Shown: in pieces, positions 1 to 64,000 of the stretch
How positions within the stretch are numbered: position 1 is the stretch's first letter
Layout: every line of letters begins with the position of its first letter
NCBI RefSeq assembly: GCF_020177265.1
Contig: NZ_JAIVMC010000008.1
Location: 124,001-188,000 of the forward strand
Direction of reading: 5' to 3'
From: Pseudooceanicola marinus
GTDB lineage: Bacteria; Pseudomonadota; Alphaproteobacteria; Rhodobacterales; Rhodobacteraceae
Length of the DNA: 64,000 nucleotides
Notes under the pieces: generated by a model
Databases searched by the model: none
What the model was told of the DNA's origin: nothing
What the model saw: only the letters and a program-made list of their open reading frames with translations
Program-made: the position numbers and the translations under genes

Positions 1-15
1 GGCCCAAGATGCAAG

Positions 16-38
16 AAAGGCGCCCGGTGGGCGCCTTC
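16..38 (-). terminator. Likely rho-independent terminator of pyrG
   Basis: A perfect 9-bp stem (AAGGCGCCC with GGGCGCCTT) and a 3-nt loop lies about 27 bp beyond the pyrG stop codon. Read on the minus strand the stem ends in TTTCTT, which fits an intrinsic terminator. The mirror-image stem could also act on a transcript entering from the left. Confidence 0.7.
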
Positions 39-64
39 CTGTATGCTGCGGCTGCGGCTCCGGG

Positions 65-1708
65 TCAGACCAGGCGGCTGACCTCCTTCGCGGCACGCAC
101 GAAGTCCGCGAACAGCGGGTGCGGGGCGAAGGGTTTCGATTTCAGCTCGGGGTGGAACTGCACGCCGATGAACCAGGGGTGGTCCTTGATCTCGACGATC
201 TCGGGCAGGCGTCCGTCGGGGGACATGCCGGAGAAGGACAGGCCGCATTCTTCCAGCTTGTCCTTGTACTTGATGTCCACCTCGTAGCGGTGGCGGTGGC
301 GTTCCTCGATCTCGGTGGCGTGGTAGACCTCCGACACCTTCGATCCTTCGGCCAGGGCGGCGGTATAGGCGCCCAGGCGCATGGTGCCGCCCTTGTCATC
401 GCCCACGGCGCGTTTCACCGCGTGGTTGCCCTTCACCCATTCCTTCAGGTGGTAGACCACCGGCTCGAACCGCTTCTTGCCGGCCTCGTGGTCGAATTCC
501 TCGGATCCTGCGGTCTCGATATGGGCCAGGTTGCGGGCCGCCTCGATCACCGCCATCTGCATGCCGAGGCAGATGCCCAGATAGGGGATCCTGCGGGTCC
601 GGGCGAACTCCGCCGCTTTGATCTTCCCTTCGGTGCCGCGTTCGCCGAAGCCGCCGGGCACCAGGATCGCGTGGAAGCCTTCCAGGTGGGGAGCGGCGTC
701 TTCATGGTCGAAGATCTCCGCATCGACCCATTCGACGTTGACCTTGATCCGGTTGGCCATGCCGCCGTGCACCAGGGCTTCCTTGATCGACTTGTAGGCG
801 TCTTCCAGCTGCGTGTACTTGCCGACGATGGCGATCTTCACCGCGCCGTCGGTGTTGTGGATGCGGTCGTAGACATCCTGCCAGACAGTCAGGTCGGGCT
901 TCGGCGCGGGGGAGATCTGGAAGGCATCCAGAACGGCCTGGTCCAGCCCCTCGCGGTGGTAGGCCAGCGGGGCCTCGTAAATGGACCCCAGATCGTAGGC
1001 CGGCACCACCGCTTCCTTGCGCACGTTGCAGAAGAGCGCGATCTTCTCGCGTTCCTTTTCCGGGATCGGCTGTTCGGACCGGCAGACCAGGATGTCGGGG
1101 GCGATGCCGATCGACTGCAGCTCCTTCACCGAGTGCTGGGTCGGCTTGGTCTTCAACTCTCCGCTCGCGGCCAGGTAGGGCAGCAGCGTCAGGTGCATGA
1201 AGATGCACTGGCCGCGCGGCAGGTCATGGGAAAACTGGCGGATCGCCTCGAAGAAGGGCAGCCCCTCGATATCGCCGACGGTGCCGCCGATCTCGCAGAG
1301 CATGAAATCGACCTCGTCCTCGCCGACGTGGAGGAAGTCCTTGATCTCGTTGGTGACGTGGGGGACGACCTGGATGGTCTTGCCCAGGTAGTCGCCGCGG
1401 CGCTCCTTCTCCAGTACGTCGGAATAGATGCGGCCCGAAGAGACGCTGTCGGTGTTGCGGGCGGCGACGCCGGTGAACCGTTCGTAGTGACCCAGGTCCA
1501 GGTCGGTTTCCGCGCCGTCGTCGGTGACGAAGACCTCGCCGTGTTCGAAGGGCGACATGGTGCCGGGATCGACGTTCAGGTAGGGATCCAGCTTGCGCAG
1601 CCGGACGGAGAAGCCGCGGGCCTGCAGCAGGGCGCCGAGCGCAGCAGACGCAAGGCCCTTGCCCAGGGACGAAACGACGCCGCCGGTGATGAAGATGTAT
1701 CTCGCCAT
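65..1708 (-). CDS. pyrG: CTP synthase (glutamine-hydrolysing)
   Basis: Makes CTP from UTP, ATP and glutamine, the last step of pyrimidine nucleotide synthesis in the cytoplasm. The 547-aa product has the usual family length. The N-terminal synthase half opens with [18 protein letters not shown], the nucleotide-binding signature. The C-terminal glutaminase half has the nucleophile elbow GICLGMQ (Cys near residue 380) and the His/Glu pair in QFHPE near 515. The frame stays open 57 codons further upstream, but family homology begins exactly at this ATG, so I chose it. secG lies 245 bp upstream on the same strand, a pairing common in alphaproteobacteria. A terminator follows the gene. Confidence 0.98.
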
Positions 1709-1953
1709 GTCTTGAGGCTCCCGTGAAGTGTCGGCGTGCGGACGCGACTTTGGCTGCGCAAAATAAGGACAGAGCGGTCCGAAGACCGCTGTTCCACGGG
1801 ATTTAAGAGCTACCAGATTCGCATGGCACTGGCAACAGGATCCCGCAAGATGCTGGGTTTGGCAGGAGGCGTCCCGCAAGGTGTAGTGGTTGAGAGGGGG
1901 CAGTTTCCCGACGGGCGCCGAAGCGCCCGCTCAGGGCCGGTGCCCGGCCGGTA

Positions 1954-2322
1954 TCAGTCGGCCGAAGGCGTCAGCCCGTCGGTGCCCGACGCGCCCGAGG
2001 GCGGCGGCAGCAGGCCGCCTGCATCCGGGGTCTCGGCGCCTTCTGCGCCCTCTTCGACCGGGGCGGGCGCGGTGCCCAGCCGGTCGAGGACCGAGGAGCC
2101 GGAGGAGCGTTCCGCGGCCACGATGGTCAGCGCCAGCGAAGTGACGATGAAGGCCGTGGCCAGCACCCAGGTCAGCTTGCCCATGGCGGTTGCCGCGGCC
2201 CGGCCGGTCATCGCCCCGCCGCCACCCATGCCGAGGCCACCGCCTTCGGAACGTTGCAGCAGCACCACGCCGATCAGCGCAAGCGCGAGGATCAGGTGGA
2301 CGATGAGGACGACGTTTTCCAT
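1954..2322 (-). CDS. secG: Preprotein translocase subunit SecG
   Basis: Small inner-membrane subunit of the SecYEG channel that assists protein export. The 122-aa product has two hydrophobic helices (about residues 1-20 and 47-68). They flank the conserved LLQRSEGGGLG cytoplasmic loop typical of SecG. A glycine-rich segment and an acidic, proline-rich C-terminal tail of about 50 residues follow, as in other alphaproteobacterial SecG proteins. A TTG two codons upstream is in frame, but the ATG gives the usual MENVV start. It is transcribed toward pyrG and the two may share a transcript. The 276-bp upstream gap should hold its promoter, though no clear boxes were seen. Confidence 0.93.
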   Translation of the reverse strand: MENVVLIVHLILALALIGVVLLQRSEGGGLGMGGGGAMTGRAAATAMGKLTWVLATAFIVTSLALTIVAAERSSGSSVLDRLGTAPAPVEEGAEGAETPDAGGLLPPPSGASGTDGLTPSAD

Positions 2323-2604
2323 GTACAAAGCCCGTTTCGGTCGCGGGCGCCGGGCGCCCCTGGATCAGTATGCGGCATATCGCGGACGGCCCCGGGGAGC
2401 CATCATTCGGCGGGTATCTAAGCCAGACAGGGCTGCACCGCAACCCCGAATGGCGCGGGCCGCGTCGAGGCGCTCGGGCTGTGTCGGGCAGGGTGCGGCG
2501 GCCCTGTCGCGCGGGTGGCAAGGGCAGAAGGGGGAGGGCAGCGCGCGATGTTGCCGCTTGGGCGACCCGGGATCGGGGCGTGTCGTTGTAAGGAACAGTG
2601 CCGC

Positions 2605-3006
2605 TCAGCTGTCGTCGTCGATGTCGTCCATGTCGACCTGGCCCGACAGGCGGCGGCGGATCAGGCTCCAGGACAGGCCGATGCCCAGCACCAGCGAGAG
2701 CGAGATGATGCCCAGCCACAGCAGGGAATTGCGGTTGGTCAGCCCCAGCAGGCCGAAGTCCGACAGCACCCAGATCAGCGCCGCGGCGATGGCCAGCACC
2801 AGCCCCATGCCGAAGACCCCGATCGAGCGCAGGGTGGCGCGCAGGTAGATCACGTAGCCCACGAAGAGCAGCAGCCCCAAAAGTACAGTGACCGACATCA
2901 GGTCGGGCCAGTTCTGCATGACCCAGGTGACGTAATTGTATTCGGTCGGGTTGTAGGTGGCGGCGATCAGGAAAAAGGCCACGACCCAGCGAAGGAAGAA
3001 TCCCAT
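2605..3006 (-). CDS. DUF6524-type integral membrane protein, function unknown
   Basis: A 133-aa polytopic membrane protein with about four hydrophobic segments (roughly residues 5-20, 37-55, 65-85 and 92-112) and an acidic tail rich in Asp. It resembles the DUF6524 family of small alphaproteobacterial membrane proteins, and no function is known to me. The frame continues 55 codons upstream. The ATG at 3006 is chosen because a strong Shine-Dalgarno (AAAGGGGAC) sits just before it and the hydrophobic region starts right after. It is divergent from purA across 272 bp. Confidence 0.8.
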   Translation of the reverse strand: MGFFLRWVVAFFLIAATYNPTEYNYVTWVMQNWPDLMSVTVLLGLLLFVGYVIYLRATLRSIGVFGMGLVLAIAAALIWVLSDFGLLGLTNRNSLLWLGIISLSLVLGIGLSWSLIRRRLSGQVDMDDIDDDS

Positions 3007-3278
3007 CAATGTCCCCTTTGAAACGGATCTAGCAAATGTCCGCCCGCCGGCGGATCGGTCTTTCGGAAATTGGCGCCGGTTTGCCTGTTTCGGCCCCTTC
3101 TGTCCAGCGTCCTGCGCCGCGGCGATGCGTCCCGGCCGGAGAAACGCGGCCTTTGGGTTTCCGTACGGCACAGATTCGGGTTTCGTCCGCGCCGCCCGGA
3201 CGCTATACCGGCGCGGGTTTGGGCCGCGCGATCCGGATTGCGCGCCCGGTCACATTGCCAAGTCGGAAAGGACCTGAG

Positions 3279-4574
3279 ATGGCCAATGTCGTCGTTGTCG
3301 GCGCCCAGTGGGGTGACGAGGGAAAAGGCAAGATCGTGGACTGGCTGAGCGAGCGCGCCGATGTCATCGCGCGCTTCCAGGGCGGCCATAACGCCGGCCA
3401 TACGCTCGTCATCGATGGCGAGGTCTACAAGCTGAACGCGCTGCCCTCGGGCGTGGTGCGCGGCGGCAAGCTCAGCGTCATCGGCAACGGCGTGGTGCTG
3501 GACCCCTGGCACCTGGTCGGCGAGATCGCCAAGATCCGCGAGCAGGGCGTGCAGATCAATCCCGAGACTCTGATGATCGCGGAAAACACCCCGCTGATCC
3601 TGCCGTTCCACGGTGAACTGGACCGCGCCCGCGAGGAAGCTTCCTCCAAGGGGACCAAGATCGGCACCACCGGTCGCGGCATCGGCCCCTGCTACGAGGA
3701 CAAGGTGGGCCGTCGCGCCATCCGCGTTGCCGACCTGGCCGACCGCGCCACGCTGGAGGCCCGCGTCGACCGCGCGCTGACCCACCACAACGCGCTGCGC
3801 GCCGGCCTGGGCCTGGAGGCTATCGACCGCGACGCGATCATCGCCAAGCTGGAAGAGATCGCCCCCGAGATCCTGCAATACGCCGCCCCGGTCTGGAAGG
3901 TCCTGACCGAGAAGCGGAAAGCGGGCAAGCGCATCCTCTTCGAGGGCGCGCAAGGCTCGCTGCTGGACATCGACTTTGGCACCTATCCCTTCGTCACGTC
4001 GTCGAACGTCATCGCAGGCCAGGCGGCCACCGGCGTGGGCATCGGCCCGGGATCCATCGACTTCGTGCTGGGCATCGTGAAGGCCTACACCACCCGCGTG
4101 GGCGAGGGCCCGTTCCCGACCGAGCTGGAAGACGAGACCGGCCAGCGCCTGGGCGAGCGGGGCCATGAGTTCGGCACCGTCACGGGCCGCAAGCGCCGCT
4201 GCGGCTGGTTCGACGCCGCCCTGGTGAAGCAGACCTGCGCCGTGTCTGGCGTCAACGGCATCGCCCTGACCAAGCTCGACGTGCTGGACGGTTTCGAGAC
4301 GCTGAAGATCTGCGTCGGCTACGAGCTGGACGGCAAGCGCATGGACTACCTGCCGACCGCCAGCGACGAGCAGGCCCGCTGCACCCCCGTCTACGAGGAG
4401 ATGCCGGGCTGGAGCGAGTCGACGGAAGGCGCCCGCAGCTGGGCCGACCTGCCGGCGAACGCGATCAAGTACGTGCGCCGGGTGGAAGAGCTGATCGAAT
4501 GCCCGGTGGCACTGCTGTCGACCTCGCCGGAACGCGACGACACCATTCTGGTCACGGATCCCTTCGCGGATTGA
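3279..4574 (+). CDS. purA: Adenylosuccinate synthetase
   Basis: Joins IMP and aspartate using GTP, the first committed step from IMP to AMP. The 431-aa product is full length. It starts with the P-loop-like GDEGKGK at residues 12-18 (catalytic Asp13) and has the NAGHT motif with catalytic His41. TTGRGIGP and VGEGPFPTE segments follow. A ribosome-binding site (GGAAAGGA) lies 7 bases before the ATG. The frame is open for 81 codons upstream, but family homology begins at this methionine. A short repeat hairpin and a DUF2842 gene follow. Confidence 0.98.
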
Positions 4575-4583
4575 TGAGGGGCA

Positions 4584-4598
4584 GGGGGCTTTGCCCCC
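4584..4598 (+). repeat. GGGGGCTTTGCCCCC hairpin repeat, copy 1
   Basis: A perfect 6-bp-stem palindrome 10 bp after the purA stop. The identical 15-mer recurs at 16898-16912 and a relative (GGGGGC-AGA-GCCCC) lies near 27212. Similar G-run/TTT/C-run hairpins are often seen at gene ends in Rhodobacteraceae (recollection, not checked). It could weaken transcription between purA and the next gene. Confidence 0.6.
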
Positions 4599-4674
4599 GC
4601 CGCGGCATGGGGCGCGTCTGCGGAATGCAGACGGGGGCAGCGCCCCTGCGTGGCCAGACAAGAGGAGGACGGGC

Positions 4675-4926
4675 ATGGCTCTGAGCTACAAGGCACGGCG
4701 ACGCTGGTCGCTGATCATCCTGGTGATCGGTCTGCCGCTTTACATCGTGGCCTGCGTCACGGTGATGAACTGGCTCGGCCGGCCGCCCATCCTGGTGGAG
4801 CTGCTGGTCTACGTGGGCCTGGGCGTTCTCTGGGCCTTCCCGCTGAAGATGGTCTTCATGGGCATCGGCCAGGCCGATCCTGACGCCCCGGCTGAAGACA
4901 CCACGCGGGACGACCCGCGCAGCTGA
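4675..4926 (+). CDS. DUF2842 small membrane protein
   Basis: An 83-aa protein with two predicted transmembrane helices (about residues 13-32 and 42-63) and a short acidic tail, matching DUF2842 in sequence character (MALSYKARRRWSLIILVIG). Its function is unknown. The start is set by a GAGGAGG ribosome-binding site just upstream. An in-frame extension of 28 codons has no such site. It sits 41 bp before the exporter gene in the same direction, so co-transcription is likely. Confidence 0.85.
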   Translation: MALSYKARRRWSLIILVIGLPLYIVACVTVMNWLGRPPILVELLVYVGLGVLWAFPLKMVFMGIGQADPDAPAEDTTRDDPRS

Positions 4927-4967
4927 GCGCCGGGAGAGACAGATAACGGGGGGATGAAGGAACTGAC

Positions 4968-6200
4968 GTGACAGACCGCACCCCGCCGCATCTGGCGACC
5001 CTGATCATCCTGACCGGCGGCGCCGTTCTGACCATCAACATGTTCGTCCCCTCGCTGCCCGGCATGGCGCGGGAGTTCGGCGTCGACTACGGCGCGATGA
5101 GCCTTGTGATCGGCGCCTACCTGTTGATGACCGCCGTCATGCAGCTGGTCTTCGGGCCGCTCAGCGATGTCTACGGACGGCGCCCGGTGATCCTGGGCGG
5201 CATGGCCGTCTTCACCCTCGCCTCGCTTCTGTGCACCTTCACCAGCGACGTGACGGTCTTCTGGATCGGGCGGCTGCTGCAATCGGCCTCCGCCGTCGGT
5301 GTCGCCCTCAGCCGGGCCGTGCTGCGCGATCAGTACGAACCGCGCGAGCTGGCGCAGAAGATGGCGACCGTGTCGATGGTCATGGGGCTGGGGCCGCTGC
5401 TGGGCCCGGCGCTCGGCGGTCTGATCGACGAGGCCTTTGGTTGGCGCGGGAACTTCGCCTTCTACACCCTTCTGGGGGCGGCGATGCTGGCGCTGAGCTG
5501 GCGTGACCTCGGGGAGACCAACCGCAGCCGTGGCGGCGGCTTTGCCGATCAGTTCCGCGCCTGGCCCGAGCTGCTGCGCTCGCCGCGCTTCTGGGGCTAT
5601 GCCACCTGCTGGAGCTTCTCCATCGCCGCGTTCCATGTCTTCGTCACCGCCGGGCCGCTGGCCCTGTCGGAAGGGTTCGGCATGGGGTCGGGGCAGCTGG
5701 GGATCTACATGGGGCTGATGACGGCCGGCTTCATCCTCGGGTCCTGGATCTCCGGCCGTGTGGCGCGGACCGTGGACTGGCCGCTGACCCGGCTGATGCT
5801 GATCGGGCGGGCCCTGGCCTCCGCGGGGCTGGCGGTGGCCCTGCTGGCCTGGCTGGCGGGGCATATCAGCCTGCCGGTGCTGCTTGGCGCGGTGATGCTG
5901 AACGGGCTGGGCAACGGGCTGACCTCGCCCAATGCCGCCAGCGGCGTGATGGCGGTGCGCCCGCACCTGGCCGGCGCTGCTTCGGGGCTCAGCTCCGCGC
6001 TGATCCAGCTGGTCGGCGCGCTGGCCACGGGCAGCGTGGGCCTGCTGCTGACGGCGGAGGTTGCGGTGCCTGTCCTGCTGGGCGCGATGCTGATCATCGC
6101 TCTGATCGGGCTGGTGGCGACGCTCTGGCTGACCCGGGTGGAACAGCGCCGGGGCGTGATCTGCAGCGATGTCCCCAAGGCCGGCCCGGGGATGGAATAG
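4968..6200 (+). CDS. MFS drug-resistance transporter, Bcr/CflA family
   Basis: A 410-aa inner-membrane exporter of the major facilitator superfamily with about 12 hydrophobic helices. The motif-A-like loop GPLSDVYGRRPV lies between helices 2 and 3. The segment MGLGPLLGPALGG in helix 5 is the motif-C signature of drug/H+ antiporters and specifically resembles Bcr/CflA proteins. The substrate cannot be told. The start is GTG with AAGGA 6 nt upstream. It converges on valS, and the two share a bidirectional hairpin terminator. Confidence 0.88.
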   Translation: MTDRTPPHLATLIILTGGAVLTINMFVPSLPGMAREFGVDYGAMSLVIGAYLLMTAVMQLVFGPLSDVYGRRPVILGGMAVFTLASLLCTFTSDVTVFWIGRLLQSASAVGVALSRAVLRDQYEPRELAQKMATVSMVMGLGPLLGPALGGLIDEAFGWRGNFAFYTLLGAAMLALSWRDLGETNRSRGGGFADQFRAWPELLRSPRFWGYATCWSFSIAAFHVFVTAGPLALSEGFGMGSGQLGIYMGLMTAGFILGSWISGRVARTVDWPLTRLMLIGRALASAGLAVALLAWLAGHISLPVLLGAVMLNGLGNGLTSPNAASGVMAVRPHLAGAASGLSSALIQLVGALATGSVGLLLTAEVAVPVLLGAMLIIALIGLVATLWLTRVEQRRGVICSDVPKAGPGME

Positions 6201-6232
6201 GGCAGCGCGCCGCCCACCCATCCCTTCCATGC

Positions 6233-6262
6233 AAAAGGTCCGCCCCGAGGGGCGGACCTTTG
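6233..6262. terminator. Bidirectional intrinsic terminator between the MFS gene and valS
   Basis: A long near-perfect inverted repeat (AAAGGTCCGCCCC with GGGGCGGACCTTT, 12-13 bp) lies in the 98-bp space between convergent genes. A-rich and T-rich flanks give both strands a U-containing tail. Confidence 0.85.
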
Positions 6263-6298
6263 TCATTTCAGCGTTGCGCCCGAGGGCGCAGGCAGGCT

Positions 6299-9200
6299 TC
6301 AGCCCAACTCGTTCATCCGCTCCAGCGCGGCTTTCAGCTTGGCTTCCTCGTCCTGGCGGGCGTCCAGGTTGGCCTGGGTCTCGGCCACGACCTCGGCAGG
6401 GGCGCTTTCGGCGAACTTGGGGTTCTTCAGACGGCCGGCCAGGCCACCGATTTCCTTGGCCAGCTTCGCCAGGGATTTCTCCAGACGCGCCTTTTCCTCT
6501 TCGACATCGATCACGTCAGCCAGGGGCAGGCCGAAGGTCGCGCCCTCGGCGGGCAGCGTGATGGTGCCTTTGGGGAACTCAGCCACCTCTTCCAGCTCGC
6601 CTACGCGCGCCAGGCGCTTGATCAGCGTCTCGTTGCTGGCCCAGGCGGCCTTTGCCGTGTCCGAGAAGCCGGTGACGACCAGCGGCACGTAAAGGCCTGC
6701 GGGCACATGCATCTGGGCGCGGGCCGAGCGGATGCTCTCGATCAGCGAGATGGTCCAGTTCATCTCGGCATCCGCCGCCGGGTCGATCAGCTCGGCCCCG
6801 TAGGTCGGCCAGTCGTTGTGGGCCAGAAGGCCGTCACGCGATGCGGTGGTCGACCACAGCTCTTCGGTGATGAAGGGCATGATCGGGTGCAGCATGGTCA
6901 GGCACTGGTCGATGACCCAGCCCATGACGGCCCGGGTTTCGGCCTGTTCGGGCGCGCCGTCGGCCAGCAGCGGCTTGGAGAATTCCACGTACCAGTCGCA
7001 GACCTTGCCCCAGACGAAGGCGTAGAGACCAAGCGCCGCCTCGTTGAACCGGTAGCCGTCCAGCGCGGCATCCACGGTTTCGCGGATGCGGGCGGTTTCG
7101 CCGATGATCCACTTGTTCACCGTGGCCGTCGCGACAGGCACCTCCGCCGACGGCGCGCCGCCCTCGAAGACGCCGTTCATCTCGGCAAAGCGGGTGGCGT
7201 TCCACAGCTTGGTACCGAAGTTGCGGTAGCCCTTGATGCGCTCCTCCGACATCTTCAGCACGCCGCCGATGGCCGCCATGGAGGCATTGGTCATGCGCAG
7301 GGCGTCGGCGCCGTATTCCTCGATGATCTCCAGCGGGTCGATGACGTTGCCGGTGGTCTTCGACATCTTCTTGCCCTTCTCGTCTCGGACGAGCTGGTGC
7401 AGGTAGACGGTGTGGAAGGGCACCTCGTCGACGACGGCAAGCTGCATCATCATCATCCGCGCCACCCAGAAGAACAGGATGTCCTCGCCGGTGATCAGCA
7501 CGTCGGTGGGGAAGTATTTCTCCAGCTCCGGCGTGGGCTGCGGCCAGCCCAGGGTGCCGATCGGCCAGAGGCCCGAGCTGAACCAGGTGTCCAGCACATC
7601 GGGGTCCTGCCACACGGGGTAGACCAGCTTGGTCGGGTCCTGGGTCGCGGTGTATTCCGCCAGGCTTTCGGCCAGGGCGTGCTGGGCGGCCTTCTTGTCC
7701 GCGACCTCGACGATGCGCGCATGGCTGAGCGGCGAGGGCAGGTCGGCGTTCAGATCCTGGAAGCGGTTCAGCACCTCGTCCAGGTCCGTGCCGCAGGCCT
7801 CCACGTCGCCCATGTGGACCATGTGCTCGTCGATGAAGAGGGTCAGCATGTCCACGAGGTCCAGGTCGCCCTCGCCGCCGTCCTTCAGGGTGCCCAGGTC
7901 GATGCCGTACCAGACGGGGATCTGGTGGCCCCACCACAGCTGGCGCGAGATGCACCAGGGCTCGATGTTTTCCAGCCAGTGGTAATAGGTCTTCTCGCCG
8001 GACTCGGGGATGATCTTGGTGCGGCCCGTGCGCACGGCGTCGAGCGCGGGTTTGACGATCTCCGCGCTGTCGACGAACCACTGGTCGGTCAGCATCGGCT
8101 CGATCACCACCTTGGAGCGGTCGCCGAAGGGCTGCATGATCGTCTTGGCCTCGACCAGCGGCACGATCTCCTCGCCCTCTTCGCCTTCGGGGCGCTTGCC
8201 GCCCAGGCGTTCGTCGGCGGCGGTGGTCATGACGGCCAGGCCCGCCTCGGTGATGTCGGCAACGACGGCCTTGCGGGCCTCGAACCGTTCCATGCCGCGG
8301 TATTTCTCGGGCACCAGGTTCAGCGTGTCGATTTCCATCTCCGTGGCATCGGCGCCCTCGGCGATCTCGCGGGCGCGGGCCACGCAGGTTTCATAGGGGT
8401 TGCCATCGGCGCGCATGTTGCCCGCCATGTCCATCAGCCGGTACATCGGCAGGCCGCAGCGCTTGGCGACCATGTAGTCGTTGAAATCATGCGCGCCGGT
8501 GATCTTCACCGCGCCCGAGCCGAAGTCGGGATCGGGGTATTCGTCCGTGACGATGGGGATCAGGCGATCGCAGAGCGGCAGGTGCACCATCTTGCCGACG
8601 ATGGGCGCGTAACGCTCGTCATCGGGGTGCACGGCCACGGCGCCGTCGCCCAGCATGGTCTCGGGGCGCGTGGTCGCGATGGAGATGTAGTCGCGTTCCT
8701 CCGACAGGGTGATGTTGCCGTCCTCGTCCTTCTCGACGTAGGTGTAGGTCTCGCCGCCCGCCAGCTTGTACTTGAAGTGCCACATATGGCCCGCGACCTC
8801 GATGTTCTCGACCTCCAGGTCGGAGATCGCGGTCTCGAAATGCGGGTCCCAGTTCACCAGGCGCTTGCCGCGGTAGATCAGGCCCTTGTTGTACATCTCC
8901 ACGAAGACCTTGATGACGGCATCGTGGAAGTTGGGGCTGTTCTCGTGGCCCGTGCGCGGATCCCCCGGCGCGCCGGCCATGGTGAAGGCGTTGCGCGACC
9001 AGTCACAGCTGTTGCCCAGGCGCTTCATCTGGCTGACGATGGTCGAGCCGTACTGGCCCTTCCATTCCCAGACCTTTTCCAGGAACTTCTCGCGGCCCAT
9101 CTCGCGCCGGTTCTCGTTGCCCTGGGCGGCCAGCATCTTCTCCACCTGCAGCTGGGTGGCGATACCGGCGTGGTCCTGGCCGGGCTGCCACAGCACGTCG

Positions 9201-9424
9201 AAACCGCGCATGCGGTGCCAGCGGGTCAGGATGTCCTGCAAGGTGTTGTTGAAGGCATGGCCCACGTGCAGCGCGCCGGTCACGTTGGGCGGCGGGATCA
9301 TCACGCAGAAGGTGTCGGCGCCGGGTTTCGCGTTGGCACCGGCCTTGAAGGCGCCGGCCTCTTCCCAGGCGGCGGCGATGCGCGGTTCCGCGGCGGCGGC
9401 GTCGAAGGTCTTTTCCATGGCCAT
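6299..9424 (-). CDS. valS: Valyl-tRNA synthetase
   Basis: Charges tRNA-Val with valine in the cytoplasm. The 1041-aa class I synthetase carries the HIGH-type signature as HVGH at residues 53-56 and the KMSKT loop near residue 686. The CP1 editing domain lies between them, and the C-terminal coiled-coil arm (about residues 975-1041) is rich in Ala, Glu and Lys. It is somewhat longer than many bacterial ValRS, with an insertion in the editing/catalytic region around residues 520-620. The ATG at 9424 has AGGGG upstream, and a second ATG two codons on is possible. The opposite strand has a 3.2-kb open frame that is only a composition shadow. Confidence 0.98.
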
Positions 9425-9786
9425 TGGGCTGATCCCCTGTCGAGTCGGCCCCCTGCGCGGGGGCTATGCGTCTGAGGGCAGGGGATAGCGCAAGGGCGCG
9501 CGAAGGTGAAGCCTCCGCAACGCCGCGCCCGCGCGCAGGCCCAGCGGGCCGTCCCCCACCTGTACTCTTGTCGGAAATGCCCCGAGGAGTGACACGGCGG
9601 GCCGGGACAGGAGACACCGCCCCCCTAGTCCTGCCGCCAGCCAACCCCACGCCCGGCCCGGCAGCAGGGCCCCGCGCCCGGCCCCGCAGCAAGGCCATGC
9701 CGCAGGGCAGAAATCCGGGGGGCGGGGGATGGACTATGCGTGGTGAGAGGCTAGTGTCGGGGCAAGGACCACCGAGGGAGCGCAGC
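9425..9786. other. Intergenic region between divergent valS and the molybdenum hydroxylase gene
   Basis: No convincing gene. It holds the valS leader, which contains a small hairpin GCCCCC-TGCGC-GGGGGC at 9448-9464. No T-box specifier structure was recognised. The right part is GC-rich, and a GGGAGCG Shine-Dalgarno precedes the next ATG. Promoters for both genes must lie here, but no clear -35/-10 pair was seen. Confidence 0.5.
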
Positions 9787-12093
9787 ATGGAAAAGTTCGG
9801 TCGAAGCCAGCCGGTCAAACGGGTCGAGGACGTGCGGTTCGTCACCGGCCACGGCGGCTACGTGGATGATGTGGCGCCCAAGGGTTCGCTGTTTGCCCAT
9901 ATCTTCCGCTCGCCCGTGGCCCATGGCACGATCACCGCGCTCGATCTCGATGCCGCGCGCGAGGTCGAGGGGGTGCGCCTGGTCGTCTCCTCCGCCGATC
10001 TGCACGCCGCCGGGCTGACCGGCGGGCTGGCCGCGTCCCAGGCGCCCAACCGTGACGGCTCCAAGGGCGCGGAGGTGCGTCATCCGCTTCTGGCCGAGGA
10101 CAAGCTGCGTTTCGTGGGCGAGGCCGTGGCGCTGATCGTGGCGGAGACGCCCGAGGCGGCGAAGGATGCAGCCGAGCTGATCGAACTGGACTACGACGAT
10201 CTGCCCGTGCAGGGCTTCCTCGCCCCGCATGTGGCCGACGTGCACGACAATGTGCCCGGCAACCAGGCCGTGGATTATGCCACAGGCGACGCCGAGGGCG
10301 TCGAGGCCGCCCTGGCCGCCTCCGCCCACGTGGTCCGTGCAGAGGTGGCCGACAACCGCGTCATGGTCGTCTCGATGGAGCCACGCGGCTGCTACGCCGA
10401 ATGGCAGGGCGACCGCGTGCACCTGTGCTTCGGCGGGCAGGGCGTCTGGGGCGCAAAGAAGGAGCTCGCCGGGCTCTTCGGGCTGGACGAAGGGCAGGTG
10501 CGGGTGACGCACCCCGATGTCGGCGGCGGCTTCGGCATGAAGGCCAAGACCTACCCCGAATACGTCCTCTGCGCCTTTGCCGCGCGCGAGCTGGGCGCGC
10601 CGGTGCGCTGGACCGCCGACCGGACCGAGTCGATGCTGTCCGACAACGGCGCGCGGGACCTGACCCATGAGGTCGCGCTCGGCTTCGATGCGGACCACCG
10701 GATCACCGCCTACCACGTGAAGACCCGCTACAACCTGGGCGCCTACAACTCCAACTTCGGCCAGATGATCCAGACGCATCTCTTCGCCCGCGTGCTGACC
10801 GGGGTCTATGACATCAAGGCGGCGCTGCTGGAAGCCGAGGGCTTCTATTCCAACACCACGCAGACGGACGCCTATCGCGGCGCGGGTCGCCCCGAGGCAA
10901 TCTACCTGCTGGAGCGCGCCATGGACTACGCCGCCCGCGATCTGGGCCTCGACCCTTGGGAGCTGCGGCGCAAGAACTTCATCAAGGGGGACCAGTTCCC
11001 CTATGCCACCGCCACGGGCGAAAGCTATGACGTGGGCGATTTTCCCCGGCTCCTGGATGCCGTGGCCCAGGCGGCCGACCGGGCGGGCTTTGCCGAGCGG
11101 CGCGCCGCCTCCGAAGCCGCGGGCAAGCTGCGCGGGCAAGGACTTTGTTATTACATCGAGTCCATCCTCGGGGATCCCTCGGAGACGGCGAAGGTGGAAT
11201 TCAACGACGACGACACGGTCAGCATCTATGTCGGCACCCAGTCCAACGGGCAGGGGCATGAAACGGTCTACGCCCGCTTCCTAGCCGACCAGACCGGCAT
11301 CCCGATGGAGGCGATCCGCGTGATCCAGGGCGACAGCGACCGCATCGCCACGGGCGGCGGCACGGGCGGGTCGCGTTCGGTCACTACCCAGTCGAACGCG
11401 ACGCTGGCCGTCACCGGCGCCATGACCGAGGCCTTCGCGGGCTTCCTGGCCGAGAAGATGGATGTGGCCCCGGGGGACGTGAGCTTCGACGACGAAAGCT
11501 TCCGCATCAAGGGCTCCAACGCCGCGCCCACCATGATGGATGTGGCTGAGATGGCCCGCGAGGCCGGGCGCAGCGATCTTCTGGTGCATGAGGAAAAGGC
11601 CAAGCTGCCGGGGCGGTCCTATCCGAACGGTGCCCATGTGGCCGAGGTGGAGGTCGATCCCGAAACCGGCCAGGTGCGGCTGGAGCGTTACACGGTGGTC
11701 GATGATTTCGGCAATCTGATCAACCCGATGCTGGCCGAGGGACAGGTGCATGGCGGCGTCGTGCAGGGCGTGGGCCAGGCGCTGATGGAAAACGTCACCT
11801 ACGACGAGGACGGCCAGCTGCTGACCGCCAGCTTCATGGACTATGCCATGCCGCGTGCGGGCGATGTGCCGATGATCGGTTTCTCGACCGAACCCGTGCC
11901 CTCGACCCAGAATCCCATGGGTATGAAAGGCTGCGGCGAGGCGGGCACCGTGGGATCCATGGCCGCGACCGCCAATGCTGTGATGGATGCGCTGTCGGGC
12001 GCGGGCGTGGCGCGGGCCGACATGCCGTTCACCCCGCAACGGGTCTGGACCCTGCTGAGGGAGGCGGCGAAAGACCGTGAAGCCGCCGCTTGA
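9787..12093 (+). CDS. Xanthine dehydrogenase/CO dehydrogenase-family molybdopterin-binding (large) subunit
   Basis: The 768-aa catalytic subunit of a molybdenum hydroxylase. The N-terminal a/b hammerhead domain (about residues 1-130) is followed by the Mo-pterin-binding domains. The active-site loop AYRGAGRPE near residues 363-371 is of the form II type, not the AYRCSFR loop of true aerobic CO dehydrogenase. The catalytic glutamate lies in GCGEAGT (Glu718). True CO oxidation is therefore unlikely, and the substrate may be an aldehyde, purine or other N-heterocycle. The usual partners, the FAD-binding medium and 2Fe-2S small subunits, are not adjacent. The frame is open upstream, but the ATG with GGAGCG before it matches family starts. 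Its end overlaps the DUF2235 gene by 17 bp. Confidence 0.9.
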   Translation: MEKFGRSQPVKRVEDVRFVTGHGGYVDDVAPKGSLFAHIFRSPVAHGTITALDLDAAREVEGVRLVVSSADLHAAGLTGGLAASQAPNRDGSKGAEVRHPLLAEDKLRFVGEAVALIVAETPEAAKDAAELIELDYDDLPVQGFLAPHVADVHDNVPGNQAVDYATGDAEGVEAALAASAHVVRAEVADNRVMVVSMEPRGCYAEWQGDRVHLCFGGQGVWGAKKELAGLFGLDEGQVRVTHPDVGGGFGMKAKTYPEYVLCAFAARELGAPVRWTADRTESMLSDNGARDLTHEVALGFDADHRITAYHVKTRYNLGAYNSNFGQMIQTHLFARVLTGVYDIKAALLEAEGFYSNTTQTDAYRGAGRPEAIYLLERAMDYAARDLGLDPWELRRKNFIKGDQFPYATATGESYDVGDFPRLLDAVAQAADRAGFAERRAASEAAGKLRGQGLCYYIESILGDPSETAKVEFNDDDTVSIYVGTQSNGQGHETVYARFLADQTGIPMEAIRVIQGDSDRIATGGGTGGSRSVTTQSNATLAVTGAMTEAFAGFLAEKMDVAPGDVSFDDESFRIKGSNAAPTMMDVAEMAREAGRSDLLVHEEKAKLPGRSYPNGAHVAEVEVDPETGQVRLERYTVVDDFGNLINPMLAEGQVHGGVVQGVGQALMENVTYDEDGQLLTASFMDYAMPRAGDVPMIGFSTEPVPSTQNPMGMKGCGEAGTVGSMAATANAVMDALSGAGVARADMPFTPQRVWTLLREAAKDREAAA

Positions 12094-13147
12094 ACGCCTA
12101 GTCGCCCGGCTGTGGCCGGGCGGGTGGCTGCAACGTCGCCGGCGCGCGCCGGCGCGGCTGAACCGCCAGCCTGTCACGCATGTGGTGATCCTCGACGGCA
12201 CCATGTCCTCGCTTCTGCCAGGGCAGGAGACGAACGCCGGGCTGGTCTACAAGCTGGTGAACGAGATGTCGGGCACCGGCCTGTCGGTCTACTACGAGGC
12301 CGGGGTGCAGTGGGACAGCTGGCGCAGCACGATGGATGTGCTGCTGGGCCGGGGCATCAACCGCAAGATCCGCGGCGCCTATGGCTACCTCGCCTCGCGC
12401 TACCGGCCCGGTGACCGGATTTTCCTCTTCGGCTACTCGCGGGGCGCCTATGCGGTGCGCTCGCTCGCGGGGGTGATCGACCGCGTGGGGCTGGTACGCG
12501 CGCCGCGCGCAACCGAACGCAACATCCGCCAGGCCTACCGCCTCTACCAGGACAGCCACGACCAGGTGGTCATCGACGCCTTCCATGATCGGGAATGCCA
12601 CCCCCATGTGGAGGTGGAGATGATCGGCGCCTTCGATACGGTCAAGAGCCTCGGGCTGCGCCTGCCGTTCATCTGGAAGCTGGCCGAGGTGAAACACGCC
12701 TTCCACAACCACGAGCTGTCCCATTGCGTGAAGTCGGGCTTCCACGCCCTGGCGCTGGAGGAGACCCGTCAGGTCTACGCCCCGGTGCTGTGGGAGAGCG
12801 ATCCGTCCTGGCGTGGACGGCTGGAACAGGTCTGGTTCCCGGGCACCCATGGCGACGTGGGTGGGCAGCTGGGCGATTTCCAGGAGGCGCGGCCGCTGGC
12901 CAACCTGCCGCTCGTGTGGATGCTGGGCCAGGCGGAGTACCGGGGCCTGCCACTGCCGCCCGGCTGGCGGGACCGATTCCCGATGGACATCCATGCGCCG
13001 TCGGTCGGGCAATGGCGGGGTTTCGCCAAGCTCTTCTGGCTGCGCAAACCGCGGGTGGTGGGCGCCGACCCGTCCGAGCGGCTGCACGACAGCGCGCTGG
13101 CCCGGGGGACCTATCCGACCAATGCGCAGCTGGCACATCCACACTGA
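12077..13147 (+). CDS. DUF2235 (Tle1-like) alpha/beta-hydrolase domain protein
   Basis: A 356-aa protein with the DUF2235 fold, which includes the T6SS phospholipase Tle1 group. The serine nucleophile elbow FGYSRGAYAVR lies near residues 116-126. A conserved Asp is in IGAFDTVKSLG, and a His in FPGTHGDVGGQ is a good candidate for the third triad member. No signal peptide is seen, and the N-terminus is basic. The GTG start lies inside the end of the molybdenum hydroxylase gene (17-bp overlap), implying translational coupling. No type VI secretion genes or immunity protein are nearby, so I do not call it an effector. It is probably a cytoplasmic hydrolase of unknown substrate. Confidence 0.82.
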   Translation: MKPPLERLVARLWPGGWLQRRRRAPARLNRQPVTHVVILDGTMSSLLPGQETNAGLVYKLVNEMSGTGLSVYYEAGVQWDSWRSTMDVLLGRGINRKIRGAYGYLASRYRPGDRIFLFGYSRGAYAVRSLAGVIDRVGLVRAPRATERNIRQAYRLYQDSHDQVVIDAFHDRECHPHVEVEMIGAFDTVKSLGLRLPFIWKLAEVKHAFHNHELSHCVKSGFHALALEETRQVYAPVLWESDPSWRGRLEQVWFPGTHGDVGGQLGDFQEARPLANLPLVWMLGQAEYRGLPLPPGWRDRFPMDIHAPSVGQWRGFAKLFWLRKPRVVGADPSERLHDSALARGTYPTNAQLAHPH

Positions 13148-13178
13148 AGGCGCGCCAGGCGGCCTGCGGCGCGCCGGT

Positions 13179-13345
13179 GAGTATTTTCTCCGAGGTGAAG
13201 AGGGGGAGGGGCGCCTGCGAGGCAAGGGCGCGCGCGGTCGCTACTGGGGTACCCGCCTTTTGCAAAAGGAGGGTCCTGCCGTTCCCGCCCGTGCGCCGTG
13301 GCGGCGGAGCGTCATCCCCTTGTCTTCACCTTGTCGCAAATACTC
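13179..13345. repeat. Inverted pair of 22-bp GAGTATTT...GGTGAAG repeats
   Basis: Two copies in opposite orientation (13179-13200 and the reverse complement of 13324-13345) match at 18 of 22 positions by hand alignment. Both start GAGTATTT and end GGTGAAG. They flank a 123-bp GC-rich spacer between the convergent DUF2235 and thioesterase genes. A shorter GAGTATT occurs near 16944. They look like a dispersed gene-end repeat and could form a large hairpin blocking read-through from either side. Confidence 0.55.
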
Positions 13346-13375
13346 CGGCACGCGGGCGGGGCCGGGCAGGTAGCC

Positions 13376-13849
13376 TCAGAAGGAGGCGCCCGGCGGCAGC
13401 GGCAGCACGGCGCAGGTGGTGGAGCCGGTGGCGTAGAGCTTGCCGTCCTCGATGCCCGTCAACTCTCCGACGGCAACGCCGGTCGACCGGCCCACGTGCT
13501 GGGTGCGGCCCGTGGCACGCACGGCCATGCCATAGGGGATCGGGCGCAGAACGTTGACCTTGAACTCCAGCGTGGTGCAGCCGCGCCCGGCAGGCAGGCG
13601 CGACAGCACGGCGCAGGTCATGCAGCTGTCGAGGATCGTGCCGTACCAGCCACCGTGGACGGTTCCTGCGGGGTTGGCGAAATCGGGCAGGGGTGTGCCG
13701 TCGAAGATGACCGTGCCTTCCTCGGCCGAGGTGAGGCGGAAGTTGAGCACTTGGCCGATCGAAGGCCCGTCGCGGCGCCCGTCGATGATGGATCGCAGGG
13801 CGTCCAGCCCCGTCATGGCCGCGCGCTGCGGGACGGTCTGCTCTGTCAT
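13376..13849 (-). CDS. PaaI-family hotdog thioesterase
   Basis: A 157-aa acyl-CoA thioesterase-like protein of the hotdog fold. The PaaI-type segment GTVHGGWYGTILDSCM (residues about 80-95) includes the HGG loop and a helix bearing the catalytic Asp. It probably hydrolyses an aromatic or short-chain acyl-CoA, but no pathway genes are adjacent. The start is chosen from a strong AGGAGGAGA site just upstream of MTEQT. The frame continues 91 codons further without homology. A second possible role is a non-catalytic hotdog protein, less likely given the intact motif. Confidence 0.85.
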   Translation of the reverse strand: MTEQTVPQRAAMTGLDALRSIIDGRRDGPSIGQVLNFRLTSAEEGTVIFDGTPLPDFANPAGTVHGGWYGTILDSCMTCAVLSRLPAGRGCTTLEFKVNVLRPIPYGMAVRATGRTQHVGRSTGVAVGELTGIEDGKLYATGSTTCAVLPLPPGASF

Positions 13850-13934
13850 GGTCTCTCCTCCTGACAGTAGCCTAGTCCCGCCTTGCGGATGTCGCAACCG
13901 CATCGCGGACATTTTCGGGCCGGTGGACGGAGAA

Positions 13935-13960
13935 ACGCCCGGACCTTTCGATCCGGGCGT
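13935..13960 (-). terminator. Putative terminator of metF
   Basis: A perfect 9-bp stem (ACGCCCGGA with TCCGGGCGT) with an 8-nt loop, 33 bp beyond the metF stop. The minus-strand tail is TTCT, so the U-tract is weak. It also lies between metF and the co-directional thioesterase gene. Confidence 0.6.
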
Positions 13961-13992
13961 CGGGCAGGGTCTGTGCCGGTGGTGTGGCGCGC

Positions 13993-14859
13993 TCAGGCGA
14001 CCTTTTCCAGCTTGGTGCGCGGCGTCACGCCCAGGGCATGGCAGACATCGCGGGTCAGCTCGGGCTTGTTCAGGGTGTAGAAGTGCAGCTTGTCCACGCC
14101 CTCGCTCATCAGCGTCTCGCACATCTCAGTGCAGAGCGCCGTGGCCAGCAGGTCCTGGCGATCGTCGCGGATCGCCTTGTCGAAGGCGTCATCCAGCCAG
14201 GTGGGGATCGCGGTGCCGCAGGCTTCGGCGAAACGGCGCAGGCCCTTCCAGTTCTCGATCGGCAGGATGCCGGGCACGATGGGCGCGGTGATGCCGGCGG
14301 CGGCGCAGCGGTCGCGGAAGCGCAGGAAGGTTTCCGGCTCGAAGAAGAACTGGGTCAGCGCCTCCGACGCGCCGGCGTCCAGCTTGCGCTTCAGCCAGTC
14401 GACGTCGGCGCCCTGGTCGGCCGCCTCGGGGTGCTTTTCCGGATAGGCGCCGACGCGCAGCGTGAACTGCCCCGTGGCCGAGAGCGCCTCGATCAGCTCG
14501 ACCGAGTTGGCGAAGCCGCCCGGGGTCGGGGTGAACTGGCCCTCGCCCTTGGGCGGGTCGCCGCGCAGGGCCACGATGTCGGTGACGCCGGCAGCGGCGA
14601 AGCCCTCGACGATCTGCATCGTCTCCTCACGCGTGGCATTCACGCAGGTCAGGTGGGCGGCGACGTTCAGCCCGGTGTTCTTGTGCAGCGTGCCGACCGC
14701 ATCGCGGGTCAGCTCGCGCGTAGTGCCGCCGGCGCCATAGGTGACGGAGACGAAGCGCGGCATGAGCGGGGCCAGGACCTGCACGGTGTCCCAGAGACGG
14801 AACGAGGCCTCGAGGTTCTTCGGCGGGAAGAATTCGAAGGAAACGGCGGGCACGGACAT
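13993..14859 (-). CDS. metF: 5,10-methylenetetrahydrofolate reductase [NAD(P)H]
   Basis: Reduces methylene-THF to methyl-THF, supplying the methyl group for methionine synthesis. The 288-aa TIM-barrel flavoprotein is of normal length. It begins with VSFEFFPPK, which carries the catalytic Glu. It has the folate/FAD-contacting segments VTYGAGG and ALRGDPPKG and ends with LHFYTLN near the C-terminus, all conserved in MetF. The ribosome-binding site CAGGAGTGA precedes the ATG. It diverges from the metR-like regulator across 93 bp that contain a MetR-type inverted repeat, so control by homocysteine-responsive MetR is likely. Confidence 0.96.
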   Translation of the reverse strand: MSVPAVSFEFFPPKNLEASFRLWDTVQVLAPLMPRFVSVTYGAGGTTRELTRDAVGTLHKNTGLNVAAHLTCVNATREETMQIVEGFAAAGVTDIVALRGDPPKGEGQFTPTPGGFANSVELIEALSATGQFTLRVGAYPEKHPEAADQGADVDWLKRKLDAGASEALTQFFFEPETFLRFRDRCAAAGITAPIVPGILPIENWKGLRRFAEACGTAIPTWLDDAFDKAIRDDRQDLLATALCTEMCETLMSEGVDKLHFYTLNKPELTRDVCHALGVTPRTKLEKVA

Positions 14860-14906
14860 GATTCACTCCTGATGAAAGGTTTCCCCTTGTCGCTGCGCAG
14901 GCGAAA

Positions 14907-14928
14907 TGAGACAACTTCATAATTCTCA
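14907..14928. promoter_or_regulatory. Candidate MetR operator between metF and metR
   Basis: TGAGACAACTTCA (14907-14919) matches the enterobacterial MetR consensus TGAANNNNNTTCA except for one base. An overlapping wider dyad TGAGA-N12-TCTCA spans 14907-14928. The site is centred in the metF/metR divergent spacer, the typical place for LysR-family autoregulation and target activation. This is inferred from the consensus only. Confidence 0.6.
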
Positions 14929-14952
14929 CGATAATCATGAGGCGCGCAGCAT

Positions 14953-15909
14953 ATGCACCTGGAGCTGAGACATCTGCGGACGATCCGGGCCATTCATGAG
15001 ACGGGAGGCCTGCAGAAGGCGGCCGAAAGCCTGCACATTACCCAGAGCGCGCTGAGCCATCAGATCAAGGGGCTGGAGGCGCAGGCGGGGATGGAGCTCT
15101 TCGTGCGGCGCACCAAGCCGATGCGCCTGTCGGCGGCCGGCCTACGCATGCTGCGTGTGGCCGAGCGGGTGCTGGAGGAGGTCGAGGCGCTTGAGGCGGA
15201 GTTCGACCAACTGCGCGACGGCAGCGCGGGGCGGCTGCACATCACCCTGGAATGCCACGCCTGCTACGACTGGCTGCTGCCGGTGCTGGAGCTGTTCCGC
15301 CGTGCCTGGGCCGAGGTCGACGTGGACATCCGTCCCGGCCTTGCCTTCAACGCCATGGAGGCGCTGGAGCGCGAGCAGGTCGACGTGGTCATCACCTCCG
15401 ATCCGGAGGACCTGCCGGGGATCACCTTTGCGCCGCTCTTCGACTATTCACCGGTCTTCGTGGCCGCCGCCAGCCATCCGTTGGCCGCCAAGAGCCTGAT
15501 CACCGCCGAGGACTTGGCGGGGGAGACCCTGCTGACCTACCCGGTCGAGCGGTCGCGGCTGGACGTCTACAAGATGCTGCTGGGACCGGCCGGGGTCGAG
15601 CCGGCGGCGCACCGCAAGGTCGAACTGACCGAGGTGATCCTGCTGCTGGTGGCCTCGGGGCGCGGGGTGGCGGTGTTGCCCGACTGGGTGATGCGCGAGA
15701 TCCGCTATCACCCCGATTACGTTACCCGACCCATTGGCGACGGGAAGATGAGCCGGCGCATGTATGCCGCCTGCCGCAGCGAGGACGCGCAGAAACCCTA
15801 CATGGCCCATTTCGCCCGGCTGGCCCGCACCGAGGCGGTGAAGCTGCAAAGCGAGAGCGGCCGGGAAGCGGGTCGTGACACAGGCCGCGAGGTCGCCCGC
15901 ACCCGCTGA
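14953..15909 (+). CDS. metR: LysR-family transcriptional regulator, MetR-like
   Basis: A 318-aa LysR-type regulator. The N-terminal winged helix-turn-helix (about residues 1-60) contains AAESLHITQSALSHQIKGLE, very close to MetR of enterobacteria. A periplasmic-binding-protein-like effector domain (90-295) should sense a small ligand, homocysteine in MetR. The divergent metF gene and a MetR-type dyad in the shared promoter support the name. The C-terminal 25 residues are rich in Arg, Glu and Gly and probably disordered. The ATG matches the usual MHLELRHL start. Confidence 0.88.
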   Translation: MHLELRHLRTIRAIHETGGLQKAAESLHITQSALSHQIKGLEAQAGMELFVRRTKPMRLSAAGLRMLRVAERVLEEVEALEAEFDQLRDGSAGRLHITLECHACYDWLLPVLELFRRAWAEVDVDIRPGLAFNAMEALEREQVDVVITSDPEDLPGITFAPLFDYSPVFVAAASHPLAAKSLITAEDLAGETLLTYPVERSRLDVYKMLLGPAGVEPAAHRKVELTEVILLLVASGRGVAVLPDWVMREIRYHPDYVTRPIGDGKMSRRMYAACRSEDAQKPYMAHFARLARTEAVKLQSESGREAGRDTGREVARTR

Positions 15910-16010
15910 TCCGGCCGGGCCGCGCCGGATGGCGCGCGAGGGCGCCGCAGGCCCTTGGCAAGTGGGCTCGCGACGTCTATACGCGCCACTCGAACACAGG
16001 AGCCAGCCCC

Positions 16011-16799
16011 ATGTCCTTCAGCGCCAACCTCAACATCATGATGAAAGCCGCCCGCAAGGCGGGCCGCTCCCTCGTGAAGGATTTCCGCGAGGTGGAGAAC
16101 CTGCAGGTCTCGGTCAAGGGCGCGGGCGACTTCGTCAGCCGGGCCGACATCGCCGCCGAGGCGATCCTGAAGGAAGAGCTGATGGGAGCGCGCCCCAACT
16201 ACGGCTGGCTGGCCGAAGAGGGTGGCGAGGAAGAGGGCGAGGATCCGACCCGGCGCTGGATCGTCGATCCGCTGGACGGCACCACCAACTTCCTGCACGG
16301 GCTGCCGCACTGGGCGATTTCCATCGCGCTGGAACACAAGGGCCAGATCGTCGCCGGCGTCATCTACGATCCGGCCAAGGACGAGATGTTCATGGCCGAG
16401 AAGGGCGAGGGCGCCTGGATGAACGACATGCGGATCCGCGCCTCGGGCCGGATGCGGATGATCGAGGCGGTTTTCGCCACTGGCGTGCCCTTCGCCAACA
16501 GCCGCCACCTGCCGGCCACGTTGAAGGACCTGGCGCGGCTGATGCCCGCCTGTGCCGGTGTGCGTCGCTGGGGCGCGGCCTCTCTCGACCTGGCCTATGT
16601 GGCCGCGGGTCGCTACGACGGGTTCTGGGAACGCGGACTGAAGCCCTGGGACCTGGCGGCCGGCCTGGTGATCCTGCGCGAAGCCGGCGCCTTCGTCGAG
16701 CCGATGGACCCCGAGGGCGACATCCTGTCCGACGGCGCGATGATCACCGCCAACGAGCCGCTGTTCGATAAATTCTCCAAGGTCATCCGCGACGCCTGA
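16011..16799 (+). CDS. suhB: Inositol monophosphatase family protein (SuhB-like)
   Basis: A 262-aa Mg-dependent phosphatase of the inositol monophosphatase superfamily. Metal-site motifs are present: EEGGEE near residue 70, DPLDGTTNF near 88-96, and WERGLKPWDLAAG near 206-218, where the last Asp is the conserved third ligand. In alphaproteobacteria such proteins act as inositol-1-phosphatase and may serve the SuhB role in ribosome biogenesis. Which applies here cannot be told. A strong T-tract terminator follows. ACAGGAG precedes the ATG. Confidence 0.9.
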   Translation: MSFSANLNIMMKAARKAGRSLVKDFREVENLQVSVKGAGDFVSRADIAAEAILKEELMGARPNYGWLAEEGGEEEGEDPTRRWIVDPLDGTTNFLHGLPHWAISIALEHKGQIVAGVIYDPAKDEMFMAEKGEGAWMNDMRIRASGRMRMIEAVFATGVPFANSRHLPATLKDLARLMPACAGVRRWGAASLDLAYVAAGRYDGFWERGLKPWDLAAGLVILREAGAFVEPMDPEGDILSDGAMITANEPLFDKFSKVIRDA

Positions 16800-16824
16800 G
16801 CCGCAGCGGATCGACGGATGAGAC

Positions 16825-16856
16825 AAGGCGCGACCCTTTGGGTGGCGCCTTTTTTC
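16825..16856 (+). terminator. Intrinsic terminator of the suhB-like gene
   Basis: A stem AAGGCGC(C)GACC paired with GGTGGCGCCTT, one mismatch and a 5-nt loop, is directly followed by TTTTTTCTT. It starts 26 bp after the stop codon. Confidence 0.9.
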
Positions 16857-16897
16857 TTGGGGCCGTTTCTCCGGAGGTTGTCTGAGGGACAGGGGGA

Positions 16898-16912
16898 GGG
16901 GGCTTTGCCCCC
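16898..16912 (+). repeat. GGGGGCTTTGCCCCC hairpin repeat, copy 2
   Basis: Identical 15-mer to 4584-4598, here between the suhB-like terminator and the end of the rhomboid gene. It lies in a GC-rich stretch that also carries a GAGTATT fragment (16944-16950) related to the repeats near 13.2 kb. Confidence 0.6.
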
Positions 16913-17044
16913 TCTGGAGCCGTGCCGGCTCCATTCACCCCCAGAGTATTGCCAGCTTCAGGATGGGACGGGTGGGGCGCCTGTGGGGAGGGGGGCGGGA
17001 CGCAGAGCGGCGTGGCCCGCGAAGGAGGGGGGAGTGCCCGGGGG

Positions 17045-19704
<2,660 letters not shown>

Positions 19705-19835
19705 TCTGCGGCGAACCGCAGGAATGTTGCCAATCCGCGTCTGTTTCTGCTAGGAAGCGCCTTCGTCGGCCCTTCGGACATTGCGTCATCGGGCCAGGAA
19801 GCTCGCGCGCGTGCTCGCGTCAATTTCGGTGAGTG

Positions 19836-20309
19836 ATGCTCGGTCCGTTCTGGAAATCCTACGTCAGGCCCCTGCTGGGGCGGCCCGCGCGGTTTCAGGT
19901 CGCGGCGCTGTGCCATCGTGGCCGGGGCGAGGACCTGCGCATCCTGCTGATCACCTCGCGCGATACCGGCCGCTGGGTGCTGCCCAAGGGCTGGCCGAAG
20001 CGGGGCCATGACGCCGGCGGCACCGCGCTGGAGGAAGCCTGGGAAGAGGCCGGGATCAAGCCGGCTGGCCGTCCGCGCTCCGTCGGGTTCTACAGCTATG
20101 ACAAGCGGTTGGATGGCGGTCTTCCCGTACCCACGCGGGTCGAGGTCTTCGCCATCCCCGTGCCCTCCCTGCTGGACGACTACCCCGAGAAGGGGCAGCG
20201 CCGCCGCGTCTGGATGACGCCGGAGGAGGCCGCCGCCGCCGTGGATGAGCCCGAACTGTCGGAGCTGCTGGCGGCCTTCGCGGAACGGGCGGAGGATCTG
20301 GCCGGGTGA
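19836..20309 (+). CDS. Nudix hydrolase, diphosphoinositol-polyphosphate-phosphohydrolase-like
   Basis: A 157-aa Nudix domain protein. The Nudix box runs from PKGWPKRG to EEAWEEAGI (residues about 48-74). It matches the GX5-X7-REUXEEXGU pattern with His in place of the first Glu and Glu in place of Arg. The EExG metal-binding core is intact. The PKGWP lead-in is typical of the DIPP/NUDT3-like group, which removes pyrophosphate from inositol pyrophosphates or dinucleoside polyphosphates. Its stop codon overlaps the GTG start of the phosphate permease gene (GTGA), so the two are translationally coupled. This suggests a link with phosphate metabolism. Confidence 0.87.
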   Translation: MLGPFWKSYVRPLLGRPARFQVAALCHRGRGEDLRILLITSRDTGRWVLPKGWPKRGHDAGGTALEEAWEEAGIKPAGRPRSVGFYSYDKRLDGGLPVPTRVEVFAIPVPSLLDDYPEKGQRRRVWMTPEEAAAAVDEPELSELLAAFAERAEDLAG

Positions 20310-21829
20310 AGGGACCGCTGAAGCGCCTCGCCGGGCGCCGCACGGGTCCCAACCGGCCCGAGTGGGGCACGCTCGACCGCGACCTGGACCGGCTGTCGCT
20401 GCTGGAGGCAGGTGCCATGCACCAGTCGCGCCCCTTGCTGATGGCGGGGGTGGCGCTGGCCTTCATCGTGCTGGCGATGCTGCTGGCCGCCGGTCTGACC
20501 GGGCAGGGGCCGTCGAGCATCGCCGTGGTCGCCGCCGCCGCCCTGGGCGCCTACATGGCGCTGAACATCGGTGCCAACGACGTCGCCAACAACATGGGCC
20601 CGGCCGTGGGGGCGGGGGCGCTTCCCATGGCCGGGGCCATTGCCCTGGCCGCCGTCTTCGAAAGCGCGGGCGCGCTGATCGCCGGCCATGACGTGATCGA
20701 GACGGTGTCGCGCGGCATCCTGGATCCCGGCGTGGTGTCGTCCGTCGCCAGTTTCCCCCTTGCGATGATCGCGGCGCTTCTGGGCGCGGCGCTCTGGGTC
20801 AACCTGGCGACCTGGCTGCGCGCGCCCGTGTCCACCACCCAGGCGGTGGTAGGCGGCATGCTGGGCGCCGGGGGCGCGGCGGCCGGGCTGGGGGCCGTCC
20901 AGTGGCAGACCCTGGGCCTGATCGCCGGGGGCTGGGTGCTGTCGCCGCTGATGGGGGCGCTGACGGCGGCGGGGATCCTGGGCTTTGTTCGCTGGCGCAT
21001 CCTCTACGTGCCCGACAAGGTCGCGGCGGCGCGTCGCTGGGTGCCGGTCCTGCTGGGGGTTATGGCCGCGGCCTTCACCGCCTACCTGCTGCAGAAGGCC
21101 CCGCCGTGGTTCCTTTCGGTGTCCCTGTCGCAGCCGGTGACCGTGGGCCTGGGGCTGGCCGTGGGCCTACTGGCCTGGCTGGTCGCCATCCCGGTGATCG
21201 GGCGCCAGTCGCGTGGGCTGGAAAACCGCCGCTCGGCGCTGAAACCGCTGTTCCGTCTGCCGCTGATCTGCGCCGCCGCGCTTCTGTCCTTCGCCCACGG
21301 GGCGAACGATGTGGCCAACGCCGTGGCCCCGCTGGCGGCCCTGGTGGAGGCGCAGCGCGCCGGCGGGCTGGAGGCGGTGGTGCCGCTGCCGCTGTGGGTC
21401 ACGCTGATCGGGGCCGGGGGCATTTCCATGGGCCTGATCCTCTTCGGTCCGCGCCTGATCCGCCTGGTCGGGCGCGAGATCACCCGCCTGAACCCGCCGC
21501 GCGCCTTCTGCATCGCGCTGGCGGCGGCAGTGACGGTGCTGCTGGCCTCGTCGCTGGGCCTGCCCGTCAGTTCGACCCATGTGACCATCGGCGGTGTTTT
21601 CGGTGTCGGGTTCTACCGCGAATGGGTGTCGCGCCTGAATGATCGCCGTGCCGACAAGGCCGCCCGGGAAAAGGCCGAGGGCCGGACTTTCCCGGTGGAG
21701 GAACGCCGCCGCCGCCGCCTGGTGCGCCGCTCGCATTTCATGACGATCATCGCCGCCTGGCTGGTCACCTTGCCGGCCGCTGGCCTCGTTTCGGCGCTGG
21801 CCTTCATGGTGCTGAACCTGCTGGGCTGA
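20306..21829 (+). CDS. pit: Inorganic phosphate transporter, PiT/PHO-4 family
   Basis: A 507-aa inner-membrane low-affinity phosphate permease. The two family repeats are seen as GANDVANN (near residue 93) and GANDVANA (near 333), each in a hydrophobic helix, with PVSTTQA and PVSSTHV segments following each. About 10-12 helices are present and a basic cytoplasmic loop lies before the last helix. The N-terminus has an extra 40-residue cytoplasmic extension. The GTG start overlaps the Nudix stop by 4 bp. No PhoU-like Pit accessory protein gene is adjacent. Confidence 0.93.
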   Translation: MKGPLKRLAGRRTGPNRPEWGTLDRDLDRLSLLEAGAMHQSRPLLMAGVALAFIVLAMLLAAGLTGQGPSSIAVVAAAALGAYMALNIGANDVANNMGPAVGAGALPMAGAIALAAVFESAGALIAGHDVIETVSRGILDPGVVSSVASFPLAMIAALLGAALWVNLATWLRAPVSTTQAVVGGMLGAGGAAAGLGAVQWQTLGLIAGGWVLSPLMGALTAAGILGFVRWRILYVPDKVAAARRWVPVLLGVMAAAFTAYLLQKAPPWFLSVSLSQPVTVGLGLAVGLLAWLVAIPVIGRQSRGLENRRSALKPLFRLPLICAAALLSFAHGANDVANAVAPLAALVEAQRAGGLEAVVPLPLWVTLIGAGGISMGLILFGPRLIRLVGREITRLNPPRAFCIALAAAVTVLLASSLGLPVSSTHVTIGGVFGVGFYREWVSRLNDRRADKAAREKAEGRTFPVEERRRRRLVRRSHFMTIIAAWLVTLPAAGLVSALAFMVLNLLG

Positions 21830-21969
21830 TCCCGTTGGGGGCCCCGACTGGGCTGCATTTTAGCTAAACCAAAGGGGCAGGTCCGGGCAGGACCGCGTGG
21901 GCATTAAGGCCCCGGCAAGTCTTTTGTTCCAAGGTCCGCCGGCAATTCCAACCAGACCGGGGAAAGCCG

Positions 21970-22551
21970 ATGAACGCCCTCCATGCCACCCTTGCGCTGG
22001 CGCTTGCCGCCACGACCGCCGTGCCTGCCGCCCAGGCCAACCCCTACGAGGCGTCCATGCGCGACTACCTCGAAAGCGAGGTCCTGCTGTGGGTCTTCGA
22101 CGCGACCGTGATCGACGCGATCCGGGCGCAGAACGCCGCACATCCCGATATCACCCAGGCGGAGATCGACGCGCTGGATGCCCAGTGGCAGGCCGAGGTC
22201 GGCAGCGGCGACCAGCCGTTGGTGGACGCGGTGCTGAACAACCCGGCCTCGGCCTATCTCAGCGCGCAGATGGCGGACTCGGTGGGCGCCATCACCGAGA
22301 TATTCCTGATGGATGCCCACGGGCTGAACGTGGCTGCCACCGGGCCGACCTCCGACTACTGGCAGGGGGACGAGGCGAAGTTCCAGGAAACCTACCTGGT
22401 CGGACCCGGAGCCGTGCATGTGGGCGACGTGGAACTGGATGAATCCACCCAAAGCTATCAGGGGCAGGTGTCCATCTCGGTGCTGGACCCCGACAGCAAG
22501 GAGGTGATCGGCGCCGTGACCGTCGGTCTGAACGCAGAGCTTCTGTACTGA
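21970..22551 (+). CDS. Secreted soluble Cache/PDC-like sensor domain protein
   Basis: A 193-aa protein with a clear cleavable signal peptide (about residues 1-22, cut near AQA-NP) and no other membrane span. The mature part resembles a single Cache (PDC) domain: an N-terminal long helix, a central segment with [19 protein letters not shown], and a C-terminal strand [10 protein letters not shown]. Such domains normally form the periplasmic part of chemoreceptors or kinases. Here one is free in the periplasm and its gene ends 34 bp before a chemoreceptor gene. It may bind a ligand and present it to that receptor. The Cache assignment is by eye. Confidence 0.72.
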
Positions 22552-22585
22552 AACGCGGCGCCGACCGCCAACGGAGCTGGACAGC

Positions 22586-25180
22586 ATGACAGGCCGCAAA
22601 CACGACCCCGCAGGTGCCGGGCCGGCAACGCCGCAGCCAATCGCCTTCCACCGGACCTCTTTCTTCCGGGCCACGGCGATCGTGGCCCTGTGCATCCTGC
22701 TGGTGGTGCTGACCTCCCAGCTGATGGGGATGCGCCAGCTGACCCAGAGCATTCGCGACTGGACCGGCATCCGTGCGGTCGAGGCGACGAAGGGGATGAG
22801 CGCCGGTCTGGCGGGCGCGATCAAGTTCGATCGCCCCGAGGCGGCGCAACCCGTGCTTGATGACTTTGCCGCGAACCTGGGAGAGGATGTGCTGGGTGCC
22901 CTCGCGTTGCGGGCCGATGGCACGCCTCTCGCTTCGGTCGGGGGAGGCGGGTTCGACATTGAGGCGGCAACCGCGCTAGGCCGCGCCGCCATGGAGGAGG
23001 GCACGTCGCTGGCCGATGGAGCGGCCGGCCTTTGGGCCTACCCGGCGCTTTATGGCGGTCAGGGGGCGCCTGTCGGGGTTCTCGTCACCCAATGGACGGC
23101 CGAACCCCGCATTGCCCAGGCCATGCGCGAGGTTCTGAGCTCGGTCATCTTCTCCCTGGCTGTCTTCGCCATGGCCCTTCTGCTGGCGGCGGTGCTGTTC
23201 TATCGCAATCTGTCGCGTCCGTTGCAGAGGGTGGCGGACCAGATGAACCAGGTCGCCATGGGGGATCTGGACGTCCAGGTGTCCGGTGGCACCCGAGGCG
23301 ACGAGATCGGGCGCATCGCGCGTCGGCTGGAGCGGTTCCGCGACAACCTGCGCGCGGCCCGGGCCACTCAGACGGAGAATGCCTTCAAGAGTGCGGGGGT
23401 CAGCAACTCCGGCTCGGCACTGATCCTGCTGGACAATGATCAGGCCATCGCCTTTGCCAACCCGGCCTGCGAACGCCTGCTGACCTCCTGTGCCGCCGCG
23501 ATCCGTAACAGCTGGCCCGGTTTCGACCCGGCCAAGCTGGCCGAACATCCCGCCGGCCGCCTGCCGGGGCTGGGGGCACCGCTGACGGATATCCGCAACG
23601 GGCAAAAGGCCGTGCCCTGCACGCTCGATCTTCGGTGGGGCGAGGCGCTGATCTCGGTCTATATCGACCGGGTCGATGACGACGAGGGGACGACGATCGG
23701 CTATGTCCTCGAACTGAAGGACATCTCCAGCGAGAAGCTTAACGAGGCGGTGCTGAAGGCCATCGACCGCCATCAATTGCGGGTGGATCTCGACAGTGCG
23801 CAGAGGCTGACCAGCTGCAATGCGCGCTTCCTGGACCTCTGCGGCCTGGCTCTGGCCGACTTGCAGGGGGCCCACGGGCCGGATCTTCTGCAGCGCATCG
23901 GCGTGTCCGAGGCCGAACGCGCCGAATCGCGCGAGAAATTGCACAAGGGCGAGGCGCTGAGCGGTAAGTTTAAATTGGGCCGCGGTCAGGGCGAGATCTA
24001 CGTCGAGGGCAGCGTCAGCCCCCTGATCGACCGCAACGGCGAGATCGAGCGCATGGTGTTCATCGGCTCGGACATTACGCAAAGCCACGTGTCCATGCGC
24101 GAGGCCGAACGGGAGCGGCGCGAGACCTCGGAACAGCAGCAACTGGTGGTGGACGCGCTCAAGGTGGGGCTGCGAAAGCTGGCAGACGGTGATCTGACCT
24201 CCTCCATCCGGCAGCCGTTCCGGCCCGAGTACGAACAGCTGCGCAGCAACTTCAATCAGGCGGTGGAAGCCCTGCATGAGGCCATGGGCGCAGTGGTGCA
24301 GAACGCCAACTCGATCAGTGGCGAGGCTGGCGAGATCAGCAATGCTGCCGATGACCTGGCCCAGCGGACCGAGAAACAGGCGGCTACGCTGGAACAGACC
24401 GCGGCCGCGCTGGACGAGCTGACGGCCTCGGTCAAATCCGCCGCGGCGGGTGCCGACGAGGCAAGCCAGATCGCTGCCAGTGCTCAGGGCAAGGCGGAAA
24501 CAGGCGGCGCGGTCGCGCGTCAGGCGGTCGAGGCGATGGATGCCATCAAGTCTTCGTCGAAGGAGATTTCCAAGATCACCAGCGTGATCGACGACATCGC
24601 CTTCCAGACCAACTTGCTGGCCCTGAATGCGGGCGTCGAGGCGGCGCGCGCGGGTGACGCCGGGCGTGGATTCGCCGTCGTGGCGACCGAGGTGCGCGCC
24701 CTGGCGCAACGCTCCTCCGAGGCGGCCCGGGAGATCAACCAATTGATCTCGGCCTCCGGCGGCCACGTGAAATCCGGCGTCGATCTGGTCGACCGCACCG
24801 GCGAGGCTCTTGGGGAAATCGTGACCTCGGTTGTCGATATCTCGAAACGGGTTGCCTCCATCGCCGCCTCGGCCCGTGAACAGGCCACCGGGCTGAATGA
24901 GATCAACGCGGCGGTCAACGACCTGGATCAGGTCACCCAGCAGAACGCGGCGATGTTCGAGGAGACCACGGCGGCCAGCCATGCCCTGACCTCAGAAGCG
25001 AATGCACTGGTCGAGGCTTCGGCCCGGTTCCGCGTCGATACGCCGGCACCGGTTGGCCTGCGTCGGCGCAGCCGCGACGGTGCAGGCGCCCCGGCCAAGC
25101 CAGGCGTCCGGGCCGCGGCAGGTGGCGAGACGCCCGCCCGCCGGTCCACCGACCGGGAGGTGAGCTGGAAGGAGTTCTGA
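22586..25180 (+). CDS. Methyl-accepting chemotaxis protein with HAMP and PAS domains
   Basis: An 864-aa transmembrane chemoreceptor. Helix 1 is at about residues 29-47, a periplasmic domain at 48-180, helix 2 at 181-204, and HAMP at 205-258. Two PAS-like modules follow (about 270-385 and 395-505). The kinase-control domain runs from 560 to 815 with the conserved hairpin tip [20 protein letters not shown] and [20 protein letters not shown]. The protein ends in SWKEF, resembling the NWETF pentapeptide that tethers CheR/CheB. It signals to CheA/CheW encoded elsewhere. The preceding secreted Cache-like protein is probably its ligand-binding partner. The start has ACGGAG upstream. Confidence 0.93.
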
Positions 25181-25312
25181 GGCCGACGGCAATTGGCTGA
25201 AACGCGCAAGGGAGGAGCCCTGGCTGTCCCTGGCAAGAGACGGCGGAGGGGACCCGGATGACCGGGTGAAGACGAGGGGGCCGTGCCTCAGGGCAGCGAG
25301 GGGCACGCAAGG

Positions 25313-25341
25313 AAAAAGGGGCAGCCGTGGCTACCCCTTTT
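25313..25341 (-). terminator. Intrinsic terminator of metG
   Basis: On the minus strand AAAAGGGGTAGC pairs with GCTGCCCCTTTT through one G-U, with a 4-nt loop and a T-rich tail (TTTTTCC). The G-U pair exists only on the minus strand, so the hairpin belongs to metG, whose stop is 21 bp away. Confidence 0.85.
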
Positions 25342-25362
25342 CAAGCATAAGCGGTGCTGCGG

Positions 25363-27075
25363 TCAGCCGCGCGTGCCGCTGAACCGGGTCTGCCAGTCCT
25401 CGCGTTCCTCGTCCGCGATCTTGCGGAAGAGGTTCTCCGGCACGGTGAAGGCCGCCCCCGGCGCCAGGGCATTCAGCGCCTCGGGCAGATCGTCGGGCCA
25501 GTCCAGGTTGTCCAGTTTCAGCGCCTCTTTCAGCACCTCCGAGGTGTCGGGGATGAAAGGCGCGGACAGCACAGCGTAGAGGCGGATCAGGTTCAGCGAC
25601 AGGCGCACGATCGCCGCCGCGCGATCCGGATCTTCCTTGAAGGCGGCCCAGGGGGCGGCCGATTGCAGATACTCGTTGCCCGCCGCCCAGATCGCGCGCA
25701 GCTCTGCCGCCGCCTTGCGCACCTCGATGGCATCCATGTGGCCTTGGTAGGCCGCCAGGCGCTCGGTCAGCTCGGCAATCAGCGCCTCCTCGGCCGGGCC
25801 ATAGGTGCCGCCCGCGGGCACTTCTTCGCCGAACTTCGAGCGGCAGAACTTGGTCACCCGGCTGACGAAGTTGCCCAGCACGTCGGCCAGGTCCTTGTTC
25901 ACCGAGGCCTGGAAATTCTCCCAGGTGAATTCCGCGTCCGAGGATTCGGGTGCGTGACTCAACAGCCACCAGCGCCAGTAGTCCGACGGCAGCACCTCCA
26001 GCGCCTGATCCATGAAGACGCCGCGCCCGCGCGAGGTGGAGAATTGGCCGCCCTCGTAGTTCAGGTAGTTGAAGGACTTGATGTAATCGACCAGCTTCCA
26101 CGGTTCGCCCGAGCCCAGGATCGTGGCGGGGAAGCTGAGCGTGTGGAAGGGCACGTTATCCTTGCCCATGAACTGGGTGTAGGTCACATCCTCGGCGCCC
26201 GCATCGGTGCGCCACCAGCGGGACCAGTCGTCCCCCTTGCCGGCATCGACCCATTCCTGGGCGCAGGCGATATACTCGATCGGCGCGTCGAACCAGACGT
26301 AGAAGACCTTACCCTCCATGCCTGGCCAGTCCTCGTCACCCTTCTTTACCGGCACGCCCCAGTCGAGGTCGCGGGTGATGCCCCGGTCCTGCAACCCGTC
26401 GCCATCGTTCAGCCATTTCTTGGCGATCGAGGTGGTCAACACGGGCCAGCCTTCGCGGGTGTCGATCCACTTCTCCAGCTCGTCCTTCATGGTCGACTGA
26501 CGCAGGTAGAGGTGCTTCGTCTCGCGCATCTCCAGGTCGGTGGCGCCCGAGATGGTGGAATGCGGATTGATCAGGTCGACCGGGTCCAGCTGCTTGGTGC
26601 AGTTGTCGCACTGGTCGCCGCGGGCACTTTCGAAACCGCAGTTCGGGCAGGTGCCCTCGATGTAGCGGTCGGGCAGGTAGCGGCCATCGGTGGGCGAATA
26701 CATCTGCGTTTCCGACACCTCACGGATCAGCCCCCGGTCAGCCAGGACGCCGGCGAAATGCTGGGTCAGCTTCTGGTTCTGCGGCGAGGAGGAGCGGCCG
26801 AAATGGTCGAAGCTGAGGCGGAAGCCTTGCGCGATCTTCGCCTGCACCTCGTGCATCTCGGCGCAGTACTCGGCGACCGGCTGGCCGGCCTTGGCGGCGG
26901 CCAGTTCGGCCGGGGTGCCATGTTCGTCGGTGGCACATAGGAACAGCACCTCGTGGCCGCGCCCCCGCTGGTAGCGGGCGAAGAGGTCGGCGGGCAGCTG
27001 GCTGCCGACCAGGTTGCCCAGGTGCTTGATCCCGTTGATGTAGGGGATGGCCGAGGTGATGAGATGCCGCGCCAT
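25363..27075 (-). CDS. metG: Methionyl-tRNA synthetase
   Basis: Charges tRNA-Met and initiator tRNA. The 570-aa class I enzyme has the HIGH-type motif near residues 11-20 ([12 protein letters not shown]). A zinc knuckle with CPNC and CDNC is near 130-150. The KMSKS equivalent is written FSTSRG, as in the MetG group with GRGVF following. There is no C-terminal tRNA-binding dimerisation domain, which is normal for this subtype. The start ATG has AGGAGG upstream. The frame extends 134 codons further without homology. A terminator follows. Confidence 0.97.
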
Positions 27076-27141
27076 GGACGCCTCCTTGCGTAACTGGTCC
27101 CGTTCAGGTCTGACCTGCCTCATAGCCCGCACGGCCCCGAA

Positions 27142-27175
27142 TAAAAAGAGCCGCCGAGGCCCCGGCAGCTCTTCT
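27142..27175 (-). terminator. Intrinsic terminator after the first SDR gene
   Basis: Read on the minus strand, AAGAGCTGCCG pairs with CGGCGGCTCTT (one mismatch), followed by TTTTATT. It lies about 80 bp beyond the SDR stop and 67 bp before the metG start, so it separates the two units. Confidence 0.8.
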
Positions 27176-27256
27176 TCTTGGTTAAAATCTCCCGAGGGAG
27201 GCCGCAGGCAAGGGGGCAGAGCCCCGGCGCGCCTTGGCCGACGCGCCCCGCTCAGG

Positions 27257-28012
27257 TCATTGCGCGGTATAGGCGCCGTCGACGAGGTGGTAGGACCCGG
27301 TGACGAAGCTGGCCTGTTCCGACAGGAGGTAGAGGACCAGCGAAGCGACCTCTTCCGGTTTGCCCAACCGGCCGACCGGGTGCATGCCCGCCAGCATCTC
27401 CATCGTTTCGGCGTCCAGGTTGTCGTCCAGCAGCGGCGTCTTGATGTAGCCGGGGCCGACCGCGTTGACGCGCACACCTTCCTGGGCGTGGGCGATGGCG
27501 GCGGCCTTGGTCATGCCGACGACGCCGTGTTTGGCCGCCACATAGGCGGGCGACAAGGGGGTGCCGACCGAGCCCAGGATCGAGGCCATGTTGACGATCG
27601 ACCCGCCGCCCGAGGCCTTGATGGCGGGAATTGCATAGCGCATCCCGTAGAAGACGCCGTTCAGGTTGATGCCGATCACCTGCTGCCAGCCGTCGATCGG
27701 ATACTCGCCCGTGGGGGCCTGCGGCCCGCCGATCCCGGCGTTGTTGACGATGCCATAGAGGCTGCCGGTCTTTTCGACGGCGAAATCCACCATGGCCTTC
27801 ACCTGGTCGGGATCGGCCACGTCCAGCGCGAAGGCGTAGGCCTTGCCGCCCGCAGCCGTGATCTTGTCCGCCAGGTCCTGGGCCGGCGCTTCGTGCAGGT
27901 CGGCGACGACGACCGTGCTGCCCGAGGCCGCCAGTTCCTCGCAGACCGCGGCGCCAATGCCCGAGGCGCCGCCGGTGACGATGATGGTCTTGTCGGTGAA
28001 TGTCAGGTCCAT
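27257..28012 (-). CDS. Short-chain dehydrogenase/reductase, paralogue A
   Basis: A 251-aa classical SDR oxidoreductase. The cofactor motif TGGASGIG is at residues 13-20, with an Asp at the end of beta-2 (VADLH) suggesting NAD rather than NADP. NNAG is at 90-93, and the catalytic Ser144-Tyr157-Lys161 triad is intact. The substrate is unknown. It resembles the 3-oxoacyl-ACP reductase/glucose dehydrogenase-like branch. GGGAGGT precedes the ATG. An almost gap-free paralogue lies directly upstream, and by my hand count 172 of 251 positions are identical, so this is a tandem duplication. Confidence 0.88.
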
Positions 28013-28155
28013 GAGAGACCTCCCTTGGTCCGAATGGGGCGTGCAAAAGCACGTATGCCCAAGGGATAGGACTGAACCGCACGGTGCGGAATGATTCAGG
28101 TCAAAACGGAAGGGTATGGCATGATTCTGCCATTGGCAGAGGATAAGCAGGAATG

Positions 28156-28181
28156 GGGGCGGGGCCATTCGGCCCCGCCCC
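28156..28181 (-). terminator. GC-rich hairpin after the second SDR gene
   Basis: An 11-bp perfect stem (GGGGCGGGGCC with GGCCCCGCCCC) with a 4-nt loop starts 8 bp beyond the SDR stop. It lacks a U-tract. It may protect a 3' end or cause partial termination before paralogue A, which has its own ribosome-binding site 140 bp on. Confidence 0.55.
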
Positions 28182-28188
28182 GCGTCGG

Positions 28189-28944
28189 TCACTGGGCGGT
28201 ATAGGCGCCGTCGACCAGGTGGAACGATCCGGTGACGAACCCGGCCCTTTCAGACAGCAGGAAGGTCACCAGAGCGGCGACCTCCTCCGGGCGGCCGAGG
28301 CGTTTCATCGGCGTCATGTCGGCCAGGCCCTGCTTGGCCTCGGCATCCAGGTTGGCGTCGAGGATCGGCGTGTCGATGAAGCCCGGGCCGACCGCGTTCA
28401 CGCGGATGCCGTCCGCGGCATGTTCCAGCGCGGCGTTCTTGGTCAGCCCGACCACCCCGTGCTTGGAGGCAACATAGGCCGAGGACCCGGGAATGCCCAC
28501 GGCGCCCAGCATCGAGGCGATGTTGACGATGGCGCCGCCGCCGGCGGATTTCATCACCGGCACCGCGTGGCGGATGCCGTAGAAGGTGCCGGTCAGGTCG
28601 ATGTCCACCACCTTGCGCCAGTCGTCCAGCGGGTAGTCGCCCGTGGATGCCGCCGGGCCGCCGATGCCGGCGTTGTTGACCAACCCGTAGAGGCCGCCGG
28701 TTTTCTCGACGGCGAAGTCCACCAAGGCCTTCACCGCGTCGCTGTCCGAGACGTCGGCGGCGAAGGGCAGGGCGCGGCCACCCTCGGCCTCGATCTTGTC
28801 GACCTGGGCCTGGGCGCCGTCGAGGTTCAGATCGGCCACGATGACCGTGGCGCCAGACCGCGCCAGCTCTTCCGAGATGGCAGCGCCGATGCCGGAGGCG
28901 CCGCCGGTGACGATGATTGTCTTGTCGCTGAAACGAAGGTCCAT
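28189..28944 (-). CDS. Short-chain dehydrogenase/reductase, paralogue B
   Basis: A 251-aa SDR aligned without gaps to its downstream neighbour. It has the same TGGASGIG cofactor motif (13-20), the same Ser144-Tyr157-Lys161 triad and the same C-terminal [10 protein letters not shown]. Differences cluster in the cofactor-side helices (residues 41-60) and in 171-215, the substrate-lid region, so the two may have diverged in substrate. The Asp after beta-2 (VADLN) again suggests NAD. It is first in a possible two-gene unit, though a strong hairpin separates the pair. Confidence 0.88.
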   Translation of the reverse strand: MDLRFSDKTIIVTGGASGIGAAISEELARSGATVIVADLNLDGAQAQVDKIEAEGGRALPFAADVSDSDAVKALVDFAVEKTGGLYGLVNNAGIGGPAASTGDYPLDDWRKVVDIDLTGTFYGIRHAVPVMKSAGGGAIVNIASMLGAVGIPGSSAYVASKHGVVGLTKNAALEHAADGIRVNAVGPGFIDTPILDANLDAEAKQGLADMTPMKRLGRPEEVAALVTFLLSERAGFVTGSFHLVDGAYTAQ

Positions 28945-29040
28945 GGGAGATGCCCTTTCCTCAAAGGTAAATGTCTATACCAATAGAGATAATTGCGGGT
29001 CGGCCGAATGCACCCCGATATGGTGTGCGACGGTGCACAG

Positions 29041-29068
29041 CCCGTCCGCAGGGGCGCTGGCGGACGGG
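29041..29068 (-). terminator. Hairpin downstream of the MFS gene
   Basis: A perfect 9-bp stem (CCCGTCCGC with GCGGACGGG) and a 10-nt loop, 20 bp beyond the MFS stop on the minus strand. There is no U-tract, so it is a weak or rho-assisted terminator at best. Confidence 0.5.
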
Positions 29069-29088
29069 ATGTGGGGCAGGGGCGGCTG

Positions 29089-30309
29089 TCAGTTCCGTTC
29101 CCGGAGTCCGCGGAGCAGCCGGCCCACGACGAAGGTGGTGCGCGGTGCGTAGATATAGGCGGTGCGCTGATCCGGGGCCGGGCGGGCCTGCATGCGCAGG
29201 AGGCCGAAGGCGATCAGCGCCGCATGGCCAAGCGCGACCATGGCGTAGATCGCCGCCGGGCCGAAACCCTCGATCAGCTGCGCCGCGATCCAGGGCGCGC
29301 CGATGGCGCCGATGGCATAGTAGAACAGCAGCGCCGCCGACAGTTCCGCCCGTTCATCGCTGGCAGCGAAATCATGGGCGTGGGCCAGGGCCACGGAATA
29401 GACCGGGTAGGTGGTCACGCCGAAGAGGAACCCGTTGATCATCGCCGCTCGTGGCCCGTCGATGGTCAGGCCCGAGGCCACGCAGGAACAGATGGCCGCC
29501 AGCGAGATCCCGATCAGCACCCGGCGCCGGTCGAACTTGTCCGCCAGCCAGCCGATGGGATACTGCACCAGCGCGCCGCCCAGGATGAACAGCGCCAGGA
29601 ACCAGGCGATCTGTGGCGTGCTGAGGCCGATCTCCTGCCCGTAGACGGGGCCGATCATCCGGAAGGTCGCCGCCGACAGGGCCGATACGATCACCGCGAC
29701 GGCGGCCAGGGGGGACCGGCGCCAGGCCAGCAGTGGGCGCAGGCGCGGGGCGGCGGTCAGCGCGGGCTGCGGCGCCTTGCTCAGCGCCAGGGGCAGCAGG
29801 GCTGCGCAGCACAGGATGGCGAGCAGGTTGTAGGAAACATAGGCGGCGGGCGCCAGGATCCCGATCATCAGCTGCGCCACCAGCGAGGCCGACATGTCCG
29901 CAATGCGGTAAAGGCTGGTGATGCGTCCCCGGTCGGCGTTCTCCAGCCGCGCCATCAGCCAGCCTTCGACCACCGTGTAGCAGCCGGCGACGCAGATGCC
30001 GCTGGCCACGCGCATCCCCGCCCAGGCCCAGGGGTCGACCACCATCATGTGGCCCATCAACCCGATGGCGCCCAGGGCGGTGAAGGCGGCGAAGCTGCGC
30101 GCGTGGCCCACCCGGCCCAGCAGGCGCGGCGCGCCCCAGCATCCAACGAAGAAGCCCAGGAAATGCGCCGATCCCAACAGGCCGATCTGCCCCCGGGTGA
30201 AGCCCAGCTCGATCCCCGACAGCGCATCCAGCGGACCCACGCCGCCGGCCGAAAGTTGCAGAAGGATGACGGAGAGGAAGAGGGCCGAGAGGCCGAGGAC
30301 GAGTCGCAT
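29089..30309 (-). CDS. MFS transporter, YcaD/UMF-like
   Basis: A 406-aa major facilitator permease with about 12 hydrophobic helices. The loop between helices 8 and 9 has IGWLADKFDRRRVLIG, a good motif-A copy in the second half. The segment GCYTVVEGWLMARLENADRG resembles the YcaD-type group of uncharacterised MFS proteins. The substrate is unknown. The start at MRLVLGLS follows an AGGAAGGGG ribosome-binding site, and upstream in-frame sequence has no homology. It is divergent from the aldo/keto reductase gene. Confidence 0.86.
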   Translation of the reverse strand: MRLVLGLSALFLSVILLQLSAGGVGPLDALSGIELGFTRGQIGLLGSAHFLGFFVGCWGAPRLLGRVGHARSFAAFTALGAIGLMGHMMVVDPWAWAGMRVASGICVAGCYTVVEGWLMARLENADRGRITSLYRIADMSASLVAQLMIGILAPAAYVSYNLLAILCCAALLPLALSKAPQPALTAAPRLRPLLAWRRSPLAAVAVIVSALSAATFRMIGPVYGQEIGLSTPQIAWFLALFILGGALVQYPIGWLADKFDRRRVLIGISLAAICSCVASGLTIDGPRAAMINGFLFGVTTYPVYSVALAHAHDFAASDERAELSAALLFYYAIGAIGAPWIAAQLIEGFGPAAIYAMVALGHAALIAFGLLRMQARPAPDQRTAYIYAPRTTFVVGRLLRGLRERN

Positions 30310-30494
30310 GCCCCTTCCTGCGCCCCGGCGCACCGCGCCACCCGTCCGTTCGCGACATCGGCGCGGCGATTTTGTGCCGCGCGGCGCGTCGGTTGGCGGG
30401 GAAGGAAAAATTGCGGCAACTCCCCTTGCACCCCGAAGCAAAATGGTAACCCTCTGGCCGTACTGAATTTCAAACGGCGAAGACGGGACCAGAT

Positions 30495-31541
30495 ATGCGC
30501 AGGAACAAGCTTGGCCGCACCGGGATCGAGGTGTCGGAATATTGCCTGGGGTCGATGACCTGGGGCAACCAGACCCCCAGCCGGGAGGCGCACAAGCAGA
30601 TCGACGCGGCGCTGGCCCGCGGCATCGATTTCATCGACACCGCCGAGATGTACCCGGTGAATCCCGTGCGGGAGGAAACCATCGGCCGGACCGAACGGAT
30701 CATCGGCCTCTGGCTGGAGAAAAGCCGGGGCCATCGCGGGGACATGGTAATCGCCACCAAGGCGATCGGCGAGGGCAGCAAGATGGCGCGCGACGGCGCG
30801 CCCCTGACGCCCGACACGATTGCCGAGGCCATCGAGGGATCGCTGCGCCGGCTGAAGACCGACTACATCGACCTCTACCAGTTTCACTGGCCCAACCGCG
30901 GCTCCTACCATTTCCGCAAGAACTGGTCCTATGATCCCACCGGCATGGACCGGGCGGAGGTGGTGGACAACATGCAGGAGTGCCTGCACGCCCTTGAAAA
31001 GGAACAGAAACGCGGCACGATCCGCGCCTTCGGGCTGAGCAATGAAACCGCCTGGGGCATGGCCCAGTGGCTGCGCCTGGCCGAGGAAGGCCACGGGCCG
31101 CGCGCGGCGACGATCCAGAACGAATATTCGCTGCTCTGCCGGTTGTTCGACACCGATCTGGCCGAGCTTTGCATGCTGGAAGACGTCGGCCTGATGGCCT
31201 ATTCGCCCTTGGGCGCCGGGCTGCTGACGGGCAAGTACCAGGGCCGGGCGAAGCCGCCCGGATCGCGCATGTCGCTGAACGGCGACCTGGGCGGGCGGGC
31301 AAGCAAACGGGTCTTCCCGGCGGTGGACGATTACCTCGACGTGGCCTTCAAGCATGACCTCGACATGGTGTCGATGTGCCTGGCCTGGGCCGCGCAACGT
31401 CCCTTCAACGCCTCCGTCATCTTCGGCGCGACCACGATGGAACAGCTGGAGCGTATCCTCGACGGCCTGGATCTGGAACTGTCGGAGGAGGTCATCGCGG
31501 ATCTCGACGCGGTGCATCGCGCGCATCCGATGCCTTACTGA
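30495..31541 (+). CDS. Aldo/keto reductase, Tas-like
   Basis: A 348-aa NADP(H)-dependent aldo/keto reductase. The TIM barrel carries the tetrad as FIDTAEMYP (Asp and Tyr near 47-53), IATKA (Lys near 90) and QFHWP (His near 129). The spacing and the EMYPVNPV segment match the E. coli Tas group. The C-terminal cofactor segment VIFGATTMEQLE lies near 316-327. Its physiological substrate is unknown. It is monocistronic, followed by a hairpin. Confidence 0.9.
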   Translation: MRRNKLGRTGIEVSEYCLGSMTWGNQTPSREAHKQIDAALARGIDFIDTAEMYPVNPVREETIGRTERIIGLWLEKSRGHRGDMVIATKAIGEGSKMARDGAPLTPDTIAEAIEGSLRRLKTDYIDLYQFHWPNRGSYHFRKNWSYDPTGMDRAEVVDNMQECLHALEKEQKRGTIRAFGLSNETAWGMAQWLRLAEEGHGPRAATIQNEYSLLCRLFDTDLAELCMLEDVGLMAYSPLGAGLLTGKYQGRAKPPGSRMSLNGDLGGRASKRVFPAVDDYLDVAFKHDLDMVSMCLAWAAQRPFNASVIFGATTMEQLERILDGLDLELSEEVIADLDAVHRAHPMPY

Positions 31542-31560
31542 TCCGAAAGATCGGGATCGG

Positions 31561-31588
31561 CCGGACCTGATCCGTGGATGAGGTCCGG
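31561..31588 (+). terminator. Hairpin terminator between the aldo/keto reductase and XRE genes
   Basis: CCGGACCTGATCC pairs with GGATGAGGTCCGG (one mismatch) around a 2-nt loop, 19 bp after the reductase stop. It can form on both strands, and the genes are convergent. The tail is not U-rich. Confidence 0.55.
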
Positions 31589-31655
31589 TCGTCAGTCTTA
31601 TGATATTGAAGGTTTATCCTTTGGGGTGGTCGCGTTCTCGCAGGGGTGCTGCCGC

Positions 31656-32510
31656 CTAGACCCAGTCCTTCAGCTCTCGCAGATAGCCAGGCAAATCGCG
31701 TGACGACACGCAGGCCTCTCGCAGCAGGTGGTCGAAGTGATCGGTGATCGCCTGCACTCGTTCGCGATCGCGGAAGGCAATGTAGTTCTGCCCGAGGTAG
31801 AGCACGGCCAGCAGCGGGCCGAAGATCGTCACCGGGGCCGAAAACAGCTGCCGCGCGTCGAACAGGTAGAGGCGCATCCGGGGGTAGAACCCCTCCAGCA
31901 GATCCGCGAAACGGTCAAGTTGATCGGCACGGATATCGGCCGGCAGATCGGCGTAGTAGCCAGTGGCGGTGGCGAAGGCGATCATCTCATGCCGGGGCAG
32001 CGCGATCTCGTAATCCGAGGTGGAATTGCGCATCCAGGCCAGCCGGTCTTCTGATGCGCCGATGGCCTGTTGTGTGGTGCGCCCCAGGTGCGGGGAATAT
32101 TCCCATTCCAGCAGGGCGGTCGTCTTCAGCATGTCGGGCAGGGCGGCGGGCACGTGGCGGATCTTGTAGCCCGCGGCCTCCTGGTGCCAGGTGAAGATCT
32201 GTTCGTCGATCAGGGCGCGGGCGGCTTCCGACATGCGGGCGGAACTGGCCAGAAGGTCGGCTGCCGTTTCGGGCCGCTCCGTCAGGGCCAGCAACCAATC
32301 GGCGGACACCCCGAGCGCCGCTGCGCATTCCGCTACCACCTGCGCGTTCGGCAGGCGCGGGCTGTCGCCCGACAGCAGCTGCGAGATGGTCGACCGATCC
32401 ACCCCGACACGGCGGGCCAGCGCGCTCTGGCTCGTGCCACGGCGCGCCATCGCCTCTTTCAGGCGCTGGCGAAACTGTTCGGCACGGTCACGTTTGTCAA
32501 CTTTATCCAT
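31656..32510 (-). CDS. XRE-family regulator with uncharacterised C-terminal domain
   Basis: A 284-aa protein. The N-terminal helix-turn-helix of the Cro/CI type (about residues 10-70) contains TSQSALARRVGVDRSTISQL. A region of about 200 residues follows with no enzyme motif that I recognise. It is rich in aromatic and acidic residues and is probably a ligand-sensing domain. It diverges from the DUF2061-desaturase pair, with two palindromes in the 98-bp spacer. One of these overlaps its own leader. I infer autoregulation and control of the desaturase unit. The start is the second of two adjacent ATGs, which gives better spacing to CACAGG. Confidence 0.78.
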   Translation of the reverse strand: MDKVDKRDRAEQFRQRLKEAMARRGTSQSALARRVGVDRSTISQLLSGDSPRLPNAQVVAECAAALGVSADWLLALTERPETAADLLASSARMSEAARALIDEQIFTWHQEAAGYKIRHVPAALPDMLKTTALLEWEYSPHLGRTTQQAIGASEDRLAWMRNSTSDYEIALPRHEMIAFATATGYYADLPADIRADQLDRFADLLEGFYPRMRLYLFDARQLFSAPVTIFGPLLAVLYLGQNYIAFRDRERVQAITDHFDHLLREACVSSRDLPGYLRELKDWV

Positions 32511-32515
32511 CATCC

Positions 32516-32531
32516 TGTGAATTAAATCACA
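32516..32531. promoter_or_regulatory. CRP-like palindrome TGTGA-N6-TCACA
   Basis: TGTGAATTAAATCACA is a 16-bp dyad with only one mismatched pair. It matches the CRP/FNR-superfamily consensus TGTGAN6TCACA exactly in both arms. It sits in the XRE leader, a few bases from its start codon, where binding would block XRE expression. The binder could be a CRP-type protein or the XRE protein itself. Confidence 0.55.
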
Positions 32532-32542
32532 TATCGGGAAAT

Positions 32543-32552
32543 CTGTTAACAG
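32543..32552. promoter_or_regulatory. Perfect 10-bp palindrome CTGTTAACAG
   Basis: A second dyad in the XRE/DUF2061 divergent spacer, 11 bp from the CRP-like site. It is a candidate operator for the XRE regulator, by position and symmetry only. Confidence 0.45.
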
Positions 32553-32611
32553 GATACGGAATTTCGCCCCGTCCTGGCTGCCCCTACCTTCGTCGCGAAA
32601 GCGAGGGACAG

Positions 32612-32818
32612 ATGGAAACACCGCAACGCAGCCTGGTCAAAGCCGTGCTCTGGACGCTGCTTGGCCTCCTGATGATGAGCCTCGTGGGGCTGATGTTCAC
32701 CGGTTCGGCGCAGCTAGGCGGGGCCATGGCGTTGGTGAATGCCGCACTGGGGCTGCTGTGCTACATGGGCTATGAACGGATCTGGGCGCGGGTTCGCTGG
32801 GGGCGGCTGGATGGCTGA
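32612..32818 (+). CDS. DUF2061 small membrane protein
   Basis: A 68-aa protein with two hydrophobic helices (about residues 9-28 and 34-52) and a basic end (WARVRWGR), matching the DUF2061 family of small membrane proteins with no known function. The ATG has GCGAGGGA upstream. Its end overlaps the start of the desaturase gene by 8 bp, so the two are translated together. A role as an accessory to the desaturase is possible. Confidence 0.82.
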   Translation: METPQRSLVKAVLWTLLGLLMMSLVGLMFTGSAQLGGAMALVNAALGLLCYMGYERIWARVRWGRLDG

Positions 32819-33713
32819 GCCCCGCCGCGCCGTCGAATGGCCCACCCTGGCACTGCTGGTGCTGTGCTATGCGGGCTGGGGCCTGGCGACCACCTGGCTG
32901 GCCGACCTGGCACTCTGGCCTGCGATCGCCCTGCTGGCCGTTTCGGCGGCGCTGCATTCCTCCCTCAGCCACGAGGTGCTGCACGGCCATCCCTTCCGCA
33001 ATCCCGTCGCCAATGCCGCCACCGTCTTTCCGGCGCTGTCGATCACCGTGCCCTACCTGCGCTTCAAGGCGACGCACCTGGCCCACCACCGGGACGAGAT
33101 CCTGACCGATCCCTATGACGATCCCGAAAGCAATTTCATGGACCCGACGGCCTGGGCCCGATTGCCGCGCTGGCGCCAGACCTTCCTGCGGGTGAACAAC
33201 ACGCTGCTGGGACGGATCCTGCTGGGCCCGGCGATCGGCACCCTGTCCTGGCTGGCCGCCGAGGCGCGCAGCGCCCTGCGCGATCCGCAGGTCCTGCGCG
33301 GCTGGCTGTGGCACATCCCGGCGCTGGCGCTGGTCGTCTGGTGGCTGGCCGAGGTGGCGGCGATCCCGCTCTGGGCCTTCATGCTGGGCACCTACCTGTC
33401 CCATTCCCTGCTGAAGATCCGCACCTTCCTGGAACATCAGAGCCATGAACGCCCGCGGGCCCGCACCGTCATCATCGAGGATCGCGGCCCGCTGGCCTGG
33501 CTGTTCCTGAACAACAACCTGCATGTGGTCCATCACATGCACCCCAATCGCCCCTGGTACGATCTGCCCGCGCTTTATGCCGCGCGGCGCGATCACTACC
33601 TGCGCCGGAATGAGGCCTACCGCTATGGCAGCTACGCCGAGGTCTTCCGCCGCCACTTCCGCCGCGCCAAGGACCCGGTGCCGCATCCGCTCTGGCATCC
33701 CCCCGTGGAATAG
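32811..33713 (+). CDS. Membrane fatty acid desaturase-family protein
   Basis: A 300-aa di-iron membrane oxygenase. The three histidine boxes are HEVLHGH (near residue 54), HLAHHRD (near 89) and HVVHHMHP (near 240), with hydrophobic helices between them. It belongs to the fatty-acid desaturase/carotenoid ketolase superfamily, and the exact substrate (acyl lipid, sterol-like or carotenoid) cannot be settled from motifs. It is coupled to DUF2061 by an 8-bp overlap and followed 15 bp later by a DMT permease. It is probably controlled by the divergent XRE regulator. Confidence 0.85.
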   Translation: MAEPRRAVEWPTLALLVLCYAGWGLATTWLADLALWPAIALLAVSAALHSSLSHEVLHGHPFRNPVANAATVFPALSITVPYLRFKATHLAHHRDEILTDPYDDPESNFMDPTAWARLPRWRQTFLRVNNTLLGRILLGPAIGTLSWLAAEARSALRDPQVLRGWLWHIPALALVVWWLAEVAAIPLWAFMLGTYLSHSLLKIRTFLEHQSHERPRARTVIIEDRGPLAWLFLNNNLHVVHHMHPNRPWYDLPALYAARRDHYLRRNEAYRYGSYAEVFRRHFRRAKDPVPHPLWHPPVE

Positions 33714-33728
33714 GCCAAAGCGAGGCGC

Positions 33729-34613
33729 ATGAGCCTCTGGATCCCCGTCACCCTAGCCGCCGTCGTTTTCCAGACCGCGCGCTTCATGTTGCAGAAACAT
33801 CTGGCGGGGGCCGGCCTCAGCGCCGGCGGCGCGACCTTTGCGCGCTTCCTGTGGTCCGCGCCGCTGGTCTGGCTGGCCTGGGGGCTGAGCGGGATCGCCC
33901 TGCCGCCGCTGCCGCCGCTGTTCTGGCTCTGGGCCATGCTGGGGGGCGTGACGCAGATCCTGGCGACGGTGCTGGTGGTGGTGCTGTTCAAGGGGCGCAA
34001 CTTCGCCGTTGGCGTGACCCTGAAGAAGACCGAGGTGCTGCTGACCGCGCTTTTGGGGTTCGTCCTGCTGGGCGAGGGCGTGTCCGGGCCCGCCCTGATT
34101 GCGATCCTGGCGGGCATGGCGGGGGTCCTGATTCTGACCAACCTGCCCGAGGGCAGGACCCTGCTGGCCCGCTTCGCCACCCGTGAGGCGGGCATCGGCC
34201 TGGCCTCGGGCCTGTTCTTCGCCCTGTCGGGGGTGGCCTACCGCGCCGCCTCGCTGGCGGTGCCGGGCACGCCCGGGGAACGCGCCTTGCTGACCCTGCT
34301 GGTGGTGGTCACCATGCAGCTGCTGGTGATGGCCGCCTGGCTGCGTCTGCGCGAACGGGGCGAGATCAGCCGCGTGGTCGCTGCCTGGCGTGGCACGATC
34401 TGGGTCGGCGTCACCTCGGTCGCGGGATCCTTCTGCTGGTTCACCGCTTTCACCTTGCAGACCGCCGCGCTGGTCTATGCGGTCGGCCAGTTCGAGGTGG
34501 TGCTGTCGCTGCTGGCCTCGGTGCTGTTCTTCCGCGAAACCATGTCCCGGCGGGAGCTGTGGGGCATCGGACTGGTCACGGCCTCGGTCGTGGCGCTGAT
34601 CTGGCTCAGCTGA
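33729..34613 (+). CDS. EamA/DMT-superfamily permease
   Basis: A 294-aa integral membrane protein with ten predicted helices in two homologous halves, as in EamA transporters. The second half ends with AVGQFEVVLSLLASVLFFRE, a typical EamA repeat signature, and the first half has the matching KKTEVLLTALLGFVLLGE. The substrate is unknown. It is the last gene of the DUF2061-desaturase unit by spacing. Its stop overlaps the convergent Nudix stop by 8 bp, leaving no room for a terminator between them. Confidence 0.86.
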   Translation: MSLWIPVTLAAVVFQTARFMLQKHLAGAGLSAGGATFARFLWSAPLVWLAWGLSGIALPPLPPLFWLWAMLGGVTQILATVLVVVLFKGRNFAVGVTLKKTEVLLTALLGFVLLGEGVSGPALIAILAGMAGVLILTNLPEGRTLLARFATREAGIGLASGLFFALSGVAYRAASLAVPGTPGERALLTLLVVVTMQLLVMAAWLRLRERGEISRVVAAWRGTIWVGVTSVAGSFCWFTAFTLQTAALVYAVGQFEVVLSLLASVLFFRETMSRRELWGIGLVTASVVALIWLS

Positions 34614-35337
34614 CCTCGTCGAGCGGGGAACGCCCCTTCAGCCGCCGGAACAGCTGGGCTTCTTCCCCTTGCGCGAAATAGGGCACGCTGGCGGGGGCCT
34701 CGTCACTGTCGCGGGCGGCGACCTCGGCCAGGACCACCTCGGTGATGAAGGGCAGGTCGAAGGCGCGCGCCTCGGGCAGGGGGATCCACTGCAGGAAACT
34801 CAGCTCGTCCGAGGCAGCGGTGAAATCGTCGAGGTCGCCGGCGATGGCGCGATCCGCGTCCAGGGTGAAGAACCGCGCGTCGAAGCGGCGCGGGCGGCCG
34901 GGCGGGGTGACTGCGCGAAAGACGAAGCGCAGGGCCGAGGGGTCGGGCCGGTGGCCGGTGGCGGCAAAGTCGCGCCAGTCCGCCGGCGCATCGGGCCAGT
35001 CGCCCGGCCGCCCCAGCACCAGGCCGGTTTCCTCCCACAGCTCGCGAATGGCGGCGGCGGCCAGCGCCGGGGCCAGGCCGGGGGGGCAATCCTCGCCCAG
35101 ACGTTCGGCGCAGAGGGGCGGCAGGGGCGCGGCCAGGGGCACCTGGGCATCGCCCGGGTCGACCGCGCCACCGGGAAAGACGAACTTGCCGGGCATGAAG
35201 GCGGCCTTGCTGCCGCGTTGGCCCATCAGAACCTCGCGCGTACCGTCGCGGCGGCGCAGGGCGATCACCGTGGCGGCGTCGCGTAGCGCGCTCTTGTCCC
35301 GCGGCGGCTGGCCGGCGGCTGTTGTCTGGTCCTGCAT
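34606..35337 (-). CDS. Nudix hydrolase, NUDT19-like with insertion
   Basis: A 243-aa Nudix protein. The box is split: FPGGAVDPGD (near residue 54) is separated from AAIRELWEETGLVLG (near 96-110) by about 40 residues. This split is characteristic of the NUDT19/coenzyme A-type group. It may cleave CoA derivatives or ADP-ribose-like compounds (family-based). The start has GGGGAGGAT upstream. It lies 41 bp after the DUF983 gene on the same strand, probably as an operon. Its 3' end overlaps the EamA gene. Confidence 0.86.
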   Translation of the reverse strand: MQDQTTAAGQPPRDKSALRDAATVIALRRRDGTREVLMGQRGSKAAFMPGKFVFPGGAVDPGDAQVPLAAPLPPLCAERLGEDCPPGLAPALAAAAIRELWEETGLVLGRPGDWPDAPADWRDFAATGHRPDPSALRFVFRAVTPPGRPRRFDARFFTLDADRAIAGDLDDFTAASDELSFLQWIPLPEARAFDLPFITEVVLAEVAARDSDEAPASVPYFAQGEEAQLFRRLKGRSPLDEVS

Positions 35338-35378
35338 CTCGATCCTCCCCAGATCGGCCCCGGCCCGGACGGGCGCGG

Positions 35379-35903
35379 TCAGGCGCCGTCGGCGCCGAAG
35401 CCGTGCATGTAGCGGGCCCATTGGAAGGCGACCATCGCGCCCTTGAGCCGTGGCAGAAGGTAGAGAGAGAGGGCCACCGTGCCAATAGCGAAGACGGTGA
35501 ACAGCACAAGCGGCTCCGGCTGCCAGGCCATCCAGACCGATCCCATCAGCGGCGCCGAAAGGTGGCCGACGATCAGGATGGTCAGGTAGGCGGGGCCGTC
35601 ATCGGCGCGGTGGTGACTGAAGGTTTCGCGGCAGACGGGGCAGTGATCGCGCACCTTTAGGAACCCCTTCATCAGCGGGCCCGACCCGCAATTGGGGCAG
35701 CGCCGGCGCCATCCCCGGCGCAGGGCCGGTTTCAGCGGACGCTCGGGGCGCGGCTCCGGCCGATCGCTGCGGCGGGGGGCGTTGCCGTCGCCCTGCTGCT
35801 GGGTCTGCGGGTCCGTGGCGTCGGCCTGCGCAGGCGGGGCGGGCTGTGCCGGTCCGGCGGCTGTGGGGGCCGTCTGCTGCGGCTGATCTGGATGGTTGTG
35901 CAT
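35379..35903 (-). CDS. DUF983 membrane protein with zinc-ribbon-like motif
   Basis: A 174-aa protein. The N-terminal 60 residues are disordered and rich in Pro, Gln and Ala. Then comes the DUF983 core with two knuckles, CPNCG and CPVC (about residues 69-93), likely binding zinc, and two transmembrane helices (about 105-150). Its function is unknown. DUF983 genes often accompany cytochrome oxidase or Nudix genes. The long charged N-terminus is unusual and may be an extension of this lineage. AGGACC precedes the ATG. Confidence 0.84.
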   Translation of the reverse strand: MHNHPDQPQQTAPTAAGPAQPAPPAQADATDPQTQQQGDGNAPRRSDRPEPRPERPLKPALRRGWRRRCPNCGSGPLMKGFLKVRDHCPVCRETFSHHRADDGPAYLTILIVGHLSAPLMGSVWMAWQPEPLVLFTVFAIGTVALSLYLLPRLKGAMVAFQWARYMHGFGADGA

Positions 35904-36301
35904 CTGATGGTCCTGTGGCGCAGGGGCGCCGATCCTTGATCGCGGGGGCGTTTGACCGAAACATGGGGCCTTGGCCGCGACCTGGGAAGGCTCTGCGGCC
36001 GCTTGCGGCTCCATGTCGCAAATGATCTGTCGACGAGTCATCTCTTGCGGTCTGCACGCCAGGTGCCCGCGTCCTCCTCCCGTTGCCGGCACCACGCCCG
36101 GGGGCGGATGCCGATTTCTCACTCCGATCCGCAGCTTAGCGTCTTTGGCGCCCGTAAACAGGGGGGCGGCGGCGATCGGGACGAAAAAAATCGTCGACCG
36201 GGCGACGGAAACCCGGGGGTGGCCCGTTTGACTTGCCAGAAGGCGGACGGCAAGGCGCCCCGCCCGAACGATCCCGGAAGGGACCTTGAGGAGTAGACGA
36301 G
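35904..36301. other. Intergenic region between DUF983 and the EF-hand gene
   Basis: 398 bp with no credible gene. It should contain promoters for the two divergent genes. A small dyad GACGA-A6-TCGTC lies near 36180-36195, and TTGAGGAG before 36302 is the ribosome-binding site for the EF-hand gene. Nothing else was recognised. Confidence 0.4.
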
Positions 36302-37006
36302 ATGAAACGCATTGCCCTGTTTGGAACCGCCACCGCAATCGCCCTGACGGCCTTGGCCTCCGGCGTGACCGCACAGCCCGGTGGCCAGTTTGGCGGCCAG
36401 CCCGGCGGCATGGGCCGTGGCCCGATCTTCGATTTCGCCCAGACCGACGCCGATGGTGACGGCAAGGTGACCCAGGAAGAGATCATGGCCGCCGGCCAGG
36501 CCCGCCTGGACGCCGCCTTCGAGAAGGCCGACGCCAACGCGGACGGCGAGATCACCAAGGACGAGATCACCGGCTTCATGGAAGCCCGCGCCGAGGCGCA
36601 GCGCGCCGCGCGTCGCGACCAGGCGGCCCAGCGGATGATGGAGTTCGCCGATGCCGACGAGGACGGCGTGCTGACCAAGGATGAGGTCTTCCCGCAACCG
36701 CGCGGCGATGGCTCCTTCTTCAGCCGCTTTGACACCGACGAGGACGGGGCGATCAGCGAGGAAGAATTCGCCGCCGCCCAGGACCGGTTCCAGAAACGCA
36801 TGGGCGATGGCCCGCGCGGGTCCTTCGGGGACCAGCGTGGCGGCAAGCGCGGCATGGGCTGGCACGATCACGGCGACCGTGGCTGGGGTGACCGGGGCCA
36901 TGGTCCGCGCGGCCAGGCCGATCGCGGCATGGGCGGTGGCGCCAGGGGGGAAGGTGGCCTGATGCGTCTCTTCCTCGACATGCCTGCCGAGACCCCGGCC
37001 GAGTAA
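36302..37006 (+). CDS. Secreted EF-hand calcium-binding protein
   Basis: A 234-aa protein with a signal peptide (about residues 1-24, cut near VTA-QP). Four EF-hand loops are visible: DADGDGKVTQEE, DANADGEITKDE, DADEDGVLTKDE and DTDEDGAISEEE. Each has acidic residues at positions 1, 3, 5 and 12. The C-terminal 60 residues are rich in Gly, Arg, Asp and His (WHDHGDRGWGDRGHG) and might bind metals. It is probably a periplasmic calcium-responsive protein. It is immediately upstream of an ECF sigma factor unit (173-bp gap, with a hairpin), suggesting a target or sensor role. Confidence 0.9.
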   Translation: MKRIALFGTATAIALTALASGVTAQPGGQFGGQPGGMGRGPIFDFAQTDADGDGKVTQEEIMAAGQARLDAAFEKADANADGEITKDEITGFMEARAEAQRAARRDQAAQRMMEFADADEDGVLTKDEVFPQPRGDGSFFSRFDTDEDGAISEEEFAAAQDRFQKRMGDGPRGSFGDQRGGKRGMGWHDHGDRGWGDRGHGPRGQADRGMGGGARGEGGLMRLFLDMPAETPAE

Positions 37007-37055
37007 GGCCAGGGACAAGGGTTCCGTGACCTCCCCCCGGGGTCGCGGGGCGCCT

Positions 37056-37095
37056 CGGCCCGGGGCCTGCTGCGTCCCTCAGTCGCCCCGGGCCG
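37056..37095 (+). terminator. Long GC hairpin between the EF-hand and sigma factor genes
   Basis: A perfect 11-bp stem (CGGCCCGGGGC with GCCCCGGGCCG) with an 18-nt loop, 50 bp after the EF-hand stop and without a U-tract. It could attenuate read-through into the sigma factor unit. Confidence 0.5.
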
Positions 37096-37179
37096 GGGTG
37101 CAAATTGCCGCAGGACGGGGCCGCCGGACGGGCGGCCGCGCGATAGACAGACTTCCAGGAAGGCGATAGCCCGACAGGT

Positions 37180-37770
37180 ATGACAGAGATGGCCTTCGAC
37201 GATCCAGACGCCATACCCGACGACGCGCTGCTGGTGCTTTACGCCAACGGTGACGGCACGGCGGCGCGGCTGCTGACCGAACGGCTGGCGCCCCGGGTGC
37301 TGGCCCAGGCGGCGCGCATGCTGGGCGACCGGGCCGAGGCCGAGGATGTCACCCAGGAGGCGATGCTGCGCCTGTGGCGCATCGCGCCCGACTGGCGGCA
37401 GGGCGAGGCGAAAGTGTCGACCTGGCTCTACCGGGTCACGGCCAACCTCTGCACCGACCGGCTGCGCCGGCGGCGCGGGGGCACGACGGATCTCGACGCG
37501 ATCCCGGAACCCGCCGACCCGGGGCTGCCCGCCGACGAGGAGCTGCAATCGCGGGCGCGGATGGATGCGCTGCAGGAAGCACTGGACCAACTGCCGGACC
37601 GTCAGCGGCAGGCGGTGGTCTTGCGTCACCTGGAGGGTCTGGGCAATCCTGAGATTGCCGCGATCCTAGACATCAGCACCGAGGCCGTGGAAAGCCTGAC
37701 GGCGCGGGGCAAACGGGCGCTGGCCCGCCTTCTGGCGGCGCGGCGCGAGGAATTGGGGTACGACGGATGA
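37180..37770 (+). CDS. ECF-type RNA polymerase sigma factor
   Basis: A 196-aa sigma-70 family protein of the extracytoplasmic-function class. Region 2 (about residues 25-95) has AEDVTQEAMLRLWR and ANLCTDRLRRRRG. Region 4 (about 125-185) has LDQLPDRQRQAVVLRHLEG and a helix-turn-helix NPEIAAILDISTEAVESL. There is no region 3, as expected. Its stop overlaps the start of the next gene (ATGA), a sign that the downstream product is its anti-sigma factor. It probably controls a periplasmic stress or metal response. Confidence 0.93.
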   Translation: MTEMAFDDPDAIPDDALLVLYANGDGTAARLLTERLAPRVLAQAARMLGDRAEAEDVTQEAMLRLWRIAPDWRQGEAKVSTWLYRVTANLCTDRLRRRRGGTTDLDAIPEPADPGLPADEELQSRARMDALQEALDQLPDRQRQAVVLRHLEGLGNPEIAAILDISTEAVESLTARGKRALARLLAARREELGYDG

Positions 37771-38315
37771 CCGATCGCGACGACAGACAGAACAGGCCGG
37801 ACAGCCTGGCCGATGCGGCGCTCGATGCCCTCTTCGCGGAGGCGCGGGCCGAACGGAATACCCGTGACACGGGCGACCTGCCGGACCTGCCTCCGGGCGG
37901 GGCGGAGGGCCTGCCGCCCGGCTTGTCGGCTCGCATCCTGGCGGATGCCGACACCCTGATGGATCTGCGCGCCAGTACGGCCGAGGCCGCGAGAGCCGCC
38001 GCACGGGCCCATGTGCCGGCGCGCGGCTTTGCCCCCGGCCTGGTGCCCGCCGGCGCCGGTGGCATGGGCGGCGCGATGATGCCCGGCGCAGGCTTCGGCC
38101 CGGGCGGTTTCTGGGCGCAGGTCATCCGCGCCATCGGCGGGGGCGCGGCCCTGGCGGGCCTGGGCGCGGTCACCCTGGTGGGTCTCTGGCTGGGGCTGAT
38201 GCCCCCGGCAGCCCTGCAATCGGGCCTCGACAGTGCCTTTGGCACCGGCCTCAGCGCCAATCCCTACCTGGTGGACAGCACCAGTGCCTTCGAATTCCTG
38301 GACAGCGAGGGGTGA
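37767..38315 (+). CDS. Single-span membrane protein, putative anti-sigma factor
   Basis: A 182-aa protein not matching a family I can name. The N-terminal 125 residues are cytoplasmic-like, charged, and begin with an amphipathic acidic helix. One hydrophobic span lies at about 126-150, followed by a short periplasmic tail of about 30 residues. The 4-bp overlap with the sigma gene and this topology resemble CnrY-type anti-sigma proteins, which hold the sigma factor through a short N-terminal helix. A Gly/Met-rich stretch (GAGGMGGAMMPGAG) precedes the span. The role is inferred from context. Confidence 0.65.
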   Translation: MTDRDDRQNRPDSLADAALDALFAEARAERNTRDTGDLPDLPPGGAEGLPPGLSARILADADTLMDLRASTAEAARAAARAHVPARGFAPGLVPAGAGGMGGAMMPGAGFGPGGFWAQVIRAIGGGAALAGLGAVTLVGLWLGLMPPAALQSGLDSAFGTGLSANPYLVDSTSAFEFLDSEG

Positions 38316-38319
38316 CGTG

Positions 38320-38907
38320 ATGCGCGACCCGAAAGACCAAGCTCCCGAAACCCGCGCCCCCGACCGCGAGGCCCCCGAGGGCGGCCCGACGGCGCGTCCG
38401 CCGCGCGCCCGCATGGGCCGCGGGGTGCGGGTGCTGCTCTTCGCCTCGCTGGCGCTGAATCTGGCGGTGGTGGGGCTGGTGCTGGGGTTCGTCCTGCGGG
38501 CGCCCTTCGACGGGCCGCCGCCGCGTCCCGACCGCGTTGGCGGGGCGTTGACCTTCGCCCTGTCGGATGAGGACCGGCACGAGATCGGCCGCCGCGTCTT
38601 TCGCGAATTGCGCGCCGATGGCCGTGACCGTCGGTCGCGCCGTGCCGATTACGACCGGATCCTGACCGCCCTGCGGGCCGACCCCTATGATGCCCGGGCC
38701 GTGCAGGACCTCCTTGAGGCCCAGAGGCAGGACGCCGCGCGGTTCCAGGCCGCCGGCCAGCGCGCGCTGCTGGCGCATATCGACGGGATGTCCCCGGAGG
38801 CGCGGCGCGCCTTTGCCGACCGGCTGGAAGAAGGGTTGGAGCGGTTCGACGCGCGCCATCGTGATGGCCCCCTGCGCGCCGCCGACGGGCCGCGCGATCA
38901 GGAGTAG
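38320..38907 (+). CDS. Periplasmic heavy-metal-sensor-like membrane protein
   Basis: A 195-aa protein with a disordered N-terminus and one membrane helix (about residues 38-60). The periplasmic part is helical and rich in Arg, Asp and Ala, of the CnrX/ZraP (periplasmic heavy-metal sensor) type. It includes LSDEDRHEIGRRVFREL and a long LEAQRQDAARFQAAGQRALL helix. There is no obvious cluster of His/Met metal ligands. It starts 4 bp after the presumed anti-sigma gene and completes a sigma/anti-sigma/sensor order. The signal could be a metal or envelope stress. Confidence 0.75.
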   Translation: MRDPKDQAPETRAPDREAPEGGPTARPPRARMGRGVRVLLFASLALNLAVVGLVLGFVLRAPFDGPPPRPDRVGGALTFALSDEDRHEIGRRVFRELRADGRDRRSRRADYDRILTALRADPYDARAVQDLLEAQRQDAARFQAAGQRALLAHIDGMSPEARRAFADRLEEGLERFDARHRDGPLRAADGPRDQE

Positions 38908-38965
38908 GCTGGCTGGCGCGCCGGCGTCCCAATTCCAGCACAGTGGCAGCCGCGTGACGAACTGA

Positions 38966-40411
38966 TCAGGCCTGGCGCTCCGCGCGCCCCTCCGGGGCAA
39001 AAGGCAAGGGGCAGGACGCCGCGCCGCCCGGCACATGGCGCATCACCCGGTCGCGCCCGGCATGCTTGGCGGCATAGAGCGCTCGATCGGCATCGGCCAG
39101 CAGAGCCTCGGGGCTGCGCCGCCCTTCGTGCCCCAGGGTCACGCCGACAGAGATCGTCAGCGGAATGGCCGGGGCGTTTTCCGGGCGAACGGGGCAGTCG
39201 CGGACGCGGACCCGCAGCCGTTCGGCGCTGGCCAGGGCCGCCTCGGGATCGGCGGCCGGCAGGATGGCCAGGAATTCCTCCCCCCCGATCCGCGCCAGCA
39301 CATCTTCCTTGCGCAGGTTGGTCCGCATGACCTCGGCCACGCTCTGCAGGGCCAGGTCGCCGGCGGCATGGCCGAAGCGGTCATTGACCGTCTTGAAATG
39401 ATCCAGATCGGCGACCATCACCGCAAAGGGTTCCCCCAGCATCGCCCCGCGTCGGGCCACCTGGGCCAGCAGAGGCAAGGCGTAGCGCCGGTTGTAGAGC
39501 CCCGTCAGCGGATCGGTGATCGAGGCGCGCATGCCCTCGTTCAGGGCGCGACGCAGGGACCGGCGGCGCATCAGGCGGGCGCGCAGCAGCCGCAGGCGCG
39601 CCACGATCTCGGCGGCATCGAAGGGGCCGGTCATCACGGCGCTGGCGCCGATTTCGAACCCCTGGACCTGGATGCGCGCGGGCGCGCCCGGGGCCAGCAG
39701 CAGGATCTCCTGGTCGGGCTGATCGGCGCGGGCCTTCACCCGGGCCAGCAGGCGCAGGCCCAGGGCCTCGCTGCCCGGGGTCAGGCCCAGCACCAGCAGC
39801 CCGGCCCGATCCGGCAGGATATCGGCCGACAGGCCGCCGCCGGCGTCACGCAGGCCCGACAGGTCGCGCAACTCGATCCGGAAACCCGGTGCCCCCGCCA
39901 GCTCCTTCTGCCAGGCTCGGGCGCTGTCGGGATCGGGGGCCAGCACCGTGACCCGCGTGGGGGTGCGAAAACGGGCGCGATCCTCGGCCAGGCCCGGCAG
40001 GGACAGGGCGGCGCCGCGCGGCTTCAGCGTCTGCAGCAGTTCGCGCGCCCGGTCATGGCTGCGCAGCCGCGCCTGGAAGACCTCCTGCGGTTCGCTGCGC
40101 GCGATCACGTCGTCGGCGCCGGCGACCAGTAGGTCCGACCGGCCCATGTGGGCCCCGGGCGCGGTGACCACCAGCAGCGCGGCCTCGGCCAGCCGCGGCG
40201 TGGCGCGTAGCCGTCGCAGCACCCCGGCCGCAGGCGCCCGGGCCAGGTCATCCGCCACCAGAAGCATCGCGGGCTGCCATTCCGCGACCAGCGCCAGCGC
40301 CTCCTCCAGGGTGTCGGCGAGGCGGATCTCGTAGAAGGCGCCCGACAGCCGCGCCGCCAGGGTGATCCGGCGGGTGACATCGTCGTCGAGGATGAGGATG
40401 CGTCCGGGCAT
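38966..40411 (-). CDS. pleD: PleD-like response regulator diguanylate cyclase
   Basis: A 481-aa protein with two receiver-like domains (about residues 1-125 and 150-280) and a C-terminal GGDEF domain (300-465). This architecture is that of PleD. The cyclase signature is GGEEF, and an inhibitory I-site RKED lies five residues before it, so product inhibition is expected. In the first receiver the acidic pocket LDDD is present. The expected phospho-Asp position reads Ala with Asp one residue later (LLVADDL), so phosphorylation is uncertain. It makes cyclic di-GMP. divK is not adjacent, and a DUF3572 gene is divergent. Confidence 0.88.
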   Translation of the reverse strand: MPGRILILDDDVTRRITLAARLSGAFYEIRLADTLEEALALVAEWQPAMLLVADDLARAPAAGVLRRLRATPRLAEAALLVVTAPGAHMGRSDLLVAGADDVIARSEPQEVFQARLRSHDRARELLQTLKPRGAALSLPGLAEDRARFRTPTRVTVLAPDPDSARAWQKELAGAPGFRIELRDLSGLRDAGGGLSADILPDRAGLLVLGLTPGSEALGLRLLARVKARADQPDQEILLLAPGAPARIQVQGFEIGASAVMTGPFDAAEIVARLRLLRARLMRRRSLRRALNEGMRASITDPLTGLYNRRYALPLLAQVARRGAMLGEPFAVMVADLDHFKTVNDRFGHAAGDLALQSVAEVMRTNLRKEDVLARIGGEEFLAILPAADPEAALASAERLRVRVRDCPVRPENAPAIPLTISVGVTLGHEGRRSPEALLADADRALYAAKHAGRDRVMRHVPGGAASCPLPFAPEGRAERQA

Positions 40412-40566
40412 GCGGTCTGGGATCCATTGGCGGCAGGGCGACGGGGCGCAGCGGCGCTGCGGGCGGGGCGGGGGCAGTGGTCCGCCAGAGCGGTCTTGCC
40501 TGAGCCATGAATTGGTGAAATTGGTTAAGAAACTCTTGCACGTAATTTACCGGTTTTGTGTCAGCC

Positions 40567-40851
40567 ATGCCCCTGTCCCGCTCCCGCGCCGAAGAGATCG
40601 CAACCGCCTGCCTGGTCTGGCTGGCGAACGACGAAGAGCTGCTGCCGGTCTTCATGGGAGCCAGCGGCCTGGCGCCCGAAGACCTGCGCCGCGCCGCGCA
40701 AGACCCTCATTTCCTTGGATCTGTTCTGGATTTCGTGCTGATGGACGACGACTGGGTGATGGCCTTCTGCCAGGCCGAGGGGCTGGACTACGAGATGCCG
40801 GGCCAAGCGCGTCAGATGCTTCCGGGCGGCGAACAGGTGCACTGGACCTGA
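40567..40851 (+). CDS. DUF3572 family protein
   Basis: A 94-aa acidic cytoplasmic protein matching DUF3572, an alphaproteobacterial family often found beside pleD/divK. No function is known. Notable conserved parts are AEEIATACLVWLAND, GLAPEDLR and FVLMDDDWVMAFC. The ATG is chosen over an in-frame GTG three codons upstream, and no clear ribosome-binding site is visible. It shares a 155-bp divergent spacer with pleD. Confidence 0.85.
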   Translation: MPLSRSRAEEIATACLVWLANDEELLPVFMGASGLAPEDLRRAAQDPHFLGSVLDFVLMDDDWVMAFCQAEGLDYEMPGQARQMLPGGEQVHWT

Positions 40852-40934
40852 AACCGCTACGGTCCCGGAATAGCTGTTAACGAACGCGTGATGGCAATAT
40901 CGCGCCGAGCGCGTCCCGCGAGATCGGCAAGTCC

Positions 40935-40964
40935 CCGCGCCCGGAGCGGAGAAGCGGGGCGCGG
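40935..40964 (-). terminator. Possible terminator of the marR-like gene
   Basis: An 8-bp stem CCGCGCCC paired with GGGCGCGG around a 14-nt loop lies just beyond the MarR stop. No U-tract. Confidence 0.4.
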
Positions 40965-40966
40965 CC

Positions 40967-41425
40967 TTACAAGTGGCTCAGCTGTGCCTCTTCGCCCTCG
41001 GCCAGCTTGCGCAGCAGGCGGCGTAGCTCGACAGTTTCGGCCTCGCCGAGGCGTGCGGCCATGACATCGCCGTTGGCACGGGCGAAGGGCGTGCCGATGC
41101 GCACCGCCTCGTAGCCCTCATCGGTGAGGTGGATCTGCCGGGTGCGCCGGTCCCCGGTGCCCGAGCTGCGCGACAGCAGACCCGCCTGTTCCAGCTGCCG
41201 CAACGCGCGCGAGGTGGCGGTGCGGTCGATGCCGACGAACTCGGCCAGCTCCGAGGGCTGCGACAGCCCTTCGTTGGCCACACCCAGCAGAAGACACCAG
41301 GTGATCCGGGTCAGGCCGATCTCGCGCAGTTTCTCGTCCAGGCGACGTTCCTGGATCCGGGCCGTCACCGACAGCCAGTAGCCCAGGGAGTCATGCAGCC
41401 GATAAGGGGGGGTCTCACTCTCCAT
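40967..41425 (-). CDS. MarR-family transcriptional regulator
   Basis: A 152-aa winged-helix regulator. The DNA-binding core (about residues 55-105) contains PSELAEFVGIDRTATSRALRQ and the wing GTGDRRTRQIHLTDEG, the standard MarR signature. Helices at both ends form the dimer. The target and ligand are unknown. It is divergent from the HAD phosphatase gene across 168 bp, so that gene is a candidate target. No strong ribosome-binding site is seen before the ATG. Confidence 0.9.
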   Translation of the reverse strand: MESETPPYRLHDSLGYWLSVTARIQERRLDEKLREIGLTRITWCLLLGVANEGLSQPSELAEFVGIDRTATSRALRQLEQAGLLSRSSGTGDRRTRQIHLTDEGYEAVRIGTPFARANGDVMAARLGEAETVELRRLLRKLAEGEEAQLSHL

Positions 41426-41593
41426 GGGGTCATGAGACTGAGCAGGGGCGGAAAGTCAAGCATTGCCCCGGGACATGCCGGTCGCCCGCCCCCTCAAACC
41501 TGTGCCTGGGGGGCTGCCGGCCCTTGTGCCCGGAGGCGCGATCGCGCAGCTTGCGCGCCATGGCCACCGGCGGCGAGAAGGAGAAAGGACAGC

Positions 41594-42289
41594 ATGCTCA
41601 GGGGATTGATCTTCGACAAGGACGGCACGCTGTTCGACTTCGGCGGGACCTGGAACAGCTGGGCCCGGGACGTGATCGCGGATCTGTCCGGCGGGGATGC
41701 CGCCCGCGCGCGGGCGCTGGCCGACGCGGTACGGTTCGACCTGGACCGGGGCGGTTTCCACCCCGACAGCCCGGTCATCGCGGGCACCAACCGCGAGGCG
41801 GCGGAGCTGCTGTTGACGCAATTGCCGGGGCACGATCTGGCCGGGGTCGAAAGCTACCTGGCCGAGGCCGCCGCCAAGGCGCCCCTGGTGCCAGCCACGC
41901 CGCTGGCGCCGCTGCTGCGGGAGCTGAGCGAGGCGCGCGGGCTGCACCTGGGCGTGATGACCAATGATGCCGAGTTCTCCGCCCGTCGCCAGTTGCGCGC
42001 AGCCGGGGTCGACGGCTTCTTTCCCTTCCTGGCCGGGTTCGATTCCGGGCACGGGGCGAAACCCGACGCGGCGCCGCTTCTGGCCTTCGCCCGCCAGACC
42101 GGGCTGGCGCCCGATCAGATCGGCATGGTGGGGGACAGCACCCATGACATGCTCGCGGGGCGCGCAGCGGGCATGACCTGCATCGCCGTGCTGACCGGCC
42201 TGGCGCCGCGGGAAGAGCTGGCCCCCCATGCGGATGTCGTACTGCCCGACATCGGCCATCTGCCCGGCTGGCTCGCCCGCGCGGGCTGA
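41594..42289 (+). CDS. HAD-superfamily hydrolase, phosphoglycolate phosphatase-like
   Basis: A 231-aa HAD-family phosphatase. Motif I is FDKDGTLFD at residues 7-15, with Asp8 and Asp10 as nucleophile and acid/base. Motif II is VMTNDAE near 117, where the usual Thr/Ser is Thr. Motif III is a Lys in GAKPDAAP near 156. Motif IV is GMVGDSTHDM near 177, with two Asp residues. The helical cap between motifs I and II is of the C1 type. The substrate may be phosphoglycolate or another small sugar phosphate. GGAGAAAGGA precedes the ATG. Confidence 0.87.
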   Translation: MLRGLIFDKDGTLFDFGGTWNSWARDVIADLSGGDAARARALADAVRFDLDRGGFHPDSPVIAGTNREAAELLLTQLPGHDLAGVESYLAEAAAKAPLVPATPLAPLLRELSEARGLHLGVMTNDAEFSARRQLRAAGVDGFFPFLAGFDSGHGAKPDAAPLLAFARQTGLAPDQIGMVGDSTHDMLAGRAAGMTCIAVLTGLAPREELAPHADVVLPDIGHLPGWLARAG

Positions 42290-42441
42290 CCGCCCTCGAT
42301 CTGTGCAGGGCGCTGTCGGCTGTGCACCGGCAGGCCGCCCGGCACCCGCGGATGAGACGAAAACGACAGGCGGTGTCGTTTTCCTGCGCGTAACGCGTCG
42401 GGTGCGCGCGCTTCTCTGGGGCAGAGCCCAGGGAGATGCCC

Positions 42442-44043
42442 ATGACCGATCGTCCGACGCCCCCCGCCGCAGAGACCGCAAGCGCCTCCAGCCCGGCCCG
42501 GAAGGGACGCCGTGGAGGCGGCCGGGCCGGGTCTGCCGCCCGGCGCGGGGATCACGCGATCCAGCAAAGCGCCTGGCGCATCCCGATCAACATCGACGCC
42601 CCGACCGAGCCGCTGGACGACGACGGCGTGATGGCCGTCCATGGCGCGGCCATGACGGTGCTGGAGGAGATCGGCGTCGCCTTCCTCCATCCGGAAGCGC
42701 GGACCATCCTGGCGCAGGCGGGCTGTATCGTTGACGGCGAGGTGGTCCGCATGGACCGCGATTTCGTCACCGAGATGCTGGCCCTGGCCCCGTCGGAATG
42801 GACGCTGAGCGCCCGGAACCCGGCGCACGACCTGCCGGTCGGCGGGCGGGCAATCCTCTTCGGCAATGTCTCCTCGCCGCCGAACTACTGGGACATGGAC
42901 CTGGGCCGGAAGATCCCCGGCACCCGCGCCCATTGCGCCAACCTTCTGCGGCTGACCCAGTATTTCAACTGTATCCACTTCGCCGGGGGCTACCCGGTCG
43001 AACCTGTCGACATTCACCCGTCGATCCGCCATCTCGACGTGCTGTTCGACAAGCTGACCCTGACCGACAAGGTGCCCCACGCCTATTCGCTGGGCGCCGA
43101 ACGGGTCGAGGACGTGATGGAGATGGTGCGCCTGTCGGGCGGCTGGGACGAGGAGACCTTCACCGCGCGCCCCCACCTCTATACCAACATCAACTCCACC
43201 TCGCCGCTGAAGCATGACTATCCGATGCTGGACGGCTGGATGCGCATGGCGCGGCGGGGGCAGGGGCTGATCGTGTCGCCCTTCACCCTGGCGGGGGCCA
43301 TGGCGCCGGTGACCATGGCCGGCGCGGTGGTGCAGTCGCTGGCCGAGGGGCTGTCGGCCATTGCGCTCGCGCAGGTGATCCGCCCCGGCGCGCCCTGTGC
43401 CTTCGGCACCTTCACCTCGAACGTGGACATGAAGTCGGGCGCGCCGGCCTTCGGCACGCCGGAATACATGCGCGCCACCCAGATGACCGGCCAGATGTGC
43501 CGCCACTACGGGCTGCCGATGCGCGCCTCCGGATCCTGCGCGGCGAACGTGCCGGACGGGCAGGCGATGTGGGAGACGTCCAATGCGCTCTGGGCGGCCG
43601 TGCAGTCGGGCGCCAACGTGGTCTACCACGCCGCCGGCTGGCTGGAGGGTGGGCTGATCGCCAGCCCGGAGAAATTCGTCATGGATTGCGAGGTGATCCA
43701 GCAGATCCAGCGCTACCTGGAGCCGGAGATCTGCGCGGTGGACGAGGGATCGCTGGCGCTGGAGGCGATGCGCGAGGTGCGCCAGGACGGCCATTTCTTC
43801 GGCATCCCCCATACCCAGGACCGCTATACCACCGCCTTCTACCAGCCCTTCCTTTCGGACTGGCGCAACTTCGAGGCCTTCCAGCTGGCGGGTGAGGTCT
43901 GGACCGCCGAACGCGCCCATGTCACCTGGAAACGCATCCTGGCCGAGTTCACCCCGCCGCCCATGCCCGACGCCAACCGCGCCGCGCTGGAGGATTTCGT
44001 GATCCGTCGCAAGGAAGAGGGCGGGGCGCCCACCGATTTCTGA
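42442..44043 (+). CDS. Trimethylamine methyltransferase (MttB) family protein, non-pyrrolysine type
   Basis: A 533-aa protein of the MttB superfamily, the corrinoid-dependent methyltransferases that act on quaternary or tertiary amines such as trimethylamine, glycine betaine or proline betaine. It has the TIM-barrel segments FGNVSSPPNYWDMDLG, PHLYTNINSTSPLKHD and VVYHAAGWLEGGLIASPEK. There is no in-frame amber codon, so it belongs to the non-pyrrolysine group such as MtgB. Neither a corrinoid protein gene nor a MtgA-like partner is adjacent. The first 45 residues are a basic, disordered extension. I chose the second ATG because GGGAG is 6 nt upstream, and the first is too close. Confidence 0.86.
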   Translation: MTDRPTPPAAETASASSPARKGRRGGGRAGSAARRGDHAIQQSAWRIPINIDAPTEPLDDDGVMAVHGAAMTVLEEIGVAFLHPEARTILAQAGCIVDGEVVRMDRDFVTEMLALAPSEWTLSARNPAHDLPVGGRAILFGNVSSPPNYWDMDLGRKIPGTRAHCANLLRLTQYFNCIHFAGGYPVEPVDIHPSIRHLDVLFDKLTLTDKVPHAYSLGAERVEDVMEMVRLSGGWDEETFTARPHLYTNINSTSPLKHDYPMLDGWMRMARRGQGLIVSPFTLAGAMAPVTMAGAVVQSLAEGLSAIALAQVIRPGAPCAFGTFTSNVDMKSGAPAFGTPEYMRATQMTGQMCRHYGLPMRASGSCAANVPDGQAMWETSNALWAAVQSGANVVYHAAGWLEGGLIASPEKFVMDCEVIQQIQRYLEPEICAVDEGSLALEAMREVRQDGHFFGIPHTQDRYTTAFYQPFLSDWRNFEAFQLAGEVWTAERAHVTWKRILAEFTPPPMPDANRAALEDFVIRRKEEGGAPTDF

Positions 44044-44095
44044 GGCAGGACGCCTGGGTCATCGTCGCGCCCCGGAGGGGCGCTGCGCGGCGCGA

Positions 44096-44617
44096 TCAGG
44101 CGTCGGGCAGGATGAACCCTTCGACCGGGTAGACGGAGCCGAAGGCGCCGGGGTTGGTTTCCACGCGCACGCGGGACCAGTCGTTGGCCTCCGAGACATC
44201 GATGACCGCCATGCCCAGCGACACCTCGTTGCGGTGCCAGTTGGCGTGGTCGATCAGCAGGCGGCGGTCGCCCTGGCGGGCGGAGACCACGGCGACGTGG
44301 CCCAGGGGCATCGACTTCGTGGCGCTGAAGGCCATGACGGCGCCGACCTCTGGGGTCTTGCTGACGGGGTAGGCGTCCTGGGCCTGGGGCCACCAGGTGC
44401 GGGCATTGCCGCGGATCTCGACGCCCGAAAGGTTGCGCGCGAAGGGCACGCACCAGACGCGGGCGCCCCGGCTTTTCAGCGCATCGACTTCTTCCATGGC
44501 GAAGGACAGGCGTTGCGGGTGGATCCCGGGTGTTTCCTCCTGCGGCATCTGGGTGCAGGCGGTGGTGGCCATCAGGCCAAGCAGCGCCACAAGGCGTCGC
44601 GGTGTGGTGAAGCGCAC
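44096..44617 (-). CDS. CHAP-domain lipoprotein, probable peptidoglycan amidase
   Basis: A 173-aa protein with an N-terminal lipobox (LMATTAC, Cys21) and a CHAP domain. The catalytic Cys56 lies in VWCVPFAR, His107 in PLGHVAVV, and a DHANW segment follows near 123-127. CHAP proteins usually cut amide bonds in peptidoglycan cross-links or side chains, here probably at the inner face of the outer membrane. The start is GTG with GGGGAC upstream. It stands alone between the mttB-like gene (convergent) and the NYN gene. Confidence 0.85.
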   Translation of the reverse strand: MRFTTPRRLVALLGLMATTACTQMPQEETPGIHPQRLSFAMEEVDALKSRGARVWCVPFARNLSGVEIRGNARTWWPQAQDAYPVSKTPEVGAVMAFSATKSMPLGHVAVVSARQGDRRLLIDHANWHRNEVSLGMAVIDVSEANDWSRVRVETNPGAFGSVYPVEGFILPDA

Positions 44618-44854
44618 GGTTTGTCCCCGAGTTGATCTCTGGTGTAGCTGGCTCGTGCCGGTCCGGTGACCGGCGGGTCAGTCGCTTCTGCGTGAAGATA
44701 AGGTGAAGGCCAAGAGGGGGCGGGCGCGGCAGGCAAAAACCTGCGCATCAACGGGAACCTATCGGCGGAGAGGCGCGTTACGCGCGCGTGCGAGGTCGAG
44801 CGAGGCATCGCGCCGCAGGGCGGGCAGGGCGCATGGGGCCCGCCCGCCAGGGGC

Positions 44855-45643
44855 TCAGTCCAGCCGGCGCACTTCGACCTGGTTGCCCTCGCCGCGCCGC
44901 GTCTCGAACAGGGGCAGGGATTTCACCAGGTCGCTCAGCTTGCGCTTGCCGTAGCTGCGGGTGTCGAAATCGGGTTTGGCGGCGGTGATGTACTGGCCGA
45001 TCTGACCCAGCAGATACCAGTCGTCATCCTGGTTGATCGCATCCATGGCGCGGATGATCAGCTTCGTCGGATCCTCGGTTTCCGCCGGGGCCTCGGACAC
45101 GCTGGCGGGCGATTGCGCCTCCTTCGTGTCTTCCTTGGCCGCCGCGCCGGAACGGCCGCCGCGCTCTTTCTTCACCGTGTCGGTCTTGCCGGTGTCGGGC
45201 AGCAGGTTCTCGACGTAGATGAACCGCTTGCAGGCCTTCACGAAGGCCGCCGGGGTCTTGCGCATGCCCATGCCGAAGACATCCAGACCCTGTTCGCGGA
45301 TCCGGCTGGCCAGGCGGGTGAAATCGCTGTCCGAGGAGATCAGCACGAAGCCGTCGAAACGGCCCGAATGCAGGATGTCCATCGCGTCGATCACCAGGGA
45401 GATGTCGCTGGCGTTCTTGCCGGTGGTGTTGGCGAATTGCTGGAAGGGCACGATGGCCAGGTTGGCCAGCTTGTCCTTGCTCCAGCCCTGGGGGCCACCG
45501 CCGGAGAAATCGCCGTAGATCCGTCGGATGCTGGCCTCGCCCAGCGTGGTGATCTCCTCGAACATCGCCTCGGCGTACTTGGCCGAGATATTGTCTGCGT
45601 CGATCAGCACCGCCAGAAGAGGCGGCTTGGTGTCGGTCGGCAT
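44855..45643 (-). CDS. NYN-domain (LabA-like) protein with OST-HTH-like C-terminus
   Basis: A 262-aa protein. The N-terminal NYN domain (PIN-like nuclease fold, about residues 8-155) has the acidic residues in LIDADNIS near 15, a middle Asp in VIDAMD, and SSDSDF near 102. It is probably an Mg-dependent RNase. A charged linker (160-195) leads to a C-terminal helical domain (about 200-262) resembling the OST-HTH/LOTUS RNA-binding module. The start is the ATG at 45643, with AAGGGG five bases upstream. An in-frame ATG six codons earlier has no such site. It is divergent from the H-NOX-like gene. Confidence 0.88.
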   Translation of the reverse strand: MPTDTKPPLLAVLIDADNISAKYAEAMFEEITTLGEASIRRIYGDFSGGGPQGWSKDKLANLAIVPFQQFANTTGKNASDISLVIDAMDILHSGRFDGFVLISSDSDFTRLASRIREQGLDVFGMGMRKTPAAFVKACKRFIYVENLLPDTGKTDTVKKERGGRSGAAAKEDTKEAQSPASVSEAPAETEDPTKLIIRAMDAINQDDDWYLLGQIGQYITAAKPDFDTRSYGKRKLSDLVKSLPLFETRRGEGNQVEVRRLD

Positions 45644-45793
45644 GAAAACCCCTTTACTCATTTGGGCCGACCCTATGGCCTTCGGCGGCCGAGGGCCAGC
45701 GGTTCCGCCCCGCGGGCCGCGCTTGGGCGGGCCGCCGTTGACCCGTTCTTAAACCTCCCGCGCGATGCTGCGGCAAAGGACGACGGGCCTGTG

Positions 45794-46381
45794 ATGCACG
45801 GATTGATCAACAGATCGCTGCAATGTTTCCTGCGCGACACCTATGGGGCCGCGCTGTGGGGGGATGTCGTGGCCGACGCCGATCTGCCGGTGGCGGAATT
45901 CGAGGCGATGCTGACCTATGAGGACGCGCTGACCTTCCGGGTGCTCGACGCGGCAGAGGCGCGGCTGGCCAAGTCCCGCGCGACCCTGCTGGAGGATCTG
46001 GGAACCTACCTGGTGTCCCACCCCCATAACGAGGGGCTGCGCCGCCTGCTGCGCTTTGCCGGCGTGGGGTACGAGGATTTCCTGCATTCGCTGGACGAGC
46101 TGCCGGATCGGACGCGGCTGGCCGTCTCTGATCTGGATCTGCCGCAGATGGAGCTGCGGCAGCTGTCGGGCAACCGCTATCGTATCACCTGTTCGGCCTA
46201 CCCGCCGGGCTTTGCTCATGTACTGGTCGGTATCCTGCGGGCCATGGCCGATGACTATGGTGCGCTGGTGATGCTGGACCACGCGGGCCATCACCAGCAG
46301 GAGGAGGTGATCGAGGTGACGCTGGTCGAATCCGCCTTCGCCGAGGGTCGGGCCTTCGACCTGGGGGCGCGCGCCGGATGA
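45794..46381 (+). CDS. H-NOX (heme NO-binding)-like protein lacking the proximal histidine
   Basis: A 195-aa protein aligning over its whole length with bacterial H-NOX domains. It opens MHGLINRSLQ and has the central FLHSLDELPD and C-terminal VLVGILRAMADDYG segments. In true H-NOX the LDxLH motif supplies the heme-binding histidine near 102-105. Here the residue is Pro104. The YxSxR motif that holds the heme propionates is also altered: around residues 132-136 only Ser134 is kept. It probably does not bind heme in the usual way. Its stop overlaps the start of a diguanylate cyclase gene (ATGA), the classic H-NOX partner. The frame extends far upstream, but homology starts here. Confidence 0.85.
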   Translation: MHGLINRSLQCFLRDTYGAALWGDVVADADLPVAEFEAMLTYEDALTFRVLDAAEARLAKSRATLLEDLGTYLVSHPHNEGLRRLLRFAGVGYEDFLHSLDELPDRTRLAVSDLDLPQMELRQLSGNRYRITCSAYPPGFAHVLVGILRAMADDYGALVMLDHAGHHQQEEVIEVTLVESAFAEGRAFDLGARAG

Positions 46382-47553
46382 GCCTTTCGCGACCAGACCG
46401 TGATGCCGCGCTGTCGCCCGGCCGCCGCCAGCCAGCGGAGGATGCGGCGGGTGAGGGGAGAGGGCGTGCCATTGCGGAGGCGGCAGGCCTGCCCCGGGAG
46501 GCGCCCGGCGACAGGACCGGCGACGCGACCGGCCCGGTGCTGATCGGCCAGGCGGCGCATCCCCTCCCGCCGATGCCGCAGGGGGCTTTGGATATCCTGG
46601 CGCCGATGCACCTGGTGCTGGATGCCACCGGCCACGTGATCCACGCCGGCCCCACGATGCAGAAGCTGCGCCCCGACGTGCCGATGGCCGGTCAGAGGTT
46701 TCTTGAGCTGTTCGAGCTGTCGCGCCCGCGCGCGGTCGACAGCATGGCGGCGCTGCTGGCCTCGGCCGGGATCAAGCTGCACCTGCGGCTGCGCGACGCC
46801 CCGCGCACGGCGCTGAAGGCGGTGCTGGCGCCGCTCTTGCCGGATGAGGCCGGGCGGGCCGGGGCCGTTGTCACCTTCTCCTTCGGGATCTCGATCCTCG
46901 ACGGGATCCAGACCTACACCCTGCATTCGGGCGATTTCGCCCCCACCGACCTGACCATCGAGATGCTCTACCTGATCGAGGCGAAGACCCTGGCGATGGA
47001 GGCGTCGCGCACCCTCAACCTGCGGCTTCAGGGGGCCAAGATCGCGGCGGAGGAACAGGCCTTCACCGATACGCTGACCGGGCTGAAGAACCGCCGCGCG
47101 CTGGATCACATCCTGGCCCGGCTGATCCGCACGGGGCAGGATTTCTCGCTGATGCACCTGGATCTGGACTGGTTCAAGCAGGTCAACGACGGCCACGGCC
47201 ATGCCGCCGGGGACTACGTGCTGCAGCACGTGGCCCGGCTGATGCTGGATGAAACCCGCGCCGGCGACACCGTGGCGCGCATCGGCGGGGACGAGTTCGT
47301 GTTGCTGTTCCACAACCTGACGAAACGCGCCCGGATCGAGGAAATCGCGACGCGGCTGCTGGTCCGGCTGGAACAGCCCGTCACCTTCGAGGGGGCGGTC
47401 TGCCGGATTTCCTGTTCCATGGGCACCACGCTGTCCTCCGCCTATGACGCCCCGCGGGCGGATCAGATGCTGGCGGACGCCGATGCGGCGCTCTATGCCT
47501 CGAAGCATTCGGGTCGGGGGCGGCACAGCTTCCACGTTCCGCCACCCGGTTAA
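46378..47553 (+). CDS. Diguanylate cyclase with H-NOX-associated (HNOBA-like) domain
   Basis: A 391-aa protein. A disordered N-terminal 65 residues are followed by a PAS-like HNOBA region (about 70-205), as found in H-NOX partner proteins. Then come a coiled-coil linker (205-235) and a GGDEF domain (235-385) with an intact GGDEF signature and an I-site RAGD five residues earlier. It should synthesise cyclic di-GMP and be controlled by the overlapping H-NOX-like protein. There is no EAL domain. The start overlaps the previous gene by 4 bp, so production is coupled. Confidence 0.88.
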   Translation: MSLSRPDRDAALSPGRRQPAEDAAGEGRGRAIAEAAGLPREAPGDRTGDATGPVLIGQAAHPLPPMPQGALDILAPMHLVLDATGHVIHAGPTMQKLRPDVPMAGQRFLELFELSRPRAVDSMAALLASAGIKLHLRLRDAPRTALKAVLAPLLPDEAGRAGAVVTFSFGISILDGIQTYTLHSGDFAPTDLTIEMLYLIEAKTLAMEASRTLNLRLQGAKIAAEEQAFTDTLTGLKNRRALDHILARLIRTGQDFSLMHLDLDWFKQVNDGHGHAAGDYVLQHVARLMLDETRAGDTVARIGGDEFVLLFHNLTKRARIEEIATRLLVRLEQPVTFEGAVCRISCSMGTTLSSAYDAPRADQMLADADAALYASKHSGRGRHSFHVPPPG

Positions 47554-47725
47554 CGCGCCTGGGCTGCATTCCATGGGCCGGGCTGCGCCAGGCGCGGCCC
47601 CCTACGCGAGCTTTGCCGCCTAAGCGCCGGGCAGCGTGGCAAATTCGCAGCATATCTAGCGGCGCGAAATGGCCCCTACCCAATCCCCAGTAGACCCCCT
47701 ATAGTGCCTGTGGATAAGATCGAAA

Positions 47726-47745
47726 CGCGCCCATATCTGGGCGCG
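47726..47745 (+). promoter_or_regulatory. Perfect hairpin upstream of nrdR
   Basis: CGCGCCCA pairs with TGGGCGCG around a TATC loop, 19 bp before the nrdR ATG. There is no U-tract, so it is not an obvious terminator for the cyclase gene. It may be a leader structure of nrdR-ribD or a dyad for a regulator. The rest of the 211-bp spacer holds no other recognised site. Confidence 0.45.
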
Positions 47746-47764
47746 CGATAGGGAGCAACGTGCG

Positions 47765-48232
47765 ATGCGCTGTCCGTTCTGCGGCAATGTCGATACCCAG
47801 GTGAAGGATTCCCGCCCGGCGGAAGACCATGCCGCGATCCGTCGCCGGCGCTTCTGCCCGTCCTGCGGGGGCCGGTTCACCACCTACGAACGCGTGCAAT
47901 TGCGCGACCTGGTGGTGATCAAGACCAATGGCCGTCGAGAGGATTTCGACCGCGACAAGCTGGAACGCTCGATCCGCATCTCGATGCAGAAACGGCCTGT
48001 TGAGCAGGAACGCATCGACCAGATGATCTCGGGCATCGTGCGCCGGCTGGAAAGCATGGGCGAGACCGATATCCCGTCCAAGGTCATCGGCGAGATCGTG
48101 ATGGAAGCCCTGGCGCGCATCGACACCGTCGCCTACGTGCGCTTCGCCTCCGTCTACAAGAATTTCCAGGCCGCCGACGACTTCGACAAGTTCGTCAGCG
48201 AGCTGCGTCCGAACCTGCCCAAAGACGAGTGA
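47765..48232 (+). CDS. nrdR: Transcriptional repressor NrdR
   Basis: A 155-aa repressor of ribonucleotide reductase genes. The N-terminal zinc ribbon has two CPxC knuckles (CPFC at residues 3-6 and CPSC near 31-34). The ATP-cone domain (about 49-139) begins [17 protein letters not shown]. It senses ATP/dATP levels. The stop overlaps the ribD ATG by one base, and the nrdR-ribD order is common in proteobacteria. Confidence 0.97.
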
Positions 48233-49338
48233 TGACCCGTCCGGAGGACGCCCGCTACCTCGCGCTGGCCCTGTCGCTGGGCCGGCGGGGGCAGGGTCGC
48301 ACCTGGCCCAACCCGGCCGTGGGTTGTGTCATCGTGAAGGACGGCCGCATCCTTGGCCGCGGCTGGACGCAGCCCGGCGGGCGGCCCCATGCGGAACGCG
48401 TGGCGTTGGATCAGGCCGGTGAGGGCGCGCGCGGCGCCACCGCCTACGTCTCGCTTGAGCCTTGCGCCCATCATGGCCGCACGCCCCCCTGCGCCGAGGC
48501 GCTGATCGCGGCAGGCGTGGCCCGTGTCGTGGCACCCATTGCCGACATCGATCCGAACGTCGACGGGCGCGGCTTTGCCATGCTGCGGGACGCCGGCATC
48601 GAGGTGACGACTGGCCTTCTGGCCGAACAGGCGCTTGCCGATCACGCGGGCTTCTTCCTCAATCGTGCGCAGGGGCGGCCGCTGGTCACCCTGAAGATGG
48701 CGCTGACGCTGGACGGGCGCATCGCCACGGCCACCGGTGAAAGCCAGTGGATCACCGGCCCCGCCGCCCGGCGCGAGGTGCACGCCCTGCGCGCACGCCA
48801 CGACGCGGTGATGGTGGGCGCGGGCACGGCCCGTATCGACGATCCGACGCTGACCGTGCGAGATCTCGGCATGGATCATCAGCCGGTGCGCGTCGTGGTC
48901 TCCCGTCGCCTGGACCTGCCGCTGATGGGCAACCTGGCCCGGACCGCGAAGGAGGTGCCGGTCTGGATCTGTCACGGCCGCGATGCCGATCCGGCGCTGG
49001 TCGAGGCCTGGCAGGGCCTGGGCGCGCGGCTGTTCTCCTGTGATCTGGCGGGCCGGCAGCTGGATATTTCCTCGGTCCTGCAGGAGCTTGGTGCGGCCGG
49101 GCTGACGCGGGTCTTCTGCGAGGGCGGCGGCGCACTGGCCGCAACGCTTATGGCGGCGGACCTGGTGGATGAGCTGATCGTGATGTCTGCCGGGATGCTT
49201 CTGGGGGCCGAGGGCCGTCCGGGGATCGGTGCCCTGGGCGTCGATCGCCTGGCCGAGGCGCCGCGCCTGACGCTGGTCGAGATGCGCGCGCTTGGCCCCG
49301 ACGTGTTGACCCGATGGGCGCGTCCGACCGCCGGCTAA
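48232..49338 (+). CDS. ribD: Bifunctional riboflavin deaminase/reductase RibD
   Basis: Catalyses the second and third steps of riboflavin synthesis. The 368-aa product has an N-terminal cytidine-deaminase-like domain with HAERVAL (zinc His and catalytic Glu near 52-54) and PCAHHGRTPPC (zinc Cys pair). The C-terminal reductase domain (about 145-365) has the NADPH-binding segment FCEGGGALAA. The start is an ATG overlapping the nrdR stop by one base, and a GTG one codon earlier is possible. It ends 7 bp before the convergent kpsC end. The other rib genes resume after the capsule genes. Confidence 0.95.
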   Translation: MTRPEDARYLALALSLGRRGQGRTWPNPAVGCVIVKDGRILGRGWTQPGGRPHAERVALDQAGEGARGATAYVSLEPCAHHGRTPPCAEALIAAGVARVVAPIADIDPNVDGRGFAMLRDAGIEVTTGLLAEQALADHAGFFLNRAQGRPLVTLKMALTLDGRIATATGESQWITGPAARREVHALRARHDAVMVGAGTARIDDPTLTVRDLGMDHQPVRVVVSRRLDLPLMGNLARTAKEVPVWICHGRDADPALVEAWQGLGARLFSCDLAGRQLDISSVLQELGAAGLTRVFCEGGGALAATLMAADLVDELIVMSAGMLLGAEGRPGIGALGVDRLAEAPRLTLVEMRALGPDVLTRWARPTAG

Positions 49339-49345
49339 GGCGCCG

Positions 49346-51460
49346 CTAGCGCCAGAGCCATGCCTGGGAGGCCAGCGCCCCCTGCGCCTTGGCCAGCAGC
49401 CGTAGGTGCCGCGCCCGCGGCGGCACCTTGCCCTCCCGCAGGCGGGAGACCGCGACCTCCACCGTGCAGGGCTGGCCCGTCACCGGATCGAAATAGCGCG
49501 GGTAGTCGATCAGGGTGGCATGCACCAGGCCTTCCAGCGGGACCCGCATCCGGCGGCGCGAGAGGTGGTCGACGTCGCGGGTCAGGCCCCAGCCGGCGTA
49601 GAAGGGCAGGCCGGTGCAGAAGACCTCGACCCCGCGCAGCAGCGCCTCGAATCCCATCAGCGATGTCATGGTCCAGACCGCATCCACGCCTGCCAGCAAG
49701 GCGGCGGGATCGGCCTCGGTCACCACCGTATCGGCATAGCGGCGCACCTCGGCCTCGGTCAGGGCGCCGGGGCGCAGCCCGCGTTGCACGTCGGGGTGCG
49801 GCTTGTAGAGGATAAGCGCGCCCGGCTCCACCTGGCGGGCGGCGGTCAGCAGGTCGAGGTTGCGGGTGACCGCCCCGCCGCCCAGCCGGACGGAGGCGTC
49901 ATCCTCGACCTGGCCCGGCACCAGCAGGATGCGCTGACCGGGGCGTCGTTTGGGCAGCTCGGGCAGATCTGTCGGTTCACCGAGGTTGTATTTCGACAGG
50001 CCCGCCGCGCGCAGATCGGCGATCAGGTGTTCAGCCCGCAACGCCTGATCGGGACGCAGGTTGGCGCGCGCCTCGATCAGCCGTTCCAGCCGGCTTTCGC
50101 GACGCGGGTCGTAGTACATGCCCAGATCGTCGAGGCAGAGCGACAGCGGCGGCACGAGGTCCGCCCCCAGCCCGCGCGAGCGCAGGAAACCGTCCTCGAC
50201 ACCCGTCGCGCCGCGGATCGCGGGGCCCCAGGTCATCCGCTTCTGCGGCCCGTTCCCAGGCGAGAAACGCATCCGTTTCTGCTGGCCGAAGAAGGCCTGG
50301 AAGTGGCGTCGTTTCCACAACCGGATATTGTCGCCGCGCCAGCCCGCGCGGTCCTCGCGCCAGGCGCGCGCGCGGGCGGCCAGGGCCTCGGCGGCCTCTT
50401 CGGCCTCGCACAGGCGGTCGTGGTGCGGGTCGTACCAGTAGGGATAGAGCAGCAGCGCCCCGGTCGCCAGCTGCGCGCGCGTCAGGCTGCGGCCCCGGCG
50501 CGAGGGGCCGTGGGGCAGGGGGTGGCGATCGTCGCTCAGCCCCCAGCCGGCATAGAAGGGTTGGCCGAAGACACGTGGGCGATGGCCCGCCAGGATCGCC
50601 TCGAACCCCAGTTGCGAACTGACGGTATAGACCGCCACTGCGCCTTCCATCAGGGCCCAGGGGCTGACGGGGGCATCCAGCAAGGTAATCTTGCCGTCGG
50701 GCGCCGTCGCCGCGTCCTTTTCTCCGTAGTAGCCCGGGCGGCGGCCCTGGGCGGTCTCGGGGTGGGTCTTGATGACGATGCGGGCGCCGGGGTGTTCCTC
50801 CTGCGCCCAGTAGAGCATCTCGCGGAAGGTGTTCGCGTCGGCGCCCCCGAGCCGGACCGAGGCATCGCCGCGCAGCTGGTCGATGACCAGCACGTAGCCC
50901 GGCGGGGGCAGGGGCAAGGCGGGGTCGGTGGCGGCGTATTTCGACAGATGCGCCTCGCGCATCCGTGCGATCAGCCCGCGCGACCGGGCCAGCAGGTGAC
51001 TGTCGTCCAGCGGGTGGCGCTTCAACAGGCGTTCCAGCTCCGACGGCGCGCTGCCGTCGAAATGGCTGGCCAGGCGGTCGATGGTCAGGCTGAGGGGCGG
51101 TTCGCGCCCCGTGCGCGCGGGATGCAGGGAGCGCAGGAAGCCATCCTCGATCCGCACCAACTGCGCGCCCGTGCGCTCGGCCACGGCCTCGCCGCGGCGG
51201 GCATAGGGGGAATGGCCCCAGACCCCGATCAGCCCCTCAGGCTCCGGCCGGCCCAGGGGGCTGACGCGATAGCCGGCAAGGTCGAGGATGCGGCGCAGCC
51301 GCGGCTGGCGCAGGAAGCCGGCGTTGTAGACATGCAGCTTCAGCTTGTCGGCCTCGGCCAGCGTCTCCGGCATCGGGACTGCCGCAGCGTCATCTGCCTG
51401 GGTCCGCTCTGCCCCCGCCCTGTGTTGTTCAGACGAAGAAAGGCGGCCGCTCGGCGTCAT
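49346..51460 (-). CDS. kpsC: Capsule polysaccharide glycosyltransferase KpsC (duplicated Kdo transferase)
   Basis: A 704-aa protein with two homologous halves, as in KpsC, which builds the beta-Kdo linker that anchors group 2 capsule to phosphatidylglycerol. Each half repeats the same signature: EDGFLRS (near residues 106 and 424), KTHPET and KPHPDV, and PFYAGWGL (near 309 and 637). It acts at the cytoplasmic face of the inner membrane. The start chosen (MTPSGRLSS) is 4 bp after the exporter stop codon, but a later methionine (MPETLAEAD) is possible because there is no strong ribosome-binding site. Confidence 0.93.
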   Translation of the reverse strand: MTPSGRLSSSEQHRAGAERTQADDAAAVPMPETLAEADKLKLHVYNAGFLRQPRLRRILDLAGYRVSPLGRPEPEGLIGVWGHSPYARRGEAVAERTGAQLVRIEDGFLRSLHPARTGREPPLSLTIDRLASHFDGSAPSELERLLKRHPLDDSHLLARSRGLIARMREAHLSKYAATDPALPLPPPGYVLVIDQLRGDASVRLGGADANTFREMLYWAQEEHPGARIVIKTHPETAQGRRPGYYGEKDAATAPDGKITLLDAPVSPWALMEGAVAVYTVSSQLGFEAILAGHRPRVFGQPFYAGWGLSDDRHPLPHGPSRRGRSLTRAQLATGALLLYPYWYDPHHDRLCEAEEAAEALAARARAWREDRAGWRGDNIRLWKRRHFQAFFGQQKRMRFSPGNGPQKRMTWGPAIRGATGVEDGFLRSRGLGADLVPPLSLCLDDLGMYYDPRRESRLERLIEARANLRPDQALRAEHLIADLRAAGLSKYNLGEPTDLPELPKRRPGQRILLVPGQVEDDASVRLGGGAVTRNLDLLTAARQVEPGALILYKPHPDVQRGLRPGALTEAEVRRYADTVVTEADPAALLAGVDAVWTMTSLMGFEALLRGVEVFCTGLPFYAGWGLTRDVDHLSRRRMRVPLEGLVHATLIDYPRYFDPVTGQPCTVEVAVSRLREGKVPPRARHLRLLAKAQGALASQAWLWR

Positions 51461-51464
51461 GCGG

Positions 51465-52601
51465 TTACTGGCCTGCCAGGGTGCCCAGGGCGTTGACCGA
51501 TCCCAGCGAACCGGTGAGGGCCGCAATCGTCTTGTCCCACTGGGTGAACGGAGCCTCGGTGACATAGAGCAGGTCGCCGTCGCGGATCAGGAAATCGCGG
51601 GCCATGAACATGCCGTTGGGTTGCGTCAGATCCAGCACGTAGACCATACGCTGCGCCCCGATCAGGTCGTTCCGACCCAGCACCTGGGCAGCCACTTCCT
51701 CTGCCTCGTTGCGGAAGACGAAGACGCCGGTGGGGTCGGCCGCATTGGCCTGCAGCCCGCCCGCCTGGGCGATGGCCTCGATCCCCGACAGGGTCTGGCT
51801 TTCGAAATCGATGACCGACTGCGCGCCGGTGGCACCCAGCACGGTGAAGGAGCGGGTGTCCTCCTCGATCAGGATGCGGTCGCCGTTCCGCAGGGCGATG
51901 TCGTAGCGCGGATCGTCGAACAGGTCCTGGAACCAGATGGTCGACCGCTGATTGCCGCGGATCACGGTGATCTGCGCGCTTTCGGGCGCAACGGCCACGC
52001 CGCCGGCGGCGGCCAGCATGCCCGACAGGCGCAGGGTGGGGCGTTCGATCGGGTAGACGCCGGTGCCGGCAATCGCGCCAATCAGCGTCACGGTCGCCCC
52101 GTCGCCGGCCTCGCGGCGGACCTCGACCTGCGGGTCGGGCGTCTGGTCCTGGAGTTTCTCGGTGATGATCCGGCGGATCGCCTCGGGGCTGTTGCCGGCG
52201 GCCCGGATGCGGCCCGCGTAGGGCACGAAGATGAAGCCCGCGCCGTCCACCTGCACCGAGTCGAGCGAGGTGAAATTCACGCCCTCGCTTGCCAGCAGGC
52301 CCTCGTCGACGTTTTCCCAGATGGTCAGCGACAGGGTGTCGCCGGGGCGGATCACGTCGGCGGCCACTGCGCCCGCGTTGCGGAAACTGTCGCTGAAGCC
52401 CAGGGCGGGGATCACGGCGGTGGCGCGGGTCACCCGGTCGTTGACCGCAATGACGAAGGCATCGCCCTCGCGCTGCACGGATCCGGCGAAAATCTCCCGC
52501 TTGGTCGGACCACTGCGCGGCAGCACATCACAGGAAGAGACCGCCAGGATCGTCGCGACCATCGCGACGGACTTCGCCCATCGGGTAGCTTTGGGGTTCA
52601 C
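51465..52601 (-). CDS. Polysaccharide export lipoprotein (Wza/KpsD-like, SLBB domains)
   Basis: A 378-aa outer-membrane polysaccharide export protein. The signal peptide ends in a lipobox-like LAVSSC (Cys24). A Poly_export domain follows (about residues 80-175, with RPGDTLSLTIWENVDEG and DGAGFIFVPYAGRI). Two SLBB-type segments follow (about 180-260 and 265-355). The GTG start has GAGGAG upstream. It lies between kpsC and kpsS in the same direction, so the three form a capsule synthesis/export unit. The inner-membrane ABC exporter genes (kpsM, kpsT, kpsE) are absent here. Confidence 0.9.
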   Translation of the reverse strand: MNPKATRWAKSVAMVATILAVSSCDVLPRSGPTKREIFAGSVQREGDAFVIAVNDRVTRATAVIPALGFSDSFRNAGAVAADVIRPGDTLSLTIWENVDEGLLASEGVNFTSLDSVQVDGAGFIFVPYAGRIRAAGNSPEAIRRIITEKLQDQTPDPQVEVRREAGDGATVTLIGAIAGTGVYPIERPTLRLSGMLAAAGGVAVAPESAQITVIRGNQRSTIWFQDLFDDPRYDIALRNGDRILIEEDTRSFTVLGATGAQSVIDFESQTLSGIEAIAQAGGLQANAADPTGVFVFRNEAEEVAAQVLGRNDLIGAQRMVYVLDLTQPNGMFMARDFLIRDGDLLYVTEAPFTQWDKTIAALTGSLGSVNALGTLAGQ

Positions 52602-52768
52602 TGCTCGTCTCCTCGACCTGTGTCCGGTCGTTGTTGCCGTCGCGTCTTGCGCCGCGCGTTTGTCTTGCCTCGATCTGCCCGGGCTGGCCCCGGATCCGCC
52701 GCCGGATCTGCCTCATTCTTCTCAGGTTACAGGAGCTTGGGCGCAAAAGCCAGCCTCCTGCGTATGTC

Positions 52769-54061
52769 TCAGGGGACGGCGCGCAACTGTTGCCGCGGCG
52801 CCGCGGTCCCCTGGGCCAGGGCATCGTAGGGGTCTTCCTCGGCCAGCATCATGTCGACCACCTGGCGCATCAGCTGGCGTCGCCCGGCGGCCGAGTAGAA
52901 GCCGCCCGCGACCTGGCTCGTCTCCAGCAGGAAGCGGCGGTAATCCTGGTAGGCGCGCCGGTCGGGGCGGGTGGCGCCGGCGAAGAACTCCGCCAGCGGC
53001 TGTGTGGAGACGAACTCGGGCTTGTCGTAGACCGCCGCGCCGAAGGTCTTCAGCGGGATGCCCCGGTACAGCACCTGCTGCCCGGCGGTGGAGTTGACGG
53101 TCACGGCGCTGCGGGTATCGGCCAGAAGGCGGGCCAGCTTGCCGCCGCGGACGTAATGCACGCGGTCCGACAGCCCGGTCTCGCGCGCCAGTCGCTCGAT
53201 CTCACGCCTCAGGGGCGCGCGGCCGTCTTCCAGCGGATGCGCCTTGAAAACAAGGTGGTGGTGGCGCGGCGCCCCTTCGGCGAAGCCGCGCATCACCACG
53301 CCCAGGAAATCGGCCATGCCGGTGAAGGGGGAATGTGCTTGAAAACTGCTGTCATGTGCCAGTTGCAGCAGCACGACGTGGTAGGGAAAACCGCCGCGCC
53401 GGATGCGGCGCGACGCCAAGGCGCGCCTTGCGGCCGTGACCGGCAGGCTCAGCAACCGCTTGAGATACAGCTGGAATTCCCGACCCACCCCGATCTCCCG
53501 GTGGGGGCGGAACTGGCGATAGCGGCGGTTGGTGCACAGCACGAACCAATGGTAGAGCGCGCCGTAGAACATGTGTTGGCGCATGTCGCCCCAGACCGCC
53601 GGGGGCAGCGGGGCGTCCATGTCCGACAGGGCCAGCATCTGGCGCATGTCCTCGACCCCGAGGCGCATCAGCCGCGAATTGCCGTTCGACCCGTCGCGTT
53701 CATAGGTGACCCAGTAGGGGCGCATGTAGCCTTCCTCGAAGACATGCACTCGCAGGCCCCGCGTTTTCGCGGCGGCCACGGCCTGGGCGTGGATCGGACG
53801 CACATCGCCGTAAAGCACCAGATCGGTCACGCCCTTCTCCTCGCAGAGCGTGGCAAAACGGTCCGGCCAGGCCTCGGGTCTGTCCCGGAAGGGGATGTAG
53901 CTGGCGCGGTCGGGCCAGAAGGCGGCGTCGCCGGCGTTGAACCCCACGCGCCAGCAGGTGCCGCCCGCGCGGCGCAGCGCGCCAGCCAGCTGGTGAAAGA
54001 AAGGGCCATGGGGGCCCTGCAGGAACAGGAAGACCCGCTCGTCCGGTGTCTTGTCCGTCAT
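52769..54061 (-). CDS. kpsS: Capsule polysaccharide Kdo transferase KpsS
   Basis: A 430-aa protein of the capsule synthesis family (KpsS), which adds the first Kdo to phosphatidylglycerol. It opens FLFLQGPHGPFFHQLAG and has VFEEGYMRPYW, VFKAHPLEDGR and VNSTAGQQVLYRGIPLKTFG, all typical. Its length fits KpsS. GGGGAAACGAG lies before the ATG. It is first in the kpsS-export-kpsC unit, with a 167-bp gap before the exporter gene. The 328-bp gap before ribE should hold both divergent promoters; no riboswitch was recognised there. Confidence 0.92.
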   Translation of the reverse strand: MTDKTPDERVFLFLQGPHGPFFHQLAGALRRAGGTCWRVGFNAGDAAFWPDRASYIPFRDRPEAWPDRFATLCEEKGVTDLVLYGDVRPIHAQAVAAAKTRGLRVHVFEEGYMRPYWVTYERDGSNGNSRLMRLGVEDMRQMLALSDMDAPLPPAVWGDMRQHMFYGALYHWFVLCTNRRYRQFRPHREIGVGREFQLYLKRLLSLPVTAARRALASRRIRRGGFPYHVVLLQLAHDSSFQAHSPFTGMADFLGVVMRGFAEGAPRHHHLVFKAHPLEDGRAPLRREIERLARETGLSDRVHYVRGGKLARLLADTRSAVTVNSTAGQQVLYRGIPLKTFGAAVYDKPEFVSTQPLAEFFAGATRPDRRAYQDYRRFLLETSQVAGGFYSAAGRRQLMRQVVDMMLAEEDPYDALAQGTAAPRQQLRAVP

Positions 54062-54389
54062 CTCGTTTCCCCGAAAGCGGCGCGGTGTCCCTCCGGCGCC
54101 GCCGTGCAGTCTGTGCCAGCAGGTCTGCCGCGTCAAACCGGCAGAAATGTGACCCGTCTCTGGCAGTGCGGGGGTATCTGCCCCGACACACTGAAGGCCC
54201 TAGCATGACAAGGTTGCCGGGGTCTTGCCATTTCGCGGGCCGGACAGGGGCCTGGGCGGGGTCTGTACGGGGCGGGCCGGCCTCTGCCTCTTGCGGGGGC
54301 GCACGCGGCGCGCTACGCCCGTGGAAACATCAGGCGCGCCGGTCCCCATTCCCGGACCCCGGGCGCGACGACCAGCAGGAGACCCGGCC
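54062..54389. other. Divergent kpsS/ribE intergenic region
   Basis: 328 bp of GC-rich DNA. I looked for an FMN riboswitch ahead of ribE and found none of its conserved segments. A short AGGAGAC ribosome-binding site precedes ribE. No other feature was recognised. Confidence 0.4.
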
Positions 54390-54980
54390 ATGTTCACCGG
54401 CATCATCACCGACCAGGGCGAGATCCGCGCGTTGACCCGTGGCGGCGACCTGAAGGCGCGCATCGGCTGCGCCTATGACATGGGGACCGTCGATCTGGGC
54501 GCCTCCATCGCCTGCGACGGCGTCTGCCTGACCGTGGTCGAGATGGGTCCCGACTGGTTTGACGTCGACGTCTCGGCCGAAACCCTGTCGAAGACCAATC
54601 TCGACACCTGGGCCGAGGGTCGGGTGGTCAACCTGGAACGCGCCCTGAAGGTGGGTGATGAACTGGGCGGGCATATCGTGTCGGGCCATGTCGATGGGGT
54701 GGCCACGCTGGTCTCGCTGACCGACGAGGGCGACAGCACCCGCGCGGTCTTCGAGGCGCCTGGTCCGCTGGCGCGCTTCATCGCGCCCAAGGGCTCGGTC
54801 GCGCTGAACGGCACCTCCTTCACGGTGAACGAAGTGGACGGCGCCCGCTTCGGCATCAACATGATCCCGCATACCAAGCAGGTGACGACCTGGGGCCGCG
54901 CCGCAGAGGGCGACCGGATCAACCTGGAGGTCGACACCATGGCCCGCTACGTCGCCCGCCTGCAGGAGTTCGAGGCCTGA
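54390..54980 (+). CDS. ribE: Riboflavin synthase alpha chain
   Basis: Dismutates two 6,7-dimethyl-8-ribityllumazine molecules to riboflavin. The 196-aa product shows the two lumazine-binding repeats. The first starts MFTGIITDQG with CDGVCLTV near 48. The second starts near residue 90 with GGHIVSGHVDG and has LNGTSFTVNEVD near 147-158. The frame extends upstream, but the classic start is this ATG, with AGGAGA before it. Its stop overlaps the probable CTG start of the next gene. Confidence 0.97.
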   Translation: MFTGIITDQGEIRALTRGGDLKARIGCAYDMGTVDLGASIACDGVCLTVVEMGPDWFDVDVSAETLSKTNLDTWAEGRVVNLERALKVGDELGGHIVSGHVDGVATLVSLTDEGDSTRAVFEAPGPLARFIAPKGSVALNGTSFTVNEVDGARFGINMIPHTKQVTTWGRAAEGDRINLEVDTMARYVARLQEFEA

Positions 54981-55552
54981 CCGGCGGGGGCAATCCCCGC
55001 GCCGTCATCGGCCACAACCAGGGCCCCTCGATGGAGGCCGGCCGCCGCTTCCGCACCCATATGTGGGCCCGCGCGCAGGCCAGCCGGGCCGAGGCGAAGC
55101 TGCCGATGGCCATCCACCGGTCGCGCATAGCCCGTGCGAAGGAACTGGGGCTCAGCTACTCCGACTACAGCGCCATCCGGGCTACCTCGGGGCGGGACAT
55201 CGCGGGCTACCTGATCTCGTCCAACGCGCTTGGCGTCCAGGCAGACAGGGTGACGCCGCAGGCCTCCGTCACCGAGCGACTGATGGCCCTGCGCCATGTG
55301 CAGCGCGTCGGCCTGGCGCATCCGCCGCTTTCTCCGGCGGCCCTGTTGGAGCGGGTGGCCGGTCTGGACCTGGCCTTTGCCGCGCCGCCCCTGCTGGGCA
55401 GCTGGCCCGAGATTCGCGCAGCGCTGGCCCGGGCGCAGGGGCGCCTGCCGGCGGCGGGGCTGGTGGCGATCACCGCGCTTGGCCTGGAGCGCGACTGGGT
55501 GACCGCGGGCGGCCTTGCCGGCAGCCTGCCCGCCGAGGCGCTGTTCGGCTGA
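54977..55552 (+). CDS. Conserved protein of unknown function between ribE and ribB (probable CTG start)
   Basis: Its first ATG in the frame is at 55031 (173 aa). However, the 18 codons before that ATG encode a segment with VIGHNQGPS, which looks conserved in related rhodobacterial proteins (my recollection). No ATG, GTG or TTG precedes this segment in the frame. CTG at 54977 overlaps the ribE stop (CTGA) and has AGGAG nine bases upstream, so I take it as the start (191 aa). Other visible parts are KELGLSYSDYSAIRATSGRD and YLISSNALGV, a helix-turn-helix-like stretch. No enzyme motif is present. Its place in the rib operon suggests a role linked to flavin or shared expression. Confidence 0.65.
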   Translation: MTGGGNPRAVIGHNQGPSMEAGRRFRTHMWARAQASRAEAKLPMAIHRSRIARAKELGLSYSDYSAIRATSGRDIAGYLISSNALGVQADRVTPQASVTERLMALRHVQRVGLAHPPLSPAALLERVAGLDLAFAAPPLLGSWPEIRAALARAQGRLPAAGLVAITALGLERDWVTAGGLAGSLPAEALFG

Positions 55553-55762
55553 GGCGCGTTGCCCGTTTCGCGGGCAAAGCCGGTGACCTCCGCCCCGGTC
55601 CAGCCGCCGGCACAGCCCCTGGGCCACAGCCCCCGCGCCGGCTTGTCGATTTCGGGCCGCAAAATGCGGGCAGGGGACGTTCCTGCGTTGTGGAACGTCG
55701 TCTGTGACTGGCCTTTCGTCCGCCCCTGCGGTAAGGCCAGCGCGAGTAACAAGGAGCGTGCC

Positions 55763-56893
55763 ATGTCCGAGAGCGCCGCATTCGAGAACAAGGGCCCCGT
55801 CGAGGAAAGCTGGTCCGATGCCATCTCTTCCATCGAGGAGATCATCGAGGACGCCCGCAACGGCCGCATGTTCATCCTCGTCGACCACGAAGACCGCGAG
55901 AATGAGGGTGATCTGGTGATCCCCGCACAGATGGCCACGCCCGAAGCGATCAACTTCATGGCGACCCACGGGCGCGGGCTGATCTGCCTGTCGCTGACCG
56001 GCGAACGTGTCGATGATCTGGGCCTGCCGCTGATGTCGTCGCAGAACTCGTCCCGGCATGAGACCAACTTCACCGTCTCGATCGAGGCGCGCGAGGGCGT
56101 ATCCACCGGCATCTCCGCCCATGACCGCGCCCGGACCGTGGCCGTGGCGATCGACGCAGGCAAGGGCCCGCAGGACATCGCGACCCCGGGCCATGTCTTC
56201 CCGTTGCGTGCCCGTGAGGGGGGCGTGCTGGTCCGCGCCGGCCATACCGAGGCCGCCGTGGACGTGTCGCGCCTGGCGGGTCTGAACCCCTCGGGCGTGA
56301 TCTGCGAGATCATGAACGAGGACGGCTCCATGTCGCGCCTGCCGGAGCTGATCGGCTTTGCGCAGCGCCACGGGTTGAAGATCGGCACGATCTCCGACCT
56401 GATCGCCTACCGTCGTCGTCACGACAACCTGGTGCGCGTCTCCAAGGAAGAGAACGTGCAGTCGGAGTTCGGTGGTGACTGGCAGCTGAAGATCTACACC
56501 GACGAAACCCAGGGCGCCGAACATATCGTGATGATCAAGGGCGACATTTCGGGCGACGCGCCGGTGCTGGTGCGGATGCACGCGCTGGATCCGCTGCGCG
56601 ACGTGGCCGGCCTGGGCGCCGAGGGGCGCTCGGATGAATTCCGCACCGCGATGAAGCTGATCGGCGAAGAGGGGCGCGGCGTGGTCGTCCTGCTGCGTGA
56701 CCTGCAGATGAAGCTGGAGGGGGGCGAGGCGGTGTCGCCGCAGACCCTGCGCCAGTATGGTCTGGGCGCGCAGATCCTGACCTCGCTTGGCCTGTCGAAA
56801 CTGGTGCTGCTGACCAACCACGCGCAACCCAATGTCGTGGGTCTGGATGCCTACGGTCTTGAAATCACCGGCACCCGCCGGATCGAGGAGTAA
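55763..56893 (+). CDS. ribB: 3,4-Dihydroxy-2-butanone 4-phosphate synthase with degenerate GTP cyclohydrolase II domain
   Basis: A 376-aa RibBA-shaped protein. The N-terminal RibB domain (about residues 18-215) is intact: DHEDRENEGDLV near 41-52, SSRHETNFT near 93-101, and AGHTEAAVD near 158-166. It makes the four-carbon precursor of lumazine. The C-terminal RibA-like domain (220-376) lacks the zinc cysteines: where CxxGxxxxxxxxCxC is expected, the sequence is MHALDPLRDVAGLG. RQEGRGIGL is also replaced. GTP cyclohydrolase II activity is therefore unlikely and must come from another gene. A small TTGCCCG hairpin lies in the leader (55559-55577). No FMN riboswitch was found. Confidence 0.92.
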   Translation: MSESAAFENKGPVEESWSDAISSIEEIIEDARNGRMFILVDHEDRENEGDLVIPAQMATPEAINFMATHGRGLICLSLTGERVDDLGLPLMSSQNSSRHETNFTVSIEAREGVSTGISAHDRARTVAVAIDAGKGPQDIATPGHVFPLRAREGGVLVRAGHTEAAVDVSRLAGLNPSGVICEIMNEDGSMSRLPELIGFAQRHGLKIGTISDLIAYRRRHDNLVRVSKEENVQSEFGGDWQLKIYTDETQGAEHIVMIKGDISGDAPVLVRMHALDPLRDVAGLGAEGRSDEFRTAMKLIGEEGRGVVVLLRDLQMKLEGGEAVSPQTLRQYGLGAQILTSLGLSKLVLLTNHAQPNVVGLDAYGLEITGTRRIEE

Positions 56894-56897
56894 CCCC

Positions 56898-57425
56898 ATG
56901 GCCGGTTCCGAACAGCATTACACCCTGCCGCGCGGCGAGATGACCAAGCCTGCCAAGGTGCTGATCGTCGTGGCGCCCTACTACAAGGACATCGCGGATG
57001 AGCTGATCGCCGGGGCCCGCGCCGAGATCGAGGCCTGGGGCGCGACCCACGACCTAATCGAGGTGCCCGGCGCGCTGGAGCTGCCCACGGCCATCGCCAT
57101 GGCCGGCCGCATGGCCGAGTACGATGCCTTCGTCGCCCTGGGCTGTGTCATCCGCGGCGAGACCACCCATTACGAAACCGTCTGCAACGACAGCTCGCGC
57201 GGGCTGACCCTGCTGGGCCTGCAGGGTTTGTGCATCGGCAACGGCATCCTGACGGTGGAAAACCGCGACCAGGCCCTGGCCCGCGCCCGGGTGGCCGAAC
57301 AGAACAAGGGCGGCGGTGCGGCGGCTGCGGCCTTGCATCTTCTGTCGCTTTCGCGCAAATGGGGCGCTCCGAAAGCCGGGGTGGGATTCCTCCCGGCTGC
57401 CGATGACCCCGCCCGCGCCGGTTGA
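56898..57425 (+). CDS. ribH: 6,7-Dimethyl-8-ribityllumazine synthase
   Basis: Condenses dihydroxybutanone phosphate with the aminopyrimidine to lumazine. The 175-aa product has VPGALELP near 56-63, GCVIRGETTHYE near 80-91 (His89 region catalytic), and GILTVENRDQALAR near 115-128. It starts 4 bp after the ribB stop, and GAGGAG in the end of ribB serves as ribosome-binding site. An extended upstream frame is ignored. The C-terminal tail is a few residues longer than typical. Confidence 0.96.
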   Translation: MAGSEQHYTLPRGEMTKPAKVLIVVAPYYKDIADELIAGARAEIEAWGATHDLIEVPGALELPTAIAMAGRMAEYDAFVALGCVIRGETTHYETVCNDSSRGLTLLGLQGLCIGNGILTVENRDQALARARVAEQNKGGGAAAAALHLLSLSRKWGAPKAGVGFLPAADDPARAG

Positions 57426-57464
57426 GACCAACCGCCCGGACCCAGATAAGAAGACGCGCCCCAG

Positions 57465-57959
57465 ATGAGTGACGACACCCCGACCCCGGCCGTGCCCCCT
57501 TCGGGCAACCAGAAGCGGAAGATGCGCTCCGCCTCGCGGCTTTATGCCGTCCAGGCGCTCTACCAGATGGAACTGGCGGGGATGTCCGTCGAAAAGGTGA
57601 TCGTCGAGTTCGAGGATCACCGCTTCGGCGCGGAATACGAAGAGGCGGAGTATCTCGAAGGCGACGTGGACCTGTTCCGCAAGACCCTGCGCGATGCGGT
57701 CAACTGGCAGGTGAAGATCGACCAGATGACTGACCGGGCGCTGGTCGCCAAGTGGCCCATTGCCCGTATCGACCCGACCCTGCGCGCGCTGTTCCGCGCC
57801 GCTGGGGCCGAAATGCTGGAAGGCGAGGCGCCGCCCAGGGTGGTGATCGTGGAATATGTCGACGTGGCCAAGGCCTTCTTCCCGGACGGGAAGGAGCCGA
57901 AGTTCGTCAACGCCGTGCTGGACCACATGGCGCGCGAGGCCAAGCCGGAGGCGTTCTGA
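57465..57959 (+). CDS. nusB: Transcription antitermination factor NusB
   Basis: A 164-aa all-helical RNA-binding protein that works with NusE (S10) on boxA of rRNA leaders. It shows SASRLYAVQALYQMELAG at the front, WPIARIDPTLRALFRAAG in the middle and FVNAVLDHMAR near the end, all typical. It is the last rib-linked gene in the ribH-nusB pair, a very common order. The 39-bp gap after ribH fits one transcript. Confidence 0.96.
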   Translation: MSDDTPTPAVPPSGNQKRKMRSASRLYAVQALYQMELAGMSVEKVIVEFEDHRFGAEYEEAEYLEGDVDLFRKTLRDAVNWQVKIDQMTDRALVAKWPIARIDPTLRALFRAAGAEMLEGEAPPRVVIVEYVDVAKAFFPDGKEPKFVNAVLDHMAREAKPEAF

Positions 57960-57960
57960 G

Positions 57961-58467
57961 GTGACAGGCCAGTCGCCCGAAACCGCTTTGCAGCCCGCGC
58001 GCTGGCGCCCGGCCCGGGCCGACGATCTGCCCGCGATCTCCGCCATCCTGACCGATCCCGCGTTTTTCGACGTGCTGGGCGCCGTGACACCCGAGGCGCT
58101 GGCGGAGGCCTGTGCGCCGGATGGCGCCCGCCGGCTTCTGGCCTTCGACATCGACGGCCGCCTGGCGGCCTTTGCCTATCTCTCCGGCTGTGACGGCGAC
58201 CGTCCCAAGCTTGAGGAATTCGCGGTCCTGGCGCGCGGCCGGGGCACTGGCACGCGGGCCCTGTCGGCCTTGCTGGAAGTGCTGCGCGCCGAGGGGCGGG
58301 CGTCCTTCTGGCTGCATGTTGTGCCCGACAATGCCCGTGCCCTGGCCCTCTACCGACGGCTGGGGTTCGGGCGCGAGGAGGTCCTGCCCGACTTCTGGCA
58401 GACCCGGAACGGGGACCGCGTGGACCTGCTTCGCCTGCACTACGACTTCGCCCCCGCCGGGGCCTGA
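57961..58467 (+). CDS. GNAT-family N-acetyltransferase
   Basis: A 168-aa acetyltransferase-like protein. The acetyl-CoA pyrophosphate loop reads RGRGTGTRALSALLE (near residues 92-106), and the last part NARALALYRRLGFGREE (near 122-138) is the typical GNAT motif B. The substrate is unknown. It starts with GTG one base after the nusB stop, so it is translated from the same message. It might equally have a regulatory rather than metabolic role. Confidence 0.85.
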   Translation: MTGQSPETALQPARWRPARADDLPAISAILTDPAFFDVLGAVTPEALAEACAPDGARRLLAFDIDGRLAAFAYLSGCDGDRPKLEEFAVLARGRGTGTRALSALLEVLRAEGRASFWLHVVPDNARALALYRRLGFGREEVLPDFWQTRNGDRVDLLRLHYDFAPAGA

Positions 58468-58562
58468 GCGCGCTGCGACAGCCTGTCCCGAAGGGGATAC
58501 CTGACAAGCAGGGCGTTTTGCTGTAGGATAGGACCAGCGCAGACAGCTGCAGGAGCTCTCCC

Positions 58563-58868
58563 ATGCCCAAGCTCATTCGTCTCTACATCACCCAGTGCCT
58601 GATCGGTTTCGGCATCTCGGCGCTCTTCACCGCCGGGCTGATCTATTTCGACGTGATGGGCCTGCAGCGGCTGGTTCTCGGATCCTCCGACGGCCTCCTG
58701 GGCGCGTTCCTCATCTTCTTCTCCAACGGCATCGTCTTTGCCGGGGTGCAGTTCGCGATCTCGATCATGCGCATGGCGGAAAAGGATGATGGCCCCAAGG
58801 GTGGCACCCGCCTGCCTATCCTTGCGCAGCCGGTGCGCGTCGAGGCGACGGCCAAGCCGCGTCGCTGA
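58563..58868 (+). CDS. Small two-helix membrane protein, function unknown
   Basis: A 101-aa protein with two hydrophobic helices (about residues 8-30 and 45-68) and a cytoplasmic basic tail. No family recognised. A GCAGGAGCT ribosome-binding site precedes the ATG. The position after nusB and the acetyltransferase is 95 bp away, with a possible promoter between. Confidence 0.75.
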   Translation: MPKLIRLYITQCLIGFGISALFTAGLIYFDVMGLQRLVLGSSDGLLGAFLIFFSNGIVFAGVQFAISIMRMAEKDDGPKGGTRLPILAQPVRVEATAKPRR

Positions 58869-58943
58869 TCGCCGCAAATCGTTCCTGATAAAGGGAAAAG
58901 TGGCGGGCCCGCACGCAACCGTTTGAGTGACGCATTCCCGAGG

Positions 58944-58958
58944 ACCTGATTATCAGGT
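58944..58958. repeat. Perfect 15-bp palindrome ACCTGATTATCAGGT
   Basis: Symmetric 7-bp arms around a central T, in the 281-bp gap between two convergent genes. It is not next to any start codon seen on either strand. It could be a regulator site, a short RNA hairpin or a fortuitous repeat. The rest of this gap holds no credible gene. Confidence 0.45.
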
Positions 58959-59149
58959 GGGCGCCAGGTAACCGGACCACGGCCCGGACAGAGCCAGCTC
59001 CCTCGGAGTTGCTTAAGGCCACCGGAATGTACTCGTTCACGAGAAGGGCAGCACCCGCCGAGGCCTGAGGTAGGCTCTTCACCGGCGCGCGGCAAGGGGG
59101 CCGTCGGGATTTTGCGTAAATTCGCCTTCAGCCGCCCGGACAGCTGCCG

Positions 59150-59899
59150 TCATTCTGCTGTCGTCAGCAGGTTGAAATCGCGCAGCTCCTCCTGCGTCAG
59201 CAGGTAGATTTCCTTGGGCGGCGTCATCAGGGCGGGCTCCATCAGGCGCAGGTCGACGCCCATCTCGTCGAGGTAACGCATGACCAGGCCCTGGCCGCGC
59301 TGGATGTCCGACACGGCGGTGAAGGCGGGCAACAGGGTGTTTTCGCCAAAATAGTGCTGGTGGACGCCGACACGAGCATCCTCATCGGCGTTCCGCTCCG
59401 TGCCGCCGGCCAGGACATAGGGGCAGGCGGAGAGGCAGATGGCGCCAGCCTCCATGTCCGTGTCCAGCCCAGCCTCGCGGATCGCGCGGCCCAGCTCCAG
59501 CGCGTCGGTCACCGACCCGCCGGGGCTGTCCAGACGGATGACCTGCGGCGCGCCCTCGCCGCGGGCCTCGATCTGGCGGATGATCCGCTCGCCATCCCCG
59601 GGGGCGATCTGCCCGCTGAGGCTCCAGGCCCCGTCGCTTTCGGTCAGCACCAGCCGTTCGGGCATCGGGCCCGAAGGCGCGACGCCAGGGCCCGCGGGGC
59701 GCGTTGCCGGATCGTAGCGGCGCGTCTGGTCACCCGGGGTGGTGGGCTGATCCAGGTCGGGCGCCGAGGGGCCGCGCGTCGGCAGGGAGAAGTCGCGGCC
59801 AAGATCGCCCGCGAAGAGCAGCAGCGCCAGGAACACCTGCAGCCCGAGCGCCGCCGTCAGCGCGCGCCGCAGCGGGCGGGCGGAGGGATCGTCGCTCAT
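59150..59899 (-). CDS. ClpP/SppA-like periplasmic serine peptidase-like protein
   Basis: A 249-aa protein with an N-terminal membrane anchor (about residues 14-30), a Pro/Gly-rich linker and a ClpP-fold domain (about 78-235). The domain carries the oxyanion loop DSPGGSV (near 125), a candidate nucleophile serine in CLSACPYVL (near 156), and a downstream His in VGVHQHYFG (near 179). The pattern resembles COG3904 predicted periplasmic proteases. The substrate is unknown. Its start overlaps the stop of the upstream membrane protein gene (ATGA), so the two are made together. I infer that the partner holds or regulates the protease. Confidence 0.75.
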   Translation of the reverse strand: MSDDPSARPLRRALTAALGLQVFLALLLFAGDLGRDFSLPTRGPSAPDLDQPTTPGDQTRRYDPATRPAGPGVAPSGPMPERLVLTESDGAWSLSGQIAPGDGERIIRQIEARGEGAPQVIRLDSPGGSVTDALELGRAIREAGLDTDMEAGAICLSACPYVLAGGTERNADEDARVGVHQHYFGENTLLPAFTAVSDIQRGQGLVMRYLDEMGVDLRLMEPALMTPPKEIYLLTQEELRDFNLLTTAE

Positions 59900-61215
59900 G
59901 CCTCGCCTTTCCCGTCCGGAGCGGTTCTGCTGTCGTCGCGGGCCGGCGCAGGGGCAGTCGCCTCGGGCAGTTCGGCCCGGCCATGGGCCAGGGCCACGTC
60001 CACGTCCCGCGCGGCAGCCAGGGCGGCACGCAGTTCGGACACGGTCATGCGGTCCTCGATCGGCACCGCCTCGCGGCCCGAGCGGATCGCCGTGTGGGTC
60101 ACCGTCAGGATCAGCACCAGCACCGCGGGCAGCAGGTCGATGGCGATGGCGCCGGCCCAGGACGGCACGAAATTGCCCGCATAGCGGATCACGGCGTCTG
60201 CGGGCGACAGGGGCGTATAGGTGATCTCCTCGGGGCCGGGCAGGGCGGTGACTTCGGAGGCGGCGGTTTCCAGCGTCGTGGCGCGCTGTGCCAGCACGTC
60301 AAGGACCGAGGCGATGGTGGTGCCCTGGGCGCTGCGGTTGGCCTCGGTCCCACCGTCCAGTTCCGGCAGGACGACCGAGGCGGTCAGGTCCTGTGCCGCG
60401 CGTTCCACCAGTGGCGCCACCGACAGCTGCCGCAGTCGCGCGATCAGGCCGGCCAGCTGCACGGCCTGTTCGGAAAATTCGACGGCGCGGGTTTCCACCG
60501 GCCCGGGCTCCACGGTCAGCGCACGCATCCGGCTGAGGATCGCATTGCCTTCGGCGAAGGCCCCGTCGACCAGCGGCGACTGGGCCGCGATTTGCTGTTG
60601 CAGGGCCGACAGCTCTTCGGATTTCTGCCGCAGCACGCGGAACACGGCGCCGCGCCCTGCCAGGCCCGACAGCCCGCCCGAGGCCTCCTGTTCCGACAGA
60701 TCGGCAAAGCTTTGCTGGACGCGGGCCACGTCACGTTCCAGGCCCTGGGCCGCCAGGGCGTTCTCGTTGGCGCGTTCCAGCGCCGCCTGGTAGTCCTGCA
60801 CCGTTTCCGCCAGGTGCTGTTCGACGGCTGCGCCGCCTGCCAGCGCTGCGGCGTTCAGCCAGGACGACATGGCGACGATCGCCAGGGAGCCCAGGCCGAG
60901 CGCGCCCATTAACCCGGCGCGCGACCGGGCGGTGCGCATCGCGGGGAAGAGGCGCATCAGGTAGGACCAGAAGACGAAGATCCCGGTGGAGACGGCGACG
61001 GAATAGGCGATGGCGGCAAAGGCCTGCATCGCGCCGTCCCCGTCTAGCAGGGATTGCACGCCGAGGTAGGTGTAGATGCCCGAGGCCACTGCCAGCACGC
61101 CCAGGGCGGCGCCGGTGAAGGTATCGAGAAAGCCCAGGTGGCCTTCCAGTTCATGCACCATGCGGGCGCGGGGATCGGGCCGTGCGGCCCGGGTGTCCTT
61201 CGTCGGTTCGGTCAA
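59896..61215 (-). CDS. Multi-span membrane protein with long coiled coil, function unknown
   Basis: A 439-aa protein not assigned to a family. It has three membrane spans at about residues 30-55, 65-95 and 100-125. A helical stretch from about 135 to 345, rich in Ala, Gln, Glu and Leu, is likely coiled coil. One more span lies near 365-390, then a cytoplasmic tail ending in an acidic, Pro-rich segment. TTG at 61215 is taken as start because GGAG is 6-7 nt upstream. Alternatives are a TTG at 61293 or the ATG at 61161. The stop overlaps the start of the ClpP-like gene by 4 bp. Confidence 0.68.
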   Translation of the reverse strand: MTEPTKDTRAARPDPRARMVHELEGHLGFLDTFTGAALGVLAVASGIYTYLGVQSLLDGDGAMQAFAAIAYSVAVSTGIFVFWSYLMRLFPAMRTARSRAGLMGALGLGSLAIVAMSSWLNAAALAGGAAVEQHLAETVQDYQAALERANENALAAQGLERDVARVQQSFADLSEQEASGGLSGLAGRGAVFRVLRQKSEELSALQQQIAAQSPLVDGAFAEGNAILSRMRALTVEPGPVETRAVEFSEQAVQLAGLIARLRQLSVAPLVERAAQDLTASVVLPELDGGTEANRSAQGTTIASVLDVLAQRATTLETAASEVTALPGPEEITYTPLSPADAVIRYAGNFVPSWAGAIAIDLLPAVLVLILTVTHTAIRSGREAVPIEDRMTVSELRAALAAARDVDVALAHGRAELPEATAPAPARDDSRTAPDGKGEA

Positions 61216-61307
61216 GCGGATCTCCGAGGGTTCGCCAGCACCCCCCACGGGCACCGTCCCGTTCCAGATAGGGCGCGGGGCGGCGCAAACCAAAGGGGCT
61301 TGCGCAT

Positions 61308-61322
61308 GTTCACGGAATGTTC
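61308..61322 (+). promoter_or_regulatory. LexA operator (SOS box) upstream of mmcB
   Basis: GTTCacggaatGTTC is a perfect GTTC-N7-GTTC direct repeat, the alphaproteobacterial LexA box. It ends 11 bp before the mmcB start codon, so LexA binding would repress mmcB until DNA damage. Confidence 0.88.
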
Positions 61323-61333
61323 AGAATGTCCCC

Positions 61334-61789
61334 ATGCCCGTGACCTCCCTCTCCCCCGATCCCGCCGCCCCGCAACCCGGCCAGCTTATCGCCCGTGGCG
61401 TCTGCCGCCTGCTGAAGGGCCATGACTTCGCCCCGCTGGAGGAGTTCGTGCCCGAACGCGGCAAGCGGGTGGACGTGATGGGCCTCGGACCCAAGGGGGA
61501 GATCTGGGTGGTCGAATGCAAAAGCAGCCGCGCCGACTACCTGTCGGACAGCAAGTGGCAGGGTTACCTGGACTGGTGCGACCGATTCTTCTGGGCCGTC
61601 GATCAGGATTTCCCGGTGGAGCTGCTGCCGGAAGAGAGCGGGCTGATCATCGCCGATGCCTACGGCGGAGAGATCCTGCGGATGCCCGATGAGCAGAAGC
61701 TGGCGGCGGCCCGGCGCAAGGTGATCTCGCGCAAGTTTGCGCGCGACGCGGCCCGGCGCCTGCAGGCGCTGCGCGACCCGCGCGTCTAG
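61334..61789 (+). CDS. mmcB: MmcB family DNA repair protein
   Basis: A 151-aa protein related to PD-(D/E)XK nucleases. It contains RVDVMGLGPKGEIWVVECKS, the D-x(n)-ExK catalytic core, near residues 47-66. It then has SDSKWQGYLDWCDRFFWAV near 73-91. MmcB is required for mitomycin C resistance in Caulobacter and is SOS controlled. A LexA box directly upstream agrees. Length fits the family. It is divergent from the coiled-coil membrane protein gene and convergent with the DUF6324 gene. Confidence 0.92.
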   Translation: MPVTSLSPDPAAPQPGQLIARGVCRLLKGHDFAPLEEFVPERGKRVDVMGLGPKGEIWVVECKSSRADYLSDSKWQGYLDWCDRFFWAVDQDFPVELLPEESGLIIADAYGGEILRMPDEQKLAAARRKVISRKFARDAARRLQALRDPRV

Positions 61790-61826
61790 ACCCCGGCGGG
61801 GCCGCGGGCGGCGCGGTCAGGATCGG

Positions 61827-62027
61827 TCAGCGGCGCTTCTTGCCTGCGGCCTGCTGCGCGGCCTGGGCGGCGGCGCGGATTTCCTCTGCGATCTCGATGG
61901 CCTCATCGGGTTCGAAATCCATCGGAATTTCCAGGCTACCAGCGTCGATGAACAGGCGCACCATGCCCTGGTCGGTCGGCCCGATCTGCAGATTCGCTTC
62001 GATGTCGCGTTCGGTGTCGATACCCAT
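61827..62027 (-). CDS. DUF6324 family small protein
   Basis: A 66-aa acidic protein with a strongly conserved middle (DIEANLQIGPTDQGMVRLF), then an amphipathic Ala/Gln helix and a basic end (GKKRR). It matches DUF6324, found widely in Rhodobacterales, with no known function. ATG at 62027 is chosen over a TTG three codons upstream, which is too close to the GGAG ribosome-binding site. Confidence 0.82.
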   Translation of the reverse strand: MGIDTERDIEANLQIGPTDQGMVRLFIDAGSLEIPMDFEPDEAIEIAEEIRAAAQAAQQAAGKKRR

Positions 62028-62179
62028 GAAATCCAAGCTCCGGAAAAGAACCCGAGGTCGTTACCGCGGCACAGGCGCTTTGGCAAGGGGGAGGGCGAGA
62101 GCGGCTTTGCGTCGGATACGGTGCCGTAGCGTGTCTTTTTCGCGGCGGCGAACACAATTTTGCCACATTTAGATGTGAT

Positions 62180-62330
62180 ATAAAATCCAACTTCGGCCAC
62201 TCTGGCCACCCTCCAGACAAAGCCACCTCTTCCTCGGGGTGTCAGTCAGAACACAGGCATGACGTCCGGCCCTCCGGATCTTGTCCCGCGCCACCTTCGG
62301 ATGCTCTCCCGAAGGTGGCGTTTCTGTTTT
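62180..62330 (+). ncRNA. Candidate small RNA ending at a strong terminator
   Basis: No protein gene can account for the perfect terminator at 62289-62320 on this strand. Upstream, an AT-rich patch (TTGCCAC...TATAAAAT, 62160-62190) could be a promoter. The stretch to the terminator is able to fold small hairpins (GGCCACTCTGGCC and TCCGGCCCTCCGGA). This suggests an RNA of roughly 110-150 nt. The promoter spacing is suboptimal and the start is a guess. Confidence 0.4.
62289..62330 (+). terminator. Strong intrinsic terminator without an obvious gene
   Basis: A perfect 12-bp stem (CGCCACCTTCGG with CCGAAGGTGGCG) and an 8-nt loop is followed by TTTCTGTTTT on the plus strand. The nearest upstream plus-strand gene is mmcB, 500 bp away. 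It is one of the clearest terminators in the window. Confidence 0.85.
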
Positions 62331-62468
62331 CGTCGCCTGAAACGCCGGGATCCGTGCCGGTATTCCCCTGAGACTCCGGTCATGGCGGCGGGTCGGACGA
62401 CGGGGTAAATTTTTGCGCCAAAGCCCTCTTGCATTCGCGGGCGGGGCTGGGTAGATGACCCCTCACGT

Positions 62469-62545
62469 GCCGCCTTAGCTCAGTTGGTTAGAGCGCTGGA
62501 TTGTGGATCCAGAGGTCCCCCGTTCAAACCGGGGAGGCGGTACCA
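62469..62545 (+). tRNA. tRNA-His (anticodon GUG), without encoded G-1 and with A73
   Basis: A 77-nt cloverleaf. The acceptor pairs GCCGCCT with AGGCGGT (one G-U), followed by A73 and encoded CCA. The anticodon loop TTGTGGA gives GUG. The T-arm is CCCCCGTTCAAACCGGGG. The base before G1 is T, so the G-1/C73 identity pair of other bacteria is missing, as known for a clade of alphaproteobacteria with a matching HisRS. Confidence 0.96.
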
Positions 62546-62629
62546 CTCCCCCCCTTTCCGACAGCTGAACCGCACCTGCGTTGCGCCGGTGTCCGACGCC
62601 TTCTGTGTTTGCGGCTCCATCGCAGCATG

Positions 62630-62656
62630 GTGCCCCCGCGATGGACGCGAGGGCAC
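62630..62656 (-). terminator. Putative terminator of the copper ATPase gene
   Basis: Read on the minus strand, GTGCCCTCGCG pairs with CGCGGGGGCAC (one G-U) with a 5-nt loop, 25 bp beyond the stop codon. The wobble pair exists only on the minus strand. No U-tract. Confidence 0.6.
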
Positions 62657-62681
62657 GTTTGCGAGCTGTCCGGCGAGCCGG

Positions 62682-64000
62682 TCAGAGCTTTTTCGCGCGC
62701 AGCCGCAGGGCGTTGCCGATCACCGAGACCGATGAGAGGCTCATCGCTGCGGCGGCGACGATGGGCGACAGCAATACGCCGAAGAACGGGTAGAGGATGC
62801 CCGCCGCCAGCGGCACGCCGGCGGAGTTGTAGACGAAGGCGAAGAACAGGTTCTGCCGGATGTTGCGCATAGTCGCCTCCGCCAGGTGGCGGGCCCGGAC
62901 GATGCCCGTCAGCTCCCCCTTGACCAGCGTGACGCCTGCGCTTTCCACCGCCACGTCGGCGCCGGTGCCCATGGCGATGCCGACGTCGGCGGCGGCCAGC
63001 GCCGGGGCGTCGTTTACCCCGTCACCAGCCATGGCAACCGACAGGCCTTCGCCGCGCAGTTTCTCGACCAAGGCGTGCTTGTCTTCGGGGCTGACGCCCG
63101 CGTGAACCTCGTCGATGCCCAGCTCCCCCGCCACGGCCCGCGCCGTGGCCTCGGCGTCGCCGGTGGCCATGACGATGCGCAGGCCCGCGTCGTGCAGGGC
63201 GCGGATGGCTTCTGGCGTGGTCTCCTTGATGCGGTCGGCCACGGCGATCAGACCGGCGGCCTGCCCATCGACGGCGACAAACATCGCGGTCTTGCCCTCG
63301 GCCTGCAGGGCTTCGGCCCGGTCGGTCAGGGCACTGATGTCGATGCCTTCGCCTTTCATCAGCGCGGCATTGCCCAGGGCCACGCGCTTGCCGTCCACGG
63401 TGCCGGTGACGCCCTGGCCGGTCACGGCGTCGAAGTCCTGCGCGTCCTTGTCCTCGGCCCCGGCCTCGCGGGCGCCGGTGACGATGGCCTCGGCCAGCGG
63501 ATGCTCCGACCCGCGTTCAAGGGCGGCAACAAGGGTCAGGAACTCCGTCTTCTCCATGTTCTCAGGCTCCACATCCGTCAGGGCGGGCTTGCCCTCGGTC
63601 AGGGTGCCGGTCTTGTCGACCACCAGCACCTCCACGGAGGCGAAGCGTTCCAGCGCCTCGGCGTCGCGGATCAGAACCCCGGCGGAGGCGCCGCGCCCGG
63701 TGGCGACCATGATCGACATGGGTGTGGCCAGGCCCAGGGCACAGGGGCAGGCGATGATCAGCACCGAAACGGCAGCGACAAAGGCATAGGACAGGGCGGG
63801 CGAGGGGCCGAAGGCCGCCCATGCGGCAAAGGCCAGGAGCGCGACGCCCACCACGGCGGGGACGAAGTAGGCGGCCACACGATCCGCCGTGCCCTGGATC
63901 GGCGCGCGGGAGCGTTGTGCCTTCGACACCATGTCGACGATACGCGACAGGGTCGTGTCGGCGCCCACCGTCTCGGCCCGCATCAGGAAGCTGCCGGACT
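62682..64000 (-). CDS. copA: Copper-translocating P1B-type ATPase (C-terminal part, cut by window end)
   Basis: A partial gene: the frame runs off the right edge of the window, so the N-terminal metal-binding domains and first helices are not seen. The visible part has [10 protein letters not shown] (metal-binding motif in helix 6), DKTGTLTEG (phosphorylated Asp), SEHPLAEAI (the HP motif), [10 protein letters not shown], and helix 7/8 signatures [11 protein letters not shown] and MSLSSVSV. These are typical of Cu(+) exporters of the CopA type. A methionine at 63983 is internal, not the start. It exports Cu(+) from the cytoplasm. A CueR-type regulator may lie beyond the window. Confidence 0.92.

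Follow-up and report, generated by a model that had tools for sequence, protein, structure and literature searches.

The window analysed here, a 64,000-nucleotide stretch of the Pseudooceanicola marinus genome, carries an H-NOX gene followed directly by a diguanylate cyclase gene. The first-pass annotation had described the first as overlapping, through the bases ATGA, a GGDEF gene, and verification of both open reading frames and their coordinates bears this out. The features discussed below are:

45738..45752, forward strand: CtrA-like box TTGA-N7-TTAA, 41 bases upstream of the H-NOX start codon
45794..46381, forward strand: H-NOX (HNOB) gene of the Group 5 type, 195 aa
45797..45799, forward strand: codon of the conserved His2, in the pocket; Nostoc H-NOX has Tyr2 here
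46103..46105, forward strand: CCG codon of Pro104, at the proximal heme-ligand position
46190..46204, forward strand: CSAYP (residues 133–137), aligned at the site of the canonical YxSxR
46378..46381, forward strand: ATGA overlap of the two genes; a four-base overlap is also found in 181 of 258 group pairs
46378..47553, forward strand: HNOBA-like/GGDEF diguanylate cyclase gene, 391 aa
46570..46737, forward strand: HNOBA-like N-terminal region of the cyclase (residues 65–120)
46951..47061, forward strand: long linking helix of the cyclase (residues 192–228, from AF2 secondary structure)
47257..47268, forward strand: cyclase I-site RxxD (R294–D297); RxxD in 254 of the 256 partners counted
47284..47298, forward strand: cyclase catalytic motif GGDEF (residues 303–307); GGDEF in all 256 partners counted

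The H-NOX protein matches the HNOB profile PF07700 at 79.4 bits (cut-off 25.5) over residues 2–157, and Foldseek places its AF2 model (mean pLDDT 93.3) closest to 2o09 (TM 0.81/0.86), identifying an H-NOX fold that superposes on H-NOX structures over residues 1–178 (a statement of residue ranges, not residue pairs). The end-to-end alignment claimed at first pass nearly holds: matches extend to residue 157 (Pfam), 176 (another profile) or 178–184 (structures), leaving the last ∼11–15 residues outside. Alignment to H-NOX sequences, proposed earlier as a check along with modelling of the fold, places Pro104 at the position of the heme histidine, opposite His105 of Nostoc H-NOX with no gap nearby, as originally read from the CCG codon. 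Ser134, in contrast, was misassigned by one position as the surviving residue of YxSxR, since Nostoc Y134, S136 and R138 align with C133, A135 and P137; Ser134 is not the motif serine and none of the three motif residues is left. Position 112, a proline in all rows taken as canonical, is serine in the window protein.

Among the Rhodobacteraceae searched, 296 of 394 genomes (295 of 393 genera) contain HNOB, and the other 98 gave no HNOB match at E<=0.001; 160 of the 164 genomes lacking listed match positions were searched a second time. From 300 starting loci, nine were excluded (the window's own place, test fetches, plasmid pieces and a weak own hit), and each of the remaining 291 yields an HNOB protein. 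Without duplicates these come to 280 sequences, of which 31 are canonical and 249 belong to the window type, one of the latter (L199) assigned by eye. Eighty of the 249 are the best 80 of 536 relatives in a named scan and 169 come from a genus sample that is non-random, 72 of its sequences having been picked from better-scoring matches. The window's own genome has a single HNOB match above the cut-off; the nearest named record, at 99% protein identity, is from Pseudooceanicola marinus. Residue 104 is histidine in all 31 canonical proteins; across the 249 group sequences it is P in 175, H in 19, S in 16, A in 10, R in 7, N in 6, Q in 5, G and E in 3 each, T in 2, and D, Y and K in one each, with the share of histidine differing by source (2/80, 12/72, 0/47 and 5/50). 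In 206 of 249 the position is thus taken by P, S, A, G or T, residues that do not usually ligate heme. The YxSxR motif is found in 29 of 31 canonical sequences and in none of 248 group sequences. The earlier annotation treated the loss of the histidine as a feature of one copy; the loss is real, but it characterises a published set, the Group 5 H-NOX proteins (PMC8738867; PMC5588039), of which fewer than 10% have the histidine and most have proline, and whose describers ask how members sense (Lee-Lopez & Yukl 2022, PMC8738867). The window H-NOX is a further member of this already described group, which is common in Rhodobacteraceae.

The nearest relatives outside the group (L305–L310) retain both the histidine and YxSxR, and their partners contain an HNOBA-like region, so the histidine is probably ancestral. 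Among these partners one reads by eye as a histidine kinase and another has GGDEF (L305, the same place as L083); at this last locus, in genome G294, a canonical H-NOX with both histidine and YxSxR lies beside an HNOBA-like GGDEF partner, an arrangement resembling that of an ancestor. On a FastTree tree built with column 104 left out and containing 21 His rows, three from canonical proteins, the distinction between His and not-His requires 16 changes, against 18–21 (mean 20.4) in 200 shuffles, although support is low for so short a protein and 16 is not an exact number of events. The His rows are somewhat clustered, beyond every shuffle, yet widely interspersed with His-less ones, and do not form two clades. 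P, R, Q, N, D and Y are each one base away from a His codon, which fits repeated separate losses; some regains of histidine on the tree are possible.

The partner protein scores 132.8 bits against PF00990 and, judged by its sequence, carries both hallmarks of a diguanylate cyclase, the GGDEF motif and the RxxD I-site. Its HNOBA match (16.3 bits) is below the Pfam cut-off of 23.4; of the 50 cyclases aligned, 44 match HNOBA at E<=0.1, that of the window among them. In the AF2 model (mean pLDDT 86.8) residues 1–56 (46378–46545) are nearly all below 50, and they include a stretch of about 50 N-terminal residues absent from most relatives (the median relative has 343 aa); the true start may lie downstream of the called one. 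Counting duplicates, 258 of the 259 profile-assigned group loci have downstream a GGDEF gene that shares the HNOBA-like N-terminal region, and in the remaining one the partner position is cut by a contig end; L199 is likewise followed by a GGDEF cyclase gene. Canonical H-NOX genes of the same family, with L199 moved out, have a cyclase on the downstream side, the side checked, in only 2 of 31 cases.

The pocket lining was compared at positions from the accessible part of PMC6225106, to which we added V5 and from which we selected 14 to be summed by volume. The mean summed volume is 2081 cubic angstrom in His-bearing (n=18) and 2089 in His-less members (n=230), with 2130 for the window protein and 2049 for that of D. 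shibae, whereas Nostoc and three canonical relatives have 2258–2313. Crude as it is, this measure points to a group pocket that is lined by smaller residues and has not been filled, leaving a place where heme could still be accommodated. A PDB entry for H103G S. oneidensis H-NOX in the Fe(II)CO state, taken at the level of the database record, suggests that a His-mutated H-NOX apparently can hold heme. His98, put forward at first pass as a substitute ligand, is not supported in that role: 160 of 248 sequences retain it, as do 11 of the 18 that also have the normal histidine, and by our own helical-phase reckoning it appears badly placed on helix F, facing away from the pocket. His2 and Cys133 are candidates for holding a cofactor, with no clear link between the presence of either and the loss of His104. 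His2 occurs in 235 of 248 independently of residue 104 (16 of 18 His104-bearing members have it), and its Nostoc counterpart Tyr2 touches heme-mimic ligands in the portion of PMC6225106 available. Cys133, at the place of the motif tyrosine, is common but not invariant (163 of 248; 117/175 with Pro104, 8/18 with His104 and 38/55 with other residues).

Genes for NO metabolism were also examined: a search of the window's own genome for nirS, NnrS and nirK gave no nirS, no NnrS and only nirK-like matches below the cut-off, with probes that work, since NnrS was matched in 39 and nirS in 18 of 80 genomes searched. By these markers, nirS is present in 8 of 17 His-bearing and 10 of 62 His-less genomes, and 41 of the 62 random His-less genomes have neither nirS nor nirK. 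The operon shares a further feature across the group. The CtrA box is TTAA-N7-TTAA, and the motif TTNN-N7-TTAA, which we call CtrA-like from the resemblance of its spacing, lies within 120 bases upstream of the gene in 191 of 248 cases and in a 120-base intragenic stretch in 0 of 248. Shuffles give a mean of 5.3 and other spacings 4–46 of 248, a sharp preference for 7; the TTAA is centred ∼48 bases 5' of the H-NOX start, and the full palindrome TTAA-N7-TTAA occurs upstream in 1 of 245. Throughout the family, to judge by this pattern, the H-NOX operon may be part of the CtrA regulon; for D. shibae, the available part of PMC7232146 reports that the H-NOX gene depends on CtrA. Near the operon, at 42436–44043, lies an MttB-like gene, presumably a trimethylamine methyltransferase; a similar-looking gene is seen by eye in D. 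shibae (L113). MTTB also appears in the neighbourhood legend of PMC8738867.

A protein that has lost its ligand and motif could simply be a vestigial sensor in decay, and some observations lean that way: position 104 is filled by 12 residues besides histidine, 98 family genomes are without an HNOB match, and a few copies appear damaged. The HNOB matches of L190 (genome G271) and G176 contain an internal TAA, and that of G036 is split over two overlapping pieces, which may reflect loss of the gene in a few lineages or assembly errors. The argument against decay made at first pass is nonetheless supported. The dN/dS of the window gene against six near relatives (L003–L008) is 0.040, 0.230, 0.241, 0.170, 0.250 and 0.356, the cyclase is present at all 258 loci not cut by a contig end, and the available part of PMC5588039 reports a phenotype for the P. 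denitrificans knockout. Residues R83, R84, R87, D153, D154, Y155 and G156 and a C-terminal GRxFxL (185–190) are moreover near-invariant in the group. Taken together, these points make decay highly improbable. The RR..R patch (residues 83–87) is encoded at 46040–46054 and the DDYG patch (153–156) at 46250–46261, with GRxFxL outside the H-NOX match. Most near-invariant group residues differ from those of canonical H-NOX, and our guess is that these patches include a cyclase-binding surface.

If the gene is maintained, what does its product do? In the canonical trigger NO binds heme and breaks or strains the Fe–His bond, and with the histidine, the YxSxR clamp and proline 112 all gone this trigger cannot run in the standard way. 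We therefore regard it as probable, if by no great degree, that the window H-NOX is a cyclase-regulating subunit no longer reliant on a heme–His bond. Encoded with its HNOBA-GGDEF partner, it would bind the cyclase and set cyclic di-GMP output, by analogy with related systems; we infer both this physical contact and the absence of His-type heme ligation, and the sign of control proposed from P. denitrificans genetics would be inhibition. As the pocket lining is that of His-bearing members, we think that control comes either from occupancy of the pocket, by another hydrophobic ligand or a loosely held heme that residue 104 would not hold, or from permanent partner binding. The first-pass proposal of a mode that departs from canonical heme-bound NO sensing is plausible in this light; its His98 ligand route is not supported. 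It is possible, though rather less than probable, that the protein has remained an NO sensor based on heme, which the pocket and another residue (His2 or Cys133) would hold. The near-equal pocket lining, the retention of His2 and Cys133, and the greater frequency of nirS in His-bearing genomes, which fits NO sensing at least there, speak for it, as does the D. shibae relative, reviewed as a heme NO sensor inhibiting its cyclase in the part of PMC8846402 available. That protein, however, has the histidine and is hence no evidence for His-less members; His2 is kept equally with His104 and so does not behave as a replacement, Cys133 is missing in P. denitrificans HAMBI_2443, and most random His-less genomes lack both nitrite reductase markers. 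Less likely again is a regulator that, without the Fe–His tether, is locked in the NO-type conformation and acts as a constitutive cyclase inhibitor or scaffold controlled by expression. Against it, the differences in Z are small in a comparison based on the window model (Manduca active and inactive structures 16.9 and 16.3, 0.6 apart; Nostoc 2o09 20.9), and under permanent inhibition there would be no point in an obligate cyclase partner if the two were not expressed separately, yet the genes overlap.

More broadly, and tentatively, we suggest that in most gene-carrying Rhodobacteraceae a gas sensor may have become either a ligand sensor independent of heme–His or a cyclase regulator permanently resembling the NO state, the histidine being optional and lost many times from a pocket otherwise left as it was; we think this wider picture doubtful but worth stating. 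Were it true, even His-bearing members such as that of D. shibae may not need the histidine for cyclase control. The reviewed NO–heme data concern the His-bearing D. shibae protein, and the knockout data a species with a His-less one (P. denitrificans). With relatives that do and do not have the histidine but share pocket lining and partner, the need for an Fe–His bond in H-NOX signalling becomes directly testable, a question of relevance to soluble guanylate cyclase as well.

Among known systems, the P. denitrificans Group 5 H-NOX (Pden_3719 seeds the group) resembles the window protein in having proline at the heme-histidine place and an adjacent GGDEF gene; the record from strain HAMBI_2443, a different strain of the same species from the source of the Pden_3719 knockout, is 40.5% identical over 97% of the window protein. 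PMC8738867 states that Group 5 has no conserved cysteine, whereas C133 is present in the window protein and most of the group. In the parts of the sources available, Kumar & Spiro 2017 (PMC5588039) describe the P. denitrificans protein as lacking the axial histidine, as in R. sphaeroides, and the hnoX mutant as partly biofilm-deficient with BapA absent; cyclic di-GMP could not be measured in P. denitrificans (PMC12582929), and the authors of these papers still regard the protein as an NO sensor (PMC5588039, PMC12582929). The H-NOX/Dgc1 system of D. shibae (Dshi_2815) is alike in belonging to the same group by sequence, in its cyclase partner, in lacking YxSxR and in its CtrA-like box, and differs in retaining the proximal histidine. 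That residue was read as LDDLHDR from the only HNOB match of the genome G035, which is D. shibae DFL12 (a plasmid contig is 100% identical to NC_009959); D. shibae is credited with a single H-NOX gene in the accessible portion of PMC6473078. The reviews available to us in part (PMC8846402, PMC7232146), citing Bedrunka 2018, describe this protein as an assayed heme/NO sensor inhibiting Dgc1, and as it has the histidine the result is not simply transferable to His-less members. What is new here is the contrast between histidine in D. shibae and proline in P. denitrificans HAMBI_2443, which we did not find stated in the literature searched (subscription papers lay largely outside it); the His-less group itself was already published. 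Nostoc Alr2278 (2o09) and the sGC beta1 H-NOX, the closest solved relatives by sequence, share the fold of the window protein and have His105 and YxSxR, of which it has neither. Finally, the heme-free H-NOX of the sGC-alpha type offers a natural example, like the window's, of a cyclase-system H-NOX without the heme histidine (human) or YxSxR (moth). There, heme is blocked by an N-terminal extension (PMC8196705, as far as its available part goes); the window H-NOX, whose called open reading frame begins with the first residue of the domain, has no such extension.
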